From positions 1-38,529 of the IMG/VR virus record IMGVR_UViG_3300032282_004073: a stretch of 38,529 nucleotides of DNA. One strand, given 5' to 3'. Positions 1-38,529 of this stretch are shown piece by piece. Both the position numbers and the translations under genes were made by a program. This DNA comes from a virus. The notes under the pieces are model-generated. The model had not been told where the DNA came from. It saw only the letters and a list, made by a program, of their open reading frames with translations, and searched no databases. Each line of letters begins with the position of its first letter. Within the stretch, counting starts at the first letter, position 1.

Positions 1-3000
1 AATTTGCTTTCACCAGTTAAAGATTTATTTTCTGTAGGCAATGTAATTAACACCTCCTTATAATTCTCTCCACCGGGAAGTTGGTATGGAGAGAATTTAG
101 TAGTACCTGAGCTAGAGGAATCATGTTCAATCGCCACTCTCATCTTTGCTCCCTCAAGACTGCTCCACGTTCCATCTCCACCTACCCTGTCACCATTAGG
201 ATCTTCAATAATATAATTATTGAACGCAGTTTCTCTTACTGTCCAACCACCATTTTTATAAATACCACTACCAGATAGCTTCCATTCATTAGGGTTTAAA
301 GGCACGCCAGCTTCTTTTTTTATCTCCTTAATCTCAATCCTGTTATCCTTCATGAACTGGAGGACATCTTCTTTGGATAATTGCTGATCAGGTTTCATAC
401 CCCCGAGCCAGTCAGCTAATCCAGAAAACACAGCTTCATCAGACTTTACACCAACAATATCTTTCCACTTCTGAACAGAACCTTTGGATTGTTTGAAAGT
501 ATTGATACGATCTTCTATTGGGGAATAGAATCCATCTACTATTTCCGTATCGTCTGCTTGGAATTTTGAGCCTGATCCTTCACTTCTTTCTTCACCAGTA
601 TTTCCTTCACCTGTGGTAGATTTTTCTCCATAGATTTTATTATATGCTCTTGCTGCGGCATCCTGCCTTCTTTGATCAACTTCTGAACGATCAATGCCAT
701 ATCTTTCTGGCTGAACATCTGATTTTGATTTTCCATAACCTTTCAATATTTTGTTAACACCATCAACAAAAGAATAACTTTCAACAGAAGCACCCATATT
801 TTTATAGAGCTGCTGCTCCATATACCACAAAGTAGCCTGTAATTCATGTACCTGTAGTCCCAGATCTTTAGCCACTCTATTTGCAGCCTCACGCATAATA
901 TTGCGCTCAATATCAGTTCTTGGGGTTTCTTGTATAACTAATTTACCTTTTTTCCCTTCAGTAATCAAAGTTCCCATCATTCTATTCCAAGTCCTACTCC
1001 ACCATAAATCCATTGTTAGTTCAGATGGGACACCTGTAACATTTTGATAAAATGATCCTAGTTTTTCACCCAAAATAAACGCACCAGTTCTTTCGCCTAT
1101 AGGATTTATTTTACCCTTCCCTCCAAGAACATCAGGTACACTTGGATTATAATTACGCAGATCTACAATAGAATGTTTACTATCTAACCATTTTATTGTA
1201 TTTTCAATACTACCCTGAGCTTGAATTACTTTCTCAAGCCTACTAAGATTAACTTCAACAATATTTCCTCTTGTAGTCCAACCCTTACCTAATACTCCAG
1301 TATCTGTTTGTTCTTCTGAAATTATTTTATCATGGTTAATTTTAAATACACTTTTTCCAGATCTGTAAATTGTGTTTGTTGGATTTTTCTTTACTAATCT
1401 AAAACTTTTAGTAACTTCTTCACCTTCTTTGTTTTTGTATACAACTTCAAATTGTTCTGCAATATCTTTTTTTAATACTTTAATTTCTTTCCCATATTTA
1501 TTTTTAAGAAATATTGCATTTGATGTTTCACGATCTATTGCCCCACTTGGAGCATCATATCCAGTAGAGTTTTTTACGTTAGTTCTAATTGAAACTTGTC
1601 CCGGCTGGTACTTTACAAAAACACCATTTTTTCTGTCAAATTCTTTCCAAATATTAAAAGCAGCAGGTACGTTTTCTTTAGGATTAACACCAAGAGAAGA
1701 TAGCGAAAGAACAGCAGCAAACAATTTCATGTTGTTCTCATCGCGCAGATCATTTTCTTTAGGCATTTCACCTTTCTCAATTGCTATTCTAGATGCATCA
1801 TGAAGTTTAGCTCTATATTCATCTACCTTTTTAGTATACCAATCTAATCCACTATCAAAATCATGCTCACCTAAAAAATATCTTAATTCCTGAATTGCAT
1901 CATCGTAGAACCTCTGTATTCTATCTTCTGCACTAGATTCAGGAGATAGTTTAGATTTTGCCCAAGATTCAACTGTTTGAGCAATTGTAAGTACTTTCGC
2001 TTTTTGTTTTCTATCATCTCTAAGTGCATCTTCAGCTTCAATTTGAGCTTTGAATCCAGAATTTCCTTCTACTGCATCACCTGAAACATTTTTCCCTCCT
2101 TTCAACAAATCCTTAGCCAAGGTTACAACAAACTTATCCAATGGCATGTTTGCTAAATCTTGATTACTGATCTCGTCATTTTTAAAACCTAGTAAAGATT
2201 TTACAGAATTCCAGAAATCATTCCATAATGATCGTGCGCTCTTGCTTGATAGATTAATCTCTGAGGCAGCTTTCCCAATTTGTTTGACCATCCACTCTTC
2301 TGCCTTATTATCATATGAAAGTTTAGAATATGCAGATCCAAGTCCAAATCCACCATATTCTTCAAAATGATCATCAGCATATTTCATCGCACGGGCATGC
2401 AATTCTGGATTATGATTTTTCATCATTTTCCAATAAAGATGTCCAAATTCGTGTAATGCAGTATCCGCTTTAACTGAAGAAGGATTAAGATATACAATAT
2501 CCCTTACATCATCATACCAACCGTTTGCCCTTTTAGCTATTTGATAATCTAAATCAGATAATTTACCATCATCAAAAGCTTGTTTTATTTTATTATTGTA
2601 ATCGTCAATAACCACTTCCAAGTGTGGAATCATGGGAGACCAAACCCCATATAGTTGACGAGCCAATTTTTTTGTCAAATCATAATGCTCGTTAGTTGGC
2701 AGTTCAACTTGTTCATCAAATGATTTTGCAGAATCTTCAACAGTTCTTGAGGTTTTTACACCTTCTTCTATATCTGGATGAAAATCACCAAATTTTTCTG
2801 ACTCATAATGTTTCCCACTATTGACTGCTTCATCTCCAGTCAATATATCGCCCCTCATTTTTTCTATACCCGATCCATCTACATGTACTTTACCCTCAGA
2901 ATTAATATATGTAGGCTGATTGTTTACTTTTGAAAAATAGTCTGCTTCATCTTTTTCTATTCCAGTAACTAAATATGACTTTTCACCAGAACGGCTTATT

Positions 3001-6000
3001 TCATGTACATTGTCTTCGCCATAAATATCAACAAGTGATTTTTTAAAATCTTTATTAGAACTTTCATTAGATGAAAGAATTGCCCAATCATTTCGTGATT
3101 GTAGTTCATCTATGCTTTTAAGAGATGGACCTTTGTCACGTCCCATTACCTCAGCTTTAAAAGATAGATCTTCTAATTTATTTAATATTTCTGCTGGTTT
3201 GAGATTTGTATCAATGCCATTTTCTAATGCTGCCTTATGTAAAGCAGGTATATTTAATCTTCCTGTATTTGCTAAGTCTAATGCTCTTGCTCCACTTGGA
3301 GTTAAAAATATATGACCCTCAGATCTTTTTTGTTCATAACTTGCCACACGATCATACATGCTATTGATATGATCTTTATATTCATTTTCAAAATTGTCAA
3401 TTGTGTCGTGTATATCTTTCCAACTTTCTGGAGCACTATCAGCACTATTTAAAACATCAAAAAGATTTTTTTCTCCATCTGACACTTCTTCGCCATTAGT
3501 AAGTTTTTGTCTTACATTTTGTAAGAAATCCACTGGGGTTTCATATGATGATTCAATTGATCTCCATTGTACTCTTTGATTTTCAGCATCTTTTTCATTT
3601 TCTTCAAGATGGCTATTTCTTTCATCTTCAACTTTTTGCTGCCTTCTTACTGATTCAGGATTATCTTGTCTAGACCTATTTATTATTCTAGAGTTCTTGT
3701 AGTCCATTTTATCGACAACGGACTTTAAATTGGCTTCCTGATCAGGCGTTGCAAACTTTATTCTTTCTTTGGCATTTTCTTTTATGAATAAGTTTGTTAA
3801 TAATTTTGATCTATCTTCTTCCGTCAGCTTACCATTATCACTTTCATTGTAATAAGGAATTTTAGATTTTAATTCAACTATTTTATCAATGGAAGCGTTT
3901 ACTATGTCATAATGCCTTTGATCGATTGTTCCATTATTCAATGATTCCTTAAGTACGTATTTAGAGTACTCAGGATTCTTTGCCATAAAGTATAATGATT
4001 CCCTTTCGGCTGGCTCAATTCCCCTTTTATACAAAGAAGTCCCAGCAGTCTTTAAAAGAAACATCCAGCTTGAACCAATCATATGTGCAGTAGATGCAAC
4101 TGCGTTTTCAGTTACATGATTCCAATCTACTTCTTCGTTATTGAATTTATCAGCGATTGCATTTGCAAAGGTTTGTCCTCCACCAAATACGCCACCCATT
4201 GTAGCTGCTTCTTTGCCAACATTTTTTGCAGCATCAATTATACCCATCTGTGCCCTACTTCTTCCAGCAGCTATATTATCAATTAAATTTTCAGATAAAC
4301 CATTAACAATCTTTGCAGATTCTGATCCCGGGATATATTTTGATAATGCTCCTCCACCTGCCAATGCTACTGCACCAGCAGCAACACCATAAGATCTTGA
4401 TTTTTTTAACGCATCTGGATCTCCTGATGCCAATAATTGAGAATATACTTTTTGTTGTGTATCTAATCCTATACTTAGTGCCAATGAAACTGGTGTACCT
4501 CCCATCGTAGCTGCTCCCAAACCGTAACCAACAACATCTGCAACCATTGATGCGCCATTATACAACAAATTTCGAAAAGTAAGTTTGTCGTTTCTGTCAT
4601 CTGTTGCGTTTGCCTCGATCAAATCTTTGGGATGTTCTAAAGCAGCTTTGATATATCTTTTATTCTTTTCTGCATCAGAAACATTAGATTTATTTATTGA
4701 CAACCATATTCTAGATAGTTCTCCGTTTGGTCTTATAGTCATGCCTTCACCCCTATCTTCAATAGGAGCTTCATTTGCATATTCTCTGTACGACTTTCCA
4801 ATATTTCCTGATTCAGAAGACGTTCCACCTAATTCTAATATTCCGGAATAGCCATTCTTGACAACATCTAAAATTTTATTTGCAAAGTCTGATACATAGT
4901 CGTGACTACCTGTATACTCTTTTATTGCTTTATTTATATTATATCCATTAATCAATGAATATTTATCACCAGAATTTTCAGTTTGTTTGATTAAGTCTTC
5001 GTATTGTGAAATTATTACGTCTGTAGATGGATTCTTTCTAGTTGGATCATTTTGAGCAACTAAATTTATAACCCTATTGGCATCATTAATTACTGATGCT
5101 TTCCCCTTTTTTTGCAAATCATCCAGTGTTTTTTGAACTCCAGTTTGACGATCTAAAGCAGTTGTTATGCCAATATTCGCTGGACCAGTAAGAGAAAATG
5201 ATTGAGGGAGATCTTGAAATTGAATCTTGGAAAGTATTTCAGAAGGAGTTACATCTCCTTTAGTACTTAAGGCTTTGAGTAACCTTTTATATTCTTCTGG
5301 GTTTGTGATTTGTATATTCCTTAACGCAGCATACTGATTTATGTTATCAAGACCAAGTTTTTTACCGTAACCAGCATTCCATTCATCCTTTATGTATGGA
5401 TTTGTAGATTTTAAAGCATTATCAAATACTGATGATAATTTTCGATCTACATCTTTGGTAAGTCCTTTCCCGTCAAGCAAACCCCTAACAGTCCAATAAT
5501 TATTACCAAGGGATTCTGGATTAACATTACCATCATTATCTACCGGAACCTGAAGATATTTAGCAACATCTTTTTGTATACCGTTTTGTTTAGCTATATA
5601 TAAAATATCGCCTTCATCAAGTATTTGTTGTGCTTTAGGTCGATCTTCAAAATATAGTTTTTGAATCGCGTGTAGACTATTACTAGAATTATTTTTAGTT
5701 AAATTAAACCAAGGATGCTCATCAAAAAAATTAGGATCAAATCCTGTAGTCTCCTTTAATATCCGGTCTTGATCATCCTTTTTAGAATCAATTCCCGGTA
5801 CAGTTCCTAATGGAGTAGAAATAGGATTTGCCTGTTTAATTGATTTAGATTTATTATAAGCATCAAGTTGATCGTATGGATCTATATTTTCATTGTACGG
5901 CTTTTTCGGCTTAGTATTATTGAATATTAAATTATCATTTCCCCAGCTTGGACCAGATTTTTGAGGATTTTGAGGTAAGTAAGGACCATTTAACGGTTTC

Positions 6001-6326
6001 GCTTTGGGTTCTTCTTCAACATTACTTTGTACTGCTTGTTGATCATTTTGCCCGAAAGATTGAGCAGTTTGATTGCCAGAATATATATTATTGAGGCTAT
6101 AATCGTCCGTATTTTTTTTTATCCCGCCCGTTTCTGGTGCAGGTAATATTTTTGATTCAAATGTTGAATAATCTCCAAGATCAAATTCCTTAGAAGCAGC
6201 CGTCCAAAAATTTTTTCTTACTATTGGATCTGCAAGATTTTTTCTAAAACTATCTAATGAACCTAAGTCAAAAGTATTACTGGTTGCTTCCCAAATTGAT
6301 TTTATTTTATCGTCTTCACCAATCAT
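1..6326 (-). CDS. Giant large polyvalent-type virion protein with zinc-peptidase domain (3' end off window)
   Basis: Read from ATG at 6326, this frame stays open to position 1, giving at least 2108 residues with no stop; the C-terminus lies beyond the left edge. Residues about 1-200 are polar and Asn/Gln-rich. Residues about 590-700 hold Gly/Ala-rich hydrophobic stretches that could insert into a membrane. A zinc-peptidase motif HEFGH is at residues 1292-1296 and is followed some 45 residues on by AEEW, whose glutamate could be the third zinc ligand. Near the edge, YQLPGGENY at 2081-2089 matches a motif I recognise from phage and conjugative-element large polyvalent proteins (the class described by Iyer, Aravind and colleagues). 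It follows two ejection-type proteins, so by inference it is packaged in the virion and delivered into the host. The substrate of the peptidase is unknown. The leader lacks a Shine-Dalgarno sequence. Confidence 0.85.
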   Translation of the reverse strand, partial: MIGEDDKIKSIWEATSNTFDLGSLDSFRKNLADPIVRKNFWTAASKEFDLGDYSTFESKILPAPETGGIKKNTDDYSLNNIYSGNQTAQSFGQNDQQAVQSNVEEEPKAKPLNGPYLPQNPQKSGPSWGNDNLIFNNTKPKKPYNENIDPYDQLDAYNKSKSIKQANPISTPLGTVPGIDSKKDDQDRILKETTGFDPNFFDEHPWFNLTKNNSSNSLHAIQKLYFEDRPKAQQILDEGDILYIAKQNGIQKDVAKYLQVPVDNDGNVNPESLGNNYWTVRGLLDGKGLTKDVDRKLSSVFDNALKSTNPYIKDEWNAGYGKKLGLDNINQYAALRNIQITNPEEYKRLLKALSTKGDVTPSEILSKIQFQDLPQSFSLTGPANIGITTALDRQTGVQKTLDDLQKKGKASVINDANRVINLVAQNDPTRKNPSTDVIISQYEDLIKQTENSGDKYSLINGYNINKAIKEYTGSHDYVSDFANKILDVVKNGYSGILELGGTSSESGNIGKSYREYANEAPIEDRGEGMTIRPNGELSRIWLSINKSNVSDAEKNKRYIKAALEHPKDLIEANATDDRNDKLTFRNLLYNGASMVADVVGYGLGAATMGGTPVSLALSIGLDTQQKVYSQLLASGDPDALKKSRSYGVAAGAVALAGGGALSKYIPGSESAKIVNGLSENLIDNIAAGRSRAQMGIIDAAKNVGKEAATMGGVFGGGQTFANAIADKFNNEEVDWNHVTENAVASTAHMIGSSWMFLLKTAGTSLYKRGIEPAERESLYFMAKNPEYSKYVLKESLNNGTIDQRHYDIVNASIDKIVELKSKIPYYNESDNGKLTEEDRSKLLTNLFIKENAKERIKFATPDQEANLKSVVDKMDYKNSRIINRSRQDNPESVRRQQKVEDERNSHLEENEKDAENQRVQWRSIESSYETPVDFLQNVRQKLTNGEEVSDGEKNLFDVLNSADSAPESWKDIHDTIDNFENEYKDHINSMYDRVASYEQKRSEGHIFLTPSGARALDLANTGRLNIPALHKAALENGIDTNLKPAEILNKLEDLSFKAEVMGRDKGPSLKSIDELQSRNDWAILSSNESSNKDFKKSLVDIYGEDNVHEISRSGEKSYLVTGIEKDEADYFSKVNNQPTYINSEGKVHVDGSGIEKMRGDILTGDEAVNSGKHYESEKFGDFHPDIEEGVKTSRTVEDSAKSFDEQVELPTNEHYDLTKKLARQLYGVWSPMIPHLEVVIDDYNNKIKQAFDDGKLSDLDYQIAKRANGWYDDVRDIVYLNPSSVKADTALHEFGHLYWKMMKNHNPELHARAMKYADDHFEEYGGFGLGSAYSKLSYDNKAEEWMVKQIGKAASEINLSSKSARSLWNDFWNSVKSLLGFKNDEISNQDLANMPLDKFVVTLAKDLLKGGKNVSGDAVEGNSGFKAQIEAEDALRDDRKQKAKVLTIAQTVESWAKSKLSPESSAEDRIQRFYDDAIQELRYFLGEHDFDSGLDWYTKKVDEYRAKLHDASRIAIEKGEMPKENDLRDENNMKLFAAVLSLSSLGVNPKENVPAAFNIWKEFDRKNGVFVKYQPGQVSIRTNVKNSTGYDAPSGAIDRETSNAIFLKNKYGKEIKVLKKDIAEQFEVVYKNKEGEEVTKSFRLVKKNPTNTIYRSGKSVFKINHDKIISEEQTDTGVLGKGWTTRGNIVEVNLSRLEKVIQAQGSIENTIKWLDSKHSIVDLRNYNPSVPDVLGGKGKINPIGERTGAFILGEKLGSFYQNVTGVPSELTMDLWWSRTWNRMMGTLITEGKKGKLVIQETPRTDIERNIMREAANRVAKDLGLQVHELQATLWYMEQQLYKNMGASVESYSFVDGVNKILKGYGKSKSDVQPERYGIDRSEVDQRRQDAAARAYNKIYGEKSTTGEGNTGEERSEGSGSKFQADDTEIVDGFYSPIEDRINTFKQSKGSVQKWKDIVGVKSDEAVFSGLADWLGGMKPDQQLSKEDVLQFMKDNRIEIKEIKKEAGVPLNPNEWKLSGSGIYKNGGWTVRETAFNNYIIEDPNGDRVGGDGTWSSLEGAKMRVAIEHDSSSSGTTKFSPYQLPGGENYKEVLITLPTENKSLTGESK

Positions 6327-6330
6327 TTGT

Positions 6331-6430
6331 AACCGGGGATTTTTATTTTTTGTATTATTTTTTTTATTTCGGTTGTTGGTAACCGGGGATTTTTATTTTT
6401 TGTTTTGCTTTATTTATTTCGGTTGTTTTT
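6331..6430. repeat. Imperfect tandem duplication of a 50-bp unit
   Basis: Positions 6331-6380 and 6381-6430 align with about 44 of 50 identical bases; the first 23 bases of the units are the same. The unit length is not a multiple of three. On the minus strand one copy forms the last codons of the 423-residue protein (C-terminus IPGYQQPK) and the other forms the 37-base leader of the giant gene. The duplication therefore separates two genes that would otherwise be closer or overlapping. Confidence 0.8.
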
Positions 6431-7635
6431 GCTTTACCAAAATTCAACGGAATATTTACTTCACTTTCATCTAATCTTATTCCTGTATCAGTTCCATCGT
6501 TCTTGTAAACACCAATTTTATCATCAGCAATTTGAACTTTATAATTATTCAATTTTACATTTGACTTTCCAGTAAGATCTTTTAATTTATTATGAATCAA
6601 ATTTATTACCCGTCCATCCAAACTTCCGATAGGTGATCCTGCAATAGCTTGACCTTTTGCCTTACCATATATATCTTCTGAAATTTGTTGATTATAATTG
6701 TATGTTGGGGCAACTTTTGTTATATCATTAGTTTTATTGGTTTGTTTTGAATAGTCAGCATTATTAAATTCATCATTAAGAATGGTAAATTTTGCCTTCA
6801 AAAATGCAGATTTGTCATTAGGATCAACTTTATTTGATATAAGCATTTGTTTTGCTCTTGCATTGAATGCCGCATCTACAGGACTACCTTCAGGAATATA
6901 TTGATTATAAATCTCTGGAGTTATATTGGTTATTGCTTTCCCGTATGTGGGAGATTTAGGATCGTCATCAATTTTTTGATAGTTTTTTATTTCAAACTCA
7001 TGATCTTCTGAAACTAAATGCCTATTTTTTTCAATTTTTTTTACAAAAGCTATTTTCTTGTATGGTTCATCCTTCAATGCTGCTCTAAAACCATTCATTG
7101 CTTCCGGTATATCCACAAAGTTTTCCGGACTTGATTTCAAGGTCGCATCACCCCAATTTATATTTGTATTTATATCACTCGCATTTTTTAAAGTTCCATC
7201 TGAATTGTATAAAGCATTATGAAGAGCGGCAGCATATAAAGTTTCCTTGTCCCATCCGGGTATTTTACCCATCATGGTAAAATGCTTATCTAAATCTGAA
7301 CGAACTATTTTTACTTTATTTGACCATAAAGCTGTTTGAGTCAACGCCTGATTTACAAATTGTTCAAGTTCATTTGAACTTGCCTTGGGATTTTTTAGAA
7401 TATAATCTGATACGGATTTTTGAATACCTGATAATGATTCATTAACAACGTAAGGGTCAAACTCTTTTGATAACGTAGCTGGATTTATTTGCTGAAGTAT
7501 TCCATTTTTACGCATGTCATCTTCATGCTTTAGCATTGAGCTATGATAATCATCTATTCTTTTTTGTTCAGCAAGTTGTGCAGCAACTTGTGTAAATGAA
7601 TTCTGTTGAGGTAATATAGCTTCTGCTTGTACCAT
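6364..7635 (-). CDS. Probable internal virion / ejection protein
   Basis: A 423-residue, mostly polar protein (ATG at 7635, TAA at 6364-6366) with no enzyme motif that I recognise. The N-terminal 100 residues are predicted helical, with many Gln, Ala and Lys (QVAAQLAEQKRIDDYHSS). The middle and C-terminal parts are Asn/Lys/Asp-rich. It lies between the glycine-zipper protein and the giant polyvalent protein, directly after the tail hub in transcription order, which in short-tailed phages is where ejected cargo proteins are encoded. Role by position only. Its last codons come from a 50-bp tandem duplication, so the C-terminus may differ from that of relatives. Confidence 0.75.
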   Translation of the reverse strand: MVQAEAILPQQNSFTQVAAQLAEQKRIDDYHSSMLKHEDDMRKNGILQQINPATLSKEFDPYVVNESLSGIQKSVSDYILKNPKASSNELEQFVNQALTQTALWSNKVKIVRSDLDKHFTMMGKIPGWDKETLYAAALHNALYNSDGTLKNASDINTNINWGDATLKSSPENFVDIPEAMNGFRAALKDEPYKKIAFVKKIEKNRHLVSEDHEFEIKNYQKIDDDPKSPTYGKAITNITPEIYNQYIPEGSPVDAAFNARAKQMLISNKVDPNDKSAFLKAKFTILNDEFNNADYSKQTNKTNDITKVAPTYNYNQQISEDIYGKAKGQAIAGSPIGSLDGRVINLIHNKLKDLTGKSNVKLNNYKVQIADDKIGVYKNDGTDTGIRLDESEVNIPLNFGKAKTTEINKAKQKIKIPGYQQPK

Positions 7636-7695
7636 TATTTAGTTTTACGGTCCTTAGTGAAGTTTATAAAAATGATTTAATTGCATCTTTTATGC

Positions 7696-8427
7696 CTACC
7701 AAGGTCTTCTCCGAAGCAATGACGTGTCCATCTTGTTTTCGAGTCCTGCTACCGAACTCGCCAAGCCAGTGGATGGGGAGGTGGGATGAAGCCATGACAT
7801 GTTCCACGGTGGAGTGTCCCCACCGGATCCCGGTTGATCAACAGAACCTGATTTTTGCCCAAACATGCCCAATTTATTCATATACATAGCAGAAGACGCT
7901 GCATTACCGAATGCACCAAATGCACCCATAGTAGTTTGACGAGCTGCATTTTGAAGAGACATTTTACGATCCATGTCCATCTGATACTTTTGAAACATGT
8001 TGTTATATGCCTTGTCGTTCTCTGCTGTATTTGCATTCAACGCATTGTACACTTCTGAACGTCTTTGAGTAAAGTCGTTTGCGTCTTGCGCTCCTTGAGC
8101 AAATAAAGATTCGTTGTCTTTGTCCTGCATGTTGTTCAAACCCTGTAGCTGCTGATCGGGAGATAAAGAACCTAACAGTTTATAACGAGCTGCGTTACCC
8201 CGAGCCATCCGATCGTATCCGGCAGACCGATAAGGAGAGTTAGCATACAGATTGTTCTGCGCCATGCCAAGCATTTGTTTGGCATATGGTGATTTCTGAA
8301 ATTGTTCATAAATGGGGTTAATTTTAGAGGCTTCTTTCCTCATTTTACCAGCCATTACGAGACCACCGATACCTTGTGCCAGCGATGAGGCAATGCCCAG
8401 TCCGGCTGAAATTGGATCTAAACTCAT
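7696..8427 (-). CDS. Probable ejection protein with glycine-zipper N-terminus
   Basis: A 243-residue protein whose first 30 residues (ISAGLGIASSLAQGIGGLVMAG) form a small-residue, glycine-zipper-like hydrophobic segment. This is common at the N-terminus of phage pilot or ejection proteins that form a channel through the host envelope. The rest is helical and rich in Gln, Asn, Ala and Met, with a Pro/Gly/Ser-rich tail near residues 195-225. The ATG at 8425-8427 overlaps the tail-hub stop codon as ATGA, so the two are translationally coupled. Assignment rests on composition and place, not on a recognised domain. Confidence 0.75.
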   Translation of the reverse strand: MSLDPISAGLGIASSLAQGIGGLVMAGKMRKEASKINPIYEQFQKSPYAKQMLGMAQNNLYANSPYRSAGYDRMARGNAARYKLLGSLSPDQQLQGLNNMQDKDNESLFAQGAQDANDFTQRRSEVYNALNANTAENDKAYNNMFQKYQMDMDRKMSLQNAARQTTMGAFGAFGNAASSAMYMNKLGMFGQKSGSVDQPGSGGDTPPWNMSWLHPTSPSTGLASSVAGLENKMDTSLLRRRPW

Positions 8428-11400
8428 ACTCTTTGACCCCTACTGGGGGACCAGTTTATGTCTACAAATTTGATTACTTTCTCATCAGAAGGCTGCAAAA
8501 AGACCACTTGAAATTTGGCTGAATCGCCACTTATTTCATCGCCAAATGCACCTCTAAAATCAAAGTCTCCCGAAGTGTTTGGCGAATTGCGATCTCTAAG
8601 TATTTCAGTATATATTTTCCCCTCCCAGTTAAGAAATTGATTCATGCTTGTTTCTTGACTATTGGGGTTTAAAGTTTTGACAAAAACCCAGTCTGGCTTA
8701 TCACCTTCGACAGATAAAGTCCTATATCGTTTTACAGAACCACCATCATCGCCATGTACGAATGCACTGGACGCATCATGATAAGTTCCGTAGAACCTGA
8801 GATTTGGTGCATCTTGCGAATGGATATACATCAAGCCAGAGTTGAAACTTACTGGTCTATTATCGATGGTAGTCAACCATTCAGGTTGAAAACTATACTG
8901 AGTGATAAATTTGTTAAGGTCATTATCCCAAACCCATACAGCAGATTGACTGTTATAAGGTTTTGTAATTGACATGACAAATTCCTCCACAACACAAGAA
9001 ACCGTAGAAGCAGATGCGGTAATAATATCCAATGATGTTGTTCCAGCATTAGGATAGAATATACCCGTTAATACAGTTCCTGTTGCAGGATCTTTTACTG
9101 TAGCTGTAGTAGTAATTCGATATGCCCTAAAATGTTTGAAAGAGTATGTCAAACTACCTTTATATATTCCACTCGTCAAGGAAGTTGTTACATTGCTATT
9201 TGTATTGGAAATTGGACTATAAGTAAATTCATCTCCATTTGAAATAAAGGAAGATTTTGAAACACTAAGCAGAAAGTTTCTGTTGGTAGGATCGTAACCT
9301 CCTAAAATTCTAAATGGTTTTGACGATATATATGTTGATCTATTGTTCAATTGATATTCTGCATCTTTTGATAATCCGATAAAATATCCGTGCATTTTAC
9401 CAATCTCAGATATCGGATTTAGACCTTCTGTATCATATCTAACCCAACAAGATTTTATATGATCAAAATATGTGACTAAACCCTCCCATTGATAAGCCGA
9501 TTCTGGAAACTTAGTTCCATACCCACCCTTCAAAGGATTTATTTGACCAATAAATTCTGATGTAAGCGAAGCTGTTGCGTTGCCATTATTGTCAAACCAA
9601 TGAAGCTCCTCCAAGTATAAACTAACCGTGTCTGTTTCACCGATACCAAGAACAATAGTTCCCTGCTCCTGAACCTTAGATGCCCTAATCAACCTTGAAA
9701 TGCATGACATCTCAATGGGAAGCTGTTTGAATGATGAAGGATCAAATTCAGACATTCCGTTATATCCTGTTCCAATATTGTATACGTTAGAATATGCAAT
9801 TTCAGTTTTCTTACGAGTAATCTTGTTATAGATTTGAGTGTTTGCAGAAGATCCTATATTGTTCCAGTTTATCCAATATTTATCCAGTGGAGACATCGCC
9901 TCAACGTAGTACGGACCTGTTCTCTGCAAACAGTAACAATCTCCATTTATGTTGCCAGAAAGAACAGAATAATCGCCACTTGTAATAGAGTACATTGATC
10001 CTAGCTGATAAAATATATCTGTAGATTCTGAAAGTTTTGGAGAATATATTTCGTATATAAGGTCGGTAGCAGTTACGTTGTAAAGGTCAACAAGCACATA
10101 GTTTGCAAATACGTCTTTAACTTTGAGTGATGTTGCTGTCCCTGTAGATGGATATATCTTGCATATGTCACCAGCTTGATAGTTATATCCCAACCCCAAA
10201 GCTGACAATGGACTTATGTCAATAGCCAATGCCCAAGATGTAGAGCCAATCGTTGTGGGAGACATATCATATGAACCTGTTGTGACATCTTTTGTAGGAT
10301 ACCTAAATGCCGTAGCTTTACCCTGAACAAAAAAGTTTGTCCTTGAGTTCTTGGTCATTACAATGTTGTAGTACTTTGCCCATGATGGAACTTCACCAGT
10401 TCCCGGTGTCAATGCCCAGTTTATTGAAGTAGAAAAGCCAGATGTAGTATACGTCCTGTCCGGTATAACTGTCTCTGAACCATTATATACAACCCCACAC
10501 CTTCTGTAAGCCTCGTCATAGAATACTACCCCGAGCTTGTACGTGGATGCCGACTTAAATATCTGAGAATTTGCTATTGTCGGAGATCCGGGTACAGAGC
10601 TAACAGGAGATGACCCAACCGACCCGTACCATTGCTTAATTAACGGACCCCATGCTGATGGACCTGAAACAACATAAACAAGTGAAGCGTATGGTATCGC
10701 ACTGGTAGGGAAAGGTCCACCGTTTGTAGTGTATGGAGAATAAGAGTAGTATCCGGGTGTTCCCGATGCACTCGTAAGATCCAAATAATATCTTGTGTTG
10801 TATACGGTGTGTGAACTATCTGTCCATAAGTCTACTTTAAACCAGTTGAATGTTACAGATCCAGATGGACTAACTATGGTAACAGTAGTTGACAGGCTTG
10901 TAGTAGTTGGAGTATCATAACCATATATGTTATTGCCAAGCATTAGCCTGTCTTTGGCTATGCACATTGTTTTAGATTCTAAAGGTATCCGATCAAACTG
11001 CTTAACAGCAGTGTCAGAATCAATTATTGCTCCAGCTATGTCATTGTAGAACCTAAAGTTAATTGCCGTACCAGCGTTATGAGAAGTAAATGACGCGGAG
11101 TCTATGTCTCTATTATAAGTCTTTATGATTGAAGAAATATTGGTAATTGTGTTTTTACAAATTACTTCTATATACTGCACATCTTGCTGAATCTTTTGTG
11201 TAGTAGGTATAGTAATGGTAATGTAATTGTATGAATCTGCACTGAAGTTATAATTCATCAATGCAGACCAAGTAGATATCACACTAGTTTCTCCACCAAC
11301 GTACCTGAATCTGTATGCAAATTGGAATGCCGATTCCTTTATGAAATCTTTGAGTACAGTAGAATCTATATTTTTTGCAACTGTAAGTGGATACATCGGA

Positions 11401-11954
11401 GGGTTCCTGATCAGGGTTATTACAGACTGATTCAGTTGTGAGCTTATGTCATAAGCAGTTGCTGATGATGTATACGTATCTGATACATACGCTTTCATCC
11501 CAGACATAATGTTTATTCTCTTTGGAGGCTGACCATCCTGAACCCAGTATAGAATGTCTCCAATAACTGCACTAGAATGAATAAATGCAGATGAAGTAAA
11601 TCCAAGACCTCCAGAAACATCAGCACTCATAAGTACCTTATATGTCTTATCTATAGACTTGACATAGCAGTATATGCCGTGTGCTCCCGAAGCATTATAA
11701 TTAAACCAGATCACTCGACCTCCAGAAGAATCCTCACATGCACCTATAGTCTGATCAGAACCAGACATGGTTAGCGCATTGGTAGCTGGGTAGTTACCAT
11801 ATACAGTTGCAACCTCTCCTGCCCTACCCCTTGATTCATATGTAGGATTGTTAATAGATATGTTTAGACCGCCAATGTATTCGTTTTTTGAAACTAATAC
11901 ATCTGCGTCATCTGTATTCATGCCGTCATTAAGTATCTTTTTGGTGTAAGGCAT
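8424..11954 (-). CDS. Large tail hub / stabilization (muzzle-like) protein
   Basis: A 1176-residue beta-rich protein, abundant in Ser, Thr, Tyr and Asn. The N-terminus (KILNDGMNTDDADVLVSKNEYI, then GLNISINN) matches the opening that I recognise in the stabilization or tail-hub proteins of crAss-like and P22-like short-tailed phages, where this product caps the connector and forms the distal nozzle. Repeated motifs such as DRLMLGNNIYG and WVWDNDLNKFITQ suit a propeller or beta-sandwich fold. The start overlaps the upstream ring-protein stop by one base (TGATG) and the stop overlaps the next start (ATGA). Its position after three ring-type proteins supports the call. Confidence 0.8.
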   Translation of the reverse strand: MPYTKKILNDGMNTDDADVLVSKNEYIGGLNISINNPTYESRGRAGEVATVYGNYPATNALTMSGSDQTIGACEDSSGGRVIWFNYNASGAHGIYCYVKSIDKTYKVLMSADVSGGLGFTSSAFIHSSAVIGDILYWVQDGQPPKRINIMSGMKAYVSDTYTSSATAYDISSQLNQSVITLIRNPPMYPLTVAKNIDSTVLKDFIKESAFQFAYRFRYVGGETSVISTWSALMNYNFSADSYNYITITIPTTQKIQQDVQYIEVICKNTITNISSIIKTYNRDIDSASFTSHNAGTAINFRFYNDIAGAIIDSDTAVKQFDRIPLESKTMCIAKDRLMLGNNIYGYDTPTTTSLSTTVTIVSPSGSVTFNWFKVDLWTDSSHTVYNTRYYLDLTSASGTPGYYSYSPYTTNGGPFPTSAIPYASLVYVVSGPSAWGPLIKQWYGSVGSSPVSSVPGSPTIANSQIFKSASTYKLGVVFYDEAYRRCGVVYNGSETVIPDRTYTTSGFSTSINWALTPGTGEVPSWAKYYNIVMTKNSRTNFFVQGKATAFRYPTKDVTTGSYDMSPTTIGSTSWALAIDISPLSALGLGYNYQAGDICKIYPSTGTATSLKVKDVFANYVLVDLYNVTATDLIYEIYSPKLSESTDIFYQLGSMYSITSGDYSVLSGNINGDCYCLQRTGPYYVEAMSPLDKYWINWNNIGSSANTQIYNKITRKKTEIAYSNVYNIGTGYNGMSEFDPSSFKQLPIEMSCISRLIRASKVQEQGTIVLGIGETDTVSLYLEELHWFDNNGNATASLTSEFIGQINPLKGGYGTKFPESAYQWEGLVTYFDHIKSCWVRYDTEGLNPISEIGKMHGYFIGLSKDAEYQLNNRSTYISSKPFRILGGYDPTNRNFLLSVSKSSFISNGDEFTYSPISNTNSNVTTSLTSGIYKGSLTYSFKHFRAYRITTTATVKDPATGTVLTGIFYPNAGTTSLDIITASASTVSCVVEEFVMSITKPYNSQSAVWVWDNDLNKFITQYSFQPEWLTTIDNRPVSFNSGLMYIHSQDAPNLRFYGTYHDASSAFVHGDDGGSVKRYRTLSVEGDKPDWVFVKTLNPNSQETSMNQFLNWEGKIYTEILRDRNSPNTSGDFDFRGAFGDEISGDSAKFQVVFLQPSDEKVIKFVDINWSPSRGQRV

Positions 11955-12712
11955 CAGTTTTTAATTGTTGCAGAATACCCCCTTCTGAGGCTGCGAATTA
12001 TATCGTTAGTGTCTATCGGGTTCATACGACCCTGAAGTATATCGTACTGGCGAACAAACTCTTGTTTAGCCAGCTCTGATTCCTGCCTGTTATATGCTCT
12101 ACTATGATCCTTCATCTGCCAAATAATAAAAGACTCAATAGCCATTGCTGAATAAGGATGAACACAAGTATCTGCGCCACATGATAGTCCATCAGTAATG
12201 TAGTCCATTGTAATTTCATCCACATCAATGTTTGGATCTAATTGTATTTCGCAACGCTCCCTGATGACAATGAATGAATTTCGATAAGCTGGTGTATTAT
12301 TGAATACACGTCCCCGAAATTCTCCCTTGTCATTAAAAGCGTTAGAATACCAGAATAGCTCCCGGTCGAAAGGCAACGAATTGTTATAAACGGTCGCGTC
12401 ATCATATGGGATCTTATTACCTGAACTATCAAAATTGTTTAGTCTGTTGTATGTCTCTTTAGGTTGAAGTGGTTGTAGGTATGGACCTTTTTCAATTCCT
12501 ACACGTATATAATCTACATAGTCGCCCGGTAATGTAACCGCTCCATAAGAATTGACAGGTAATCTCACAGAAGATACATTTTGCATTACATCCATATTCA
12601 TCTCCCGAACGCACTTGATAGCATGAACCATAAAGCTCAAGTACCAATGCAAAGGGTATTCCCTTGTTGCAAGCGTTTCTCTTACTATGTTATCTAGAGA
12701 ATAAAGTTTCAT
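11954..12712 (-). CDS. Tail ring / adaptor protein (gp4- or gp11-like position)
   Basis: A 252-residue protein with a helical N-terminus (residues 1-45) and a beta-rich core containing LPGDYVDYIRVGIEKG. That phrase is typical of a structural adaptor family in crAss-like and related phages. It then has a loop-rich section with CGADTCVHPYS and a basic C-terminal helix. It probably forms one of the rings between portal and tail hub. The ATG at 12712 lies two bases past the previous stop, and the stop overlaps the tail-hub start. No catalytic motif is seen. The function is inferred from family resemblance and order. Confidence 0.75.
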   Translation of the reverse strand: MKLYSLDNIVRETLATREYPLHWYLSFMVHAIKCVREMNMDVMQNVSSVRLPVNSYGAVTLPGDYVDYIRVGIEKGPYLQPLQPKETYNRLNNFDSSGNKIPYDDATVYNNSLPFDRELFWYSNAFNDKGEFRGRVFNNTPAYRNSFIVIRERCEIQLDPNIDVDEITMDYITDGLSCGADTCVHPYSAMAIESFIIWQMKDHSRAYNRQESELAKQEFVRQYDILQGRMNPIDTNDIIRSLRRGYSATIKN

Positions 12713-12714
12713 AC

Positions 12715-13347
12715 TTAGTTATTTGAGTCGGCTATTCTGTCTTTGGGTGCTTCTCCTGCAAGAAGCTTAAACACAGTCTCTATGACTTGAGCTTGAGCGT
12801 CTGCTGAAAGCGGTAATATCGTGTAATCATCTATAGCGTCTATAGCAACACCAACCAGCCTCATTATTACTTTGCTGATATTTTTTGTTGTCATATCAGC
12901 AGTATAGTATACGTCAGATCCAAATACTTCATAACCTACGTTTGAACCAAGAACAGAAAGTGGTTTTACTATACCGTACATGGACGCAGGGATAGGAATT
13001 AATGGTGTTTCCCAACCTATAGTATCAACAGATGAAACAGTGGTTACTGGAATAATTTGAAAAACACCCATGTTGCGTGGAAGTGACATGGGTATGTAAG
13101 GAAGTGTAGACTTGCTTTTCCCTCCATTTGTTGTTACTGCAACATTAGTAAATGTGTATATAACACAGTTGTTAGGTATGGTGTCACCTTCTGGCATGTT
13201 GACCTTTAGGTGATCAATTTTAAGAACCTGACTGGATACTTGTGATACAAGAAGTTTAATTTCATTAATGTGAACTCTTGCAGATGCTCCAATGTTCTGA
13301 CCAAGCATTCTTTGAATCTGTTCACTTATTTGAAAAATTGTAGTCAT
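12715..13347 (-). CDS. Tail ring / neck protein
   Basis: A 210-residue protein with a short helical N-terminus followed by beta-rich sequence (LPYIPMSLPRNMGVFQIIPV, then IPIPASMYGIVKPL, then YEVFGSDVYYT) and a helical end with LSADAQAQVIETVFKLL. The pattern resembles the second ring-type structural protein found next to the tail hub in crAss-like phages. It is one of three consecutive 23-29 kDa genes that probably build the connector below the portal. The ATG at 13347 follows the previous stop by one base. No enzyme signature. Confidence 0.7.
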   Translation of the reverse strand: MTTIFQISEQIQRMLGQNIGASARVHINEIKLLVSQVSSQVLKIDHLKVNMPEGDTIPNNCVIYTFTNVAVTTNGGKSKSTLPYIPMSLPRNMGVFQIIPVTTVSSVDTIGWETPLIPIPASMYGIVKPLSVLGSNVGYEVFGSDVYYTADMTTKNISKVIMRLVGVAIDAIDDYTILPLSADAQAQVIETVFKLLAGEAPKDRIADSNN

Positions 13348-13348
13348 T

Positions 13349-14050
13349 TTATTCTACCTCCTTGTCTTTTTGTGAAGAATATGCTACAATATCATTACTG
13401 GACATGCTGACACCAGCATATGAAAGTGCCTTAACCAGAATGTTATTAATATCTTGCTCACCCCACTCCAGATCCTGTGAGCCAGTAGGATTGTATGTAA
13501 TAGTCCTCCCAGATTGTGTGTAATTATATATTGGTGCAAGAGGTCTTCTAAAGTAAAACACAAATCCATTTTGAGCAGTATCTGGGAAAAGTTGAATTTG
13601 CTTCCCAGAATTAATTACAGCAATTGGACCAGTAAGAGCTACCGGAACAACCTGTGACTCAAGTCTGCTTTGAAGCTCTTCTTCGTTTACAACCGACACA
13701 CCATAATTTATATTTCTTCCAAGAGTCGAATTGTATTGTGTAGTGGTCAAAGAAATAAGAAACATATAGTTTGAAGGCAATGTAACTATTCCAGACGCTG
13801 TTGTTGATGTTGTGAATGTATATTTAGACTTGAATGGAGATAAGGCATCGTTAATCCTTTGGCTTGCGCCATATCCTACAGCAGCTCTCTGAGAAACAGG
13901 ATCAAATGATCTGACGTTGCCATATAAGCTGTTGAATAGTTCCATCTGCGCCATATCAAGAAATCTACTGACTTCTGTAGGCGTAAATGAACCCTCCTGC
14001 TCTTTTCTTACGGCAAGATTAAATCTGTTATGTACCTCTTGTATGGTCAT
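13349..14050 (-). CDS. Tail ring / head-tail connector protein
   Basis: A 233-residue protein. The N-terminal helical part (MTIQEVHNRFNLAVRKEQEG, then FTPTEVSRFLDMAQMELFN) resembles the start of connector proteins in crAss-like and related phages. The middle is beta-rich (GIVTLPSNYMFLISLTTTQ). Late in the chain, QDLEWGEQDINNILVKALSYAGVSM resembles the C-terminal helix of such adaptors. It begins the ring-protein set in transcription order. The start overlaps the spanin-like gene stop as ATGA. The call rests on family resemblance and position, without an enzymatic motif. Confidence 0.72.
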   Translation of the reverse strand: MTIQEVHNRFNLAVRKEQEGSFTPTEVSRFLDMAQMELFNSLYGNVRSFDPVSQRAAVGYGASQRINDALSPFKSKYTFTTSTTASGIVTLPSNYMFLISLTTTQYNSTLGRNINYGVSVVNEEELQSRLESQVVPVALTGPIAVINSGKQIQLFPDTAQNGFVFYFRRPLAPIYNYTQSGRTITYNPTGSQDLEWGEQDINNILVKALSYAGVSMSSNDIVAYSSQKDKEVE

Positions 14051-14538
14051 TTTATAAGCATCAAAATTGGCTTTCTAAATACCCAGAGCGATAACGCCAA
14101 GGCAATTCCTATCAATAAAAACGTTTTCATCAAAAGTTTGTGTTTATATTTCTTTATCTCCTCTCTCAATATCTGATCTTCATGATGCGCTTTGTCAAGA
14201 TCTTTGAATATGGATATTAGAGAATCTTTAAGAGCTAGCTCCCGACCTCTGTCATAAACAGTTCTAGTAATAGTTTTAATATGTTTTTTAAACATGATAA
14301 TACTATCCCTAACTATTATACCGTCTGAACTATCAACGAAATCTGGACATGGTATTTTGATAAAGTCACTCTTCTCATAAACGACCGAATCCCTAACAAG
14401 CGTAGTAGTATCATTTATGCAGTCTCCATTAGCTATAACATATTGCCTAACTTCCCTGTACATTTTAGGACTGTTAAGCACCCTGTTGACTGGATTGCAT
14501 GATAAAAAAACCAATAGCATTAACAAAGTCAATCTCAT
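14047..14538 (-). CDS. Probable unimolecular spanin (lipoprotein signal plus C-terminal membrane anchor)
   Basis: A 163-residue protein with two envelope anchors. The N-terminus MRLTLLMLLVFLSC is a lipoprotein signal with the lipidated Cys at residue 14. The C-terminus has a hydrophobic segment at about 139-154 (FLLIGIALALSLWVF) followed by Arg/Lys. Between them is a periplasm-sized linker with a helical part (residues 95-135). This is the topology of unimolecular spanins such as T1 gp11, which link outer and inner membranes and disrupt the outer membrane at the end of lysis. It follows a coiled-coil membrane protein and a holin-like protein, which supports a lysis role. The start overlaps the upstream stop (ATGA). 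No sequence homology is claimed. A structural envelope-attachment role is the alternative. Confidence 0.65.
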   Translation of the reverse strand: MRLTLLMLLVFLSCNPVNRVLNSPKMYREVRQYVIANGDCINDTTTLVRDSVVYEKSDFIKIPCPDFVDSSDGIIVRDSIIMFKKHIKTITRTVYDRGRELALKDSLISIFKDLDKAHHEDQILREEIKKYKHKLLMKTFLLIGIALALSLWVFRKPILMLIK

Positions 14539-14861
14539 TTCTTCCTTTTTTCCGGCAATATTGCTTCCAGATACAACCTGTCTTTGACTTCTGGTCTTTC
14601 CTTAATTTTATCTTCTAACGCTTGTACCCTGTTATCCAAAGACTGCTCAAATTGTGTATGTGTTTCTAGCCTATCATTAATTGCTTTTATGTCTGCCTCT
14701 ATATCTGAAACTTTGTTCCATATTAAGAAACCGACTAGTGGAACGAGCAATGTGTTCAGGTATTGATGGATATTAACCTGACTTTTCACGCGCCCTAAAT
14801 TAGGAGCTTTTTCATCTATAATAGGGTTTTTTACACCATCAATTCCTGAACTATTGCTCAT
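14535..14861 (-). CDS. Small membrane protein with coiled coil, possible lysis accessory
   Basis: A 108-residue protein starting at ATG 14861; a longer frame up to 14897 would overlap the holin-like gene and is less likely. There is a soluble N-terminus (1-30), one membrane segment at about 33-48 (QYLNTLLVPLVGFLIW) and then a charged heptad-like region (50-88) that should form a coiled coil. The start is four bases past the holin-like stop and the stop overlaps the spanin-like start. The order suggests a role in lysis, perhaps like XhlA-type or inner-membrane spanin-like proteins, but the family is not recognised. Confidence 0.7.
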   Translation of the reverse strand: MSNSSGIDGVKNPIIDEKAPNLGRVKSQVNIHQYLNTLLVPLVGFLIWNKVSDIEADIKAINDRLETHTQFEQSLDNRVQALEDKIKERPEVKDRLYLEAILPEKRKK

Positions 14862-14865
14862 CACA

Positions 14866-15036
14866 TTACCTTTTAGACTTGTTGGTGAAATAACCAAAGA
14901 TTGCAGTGGCTACAGCTACTCCAACAGATACCCAGTTGATTGTTCCTCCAGTAGCAGCAGGAACAACAGCACCATTAAATGCTACCAAAATGGCGATAAT
15001 TGCACCAATAATGGTTGTGATTTTGTCCGTGTTCAT
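14866..15036 (-). CDS. Small two-helix membrane protein, candidate holin
   Basis: A 56-residue protein (MNTDKITTIIGAIIAILVAF at the start) with two hydrophobic segments at about 5-27 and 34-50, a short polar turn between them and a basic tail (TNKSKR). Size, two-helix layout and charged C-terminus are those of class II holins, which open the inner membrane to start lysis. It sits just before a coiled-coil membrane protein and a spanin-like protein. No endolysin is evident nearby, so the holin call stays an inference. The start at 15036 has an A/T-rich leader without a Shine-Dalgarno sequence. Confidence 0.68.
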   Translation of the reverse strand: MNTDKITTIIGAIIAILVAFNGAVVPAATGGTINWVSVGVAVATAIFGYFTNKSKR

Positions 15037-15046
15037 TTATTTAAAT

Positions 15047-15304
15047 TTAAGGGGTTACTAATGTTAGATTTAAAATTCCTGCTGCCCACGAATAAATAGC
15101 AGAATTAGATCCAGACCAGTTAGCGTAGTCCTGACCAGAAATTCCTAAATTACCGTTGGCAAGTTCTAAATTTGTTACATCCTCAATAAGTTGATAGTAA
15201 AACTGAGCACTATCATTAAGGTTGTCATTTACAATCTTTAGACTAAAAATTGTTGCTTGTTTCATTTGACCTGAATGCCAAATTTGTACTGGATTAATAT
15301 TCAT
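15047..15304 (-). CDS. Hypothetical 85-residue protein
   Basis: A short acidic-to-neutral protein beginning MNINPVQIWHSGQMKQATIF. It has alternating hydrophobic residues suggesting beta strands (IFSLKIVNDNL) and ends NLTLVTP. No membrane segment or enzyme motif. It lies between the methyltransferase and the holin-like gene, 11 bases from the former, in a run of same-strand genes. I do not recognise the family. Composition resembles small virion-associated proteins, but that is a guess. Confidence 0.6.
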   Translation of the reverse strand: MNINPVQIWHSGQMKQATIFSLKIVNDNLNDSAQFYYQLIEDVTNLELANGNLGISGQDYANWSGSNSAIYSWAAGILNLTLVTP

Positions 15305-15315
15305 TGTTATTGGAT

Positions 15316-15909
15316 TTATTTTTTTGTTAGATCTACAATCATGTCTGCTACTACGTTAAAATAATGGTTCACAGCAAAATTTCTTACCTCCTCACTTTTG
15401 TTTGCCCAAGTTGGATCTTGCCAACTATAAAATATATTAAACTGAAAGTCACATTTAAGATCATAGTGACCATGAGTTAACTTGTTCGCTTCCCTCCAAC
15501 TTTTATCCCAATACAAGTAAGAGTTTTCACTAATTGGTGGAAACTTGTGTGTGAAATCTTGTACCGCCCTAACTGATTTATAATAAGGATGCATTAGCCT
15601 CATTTTACCTCCCGGCTTCAAAATTCTGTAGCATTCATCCATAAACTTTGCCCTTTCAAAACCATCCAGATGTTCCGCAAAGTGAGAGCTATAAATTGAA
15701 TCCACACTTTCGTCTTTGAACGGATAAGGAAACTTTGTCAGATTATGTACGATGTCTACGCCTTCAGCTTTGACATAGTCCACTCCCTTTACCTCATCAA
15801 CTTTAACTTGCATTTGCTGTTCGAAATAGTCTGTCTGAACTTTGTTTTGCCCACATCCTAAATCAAGTCCAATCGTCTTCTCAGCGTTTTTTGCTTTTTT
15901 GTTTGCCAT
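15316..15909 (-). CDS. SAM-dependent methyltransferase (class I fold)
   Basis: A 197-residue protein with the class I methyltransferase motifs in order: the SAM-binding loop GLDLGCGQN at residues 14-22, an acidic strand around GVDIVHNL, the central DSIYSSHFAEHL, and ECYRILKPGGKMRLMHPYY, the usual post-core strand and loop of small-molecule and sugar methyltransferases. The substrate is not visible. It stands next to a glycosyltransferase and downstream of the fibre genes, so modification of a virion glycan or of a host surface sugar is a reasonable inference. The ATG at 15909 lies 19 bases past the glycosyltransferase stop. Confidence 0.88.
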   Translation of the reverse strand: MANKKAKNAEKTIGLDLGCGQNKVQTDYFEQQMQVKVDEVKGVDYVKAEGVDIVHNLTKFPYPFKDESVDSIYSSHFAEHLDGFERAKFMDECYRILKPGGKMRLMHPYYKSVRAVQDFTHKFPPISENSYLYWDKSWREANKLTHGHYDLKCDFQFNIFYSWQDPTWANKSEEVRNFAVNHYFNVVADMIVDLTKK

Positions 15910-15928
15910 TTGTTGGTTGTTTATTATT

Positions 15929-16654
15929 TTACCAAATTATTCCACTTTCAAGATCCATATGTCCTACTTGAGTCTTCGTAGTGCATCCAAACTTGTAACC
16001 TAATTTTCCTGCGTTCTCATAAAATTTCAAATCTTGAGTGTAAGCCTGTGCTCCTATTCCCGGAGTGTATTTTTGAACAGTTTCAAAAAAGGGTTTTGGC
16101 AGTTTGGGATTTTTAAATATATCTAACTTAAATACGTTAGCTCCCATCCCAAGTCCATTACACTTTGTTACCGAGTTAGGTTCTGGTTCAAACGGTATAA
16201 AATTGTAAGGCATCACATTTGGATTACCATAACACATTGGCGCACCTCCCGGACCTTTAGTATAATATATACCTCCAATAACATCAAACTTGTCCATGTC
16301 TGGATAAATTTGGAGAAGCCAATCCGGTGATACTATATTATCATGTTCAAGAGTTGCTATGTACTTAAATTTAGACAAATTTGGATCGTTCAATATCTGC
16401 TCTATGGTTTGAGTATATGCAGCACCTACTTCCATATCTGTGACAAATATTTTCAAAAACCTTTGGTTCATTGGTTGCATTATATTCATCCAATTCTGTA
16501 CTACTTTTGGATGAACTCCCTTTGAGTAACATGGTATTATCAGTATAGTTGATAAATCTTTAAATGAATTTCTTTTAATCTTATCTTCCTGTGACTGACT
16601 TTCGTTCCATCCTTTAAAATTTTCAATAATAATTTGCGGTTTCAATTCTGACAT
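15929..16654 (-). CDS. Glycosyltransferase, GT-A (family 2-like)
   Basis: A 241-residue protein. The core has STILIIPCYSKGVHPKVVQNW (nucleotide-sugar binding strand, residues about 35-55), EHDNIVSPDWLLQIY (the acidic DxD-like metal site, about 102-116), then GGIYYTKGPGGAPMCYG and a C-terminal TQDLKFYENAGKLGYKFG. This is the pattern of GT-A glycosyltransferases that phages encode near tail genes. Substrate unknown. It pairs with the adjacent methyltransferase (19-base gap), and the two probably act on the same target, possibly the fibre proteins encoded upstream. Confidence 0.82.
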   Translation of the reverse strand: MSELKPQIIIENFKGWNESQSQEDKIKRNSFKDLSTILIIPCYSKGVHPKVVQNWMNIMQPMNQRFLKIFVTDMEVGAAYTQTIEQILNDPNLSKFKYIATLEHDNIVSPDWLLQIYPDMDKFDVIGGIYYTKGPGGAPMCYGNPNVMPYNFIPFEPEPNSVTKCNGLGMGANVFKLDIFKNPKLPKPFFETVQKYTPGIGAQAYTQDLKFYENAGKLGYKFGCTTKTQVGHMDLESGIIW

Positions 16655-16664
16655 AAAGTTGGTT

Positions 16665-17981
16665 TTATTTATATGCTATTATCATTCCATTATTGCTATT
16701 TGGACCTGCATTTATACAACTTGTTATTGCAGATGTTGTAAATGTACCTGTAGAAGTGGCTCTTTTCATAGCTATTGCCAAACCTGTATTTCTAATTGAG
16801 CCAGTAGTATTTACTTTTGAATTTATGTCTACGCTAGTGTAGAAATCATTTGTCCAAGCTACAATAGGGTTGATAGGATTTGAACCTATATTATATTCGT
16901 CTATACCTATCATTGCAATTACTAAATCTGAAGAACCAGTAGTTGTTGGGGTAGTTCCTGTTGAAATTCTATTATTAGTATAACCTGTAGAAGCCGTAGC
17001 AGATCCATCTGTAGTTAATGATCCACTAAATTCAAATATCGCTAAACAGCATAGTGCAGAAGATGAAATTGTAATCGTAATACCATTTTCTGTCCCAACA
17101 GATGTTTTTCTATATATACTTGTCTCACAATTATTTACCAATGTAACGTCTCTTGTCCATCCAGACGGTATTGAAATAGTTGCATCACTTGAAGCAACAA
17201 GAATTAAGGTATTACCAGACGTGGCTGTTGCAGGAAAATTTACAGTATGTAACGTAGATGATGCGGATGCGGTATATGTATTGTATTGTAACCAGAAAGA
17301 ATTAGCTGCCCTGTTGTCTAAGTATGGAACTGGAGCAGTAGATCCTCTCCCACCTGTTCCGTAAGAAATAAATGAAATTGCACCTATATCATTAGATGTG
17401 CCAATATCTGCAAAAGAAGCTACGGTAGTTGGAATTGTTGCACTTATTGGAGTAGGGATATCAAGATATCCAATTGACATTCGCAATGTTGATGTCTGAC
17501 CAAATGCAAGAATATCGTCTTGTATTTTAAAATTAAAAGATGAATTTGTCCAATCTTGAATTGTACCAATGTCAGTAGCAGATGCACTTATAACAAAAGC
17601 AACTGAACCATCTGTTGGCATAGTTGCGCTTGGAATGTTTATTACATTTGAAGTACCTTGTCCATTTTGAGAACTAAAAAATGTTGGATCAAGATCAAGT
17701 TGTTGATTATAATCATAAAATTCATAAGCAATCAATAAAGCACAACCAGAAGTAGACAAGCTAGCTGTTATAGTTGCAGAAAGAACATCTGCTTTAAAGC
17801 AATATAGATTGCAACTTCCAGTTTTTGAACCCAATAATGTCCATCCTGTTACGGAGCTTACTGTAACATTACTCAACACAAATAATATTGTACTTCTTGT
17901 TGGAACGGTATCCCACGTCACTGAAGATGTCGTGGCATTTGTTGAATTATAACCTGATATTGATTGTATTAGAACTGACAT
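16665..17981 (-). CDS. Beta-rich surface / fibre-associated protein with two related halves
   Basis: A 438-residue Ser/Thr/Ile-rich protein. Two halves share a pattern: STILFVLSNVTVSSVTGWTL near residue 30 and NTLILVASSDATISIPSGWT near residue 255, each followed by a Cys-containing strand and a segment ending in a long ISFIS or MIAYK strand. This suggests a duplicated beta-sandwich module. It follows the long fibre gene by three bases and is probably a virion surface or adhesin protein. No enzyme motif or chaperone domain is seen. Receptor contact is inferred from context only. Confidence 0.75.
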   Translation of the reverse strand: MSVLIQSISGYNSTNATTSSVTWDTVPTRSTILFVLSNVTVSSVTGWTLLGSKTGSCNLYCFKADVLSATITASLSTSGCALLIAYEFYDYNQQLDLDPTFFSSQNGQGTSNVINIPSATMPTDGSVAFVISASATDIGTIQDWTNSSFNFKIQDDILAFGQTSTLRMSIGYLDIPTPISATIPTTVASFADIGTSNDIGAISFISYGTGGRGSTAPVPYLDNRAANSFWLQYNTYTASASSTLHTVNFPATATSGNTLILVASSDATISIPSGWTRDVTLVNNCETSIYRKTSVGTENGITITISSSALCCLAIFEFSGSLTTDGSATASTGYTNNRISTGTTPTTTGSSDLVIAMIGIDEYNIGSNPINPIVAWTNDFYTSVDINSKVNTTGSIRNTGLAIAMKRATSTGTFTTSAITSCINAGPNSNNGMIIAYK

Positions 17982-17984
17982 TAA

Positions 17985-20900
17985 TTATGGAATAGGTGTT
18001 GAATTATCAAATATTACTAAAGGTCTACTCATGTATGCTGCTGCTGATCCTACAATTTCACTTAAAGCAATTGTTCCCGGTATTGCTGACGTAGTTGATC
18101 CAGTTCCACCTGCTGAATAATATCCAAGCCATTTGTAATATTGGTTTGTGGAATTACTTGCTACACCTAAAACACCGCTAAATGCTTGACTATAGTAAGA
18201 TCCAACCATGTTTGATAAACTACCGTTTTGAGAAGAACTTGCAGAAGAGCTTAAGAAACCAAGCCAATATTCTCCTCCACTTAAAAATCCAGAACTTGCA
18301 AAAGTAAAATGCCTGTATCCATGATAGAATGAAGAGTTTACGTTGCTGCTTGCTGTAAAAGCATATGAAGTAGAAATACTACTTGCTCTAGCTAAAGTTG
18401 ATGCACTTGGAGAACTTCTTGTGAATATTCCAATTTGTGCTGTCAGCCTAACTATTACAGAAGCAGAAGCTGTATTTGCTGTAAAAAATACAGGTATTAT
18501 AATTTTATCAAAAGATACGTTAGGAGCTGTCATTGGTTGCATGTGCAGTGAACCATTACCTATGATTGCAGGTGATGGTTCAAAAGCATAATTAGGGTCA
18601 TAAGAATTAAAAGTGACCGTACTTGCGCCAATAAATAAAGTATTACTATTTTGTGATAAACTTAAAATGCCAGTTGCAGATAAAGAAGATGCACTTCCAT
18701 ATGACCCTACAATTGAACCTCCAGAATTACTGAATGTAAATCCATTAGCATTAGCAAATTGCAATGTTTGAAATGTTGAACTAACGCCAGAAGCTAGAAA
18801 GGCAGGAATTGGAGATGAAACAACAACAGATCCTCCACTAACTCCAACTGAGGCGTTACCAGCACCAGAAAATATAAGTGAGCTTAACGCTTGAGTTCCA
18901 GTACTACTTAATGTGGTATTACCAGTTGCATATATTGATGCTGCTGTCAATCCTGCTGCTGGTACAGTGTAAGATCCAACAACTGAACCTCCTGAGTTAC
19001 TAAATGTAAAACCATTTGCATTTCCGAAACTTAAAGTTTTAAATGTCGATGAAGCTCCTGATGCACTAAATGCTGGCTGTGCAGATATTATAACTGATCC
19101 AGCACTAACACCAACAGAAGCTATTCCCGATCCAGCAAATATTAATGAACTCAAAGCAATAGAACCGTTGCTACTTGAGACAGTGTTTCCAGTTGCATAA
19201 ATTGATGCCGTTGTTAAACCAGCGGCTGGTACAGTATATGATGCTGTAATTGCACCTCCTGCGGATGATCCAAAACTTATACCGTTTGCGTTACTAAATA
19301 TAACGTTACCAGTTGTGTAAGTAGTATTGCTAACTTGAATAGATTGTATTCCCGGTTGTACACTCTGAGCAAATGTAGCAGTTGCTGTTACTGTAGATCC
19401 GGCTAGTCCAAAGCTTACGTTATTTGAATTACTAAATACCGTTGCAGCAGGTACTGTATAAGATGCAGTTATTACACTGCTATTGCTCATTCCAAAAGAA
19501 ATTCCATTTGCGTTGTTGAATACAACACTACCGGAAGTGTTTGCTGTTTGTGTACCAGCAGCAATAACATTATAAGGTTGAGTAGTTTGTGTCGGAACTG
19601 TATAAGAACCAACTACTGATCCATTTGTAAGATAAAAGTTAATACCATTTGATGAACCAAATGATATAGTTTGAAATGTAGAAGAAGCATTAGATCCGCT
19701 TATTGCCTGATTAGATTGACTGGTAAGGTAATTCGCGTTTGATGACTGATAGTTTGTAGCTACTGTGCCAACAACAGAACCGTTAGATATACTAAAAGAC
19801 ACCCCGTTTGAGTTGCCAAATTGTATTGTCTGAAACGTAGAAGATGATCCACTAGCACTAAAGGCTTGGTTAGATTGTGTAGTTAAATAGTTGGCGTTGC
19901 TTGACTGATAGTTTGTTGCGACTGTTCCAACTATTGACCCATTGGATATGCTAAAAGACACCCCGTTTGAGTTGCCAAATTGTATTGTCTGAAACGTAGA
20001 AGATGATCCACTAGCACTAAAGGCTTGGTTGGTTTGAGCTACAGTCTGTGGAGCAGAAAGTTGGATAGAACCATTTGAATAGCCAACAGTCATACCTCCC
20101 AATCCGTTGAATGAAAGGTTACTTACATTTAATTGAGAACTTGAATTTTGTGTTGTATTACCAAGAGCGTATAGTGATATGTTTTGATTGCTTTGTGAAA
20201 TTGTAGCAGTTGCGGTAATTGTAGATCCTGCCAGACCAAAGCTTACGTTATTTGAATTACTAAATACCGTTGCAGCAGGTACTGTATAAGAAGCAGTGAT
20301 TGCACTACTATTGCTCATTCCAAAGGTAATACCATTGGAGTTTACGAATGCAACGCTGCCAGATGTGTTCGCAGTCTGAGTACCAGCGGCAATTATATTA
20401 TATGGCTGTGTAGTTTGTGTCGGAACCGTGTATGATGCGGTTATAACACTATTGTTACTCATTCCAAATGATATACCATTTGAATTGCTTAATACTACAC
20501 TTCCACTTGTATTAGCAGTCTGAGTACCAGCGGCAAATATATTATATGGCTGAACTGATTGAACTGGAACAGTATAAGATGCCGTTATTGTTGATCCATT
20601 CAACCCAAATCCTACGCCATTGGAATTGCTAAATACTACAGAAGCAAGTCCAGCCGAAGCAGTTCCGGCACTAACTGTAACATTACCAGCAGAAGGATTT
20701 GGAGCAGAAATTACAATTGATCCATTACTAATTCCAACAGAAGCTGCACCAGCACCTTGAAAGACAAGAGAACTGATAGCCTGATTCCCATTTGAACTTT
20801 GTGTTGTATTACCAGTTGCGTAAAGGCTTGCCTGAGTTACACCAGCAGCAGGAACTGTGTATGATCCTATAACAGAACCGTTGGCATTGCTAAATGTAAA

Positions 20901-21431
20901 ACCGTTGCTATTGGCAAAATTTAGTGTCTGAAATGCAGAAGAGCCTCCGCTTGCACTAAATGCCTGAACGCTTTGGCTAGTAAGATAATTTACGTTAGAA
21001 GATTGATAATCTGTTTTAACTGTTGCGTAAATCCCTTGAGTTCCTGTAGAAAAACTGACACCATTAGAATCTGCAAAAGATATAGTTTGAAATGTTGAAG
21101 ATCCATTTCCAGCACTTATTGCTTGGTTAGATTGACTGGTAAGGTAATTCGCGTTTGATGATTGGTAGTTCGTTGCGACTGTTCCAACTATTGAACCATT
21201 TGATATGCTAAACGATACTCCGTTTGAGTTGCCAAATTGAAGTGTCTGGAATGTAGAAGAAGAACCGCTTGCACTAAAGGCTGCGTTAGTCTGGCTTGCA
21301 CTTGCTGTTACTACGGATCCATTAAGTCCGAAAGACACGTTGTTGCTGTTTGATAACACCATCGATGTCAGACTTCCAGAAGTTGTTCCGGCAGATACCG
21401 TTAGTATATTATTTTGAGGATTATAACTCAT
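17985..21431 (-). CDS. Highly repetitive fibre protein with unique C-terminal domain
   Basis: A 1148-residue protein. Residues 1 to about 900 are a long array of degenerate repeats built on a phrase like FGNSNGVSFSISNGSIVGT followed by a Ser/Ala-rich turn and SSTFQTLQ. It is almost free of charged residues and rich in Ser, Asn, Gly and Thr, as expected for a beta-structured fibre shaft. The last 240 residues (from about FNSYDPNYAFEPSP) lose the repeat and contain aromatic and charged residues (YHGYRHFTFASSGFLSGGEYW), a likely receptor-binding tip. DNA copies are nearly exact in places. The ATG at 21431 overlaps the upstream stop (ATGA). A head fibre instead of a tail fibre is equally possible. 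Confidence 0.85.
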   Translation of the reverse strand: MSYNPQNNILTVSAGTTSGSLTSMVLSNSNNVSFGLNGSVVTASASQTNAAFSASGSSSTFQTLQFGNSNGVSFSISNGSIVGTVATNYQSSNANYLTSQSNQAISAGNGSSTFQTISFADSNGVSFSTGTQGIYATVKTDYQSSNVNYLTSQSVQAFSASGGSSAFQTLNFANSNGFTFSNANGSVIGSYTVPAAGVTQASLYATGNTTQSSNGNQAISSLVFQGAGAASVGISNGSIVISAPNPSAGNVTVSAGTASAGLASVVFSNSNGVGFGLNGSTITASYTVPVQSVQPYNIFAAGTQTANTSGSVVLSNSNGISFGMSNNSVITASYTVPTQTTQPYNIIAAGTQTANTSGSVAFVNSNGITFGMSNSSAITASYTVPAATVFSNSNNVSFGLAGSTITATATISQSNQNISLYALGNTTQNSSSQLNVSNLSFNGLGGMTVGYSNGSIQLSAPQTVAQTNQAFSASGSSSTFQTIQFGNSNGVSFSISNGSIVGTVATNYQSSNANYLTTQSNQAFSASGSSSTFQTIQFGNSNGVSFSISNGSVVGTVATNYQSSNANYLTSQSNQAISGSNASSTFQTISFGSSNGINFYLTNGSVVGSYTVPTQTTQPYNVIAAGTQTANTSGSVVFNNANGISFGMSNSSVITASYTVPAATVFSNSNNVSFGLAGSTVTATATFAQSVQPGIQSIQVSNTTYTTGNVIFSNANGISFGSSAGGAITASYTVPAAGLTTASIYATGNTVSSSNGSIALSSLIFAGSGIASVGVSAGSVIISAQPAFSASGASSTFKTLSFGNANGFTFSNSGGSVVGSYTVPAAGLTAASIYATGNTTLSSTGTQALSSLIFSGAGNASVGVSGGSVVVSSPIPAFLASGVSSTFQTLQFANANGFTFSNSGGSIVGSYGSASSLSATGILSLSQNSNTLFIGASTVTFNSYDPNYAFEPSPAIIGNGSLHMQPMTAPNVSFDKIIIPVFFTANTASASVIVRLTAQIGIFTRSSPSASTLARASSISTSYAFTASSNVNSSFYHGYRHFTFASSGFLSGGEYWLGFLSSSASSSQNGSLSNMVGSYYSQAFSGVLGVASNSTNQYYKWLGYYSAGGTGSTTSAIPGTIALSEIVGSAAAYMSRPLVIFDNSTPIP
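19792..20030. repeat. Exact 80-bp direct repeat inside the fibre gene
   Basis: Positions 19792-19871 and 19951-20030 are identical over 80 bases, offset by 159 bases (53 codons). Loss or gain of one unit would keep the frame. A second pair, 19408-19463 and 20236-20291, is identical over 56 bases with an offset of 828 bases (276 codons). A more diverged relative of the 80-bp unit lies near 21200-21290. Confidence 0.9.
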
Positions 21432-23995
21432 ATTATTTTCCAGTTTGTCCCATCAGATATAACGTCTATAGTATAGTTCTTTATAGTTATAGAAAATGTT
21501 GTATTATCGTCAATATTCTGAGAGCTTGTAGTAGCAACCGTTACTGTGCCAGTACCAGTGTTTTTTATAGTATATATGTTTGTATTACTGACAGCCGTTG
21601 GAAGAGTTACAGTAGTATTCCCAGTAACAAAATATATATAATCTGTATAAGCTGTTGATCCTGCTGTTGTATTGGAACTAATATTATTTATAGAACGTGT
21701 TATTGCCGTTCCAGTTCCAGTTGGTATTGATTGAGTAGACAAAAGCCCGGTACTATCAGCAACAACCATTCTTGTTCCTGTGCCAGAGAGGTTAATAACT
21801 TTTACTGTCCCAGTCTCACTTATTCTAACAGCCTCACTTCCAGTATTACCCGTAATAAACCTTAAATCGTAAGCACTTAACTGAAATCTCCTCCTGTTAT
21901 ATAATGATGATGTTATTGCAGTAGTTAAATGATAGTAATTATCCGTTGCATTAGGGTATGTACCTCCAGTAGTATATTCTGCAATATCATTTACCCCAAA
22001 TAACATTTGTGAAACGTTACTTGGACCTTGATTTGCTCCAAATATAATAGTAGGTATTCCAATAACGTACATTTGAGAAGATGTCGAACTTTCTTGCTTA
22101 AAACGTACACCTGAGTTAACATTTCCCATGTGTATTTCACTATCAAATGCACTTAATTGAAAGTTTCCAACAAGCAATGCAGTAGCGTACGGTCTTCCCC
22201 ATACTAATGTAAATATATAGACACCTCCATCGGCAAATGCATAAGTATTTGGTGTTTTAAAGTAGGCAGCATATTGAGCTTTTACATAAATTTTATATCC
22301 CGGATCAGTAGTGTCTCCAATCAGTACATTTTCTGATGCTTTAATTGTAACTGGGAATGTTGAGTTGTTTCTTTGAAATGTTAGATCACCTGAAATTCCG
22401 TCTACTGAAGCTGTAGCACGTATAGTCCATTTAGCAGTTCCATATCCTGCATTCTGAAATAGTATTTCACTATTGTTATTTGTTACTGGTCTTATAAACA
22501 GTTGCGCTGTTGTTGAACCTAAGACCGTTGAAGAACCAACAGTAATTCCATTCGTAGTAGTATTACCTCTATTTGTTACACTATTAAGAGTATCTACTTC
22601 AGATATTGTCCATGTTCTATCAGCACTTAGATCAAATGCTACACCATTAATAGTAATAGTTCTTGATGAAGGAGTGCCACCAAGTCCGCTGATAGAATAT
22701 ATAGGTACATTCAAAACATTACCAACAAAAGTGGCAGCACCAGAAGATCCTGTTGTAGTTAATGATACAGTTGATTGTTTGTTATTAAAAGTATTCCAAT
22801 CAGTAGAGGATAGAAGTCCAGTTACTGAACCTGAAGCAGTAGATATGTTAACTGTTATTACACCATTTGTAGTTACAGGAGAACTTCCAATGGTAACACC
22901 AGATGTGGTAGAAGAAAGTCCAACAGATGTAACTGTACCAGCATATTGAGGAATATTTAAAACATTGCTTACAAAAGTTGCTGCGCCCGAAGACCCAGTT
23001 GTTGTGAGTGAAATATTGGGTTGTTTAGCATTTAATGCATTTTGAAGATCTGTTTGATTAGATAACGTTCCATTAATAGAACCCCAAATTGATGAACCTC
23101 CTCCGGGTACTATAGTGGACCAATTATATGTATTTATAATCGTATTAAGAGGAGAATATATTGGCGTAATGTTATTGTGTAATAACGCAATCAACTGCGA
23201 CAAGTCTGTACTTAAACCTATAGTATCTCCAGAAAGATATTTTTGAATGATGTGATCTAATAAAGCTTGAGCGTATGGGAAATCATCGTGACAACAACAA
23301 TCACCATTTGAATCCTGAACATATTTAAGCGTATCAATTAAACCAATAATTGTAGCTATTGTGTCTGGAGTACGAGCATAAGTGGTGTAACTTTTATTGT
23401 ATTTTTTTGCTACAGTAAACCAGCTATAAGTAGAATGGGTGTATAAAGAAGTGGCACTAAATATTATATTATAATAAGCATCATAATAATGACCGCCATA
23501 TATAAGATCTAAAATAACTCCCGTTCCAGTGATAGTGCCTGTAGGAACAGATGAAACAGACCAAGACCTTGTTAAAGTTCCTGTAGTATATCCAGATACA
23601 GTATAATTAGTTATATCTGTTAACTTTAAAACAGGAGTAAATACGTCAAAATCTTCTCTAATCGATACAGATGGATTGGGGAATGATATGGTAAAAGTCC
23701 TAGTAAATGTTGTGTCATCATAACCAGTTGCATGACCAGTCATCACGATTATATAAGTGCCATTTTGCACATAACCATCACTGCCAAGACGAAGTGTCGT
23801 ACTAAATACAGATCCTGCGGACGGAATGTCTGGAGAAATCAGATTCCCGGTATAGTTATAACCATCCGGCAAGGTTATTGACATGAATGCCTTGAACCCA
23901 GCAGGTGGAGCCGTACTGGTATCAGTAATAACCAGCAATGGACTGCTAGTTAGGTCAAATTTTACTGAAAAAGAGAGACCTGAAATTGAAGGCAT
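21428..23995 (-). CDS. Fibre / receptor-binding type protein
   Basis: An 855-residue protein using ATG at 23995; a TTG at 24028 would add 11 residues but has no support. The N-terminal 230 residues are beta-rich (SVKFDLTSSPLLVITDTSTAPP). Residues about 330-500 carry two repeats of SLTTTGSSGAATFV with SSTDWNTFNNKQ and FDLSADRTWT, phrases typical of Bacteroidota phage fibres. A globular region (about 530-750) has GDTTDPGYKIYVK. The end (YTIKNTGTGTVTVATTSSQ, then IDVISDGTNWKII) is the stacked-strand C-terminus found in many such adhesins. It is the first gene after the 24.05-kb terminator and so opens the surface-protein block. Confidence 0.82.
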   Translation of the reverse strand: MPSISGLSFSVKFDLTSSPLLVITDTSTAPPAGFKAFMSITLPDGYNYTGNLISPDIPSAGSVFSTTLRLGSDGYVQNGTYIIVMTGHATGYDDTTFTRTFTISFPNPSVSIREDFDVFTPVLKLTDITNYTVSGYTTGTLTRSWSVSSVPTGTITGTGVILDLIYGGHYYDAYYNIIFSATSLYTHSTYSWFTVAKKYNKSYTTYARTPDTIATIIGLIDTLKYVQDSNGDCCCHDDFPYAQALLDHIIQKYLSGDTIGLSTDLSQLIALLHNNITPIYSPLNTIINTYNWSTIVPGGGSSIWGSINGTLSNQTDLQNALNAKQPNISLTTTGSSGAATFVSNVLNIPQYAGTVTSVGLSSTTSGVTIGSSPVTTNGVITVNISTASGSVTGLLSSTDWNTFNNKQSTVSLTTTGSSGAATFVGNVLNVPIYSISGLGGTPSSRTITINGVAFDLSADRTWTISEVDTLNSVTNRGNTTTNGITVGSSTVLGSTTAQLFIRPVTNNNSEILFQNAGYGTAKWTIRATASVDGISGDLTFQRNNSTFPVTIKASENVLIGDTTDPGYKIYVKAQYAAYFKTPNTYAFADGGVYIFTLVWGRPYATALLVGNFQLSAFDSEIHMGNVNSGVRFKQESSTSSQMYVIGIPTIIFGANQGPSNVSQMLFGVNDIAEYTTGGTYPNATDNYYHLTTAITSSLYNRRRFQLSAYDLRFITGNTGSEAVRISETGTVKVINLSGTGTRMVVADSTGLLSTQSIPTGTGTAITRSINNISSNTTAGSTAYTDYIYFVTGNTTVTLPTAVSNTNIYTIKNTGTGTVTVATTSSQNIDDNTTFSITIKNYTIDVISDGTNWKII

Positions 23996-24045
23996 AATGC
24001 AAATTTCATAAAAAGAAATACTAACCAACTACAAAATAGGACATG

Positions 24046-24071
24046 AAAAAAGTCCCCGTAGAAACGGGGAC
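24046..24071 (-). terminator. Intrinsic terminator ending the head-gene transcript
   Basis: On the minus strand GTCCCCGT and ACGGGGAC form a perfect 8-bp stem (plus-strand 52-59 and 64-71 of the 24 kb block) with a 4-base loop, followed by six T. It lies 25 bases past the stop of the 24097-24918 gene and before the fibre block. It therefore separates head-gene from fibre transcription unless read through. Confidence 0.9.
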
Positions 24072-24096
24072 CGACAACCAACTTACGAGATGAGAC

Positions 24097-24918
24097 CTAT
24101 TTTTTCTTTGACCTTAGAGTCTGTAATATCTTTTCACCTTTTGGATTAGTTGCCAAGTAGCCAGCCAGTTCGTCAACGGCATCTTCTGCCCTTGGAACTC
24201 TAAGAATTTCCTCACCATGAGTCCAGCTAAACTTGGATGCGGCAGTATCAAATATGATCTGACCGTCTCTGATGGCTCTGTTAACAGAAGCCTTAATTAC
24301 TGCAATTTTATTTTGTAGAAGATCTAAGAAATCTTGAGGATTTTTGTCTGCCATTTCCCCGAGTTTATTTCTCAGTATCTTTAGATCTTGCCTGTCATCA
24401 ATTCCAATAGAAGCAACAAAATCTCTAACGTCTTGAGCAGATAGATCAGAAGCTGCATTAAGTGCTTCTCTCTTTAGATCGCGCCTTTTTTCTTCTACCT
24501 CAGCCTTTTTGGTTTCATCAACCTCGTAATAATATATTGGTTTTGAAACATCTCTATGAGGATTTGATCCATTATAATTTGACAACTTCAAAAATGAATA
24601 AATTTCTTGATCAGCACCTCTACCCCCTGTCAAAATAATTCTTCCAGCAGATTGTCCAAAAAATGTTATTTCATGGTATGTATGATTACCTTGCTTGTCG
24701 AGCCTGTTTATAGCTGCTATTTCAACCCAATCATTTTTCTCATCATCAAATATCTGATCAAAAGATGGTATACTTAAACCCGATGGAATAATCAATTCTT
24801 TCGTCCATGGATGTTCCGATATATTAGCAAGAACAAATATTTTAGATTCATCTCTTTTAAGTTTAGTTGAATCTAACAAAGCAGGTGAAACTGCATTAAC
24901 ATTTTCAAACTTTTTCAT
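24097..24918 (-). CDS. Virion-associated hypothetical protein downstream of the capsid gene
   Basis: A 273-residue protein. The N-terminal half is beta-rich (ESKIFVLANISEHPWTKELI, then GGRGADQEIYSFLKLSNYN). The middle is a charged helix (ETKKAEVEEKRRDLKREALNA), followed by a compact helical part (LSAQDVRDFVASIGIDD, then LRNKLGEMADKNPQDFLDLL) and KFSWTHGEEILRVP near the end. I recognise the type as a conserved protein encoded next to capsid genes in Bacteroidota and marine phages, but know no function. A minor capsid, DNA-binding or regulatory role is possible. It lies between two strong hairpins and is the last gene of the head operon. Confidence 0.75.
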   Translation of the reverse strand: MKKFENVNAVSPALLDSTKLKRDESKIFVLANISEHPWTKELIIPSGLSIPSFDQIFDDEKNDWVEIAAINRLDKQGNHTYHEITFFGQSAGRIILTGGRGADQEIYSFLKLSNYNGSNPHRDVSKPIYYYEVDETKKAEVEEKRRDLKREALNAASDLSAQDVRDFVASIGIDDRQDLKILRNKLGEMADKNPQDFLDLLQNKIAVIKASVNRAIRDGQIIFDTAASKFSWTHGEEILRVPRAEDAVDELAGYLATNPKGEKILQTLRSKKK

Positions 24919-24943
24919 ACTTGTAAGGTTGGTTTATAAATTA

Positions 24944-24968
24944 GGGGAAGGGACAATGTCCCCTCCCC
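24944..24968 (-). terminator. Strong hairpin just after the major capsid gene (partial terminator or mRNA stabiliser)
   Basis: Eight bases beyond the capsid stop codon, the minus strand has an 11-bp stem (GGGGAGGGGAC pairing with GTCCCTTCCCC, one wobble) with a 3-base loop. The following sequence TAATTTAT is only weakly T-rich, so full termination is doubtful. A role in stabilising the abundant capsid mRNA or lowering downstream transcription is more likely. Confidence 0.7.
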
Positions 24969-24976
24969 AATTGCTA

Positions 24977-26335
24977 TTACTGAATCTTAAAGAGCTGATT
25001 TGCACCAAGAACTTGAAGACCTTGAACAGACTGATAATGCACTTCCAGAACAGAACGCTCGTTTGTAGGCGTTGGGGCAAGACCACCAAGCAGTACTTCA
25101 CGGTAGCGAAGATCTGTGTCACCTTGAGCCAAGTACCGCACTTGCATACGTGGAGTTGTTTGACCATCAAGGGTTTTGATATCACCAGCAGGAACACCGT
25201 AGGCACTTTTATCAAATTTGTGCGTTGCTCCGTAGCTACTAATATACTGATGATCCAACAGGGGAAGAAGCTTCTTGTGGTAAGTTCTACCATAAAGCTT
25301 AACGCTGTCAATTCCGAGATCTAGGTTTTTACCAGATATCATGAAACGACCTGCACCAGAAATACCAACTCCAGCAGTAATACCTGAGTTACCAAGGTTA
25401 TTCAGTGTATTGTCAAAACCGATATTCTGTACAGTACCTACAAACAAGAAATACTCTTGTGGGGCACGAATCTTGTTCAAAGCCTGAGTCAATGTTGACA
25501 TTTCAGACAAAAGAACTGTACCATTTGTGCCTTGAGTAAGGGCATATCCATACAAAGATGCATATTGATCAAGACCCATTGTGGTAGATACTGGGTTACC
25601 TTCTGCATCAAGTATATTTGAAGAAGATCCATCAGCAAATCCAGAAATTGGAGTTGATGAAGAAGTAACTGCACCACTTGCAGAAAGGCGACCAAACATC
25701 AAACCTGCGCTGATATCACCACGAAACTTAATCAAAGATTCGTGTTGACCTTTCAGCATGTAAAAAGGCTGACCGTTAAAGTCAACTTCTACTTTTGAGG
25801 TCTTTTGAATGTCAGTGATCGTAAACTTAGCTTTAAAGTTCTGAACTTGGTTCACATACTTTGTTACACCCCACCTGCGGCTGTCAGGAGAAAGAGAACC
25901 TTCACCGTTGGCATTTGAGAAGAATGCAAGTTTATCATTCGCAGCAGTAGTAAGGTTAGTTGAATCTACAGATTTCAATGTAACTGCATTACTACCATTT
26001 TTGCTATACAAGTAAGAAACTTTGCCATCTTGCATCAAAACTAGATCGCCTTGATTTGCATAAGCATAAGAAGTAGCGTCAAGTGTAATATTAACAGATG
26101 ATGCAGCAGCAGCAGATGCTTGAGCAACTCCAAGAAGGTAGAGTTCTGAGTTAACAAAGTGATGATACTGTGGAACTGATGAAACAACTGAACGACCTGT
26201 CATTTCCATCACATCAAGAAAAGAACTTTCTTCGTTTGTGATGTTGAGAAGCTTGTTCAGGATCTCCCTCTGATCGAGGAATGCGGTAGATGATACGTAA
26301 CTCTTATTAAGAGCTGTTCCGTAGCTATAAGCCAT
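24977..26335 (-). CDS. Major capsid protein (HK97-type fold expected)
   Basis: A 452-residue protein following the scaffold gene by eight bases, the standard place and size of a phage major capsid protein. The N-terminus is helical (AFLDQREILNKLLNITNEESSFLDVMEMTG). The central part has FKAKFTITDIQKTSKVEVDFNG and FYMLKGQHESLIKFRGDISAGLMFG, and the end is beta-rich with LEVHYQSVQGLQVLG. Composition is balanced and free of low-complexity sequence, as usual for shell proteins. A strong hairpin follows the stop codon. The call is based on order, length and resemblance to Bacteroidota-phage capsid proteins. No fold prediction was run. Confidence 0.88.
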   Translation of the reverse strand: MAYSYGTALNKSYVSSTAFLDQREILNKLLNITNEESSFLDVMEMTGRSVVSSVPQYHHFVNSELYLLGVAQASAAAASSVNITLDATSYAYANQGDLVLMQDGKVSYLYSKNGSNAVTLKSVDSTNLTTAANDKLAFFSNANGEGSLSPDSRRWGVTKYVNQVQNFKAKFTITDIQKTSKVEVDFNGQPFYMLKGQHESLIKFRGDISAGLMFGRLSASGAVTSSSTPISGFADGSSSNILDAEGNPVSTTMGLDQYASLYGYALTQGTNGTVLLSEMSTLTQALNKIRAPQEYFLFVGTVQNIGFDNTLNNLGNSGITAGVGISGAGRFMISGKNLDLGIDSVKLYGRTYHKKLLPLLDHQYISSYGATHKFDKSAYGVPAGDIKTLDGQTTPRMQVRYLAQGDTDLRYREVLLGGLAPTPTNERSVLEVHYQSVQGLQVLGANQLFKIQ

Positions 26336-26343
26336 GATTGAAA

Positions 26344-27318
26344 TTATTTATGGACTCCGCGATTCAAAAAAGCGTTCAAGAGATCTGTATTGAAATCTCC
26401 TGAATTACCCGTAGGTGCGCTTGCTGTAACTGGAGCCTCTGGGTTTTTAATTTGTTTTGTTACTTCTTCCCTTCCCAGAGATTTTCCGTAACTAATAAGA
26501 GCTTCGTCATACTTAGCCTTATTAGATGCGATAGCGGCTATCTCATACCATTTCTGGTAATCTACCGATCCGTCTTTGGCAAATTGAGAAAAGAATTTGT
26601 TGTTGTCGATCGTCATCTCTACAATCTGGTTGGGGTCTGATATGTCAAAATTGAATTCACCCCCGGCAGCCTTCACAACAATTCTCTTGTCATTTAGGAT
26701 TCTAGAAGTGGCTTCATTTGTTCTAACAGACTTTTCGAAGGCTTGAAGAGATTCTTGATATTGCTTTTGAATATCTTCTTGCTCTTTTTGCCTGTCTACT
26801 GATGGACCCGAAAACTTTTTTTGCCAATCCAAATACTCAGATCTCTTTCGATTCATTTCTCGTTTGAACAATTCTCTGCCAACCAGAACATCTTCTTCGG
26901 AGTGAATATCAGGATCAAGGCTAAAGGCATCGATTACCTTTTTCTTATATAGCGTTTCAAAAGCTTCTTTAGGAAAGTCTGGAAACTCTTCCATTAGACT
27001 TTGTCTTGCAATGTCTTCGTCAGACATCGCCTCAAAATTTGTCGTTTTTGCAGCCAAATATGGCGTGACATCACCATTTTCTTCGTAGTACTTGACCAGA
27101 TTTTCAATGAACTCATCTTTGAATTTGAATGGTTCTGGTGCTAGAGGCTGAACTGCATTATTTTGAACAGGTTCAGTATTTACTTGCTCTACTGGTTGTT
27201 CTACTGGTTGCTCAACTGGTTGCTCTACTGGTTGCTCAACATTTTGCTGAACATTAGTCTCATCGCCCAGCACCCTGAACTGGTCGGGTGTCGCATTTTC
27301 AAGATTAAATCCTACCAT
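26344..27318 (-). CDS. Probable scaffolding protein with VEQP repeats
   Basis: A 324-residue, strongly acidic and helical protein lying between portal and major capsid genes, the usual site of the scaffold. Residues about 27-45 hold tandem VEQP repeats (also visible as a 12-base DNA repeat at about 27187-27240). The central region is rich in Glu, Lys and Gln and likely coiled coil (QKEQEDIQKQYQESLQAFEK). The C-terminus NTDLLNAFLNRGVHK is a basic, helix-like end such as scaffolds use to bind the capsid protein. The ATG at 27318 has no Shine-Dalgarno sequence. No protease motif is seen. Confidence 0.78.
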   Translation of the reverse strand: MVGFNLENATPDQFRVLGDETNVQQNVEQPVEQPVEQPVEQPVEQVNTEPVQNNAVQPLAPEPFKFKDEFIENLVKYYEENGDVTPYLAAKTTNFEAMSDEDIARQSLMEEFPDFPKEAFETLYKKKVIDAFSLDPDIHSEEDVLVGRELFKREMNRKRSEYLDWQKKFSGPSVDRQKEQEDIQKQYQESLQAFEKSVRTNEATSRILNDKRIVVKAAGGEFNFDISDPNQIVEMTIDNNKFFSQFAKDGSVDYQKWYEIAAIASNKAKYDEALISYGKSLGREEVTKQIKNPEAPVTASAPTGNSGDFNTDLLNAFLNRGVHK

Positions 27319-27385
27319 CGTTTGTTAGTTGATTTGCAAAGAAATAATTGTATTATCTATTATATATAAAAAACAGGGTATGATA

Positions 27386-29968
27386 TTATTGTTGCATCAT
27401 TTGACCCACATTCATTTGAGTTCCACCCATCTGATCTGTTCCCATCTGCTGATCCGCTTCCATTTGCTGATCTGTTCCCACCTGAGGTCCACCCATTTGA
27501 CCCGGTCCCATTTGCTGATCTGCTCCCATCATTTGCGATCCATCGGGGGATTCGCCTCCCTGAAGAGGTGATTGACCATCCATCAATCCTTGATCTTGTA
27601 ACAATTCGGGTGCACCATTTGTAGGCATCGGCATTGCAGGTAGAGATGAATCGTTACTAACAGGTATACCTTTGTTTATTTTAGCAACATTCTCCTTACC
27701 CTTGTTAGATAATTCTTCCTTGGTCTGAGCTTTGTGCAGATTAAATCCATGCTCCATTTCTTTAAATTGCAACATTCTCTCCTGAATCTTGTAGTCCCAT
27801 TCTTTCTCTTTATCAATCAACATAGCCTTGACCTGAGCTTCAATTTGCAATGTCTGTTGTTTTGATTGTTCAGCAGACATAGCGGACTGTTGCTGAATTT
27901 GTCCGTTCTGCTGCTGCATTTGCATGGCTTGTTCCTGCTGCTCCTTCTTTCTCTTCTTTACCTTATATGCAAGAATCTGTTGGGCGACCTTCAAATTATC
28001 CGTATTTTCTATAGTTACAGCATCTTCTGGCTCTACCAAACCCTGAGCTGTATACTGATCAAGATGAGCGATAAGTCTTTGTTTCTGCTCGTCACTAGGT
28101 TTTTCTTCAATTTCTATACCGAATTCGTGCAGAGACAGAGCCTTATTAGCTCTAATAAATTTTATAGTATTATTACCAAGACCTCTAACATATCCTTCAA
28201 CATCACGATATTTAACTACATCTTGCAATGAAAGAATGACAGAATCAGCAAGCTGCTCTATCAACCAACCTTCTGCTTGTTCTATGTGATATATAGCATT
28301 GTTTGAACCCTGAGCTGCAAGTTTTGCAACAGTTGTAAGAGTCTTTGAATCTGGGGTAGAACCGTCAGTCAATTCATTCATTCCAGTTATATCTCTTAAT
28401 AACTGAATATTATTCTGTATAATCTGCCAATAGTTCATTACGTCTCTTCCTAAACCATTCTCCAGTTCTTCAATTGGCTTATAATTAGTAGCCTTACCGG
28501 ATGAATCGTTTTTACGATAAACTAAAGTACCTGTCTGATTATACAAGTCCAGAACTTTGATAGGAGTAAGTTTTTTACCTCCAGCACCAAGCGGAATGTC
28601 TTCTAACGTAGCCATTTCAATCATTATACCCTTAGGTCTAGATTGATTTATTGCGTTCTGTAAGCGATACCAAGCTATCTGAATTGCGTCAGCAACCGGG
28701 ATCGCCCTCTCAATAGTGCTGTAAGCCTTCATGTCATAGAAATCAGGAGCATATATGTGATAGCTCATGTTTGTATCCATCAATGAAGATTTCGCCCTAA
28801 CCATATTTGTAGCAAGTCCATAATCAAAAATCATATCTGTATTAATAATCCACTTGCCTTTGTATACTACTTTATATGAAATACGATCAAATTTGTCAAT
28901 CAAGTTGCCATTCTCATCAAAACCATTAGTAGCTGTTTCAGGAGCTGGCGCATATACCTTGTTCCCCCGAGCTGATATTTTTTTCTCATAAACTAAATTG
29001 TTTACGGAATAAAATTCAATATCCATAACACGGATCTTAAATTTATCGTAAGACCTGTTGTACTGGCTAGATGTTGTTGTATAGATTTCGTTAGGATTTC
29101 CAAATTGACCAAACGATCTTTTTGCAAGTTCCTCGTATTGACTTTCGTTAAACTGATTACCTGCTACTTGTTTTAAATCAGCAATTGTCATTTCAATTAT
29201 CTCACCGATATATGTTGCATCTTTTAGATCTTTCCGTCTGAACATGGAAGACAACATGTTTGCCGGATTAATCCTGCGAATTTTTATTGCTCCATTTGAA
29301 TCTATCCATCGTTTGTATCCACCTACACCGTAGTCGTATATATCTTCACGAACTTCATCACGAATTGTTTTCACATCGTTCTGATCAAAAACAAGTTTAA
29401 TTGCTTGCTCTGCTTCGATTGACATTTCGTGTTTGTATGTATATTTCATCTGCATCTCAAGTTCTTCCAGATCTTGAGCTTCATTAGCAGATAGTTTCAA
29501 AGCAGGAGACTGAAGCATGGTTGGGTCAATGCTCTTAGCTTGCTCTCTAATTATTATTTTAGCTTGTGCATCAGCGAAATATTTATTAGTTTGCTCATTA
29601 GCCATCGAATCTATTGGAGTGGCAACAATGTTATATTCTTTTTTAGCAAGCTCACTTAATACAATTCTTCGAAATTTCGGAAGTATTGGTATGATGTCCC
29701 AATTCACATTCAACCATGTTTCATTAGAATCAGCATCTACACCCATTAATGGCTTATATTTTGATGTAGTTTGTGAACCCATAGCATACTGACGGAATTC
29801 ATCATATTTATACCTGCCATGCCAGAACATATACCTTGGAGCAGATGAGTTCCAGTTACTCCATGCGGCACGGCAAAATTGCATTATCCATGATTTGTTC
29901 TTTTCACTTGCTGGTACAAGATGACTTGGGAAGTCCATTGCGCCATTGTTTGCTGAATTAATATCCAT
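27386..29968 (-). CDS. Portal protein
   Basis: An 860-residue protein directly after the large terminase (two-base gap). It has the long helical build of portals: an N-terminal wing with QFCRAAWSNWNSSAPRYMFWHGRY, a central region with ANMLSSMFRRKDLKDATYIGEI, and the stem-like part PVADAIQIAWYRLQNAINQSRPKG followed by GMNELTDGSTPDSKTLTTVAKLAAQGSNN, a motif common to crAss-like and related portals. The C-terminal 140 residues are Gln/Met/Gly-rich with repeats such as ADQQMG and GTDQMGG, probably a disordered tail inside the head. The length suits large Bacteroidota-phage portals of about 800 residues. Confidence 0.88.
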   Translation of the reverse strand: MDINSANNGAMDFPSHLVPASEKNKSWIMQFCRAAWSNWNSSAPRYMFWHGRYKYDEFRQYAMGSQTTSKYKPLMGVDADSNETWLNVNWDIIPILPKFRRIVLSELAKKEYNIVATPIDSMANEQTNKYFADAQAKIIIREQAKSIDPTMLQSPALKLSANEAQDLEELEMQMKYTYKHEMSIEAEQAIKLVFDQNDVKTIRDEVREDIYDYGVGGYKRWIDSNGAIKIRRINPANMLSSMFRRKDLKDATYIGEIIEMTIADLKQVAGNQFNESQYEELAKRSFGQFGNPNEIYTTTSSQYNRSYDKFKIRVMDIEFYSVNNLVYEKKISARGNKVYAPAPETATNGFDENGNLIDKFDRISYKVVYKGKWIINTDMIFDYGLATNMVRAKSSLMDTNMSYHIYAPDFYDMKAYSTIERAIPVADAIQIAWYRLQNAINQSRPKGIMIEMATLEDIPLGAGGKKLTPIKVLDLYNQTGTLVYRKNDSSGKATNYKPIEELENGLGRDVMNYWQIIQNNIQLLRDITGMNELTDGSTPDSKTLTTVAKLAAQGSNNAIYHIEQAEGWLIEQLADSVILSLQDVVKYRDVEGYVRGLGNNTIKFIRANKALSLHEFGIEIEEKPSDEQKQRLIAHLDQYTAQGLVEPEDAVTIENTDNLKVAQQILAYKVKKRKKEQQEQAMQMQQQNGQIQQQSAMSAEQSKQQTLQIEAQVKAMLIDKEKEWDYKIQERMLQFKEMEHGFNLHKAQTKEELSNKGKENVAKINKGIPVSNDSSLPAMPMPTNGAPELLQDQGLMDGQSPLQGGESPDGSQMMGADQQMGPGQMGGPQVGTDQQMEADQQMGTDQMGGTQMNVGQMMQQ

Positions 29969-29970
29969 AG

Positions 29971-32028
29971 TTATCTGGGTACTTTTCGTTTTACGAAATA
30001 TTCACTTACTTCTCTTATTTTAGCTAAATCCTGTTTGGCTACAATTGCTCTGTCACCTATCAAAGCATAACCACAAGCCATTGCAGCATCGTAAGCGGTT
30101 GTTTTCGTCAAATCAAATTCAAGCCAATCTTTGATAAGGTCTTTAAAGTATACTCTATTAATGTTTTGATCTATATATGCTTCTGTCAACTCTGCCATGT
30201 ATTGATGAGACTTTGGAGTTGCAGCTATTCCGGGTTGCTCTCGACCATCCAGCCAAATCATAAAATCACCGTATCCCCTGTCCATGAAATAATGATAGAT
30301 TCCGATCTTGTTATTTTCATACAACATTGGGCATCCATAATACACCGCACCCTTCACCATGTCCTCGTAAAAGACTTGTACGTTATCAGGGCGTGAGCAG
30401 TACAATGCCACAAAGGCATTGTTATAGATATCGTTTTCACCCAGTGGATTGTATTTTTGCAAGATGACAGCAGCACCATTTGATCTTCTTCCATCCTCTG
30501 TAATGTTATGATCTATTGGGTCGATACCCATAATGAATTTTATACCGTTGTTTGGCTTATATGAACTTCCAACTTTTACAATTTTGTTAGATGCCCACAT
30601 TCTTTCCTCTTCTGTTGGTTTATCACCGGGAGTCTTCAATAATTTAGCAACATACCACCTACCGTTAGATGCTGGTTTCCATACTACCTTTGTATCTCTT
30701 TCCCCATTCTCCCACTCAAAGTTTCCTCGTTCTGTCAAATCATTTTTATGACCAATTGCATCTAACCTGTCGTTCAATTTCATCACATCATATAAACATC
30801 TCTCACCGTCTACCCTAAATGCCTCCTCAATTGTCATTGGCTCTTTACGAATAATAGCGGATAATTTCCTTGGCTGTGATTTGTATCTTTCTCTTTCTGC
30901 AATAATCGCAAGTTGTGCTCTTCCTCGATCCGCTCTTCCATATTTGTCAATAAATCTTGTCCTATCAGAAGGAAGAAAATATCTGTATAATCCTGATCTT
31001 GTTCTTCCATTAATTTTATCGTTTTGATCACTGTCGTACCACATTTTTTTACAAGGCTCTCCACCCTTCTCCATTTCTTCAACAGTAGTTGTAAGTAAAT
31101 GCTTCCCAATTATCTTTCCTTCGTCATCAATGTTACAGTACATCGTGACAAGAAACCTGTCATACACATCAACCTCTGTAGTTTTTCCTATCTCGTCACC
31201 AAGCATCCAATGTATCTTCTGACCATCGTATGCTATCTGTTCAGAGTTCTTCCAATCTATCATTGACTCCAGCTCTTCAGCATCAACAACATCTTCTGAT
31301 TTCTTACCCTTAACAACAGTTTGATAAAATCTAAGTTCTGAGGTAGGAGTAACACCTTTTGATGTATCGTAAATTGGTCTGAAGAATTTAGGTAATTTTT
31401 TAAATGGCTGAATAACTGCTTTACGAAACACAGCTTTTGCGTCTGCACCAGTTTTAGACTGTATGCCTCCGTTTACGCCATGTGATCTTGATGTCGGCTC
31501 ATAAAGAAATAAACCACCTCTAAATGTTTTACCCTGTCTCCTCTTAGTAATTTCTATCATGCCAAAGCACTCGTCATCTTCTATGCAATATTGCAAGAAA
31601 TAAAACCAGTCTTTGTCTGTCTCCCTATATTTGGGAAGTCCAGTATCCAAGTGCCAATAGCACATGTAGAAATAGTGCCTTCCTGTAACATATACAGGTT
31701 CTAATTCTTTTTTATCAGGATTATAATTATAGAACCAAAAACCATTCAGTCTTCTGTCCCACTCCTGAGTCTCAAATGATACAAGTGTTTTGTCGAAATA
31801 ATCTGGGTTTTTCTTCTTTTCATTTTCCTCAGCTACAACCAGTTTTTTATAATTTTCAGGATACTTGGTGGTCTCCCAATAACATTCATCCATTTTGTTA
31901 GATCGCCTGAATATTCCTCTATATTCTATTTCTCCAGATATAGAATTAATTATATATCCCGGTTCAGGTATCCAACATTTAAGTCCCTGAATATCAATCG
32001 ATGTTCCGTTCTCAATTCGTTTTAGCAC
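29971..32028 (-). CDS. terL: Terminase large subunit (packaging ATPase and nuclease)
   Basis: A 685-residue packaging motor. The ATPase has a Walker A-like TKRRQGKT at residues 161-168, Walker B IHWMLGDE at 272-279 and a coupling motif LTTTVEEM near 311. The RNase H-like nuclease has acidic residues in FIMGIDPID (Asp 503), probably Glu 571 in YENN, and Asp 646 in TAYDAAMACGYAL. It cuts concatemeric DNA and drives it through the portal encoded just downstream. The start is a GTG at 32026-32028, overlapping the previous gene by 17 bases. This is the clearest functional call in the window. Confidence 0.96.
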   Translation of the reverse strand: MLKRIENGTSIDIQGLKCWIPEPGYIINSISGEIEYRGIFRRSNKMDECYWETTKYPENYKKLVVAEENEKKKNPDYFDKTLVSFETQEWDRRLNGFWFYNYNPDKKELEPVYVTGRHYFYMCYWHLDTGLPKYRETDKDWFYFLQYCIEDDECFGMIEITKRRQGKTFRGGLFLYEPTSRSHGVNGGIQSKTGADAKAVFRKAVIQPFKKLPKFFRPIYDTSKGVTPTSELRFYQTVVKGKKSEDVVDAEELESMIDWKNSEQIAYDGQKIHWMLGDEIGKTTEVDVYDRFLVTMYCNIDDEGKIIGKHLLTTTVEEMEKGGEPCKKMWYDSDQNDKINGRTRSGLYRYFLPSDRTRFIDKYGRADRGRAQLAIIAERERYKSQPRKLSAIIRKEPMTIEEAFRVDGERCLYDVMKLNDRLDAIGHKNDLTERGNFEWENGERDTKVVWKPASNGRWYVAKLLKTPGDKPTEEERMWASNKIVKVGSSYKPNNGIKFIMGIDPIDHNITEDGRRSNGAAVILQKYNPLGENDIYNNAFVALYCSRPDNVQVFYEDMVKGAVYYGCPMLYENNKIGIYHYFMDRGYGDFMIWLDGREQPGIAATPKSHQYMAELTEAYIDQNINRVYFKDLIKDWLEFDLTKTTAYDAAMACGYALIGDRAIVAKQDLAKIREVSEYFVKRKVPR

Positions 32029-32593
32029 TGGCTATGGCTTCAGGACTCCACCTTTTGTTTGTTATAACACCTTCAAGATTCTTATCACCACCAGTCATTT
32101 CCTCATAATACCTCTCCAGCCTACGATGAATTTGATCAATGGCTTCAAGTAATTTTGTCTTCAATGTAACCGCTGACAAAGCATCTTTATCTACTTCACC
32201 ACCCACTTGCGCCATTATCCTGCGCTGATATTCAAAGAACGCTTCAGTATTAACTACAATTAGACTCCAAAGCCTACTGTTTTTATACTGCAAAAAGTTT
32301 GTAACTGCGTTTAGCAATAAATCAAACTGAATGTCTCCATCTGGTCCGGGCATGGTAAACGTAAAATATTTTTCTACATTATCACCAATACCTGAAAGTT
32401 GTGCAGCCTGTACCTTTCTACGTTCTACGTCAGGATATTCCCTGTGTAATGGGCAATCCTTGTCATAAAGTAAAAGAACAAATCGTGCAAGCTTATCGTC
32501 ATCAGTTTTAAGTATCGCTCCAAGGTTCGGGTATTGTTTAAACAAACCTTTTGCCATTGGATTGAACTCCATCTTGCTGTAGTCGGTTGTCAT
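32012..32593 (-). CDS. Conserved protein in small-terminase position
   Basis: A 193-residue protein with an N-terminal part (MEFNPMAKGLFKQYPNLGAI, then FVLLLYDKDCPLHREYPDVERRK) of a type I associate with crAss-like and similar phages upstream of the large terminase, and a charged helical C-terminus (KLLEAIDQIHRRLERYYEEM). It lacks an obvious helix-turn-helix, so a small terminase role is suggested only by position. The ATG at 32593 overlaps the glycosyltransferase stop (ATGA), and its 3' end overlaps the terminase start by 17 bases. Confidence 0.72.
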   Translation of the reverse strand: MTTDYSKMEFNPMAKGLFKQYPNLGAILKTDDDKLARFVLLLYDKDCPLHREYPDVERRKVQAAQLSGIGDNVEKYFTFTMPGPDGDIQFDLLLNAVTNFLQYKNSRLWSLIVVNTEAFFEYQRRIMAQVGGEVDKDALSAVTLKTKLLEAIDQIHRRLERYYEEMTGGDKNLEGVITNKRWSPEAIASAKTN

Positions 32594-33576
32594 ATCTCTT
32601 TATATCTATCTGATCTTATACTATTCTTTGAATTGAAATACTTGTTACAATGAGTAAAAAGTTCTTCGCCATCTTTACAGACCAGTTCGGGAGAATCAAC
32701 GTACTTCATTATACTATCAATCCAATGTTTAGTAGTATTAACGTAATTAACACCACTATTGTCCCATCCTAAATATGGATCGTTCTCACTAACAATAATA
32801 GGCATACCCATTGCACCGCTTTCTAAGATCTTCAAGTTAGACTTCATAGAGTTAAACTCAGTCTGCCTACTGGGAAGTATCATCACATCACCCACGTAAC
32901 CATCCATGTATCTGTTTATGTCTTGAGTCCATGGGAATGTGGAGTATGGTATTTTACCATCGTCTGTCAAATATTTGACTATGTGTTTGTAAAATTTATC
33001 GTCCGTAAATCCTACAATAACAACTTCAATTCCTTCCAATCTCTTCATCACTCCAGCCATCATGTCTACGTTTCTGTAGTTCATTGGAGTCGCTGCATAA
33101 ACAAGCCTTATCTTATCAGATCTAATTCTCTCTCTTTTTACAAATTGTCCTTCTCCGTACGGCAACGTGTTTGGCAAAACATGTACATTGTCATTGAATT
33201 GCCTCATTCTGTCTGCCAGCCTATCCTGAGTTGTGATCACAGCATCGGCATTAATAAGATGTGCACGTATTGTCAAACCAGCTTTAGTTTTGCTGAAAAG
33301 ACTATAATTAGGATGATCTTTAGGCAGATCTATTGCGTCATCATTATCTACCCAAATCTTGAAATTTAACTCCTTGGCTTTCCTTCTGAGAAAATCTGGA
33401 GATATGAGCGAAATCCTATTGTACATTAGCACTTCACACCATTCCAGCAAATCGTCAGTTAGAGATGTGGTATACTTTATATCGTGATCAACGTACAGAT
33501 TTGGAGAATAAACACGATGAAAGGTGCAACCTTCCATAGGGTTACCCTTCAAATAACATAATATACGCACAAGCAA
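32590..33576 (-). CDS. Glycosyltransferase, GT-B (GT4-like)
   Basis: A protein of up to 328 residues. The N-terminal phrase GNPMEGCTFHRVYSP and IWVDNDDAIDLP, then DAVITTQDRLADRM, form the first Rossmann half. IRLVYAATPMNYRNVDMMAGVMKRL and MILPSRQTEFNSMKSNLKIL followed by ESGAMGMPIIVSENDPY form the second half, with the Glu that contacts the nucleotide sugar. Starts available are TTG at 33576, GTG at 33570 and ATG at 33537. The strand before the ATG fits the fold, so an upstream start is preferred. It may glycosylate DNA, virion or host targets; the substrate is unknown. It lies beside the packaging genes and is separate from the second glycosyltransferase at 16 kb. Confidence 0.82.
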   Translation of the reverse strand: MLVRILCYLKGNPMEGCTFHRVYSPNLYVDHDIKYTTSLTDDLLEWCEVLMYNRISLISPDFLRRKAKELNFKIWVDNDDAIDLPKDHPNYSLFSKTKAGLTIRAHLINADAVITTQDRLADRMRQFNDNVHVLPNTLPYGEGQFVKRERIRSDKIRLVYAATPMNYRNVDMMAGVMKRLEGIEVVIVGFTDDKFYKHIVKYLTDDGKIPYSTFPWTQDINRYMDGYVGDVMILPSRQTEFNSMKSNLKILESGAMGMPIIVSENDPYLGWDNSGVNYVNTTKHWIDSIMKYVDSPELVCKDGEELFTHCNKYFNSKNSIRSDRYKEI

Positions 33577-33623
33577 AATTATTTACGGGGTATGAAACTA
33601 GCAGTCAAAACAGGGGGTGAATG

Positions 33624-33857
33624 TTAGGTTTTATAGAACTCATCAAGAATGCTCAAAAGTTCTTCAGCGGATATTAATATATTATATGAGCAACCACTCT
33701 TCGATATAACCTTGCACGATACTCCCCCGGAATCTAAATTGTCCACCACAGATTCAATGGAATATGGATTAAGCCATACATAAAATGGACCCATCACAAT
33801 ATCCTCATCGTCCTCGTCCTCAGAAATAAAGCATGGAATCTTGATAAACTTGGTCAT
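33624..33857 (-). CDS. Hypothetical 77-residue acidic protein
   Basis: A small protein beginning MTKFIKIPCFISEDEDDEDI. It contains a run of acidic residues (13-19), a beta-like stretch with Cys residues (VSCKVISKSGCSYNILI) and a C-terminal amphipathic helix (EELLSILDEFYKT). No known motif. The ATG overlaps the upstream stop (ATGA), so it belongs to the small accessory operon. A 47-base gap without visible signals separates it from the glycosyltransferase. Confidence 0.65.
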   Translation of the reverse strand: MTKFIKIPCFISEDEDDEDIVMGPFYVWLNPYSIESVVDNLDSGGVSCKVISKSGCSYNILISAEELLSILDEFYKT

Positions 33858-34153
33858 TTGCTGTATTTAGTTCCGTCCTGAAACCTCTGATCCTCATTAT
33901 TGTCAACCTTCCTAAATCCTAAATCCCACAGGGTATTGGTAATAAGTATAGACCATTTTATAATATCATTCTCTTCCATAAATGGGTTAACAAGATGTAG
34001 GGATTCGTGAATCAATACCTCCATCTCTTTAACGCCTTTCAACTTTATATCAATATATATCGTATTATCACCAATGTCAGCAATACCCCAAGCTTTCTGC
34101 CTTCCTAAAGCAGAATATATGACATCAATCTTTTTCTTTGATCTTCGTGGCAT
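33854..34153 (-). CDS. Mini zinc-metalloprotease-like protein
   Basis: A 99-residue protein from ATG 34153 (a longer frame to 34195 adds 14 unlikely residues). It contains IHESLHLVNP, with the zinc-binding HESLH at residues 49-53, preceded by a strand-like GDNTIYIDIKLKG. The second half has DIIKWSILITNTLWDLGFRK. Small phage proteins with HExLH and a C-terminal LW-x2-G-(F/W)R phrase are familiar, but their function is unknown to me; they could be peptidase-fold regulators, not active enzymes. It overlaps the upstream nuclease-like gene by 29 bases. Confidence 0.7.
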   Translation of the reverse strand: MPRRSKKKIDVIYSALGRQKAWGIADIGDNTIYIDIKLKGVKEMEVLIHESLHLVNPFMEENDIIKWSILITNTLWDLGFRKVDNNEDQRFQDGTKYSK

Positions 34154-34544
34154 AAAATATTGACCAATCGTTAATGTGCTTAGAGTACTTACCAAAACTA
34201 TTTAGAACTAATACACTTGGACAAGGTGATGGTATAAAGTACCAAGTTTCTAACGGTGTAATGTATATGGCAAAAACATCGACATCATCCAGATCGTAAT
34301 TACCCTCATACTTTTTCAAGTTTACGCGATACGTATTGGGTGATCTGTTTATTGTCCAACTACCAGAAGGTTTAGTGTGAGAAGACTTGATCTGGACTTT
34401 TATGAACTTACCTTCATACTCCACAACCCTATCGTATACCGTTCCTGCATGGATAGGGCGACAAACGATCAGTCCACGTTTTATGGCTTCAAAGTCAAAT
34501 TTAAATTCAGACCACTCCCCTTTAGTCGTGTCCTGTGCCCTCAT
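34125..34544 (-). CDS. PD-(D/E)XK nuclease of the intron-endonuclease-like family
   Basis: A 139-residue protein. GEWSEFKFDFEAIKRGLIVC, then VYDRVVEYEGKFIKVQIKSS, match the compact PD-(D/E)XK family that includes the cyanobacterial homing enzyme I-Ssp6803I (Pfam PDDEXK_5 type). Likely active residues are Glu 13, Asp 38, Gln 51 and Lys 53; Gln replacing Glu in the Q-x-K motif is normal in this family. ATG 34544 is chosen. A TTG at 34553 lies seven bases behind GGAGG and is an alternative. No intron is seen around it, so it may act as a free-standing nuclease or resolvase. Confidence 0.78.
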   Translation of the reverse strand: MRAQDTTKGEWSEFKFDFEAIKRGLIVCRPIHAGTVYDRVVEYEGKFIKVQIKSSHTKPSGSWTINRSPNTYRVNLKKYEGNYDLDDVDVFAIYITPLETWYFIPSPCPSVLVLNSFGKYSKHINDWSIFYATKIKEKD

Positions 34545-34791
34545 AATCGCCAAGATCTTCCCTCCTCTTTTTCTGTAATCCACTTACCCAATCAAGGTAC
34601 TTGCCAATGCCTTCCATACCTAATTGCTCATAAGCTTTTCTCAACCTTCGCTCATGGTTAACTGGAACATTATATGTGTGAGGAACAAGATGATCACCAT
34701 CTTTATCAAAACCAGACACTTTCTGCTCCGCGATCGGGGGTAGCTGGGAAGCAATCTCCCGTATCTGCTTTATATGTTTAATCTTTGTCAT
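34522..34791 (-). CDS. Hypothetical basic protein
   Basis: An 89-residue protein starting MTKIKHIKQIREIASQLPP at ATG 34791; frame positions up to 34812 would only add a hydrophobic leader and extend the overlap with the previous gene. It is helical and charged. PHTYNVPVNHERRLRKAYEQ and LGMEGIGKYLDWVSGLQKKR look like a nucleic-acid-binding or adaptor protein, but I recognise no family. It overlaps the co-chaperonin gene by 14 bases and the nuclease gene by 23, so it is probably translated together with both. Confidence 0.6.
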   Translation of the reverse strand: MTKIKHIKQIREIASQLPPIAEQKVSGFDKDGDHLVPHTYNVPVNHERRLRKAYEQLGMEGIGKYLDWVSGLQKKRREDLGDYEGTGHD

Positions 34792-35362
34792 GAACAAAAT
34801 ATAAATTATCATTTAAAGCAGCATACACCGTCCTGCCCATAAAATCCATGTCATACTTCCCGGTTTCATCAAATGACACAACAGTATTAACAATTGCAAT
34901 AGGATCATTAGATGCGATTACCCTACCTTTCAACTTTTCCTTCTGCTTCAAATAATCAGGTATCGTAATAACAGAAGAATCAAGATAACTTTCCAAAATC
35001 GGTTCAATCAAAATATAAGAACCCACAGGAATCAATTCCCCATCCCTCTCAATAGCAATTGCGTTAAAATAGTCTACACTCAACAATTCCTGACCTTCTA
35101 ACTCCATCCAATTCTCAGGATCCATGGCAGCCAGATAAAGAAAATGTAGTTTGTCACCATCCCTTACATTAATTACAAAACTTTCCGGGTAATGCGATCT
35201 AGTTATTTTCAAAGGAGCAGAAATTACAGTGCCAACCGTATTAACGCCATGCTCAGGTCTGAATGTAGTATCCTTGAAGAATGTAATGCCAGACTCAGTA
35301 GTAATTTCATCATTCCATTTCTTGTCAACCTTGACAAATATTCTATCGTAAACCGATTGCAT
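34778..35362 (-). CDS. GroES-like co-chaperonin fold protein, two tandem halves
   Basis: A 194-residue protein. The first half opens with YDRIFVKVDKKWNDEITTES, then GITFF, GTVISAPL and RDGDKLHFLYLAA, ending LLSVDYFNAIAIERDGEL. This is the order of strands and glycine turns of a GroES subunit. The second half starts again with IPVGSYILIEPILE, then ITIPDYLKQKEKLKGRVIASND. This suggests a tandem or intertwined GroES-like domain, about twice the usual size of 95 residues. Phage co-chaperonins (T4 gp31, for example) help GroEL fold the capsid protein, so that role is plausible. The start overlaps the lipoprotein stop (TAATG). Confidence 0.7.
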   Translation of the reverse strand: MQSVYDRIFVKVDKKWNDEITTESGITFFKDTTFRPEHGVNTVGTVISAPLKITRSHYPESFVINVRDGDKLHFLYLAAMDPENWMELEGQELLSVDYFNAIAIERDGELIPVGSYILIEPILESYLDSSVITIPDYLKQKEKLKGRVIASNDPIAIVNTVVSFDETGKYDMDFMGRTVYAALNDNLYFVHDKD

Positions 35363-35583
35363 TATTTCATCAATTTTCCATCATCAAAACAAATAGGATC
35401 GCCTATATTAAATAGGTTGTACTCATCAGAAGAAAGTTCATAATCCTCACTTTTTGCAGGGAAACTGACTACTACATGGTAATGTCCATAAGAAAAATAT
35501 TTAGTGCTGACAGTACCACACTCCTTCTTCTGCTTGTGAGTTGAACAAGAAAACAAAAAGATCAAGAAGATTATATACTTCAT
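35362..35583 (-). CDS. Small lipoprotein
   Basis: A 73-residue protein with a signal MKYIIFLIFLFSC, whose lipobox places the lipidated Cys at residue 13. The mature part is short and polar (CGTVSTKYFSYGHYHVVVSF, then DEYNLFNIGDPICFDDG). It would be anchored in the host envelope. Superinfection exclusion is a common job of such phage lipoproteins, but nothing here proves it. ATG overlaps the upstream membrane-protein stop (ATGA). Confidence 0.75.
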   Translation of the reverse strand: MKYIIFLIFLFSCSTHKQKKECGTVSTKYFSYGHYHVVVSFPAKSEDYELSSDEYNLFNIGDPICFDDGKLMK

Positions 35584-35909
35584 TTTTTACTTTTTAAAAG
35601 GTAATAGAAAATATCAAACGAAATGTTCCATGCAAAACCCAATATGAAGATGTCTGCCCACCACTTATATATTGGTGTGAAATGAGTACAGATGGCAAAA
35701 ACCAACAAAACAATCATCATCGACTTGGATAAATGCCAAGCATCAAACTTATAACCAAAGACTTTTTTGGCGTGATTCCAAGAGACATCCTTATTCCAGA
35801 AATTTGGATTCCTATTCTTGAAAATAGAACCATTAAAATGGACCGAGTCACCAACCCAATCCATGATTGCATTAAAAAACGAAGCCACTATAACAAATAA
35901 TATACTCAT
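35580..35909 (-). CDS. Membrane protein with about three transmembrane segments
   Basis: A 109-residue protein starting at ATG 35909 (MSILFVIVASFFNAIMDW). Hydrophobic segments are at about 1-17, 63-80 and 88-104, separated by an aromatic loop with NFWNKDVSWNHAKKVF and FDAWHLSKSM. Related short membrane proteins occur in Bacteroidota phages, without known function. The same frame continues upstream through the tRNA-like element to a TTG at 35990, but that part is the antisense-free reading of RNA-like sequence and is not taken as coding. Confidence 0.75.
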   Translation of the reverse strand: MSILFVIVASFFNAIMDWVGDSVHFNGSIFKNRNPNFWNKDVSWNHAKKVFGYKFDAWHLSKSMMIVLLVFAICTHFTPIYKWWADIFILGFAWNISFDIFYYLLKSKK

Positions 35910-35911
35910 AG

Positions 35912-35998
35912 CTGTAAGGGAAGGATTCGAACCTTCATACGGAGATTCAATACTGGAACGGCATTTACGCTTGCAAGCATTTGTGGTCAACCCTTACC
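35912..35998 (-). tRNA. tRNA-like element, probably degenerate
   Basis: On the minus strand GAAGG-TTCGAAT-CCTTC forms a perfect T-arm (936 to 920 of the 35 kb block), followed by CCTTACA. Near 35998-35992, GGTAAGG can pair with it over six of seven bases, with a G-A mismatch at the end. The total of about 87 bases suits a tRNA with a long variable arm. The part between shows no convincing D-arm, and the only candidate anticodon GTA has C in place of U33 and a poor stem. So the T-arm and acceptor are good and the rest is not. It may be a decayed tRNA or an attachment-site-like remnant. Confidence 0.35.
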
Positions 35999-36050
35999 GT
36001 GTATCTGTTTCTGTATCCGTGCCCCCGAGACGAAAGGGTGTGTCTGCCAT
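35994..36050 (-). CDS. Possible 18-residue micro-ORF before the tRNA-like element
   Basis: ATG at 36050 is preceded by GAGG nine bases away, one of the few Shine-Dalgarno-like sites in the window. It encodes MADTPFRLGGTDTETDTR, and the TAA lies inside the acceptor region of the tRNA-like element. It starts 21 bases after the upstream stop. It may be a leader peptide or chance; no homology is known to me. Confidence 0.25.
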   Translation of the reverse strand: MADTPFRLGGTDTETDTR

Positions 36051-36071
36051 TTTTCACCACCTCACATTTCA

Positions 36072-36299
36072 TTAAACTGCATCAACCTCTTCGGGATCAC
36101 CAGTGGAAGTAGATTCATGTTTAATTTCAACAAACTCTTCGGGATCACCAGTGGGAGTAGACTCTTCCACAAATTTGTCGTAAGCAGATTCAGCTTTCTC
36201 AAAGTCGCTCATATGATGTACAAGCGAATTGCTAGCCTTCCTGAGCTTCTCCTCTTCCAACAAATAAACTCCGTAATTAATTACTTGCTCTTTTGTCAT
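36072..36299 (-). CDS. Hypothetical acidic protein with duplicated C-terminal motif
   Basis: A 75-residue protein. The N-terminal 45 residues are helical and charged (QVINYGVYLLEEEKLRKASN). The C-terminus repeats ESTPTGDPEEFVE and ESTSTGDPEEVD, mirrored by an imperfect DNA repeat at about 36089-36116 and 36137-36163. The repeat suggests a recently duplicated, probably disordered acidic tail. ATG overlaps the nuclease stop (ATGA). No known function. Confidence 0.68.
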   Translation of the reverse strand: MTKEQVINYGVYLLEEEKLRKASNSLVHHMSDFEKAESAYDKFVEESTPTGDPEEFVEIKHESTSTGDPEEVDAV

Positions 36300-36787
36300 T
36301 TCTTTAAAATTTTAGAATATATAATGGGTAAATATGCGTTCTCTCTTTTCGCCTGTCCACCATTGCAAGATGCCTGAGTGGTGGATTCCTGAACTGTATA
36401 CTCAAATGCCAGATTACCACCAGTGTCCGTAACCTTCCAGTACAAAACCAAGTCCTCATGCACCAAACGAACAATAACATAAAAAGGAACCGAAAACAAG
36501 TATGACATCTTCCTGCCGTACTCTATCTTTTGATTAGTTATCAAGTATCCACCGTTCCTTTCCAAATACTCTTTAGTCAAATTAACAGATCCTGCTTTCT
36601 CACGTGTCTTTATCTCCGCAATACCAACCACCGTGTTCACACCATCAATCAAACGACCCATTATGCAGTCAACCTGATCGCCAAGAGCTGGAGTAGACAG
36701 TATCGTATAACCCATAGACTCCAATATCCTCTGAGTCTTGTACTGACCCTCCATAAAGACCTGACCCCTCTCAGTGGTACAGTCCAT
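36296..36787 (-). CDS. PD-(D/E)XK nuclease-like protein
   Basis: A 163-residue protein from ATG 36787 (a TTG one codon upstream is ignored). ALGDQVDCIMGRLIDGVNTV, then VGIAEIKTR, give the catalytic spacing D40 ... E58-x-K60 of the PD-(D/E)XK nuclease fold, after a helix LESMGYTILS. The C-terminal part (KIEYGRKMSYLFSVPFYVIVRLV) supplies strands and a helix of the core. It probably cuts DNA, perhaps in recombination or in degrading host DNA. It overlaps the HNH stop codon by one base (TGATG), so the two nucleases are co-expressed. Confidence 0.8.
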   Translation of the reverse strand: MDCTTERGQVFMEGQYKTQRILESMGYTILSTPALGDQVDCIMGRLIDGVNTVVGIAEIKTREKAGSVNLTKEYLERNGGYLITNQKIEYGRKMSYLFSVPFYVIVRLVHEDLVLYWKVTDTGGNLAFEYTVQESTTQASCNGGQAKRENAYLPIIYSKILKK

Positions 36788-37035
36788 CAACGATTCAATT
36801 TTTCGTGTACTGTTTTCAAAAAGTCTTTGTATTGTTTTTTGTCGCCATACTCAATATGACAAGACCTGCACAGAGCCATCAGATTGTCTGCCCTGTCAGC
36901 AATTTTGGAAGATCCCATTCCCCTTGACTCTATGTGGTGTATGTCTACTGCCTTAGAACCGCAGACCTCGCAAGGGATAAAATCAGATGTGTCGTAACCG
37001 AAGTGCTTGATATACAATAAAGTGTGTCGCTTCAT
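36787..37035 (-). CDS. HNH endonuclease
   Basis: An 82-residue protein with the complete HNH signature: zinc-binding C22-x2-C25, DIHHIESRG with catalytic His 33 or 34, Asn 51 in DNLMALC, and C56-x2-C59 followed by His 60. Stand-alone HNH proteins of this size are frequent close to phage packaging genes and are needed for DNA cleavage in some cos phages, but here the terminase is 5 kb away. It is the first gene of the long minus-strand block. The start codon follows a terminator-like hairpin and has no Shine-Dalgarno sequence. Confidence 0.92.
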   Translation of the reverse strand: MKRHTLLYIKHFGYDTSDFIPCEVCGSKAVDIHHIESRGMGSSKIADRADNLMALCRSCHIEYGDKKQYKDFLKTVHEKLNR

Positions 37036-37037
37036 TT

Positions 37038-37069
37038 AAAAAAAGGACCAGAGGTAGACACCCCAGTCC
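37038..37069 (-). terminator. Terminator-like hairpin in the leader of the HNH gene
   Basis: On the minus strand GGAC...GTCC ends a 25-base inverted repeat (plus-strand 37045-37069; about 9 pairs including G-U) followed by seven T and then the HNH ATG at 37035. Placed here, it could end a short transcript made from the upstream non-coding region, or act as an attenuator of the whole late block. Confidence 0.55.
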
Positions 37070-37194
37070 GTATTACACAACACATGTTAATTCTCGTAAG
37101 AAGAGCCACAAAATAGAACATAAAAATCGTATAATCAAATTATGATATCCACTTTTGTTGATAATTCTGCTAAACATAACCTATTTTAGATTAT

Positions 37195-37470
37195 TAATTT
37201 CGATAAAGACATAGTCCCCAGTGGGACTTCACCCGGAGGGTAATCAGGTACGGGTTAGAAGTCGGGTTGGTAGGATCAAATAGATCTGAGATTGTCCCCG
37301 ATAGTGTCGAAAACGAGAAGGTCATAAGTTGAAGGCTGGATTGCGCCCATAAGTAAGGGTACTGAATAAACAGTGAGTCAGCAATCTGGGTGGTGTAGGC
37401 TATGCCGAACGTACACTTCAACGAAAAATCTTCCCAAACGGTCAGGGTGATCCAAACCCTAAGGGGTATC
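37195..37470. ncRNA. Candidate structured non-coding RNA in the divergent intergenic region
   Basis: The 611-base gap 37036-37646 has no convincing gene, yet its middle is GC-richer than the AT-rich flanks and full of complementary pairs. Examples: AGTCCC (37213-37218) with GGGACT (37223-37228); ACCCG (37231-37235) with CGGGT (37251-37255); TCGGG (37262-37266) with CCCGA (37297-37301); GTTGAAG (37328-37334) with CTTCAAC (37416-37422), enclosing GATTGC (37339-37344) with GCAATC (37381-37386), a TGTAGGC/GCC/TACA hairpin (37394-37415), and AGGGT with ACCCT (37444-37460). Helices nest without conflict, giving a multi-branched fold. The strand is undecided. Flanks 37070-37194 and 37471-37646 are AT-rich and probably hold the divergent promoters, but no clear promoter consensus is seen. 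Confidence 0.55.
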
Positions 37471-37646
37471 CTTTTTTCTTTTGGGGAATACAAAATATGT
37501 ATTCAAAAGAAGTTGTTCCGTTAATACTCCCTGTTAAACAATTCTGGATCCGATGGCGATGGCTGTTCTTATCACAAAGAATGGGAAGTACATTTTATGT
37601 CTATGAATAAAAAGAAATATCCTGCCATTAACTAATTTTTAAAAGT

Positions 37647-37868
37647 ATGAGAATACATAAATGGAGCATACCCAAAATCTGGTGCAGACTATTCCACCCA
37701 AAAAATGTCGTAAGCTCCGGCAAAGTAAACTCCGTATTCTGGTGCAACTCCTGCCGAAGAATCCACCTTTACCAAGGTCCGGCAGAATCACAAACAAACG
37801 ACCTGACAGACATAATAGTCCTAACCATAACCTTTTTAACTATCCTAGCAATATCCCTATACATATGA
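37647..37868 (+). CDS. Small CxxC protein with C-terminal membrane segment
   Basis: A 73-residue protein and the first plus-strand gene. The N-terminal half is basic and aromatic (MRIHKWSIPKIWCRLFHPKN) with FWCNSC, a C33-x2-C36 pair that may bind a metal. Residues 53-73 are hydrophobic (DIIVLTITFLTILAISLYI), a likely membrane anchor at the very C-terminus. Its stop overlaps the next start as ATGA, which supports both as real genes. Unknown function; it may be an early host-interaction protein. Confidence 0.65.
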   Translation: MRIHKWSIPKIWCRLFHPKNVVSSGKVNSVFWCNSCRRIHLYQGPAESQTNDLTDIIVLTITFLTILAISLYI

Positions 37869-38050
37869 CCTACACTACCATAATAAAAGCCGTAGACCCC
37901 CTAGATGGCAAAATAAAGCTCTGGCAAGGACCAATGATATCAGCAGATAGCTGGATTCTGGCAGAAATGAAACTCAAAACAGAAGGGATGGGATACGCCA
38001 CAGTAGATGGAGAACTCGTAGAAGAACAATTTAACCCATCTATGAACTAA
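37865..38050 (+). CDS. Hypothetical 61-residue protein
   Basis: Starts at ATG 37865, inside the previous stop (ATGA). It begins MTYTTIIKAVDPLDGKIKLW and continues with ISADSWILAEMKLKTEGMGY and ATVDGELVEEQ, a mixed alpha/beta small protein of a kind often found in early phage operons. No motif recognised. The frame continues upstream to 37661, but that part is a shadow of the CxxC gene. The stop overlaps the next start as TAATG. Confidence 0.68.
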   Translation: MTYTTIIKAVDPLDGKIKLWQGPMISADSWILAEMKLKTEGMGYATVDGELVEEQFNPSMN

Positions 38051-38247
38051 TGGAAGGCATTGTAGGAATACAACAAGCCATCAAATCAGGATGGCGAAAA
38101 GGAGCAAAATTCGACATGTCAGGCATCACCAAAACCTTGGCATCAGACCCGTACTGGATAGGAGATCGAATGGTAGCTATGGTGGACGGAATAACCCAAC
38201 CACAAACCATCTGGAAAGATAAGTGGACCTATAATTTAACCACATAA
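38050..38247 (+). CDS. Hypothetical 65-residue protein
   Basis: ATG at 38050 overlaps the previous stop (TAATG). It encodes MEGIVGIQQAIKSGWRKGAK, then FDMSGITKTLASDPYWIGDR and a polar end with WKDKWTYNLTT. It has no signal, membrane segment or known motif. Its codon use (CAA, GGA, ATA) is like that of its plus-strand neighbours, which supports coding. It is probably part of a three-gene early operon. Confidence 0.65.
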   Translation: MEGIVGIQQAIKSGWRKGAKFDMSGITKTLASDPYWIGDRMVAMVDGITQPQTIWKDKWTYNLTT

Positions 38248-38309
38248 TAGAATTTAAAAAAACCACATAAAATACGATACAACCCAAAGACCAATAATTC
38301 GATAATAGA

Positions 38310-38492
38310 ATGAAACAAAACCAACAAAAACACGGGAGTATAACTCAGAAGGCAAACCAAATGAATATGAGAAATGGGTGGGGTGAAAAGAATGGCGGGG
38401 TAACGCTACAGACGACCGACCAGCCGACCCAAAGGGGAATCGATTCCATGCGAGTGGGTGGGGTCGAATTCAAAGGCAAGGAATCTATTTAA
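38310..38492 (+). CDS. Doubtful 60-residue ORF in a compositionally odd stretch
   Basis: ATG 38310 to TAA 38492 encodes MKQNQQKHGSITQKANQMNM and then a Gly-rich polar tail. In the second half, codons such as GGG, CAG, ACG and CCG appear that neighbouring genes avoid. The DNA there also holds a 12-base palindrome around GGAATCGATTCC and the pair CGACCC with GGGTCG. It may instead be a structured RNA or regulatory site. The 62-base gap before it shows nothing distinctive. Confidence 0.3.
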   Translation: MKQNQQKHGSITQKANQMNMRNGWGEKNGGVTLQTTDQPTQRGIDSMRVGGVEFKGKESI

Positions 38493-38529
38493 AAAGGCAA
38501 CACCAGTTATGCACTATAACTTTAGCGAT

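What the first reader, a model, noticed from the sequence alone, without database searches (positions are those of the whole stretch)
37195..37470. Candidate new structured phage RNA between divergent gene blocks
A roughly 280-base non-coding stretch has at least eight mutually compatible helices, including a 7-bp closing helix and several hairpins, in an otherwise AT-rich gap. I cannot match it to GOLLD, ROOL, tmRNA, RNase P RNA or a group I or II intron. Its place beside a terminator-like hairpin in front of the late block suggests regulation.
Basis: partly seen in the sequence, partly recalled or inferred. Interest (0 to 1): 0.75.

Follow-up and report, generated by a model that had tools for sequence, protein, structure and literature searches.

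The report
Orphan phage RNA in conserved slot
A roughly 285-base non-coding stretch between two oppositely directed gene blocks of a phage probably encodes a structured RNA, because related phages carry structured RNAs in the same slot, one of them a family absent from Rfam and well supported by covariation; this particular copy has no known relatives, so its own structure is unproven.

Summary
The stretch exists: a non-coding, higher-GC island between the HNH gene that opens the leftward block and small rightward ORFs. No Rfam family matches. Its helices are not better than chance (19 of 200 shuffles fold as well; z -1.3), but that test has no power here: well-supported RNAs of related phages score about the same. 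No homologue of the stretch was found, so the requested covariation test cannot be run on it. Following the slot into related phages changed the picture. In 10 of 10 distinct relatives a non-coding stretch of similar size stands upstream of the first late gene. Twelve RNAs (7 in those relatives, 5 found by motif) form one family (class a): 18 of 30 pairs changed on both sides, slid controls collapse, no Rfam match. Two more relatives share a second structured RNA; one is unplaced. Class (a) reads towards the late genes and ends with a direct repeat that changes in concert within each phage. The window's stretch is not class (a) (covariance model negative), and its composition favours the opposite, + strand. 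Best reading: an orphan control-region RNA with its own promoter. Function is inferred, not shown. The better-supported discovery is the class (a) family.

The parts
37195..37482 (+). candidate control-region RNA (about 285 nt), + strand favoured
   Evidence: non-coding, slot of covarying RNAs in relatives, GC skew +0.17 and purine 56% on +, as in all 15 relatives' RNAs read in their sense
37158..37202 (+). promoter-like: TTG (37158-37160), 21 nt, TATTTTAG (37182-37189); second -7-like TAATTTCG (37195-37202)
   Evidence: -7 consensus TAnnTTTG of flavobacterial sigma-A from PMC9723704. Consensus match only
37225..37263 (+). bulged hairpin GACTTC-ACCCG / CGGGT-TA-GAAGTC, 11 pairs with a 2-nt bulge
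   Evidence: read from the sequence; formed in the minus-strand fold, partly replaced by GTCCC/GGGAC in the plus-strand fold
37273..37287 (+). small hairpin GGATC-AAATA-GATCT
   Evidence: fold
37328..37422 (+). domain closed by the 7-bp helix GTTGAAG/CTTCAAC
   Evidence: I3
37444..37482 (+). two short hairpins (AGGGT/ACCCT; AAGG/CCTT) followed by T6CT4: weak terminator-like 3' end
   Evidence: below the scanner's threshold of 5 pairs
37038..37069 (-). intrinsic-terminator-like hairpin plus T7, directly before the HNH start codon
   Evidence: 9 pairs; 3 sites found in 1.3 kb against 0.8 expected in shuffles
36787..37035 (-). small HNH endonuclease gene, first gene of the leftward block and left anchor of the slot
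   Evidence: PF01844 2.3e-8; near the head of the late block in all ten relatives
38345..38480 (+). second conserved non-coding element (GGGTGGGGTCGAA with AATCGATT), right anchor of the slot
   Evidence: same motif and direction in L002, L088, L089, L091, L092, L123

Best explanation
The window carries, between its divergent gene blocks, a gene for a structured RNA of about 285 nt that fills a slot which related phages use for control-region RNAs. Most likely it is made from its own promoter on the + strand, read away from the late block towards the small early ORFs. It would act in cis or as a short stable RNA in the early/late transcription control of the phage (leader-type attenuation or antitermination, comparable in place to the lambda late leader or HK022 put RNAs, from own knowledge). 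Shown: non-coding, syntenic slot, structured RNAs in that slot in relatives, no Rfam family. Inferred: transcription, strand, structure of this copy, and any regulatory action.
For: Slot: in 10 of 10 distinct relatives (terminase about 60%) a non-coding stretch of about 230-330 nt stands upstream of the first late gene (L087/L094 and L092/L093 counted once). Class (a), 12 distinct sequences: 96.9% of cells paired, 18 of 30 pairs changed on both sides, 0/500 shuffles, slid controls 31-41% paired; the covariance model finds the members tested at 112-138 bits. Class (b) L002/L086: 79 alifold pairs, 8 changed on both sides, none broken. A TAnnTTTG-type -7 box precedes the RNA in nearly all, the flavobacterial sigma-A box (PMC9723704). 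Window: coding rejected; Rfam negative; skew +0.167 and purine 0.563 on + lie inside the range of the 15 relatives' sense strands (0.10-0.31; 0.51-0.60), the minus strand outside it; G-U against A-C at helix ends 10:2 for +; the local skew stands out from both flanks.
Against: No homologue, hence no covariation for this sequence; folding energy not exceptional. The class (a) model scores at most 3.8 bits around the slot. Relatives' RNAs read towards the late genes; a + strand RNA here would lie the other way round. A terminator-like hairpin on the minus strand suggests a leftward transcript too. No transcript data. In relatives the sense strand is also the late coding strand, so skew is not an independent calibration.
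Confidence: 0.5

Rival explanations
1. The RNA is on the minus strand, as in the relatives: a leader of the late operon that runs from about 37490 to the terminator at 37069-37045, read through when late genes are needed (lambda pR'/6S/tR' style, from own knowledge).
For: Relatives' RNAs read towards the late genes; terminator-like hairpin on the minus strand between the slot and HNH; weak repeat GGGGACAATCTC/GGGGACTATGTC spaced 80 nt (D3) where class (a)/(b) have their repeat; TATTTTGT (TAnnTTGY type, PMC9723704) in front.
Against: Minus-strand composition (C>G, purine 44%) lies outside the range of all 15 relatives; G-U test 2:10 against; about one such 12-mer repeat is expected by chance (own estimate); minus fold is 9 kcal/mol weaker.
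Confidence: 0.25
2. No functional RNA: an AT-rich gap with a leftover GC-richer stretch (decayed gene or random sequence) in which helices are drawn by chance.
For: z -1.3; 19 of 200 shuffles as good; no homologue; orphan neighbours.
Against: The slot is filled by structured RNAs in relatives; size, composition and skew match them; no trace of coding.
Confidence: 0.2
3. The stretch is a DNA element: replication origin or packaging site with strand-specific hairpins.
For: Lies at a strand switch, near a second conserved element with AATCGATT.
Against: In the relatives' class (a) the pairs include 8 G-U cells but 2 A-C cells, as for RNA read in that sense, and promoter-like boxes precede them.
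Confidence: 0.05

Closest known systems
Class (a) control-region RNA of related phages (found here; no Rfam match)
   Same: Same slot between the HNH gene and the early side; size; sigma-A-type -7 box in front; purine-rich sense strand
   Different: Class (a) reads towards the late genes, has the P1-P7 core and a concerted direct repeat; the window has no covariance-model hit
Lambda late leader (6S RNA of pR') and HK022 put RNAs (from own knowledge)
   Same: Non-coding RNA at the head of a phage operon, its own promoter, a terminator between it and the late genes
   Different: No sequence or structure relation tested; the favoured strand here reads away from the late block; no Q-like or put element shown
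GOLLD, ROOL, HEARO and other large phage or mobile-element RNAs in Rfam
   Same: Large non-coding RNA in a phage genome
   Different: No match at gathering, nor up to E=10

Membership tests
Class (a) control-region RNA (defined here) | Match to the covariance model R1 (core P1-P7) | tested here: not met
   best 3.8 bits in 36800-38000 with filters off; members tested score 112-138 bits
Class (a) control-region RNA (defined here) | Slot upstream of the first late gene, near HNH | tested here: met
   HNH 36787-37035 on one side, element at 38345-38480 on the other
Class (a) control-region RNA (defined here) | Direct repeat of 6-14 nt about 65-81 nt apart that changes in concert within a phage | tested here: inconclusive
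   only a 10/12 repeat (D3), about one expected by chance; members have 6-14 nt exact
Class (a) control-region RNA (defined here) | Sense strand towards the late genes | tested here: inconclusive
   composition and G-U pairing favour the opposite strand; not decided
Any Rfam 15 family (GOLLD, ROOL, tmRNA, RNase P, group I/II intron, HEARO) | Score at or above the gathering threshold | tested here: not met
   0 matches in the window; only chance matches up to E=10; ARAGORN negative
Lambda-type late leader or put-type antiterminator RNA | Makes RNA polymerase read through downstream terminators | not testable with these tools
   needs a reporter assay
Lambda-type late leader or put-type antiterminator RNA | Promoter, non-coding leader, terminator, then late genes on one strand | tested here: inconclusive
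   minus strand has the terminator 37069-37045 but only a weak promoter match; plus strand has the better promoter match

The most novel reading that the evidence does not exclude
A control region of a whole phage group whose slot is always occupied by a structured RNA, but by sequence-unrelated RNAs that can even lie in opposite directions, so that the slot and not the RNA family is conserved; the window holds a further, so far unique class, and class (a) controls late expression through two concerted copies of one short motif.
Probability: 0.3. Interest if true: 0.75.

Novelty: new variant of a known kind. Interest (0 to 1): 0.5.

Why it matters
Structured RNAs that sit at the switch between early and late genes are known in few phages (own knowledge). 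A covarying family absent from Rfam at that switch in Bacteroidota phages, with a repeat that changes in concert within each phage, gives a testable handle on late-gene control in a group where it is hardly studied. For the window itself the gain is smaller: a plausible but unproven orphan occupant of that slot.

Tried and rejected
Homology of the stretch itself: blastn in phages and plasmids, nhmmer and blastn on all loci then held, and one 16-mer scan of IMG/VR whose 31 hits are chance. Coding on the minus strand (99 aa): rejected. Neighbouring rightward proteins as bait: no relatives. More class (b) members: only the same two contigs. GTDB genomes: one provirus-like relative with a 38% terminase (L165, Chitinophagaceae) without class (a). 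Group I intron: AAAGACATAGTCCCC resembles the S element, but no partner strand lies upstream and Rfam is negative. Class (a) repeat as take-off and landing sites for translational bypassing, or as splice borders: spacing is not a multiple of 3 in most members, and no upstream ORF in L091, read by hand; dropped. Pairing of the repeat with a complement within 1.5 kb: none, except one 8-mer in L004. Folding z-scores as evidence either way: dropped after calibration. sigma-70-type promoter scan: as many hits as in shuffles, so not used alone.

Full report
What the window is. The window is a whole IMG/VR record of 38,529 bases. Its terminase (29971-32028 -), capsid-like and GroES-like proteins point to a group of Bacteroidota phages; the best cultured terminase matches are Flavobacterium elemo phages at about 29% identity, and a provirus-like relative sits in a Chitinophagaceae genome. 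The genes from 3 to 37035 are on the minus strand; short ORFs on the plus strand start at about 37497.

Check of the observation. The stretch is there and is non-coding. A minus-strand ORF of 99 codons covers it exactly, but it scores worse in codon usage than four of its five other frames and has no relative in IMG/VR. The folding energy is within the shuffled range: z -1.30 on plus and -1.26 on minus. I calibrated that test on twelve RNAs with strong covariation from related phages: their z-scores run from +0.5 to -2.7. The energy test therefore says nothing either way. Rfam is silent at the gathering threshold and has only chance matches up to E=10.

The slot in relatives. Terminase searches gave relatives at about 60% identity. 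Ten distinct ones reach far enough upstream: L002, L004, L086, L087 (same as L094 here), L088, L089, L091, L092 (same as L093), L095 and L103. In all ten the HNH gene stands at or near the head of the late block, and upstream of the first late gene lies a non-coding stretch of higher GC; in L091, L095 and L103 another gene stands between HNH and that stretch. Five further contigs (L118, L120, L123, L125, L129) came from a motif scan, which gives 15 stretches in all. A second conserved element on the early side (GGGTGGGGGTCAAA, AATCGATT) lies in the same direction in the window and in six relatives, so the interval is collinear.

Class (a). Twelve distinct sequences share one architecture. In the core of 137 columns 96.9% of cells pair, 18 of 30 pairs have changes on both sides, none of 500 shuffles reaches the observed values, and sliding the partner by one column drops pairing to 35-40%. 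The counts come from a sequence-only MAFFT alignment; cells are not independent events. Pairs include 8 G-U cells against 2 A-C cells in the sense direction, and the RNAalifold energy is better in that direction (-33.0 against -26.6). A TAnnTTTG-type box precedes the RNA start in nearly all members, the -7 consensus of flavobacterial sigma-A (PMC9723704). The 3' part holds a direct repeat (R1, R2), 6-14 nt exact, about 65-81 nt apart, whose sequence differs between phages but agrees within a phage; 10 of 14 sequences tested have P of 0.01 or less against shuffled second segments, while L092, L120, L002 and L086 do not. R2 ends at or shortly before the start of the first late gene, whichever gene that is (read by eye). 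No Rfam family was reported in the ten class (a) or (b) loci scanned apart from two tRNAs.

Class (b) and L089. L002 and L086 share a longer RNA (79 alifold pairs, 8 changed on both sides, none broken). With two sequences this is modest evidence. Its 3' part resembles class (a): CGGAG-CGACG-CUCA followed by a repeat around a GCGAAG hairpin. I read this by eye and did not test it. L089 has only the slot, a promoter-like box and the short string GGTGACGGAG in common with class (a).

The window against these. The class (a) model finds nothing in the window. Sequence search finds nothing either. So the window is not a member of class (a). It shares the slot, size and composition. On the plus strand its GC skew (+0.167) and purine share (0.563) lie within the range of the 15 relatives' sense strands, on the minus strand outside it. 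Helix ends of Watson-Crick-only folds extend by G-U on plus ten times and on minus twice; the same count separates the strands in class (b) (7:1, 4:0) but hardly in class (a) (52:40), so it is weak evidence. The plus strand also has the better promoter match (TTG-21-TATTTTAG) and a weak U-tract end. Against this, the relatives read the other way, and the only terminator-like site with a full T-run near by is on the minus strand just before HNH. I put about two to one on the plus strand.

Mechanism. What is shown is a slot for structured RNAs at the early/late switch. How they act is inference. For class (a), place and anatomy (own promoter-like box, about 230 nt, ends at the first late gene, two concerted motif copies) fit a leader that controls the late operon: an antiterminating or attenuating RNA, or a two-site target of a phage RNA-binding regulator that co-evolves with the motif. 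For the window the same kind of role is the best guess, with the added doubt about the strand.

What was chosen after looking. The strand test, the D3 repeat and the resemblance of the bulged hairpin at 37225-37263 to the class (a) hairpin between R1 and R2 were all noticed after comparison with class (a), on both strands; none was predicted beforehand.

Noticed in passing
L004, L087, L088, L091, L092, L095, L103, L118, L120, L123, L125, L129: Structured RNA family (class a) at the head of the late operon, absent from Rfam, strong covariation, with a direct repeat that changes in concert within each phage.
   Followed up: yes
L002:3540-3900, L086:5265-5640: Second structured RNA (class b) in the same slot; its 3' part resembles class (a).
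   Followed up: partly
window 38345-38480; L002, L088, L089, L091, L092, L123: Second conserved non-coding element (GGGGTAAT ... GGGTGGGGGTCAAA ... AATCGATT) on the early side, same direction in all.
   Followed up: partly
L092:10001-13051: Terminase interrupted in frame by roughly 330 residues after RRQGK, with a CFAKDTPIRMYDG start and a VVHN end: looks like an intein; read by eye from the translation.
   Followed up: partly
L002 about 2080-2030, minus strand: CTGATGAGTCCCAGTAGGACGAAAC, resembling a hammerhead ribozyme core, at the end of a long GC-rich non-coding stretch; Rfam did not report it at gathering.
   Followed up: no
L091 about 5520-5180, L087 about 3870-3770: tRNA-like elements (AGAACAG ... 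GGTTCGA ... CTGTTCT), some much longer than a tRNA; ARAGORN calls only the one in L087 a tRNA.
   Followed up: no
L087, L091, L095 upstream of the RNA: Divergent promoter-like pair with a shared box (TATTTTAGAGAGTT or TAATAGAGAG) in front of TAnnTTYG, perhaps the site of a phage regulator.
   Followed up: partly
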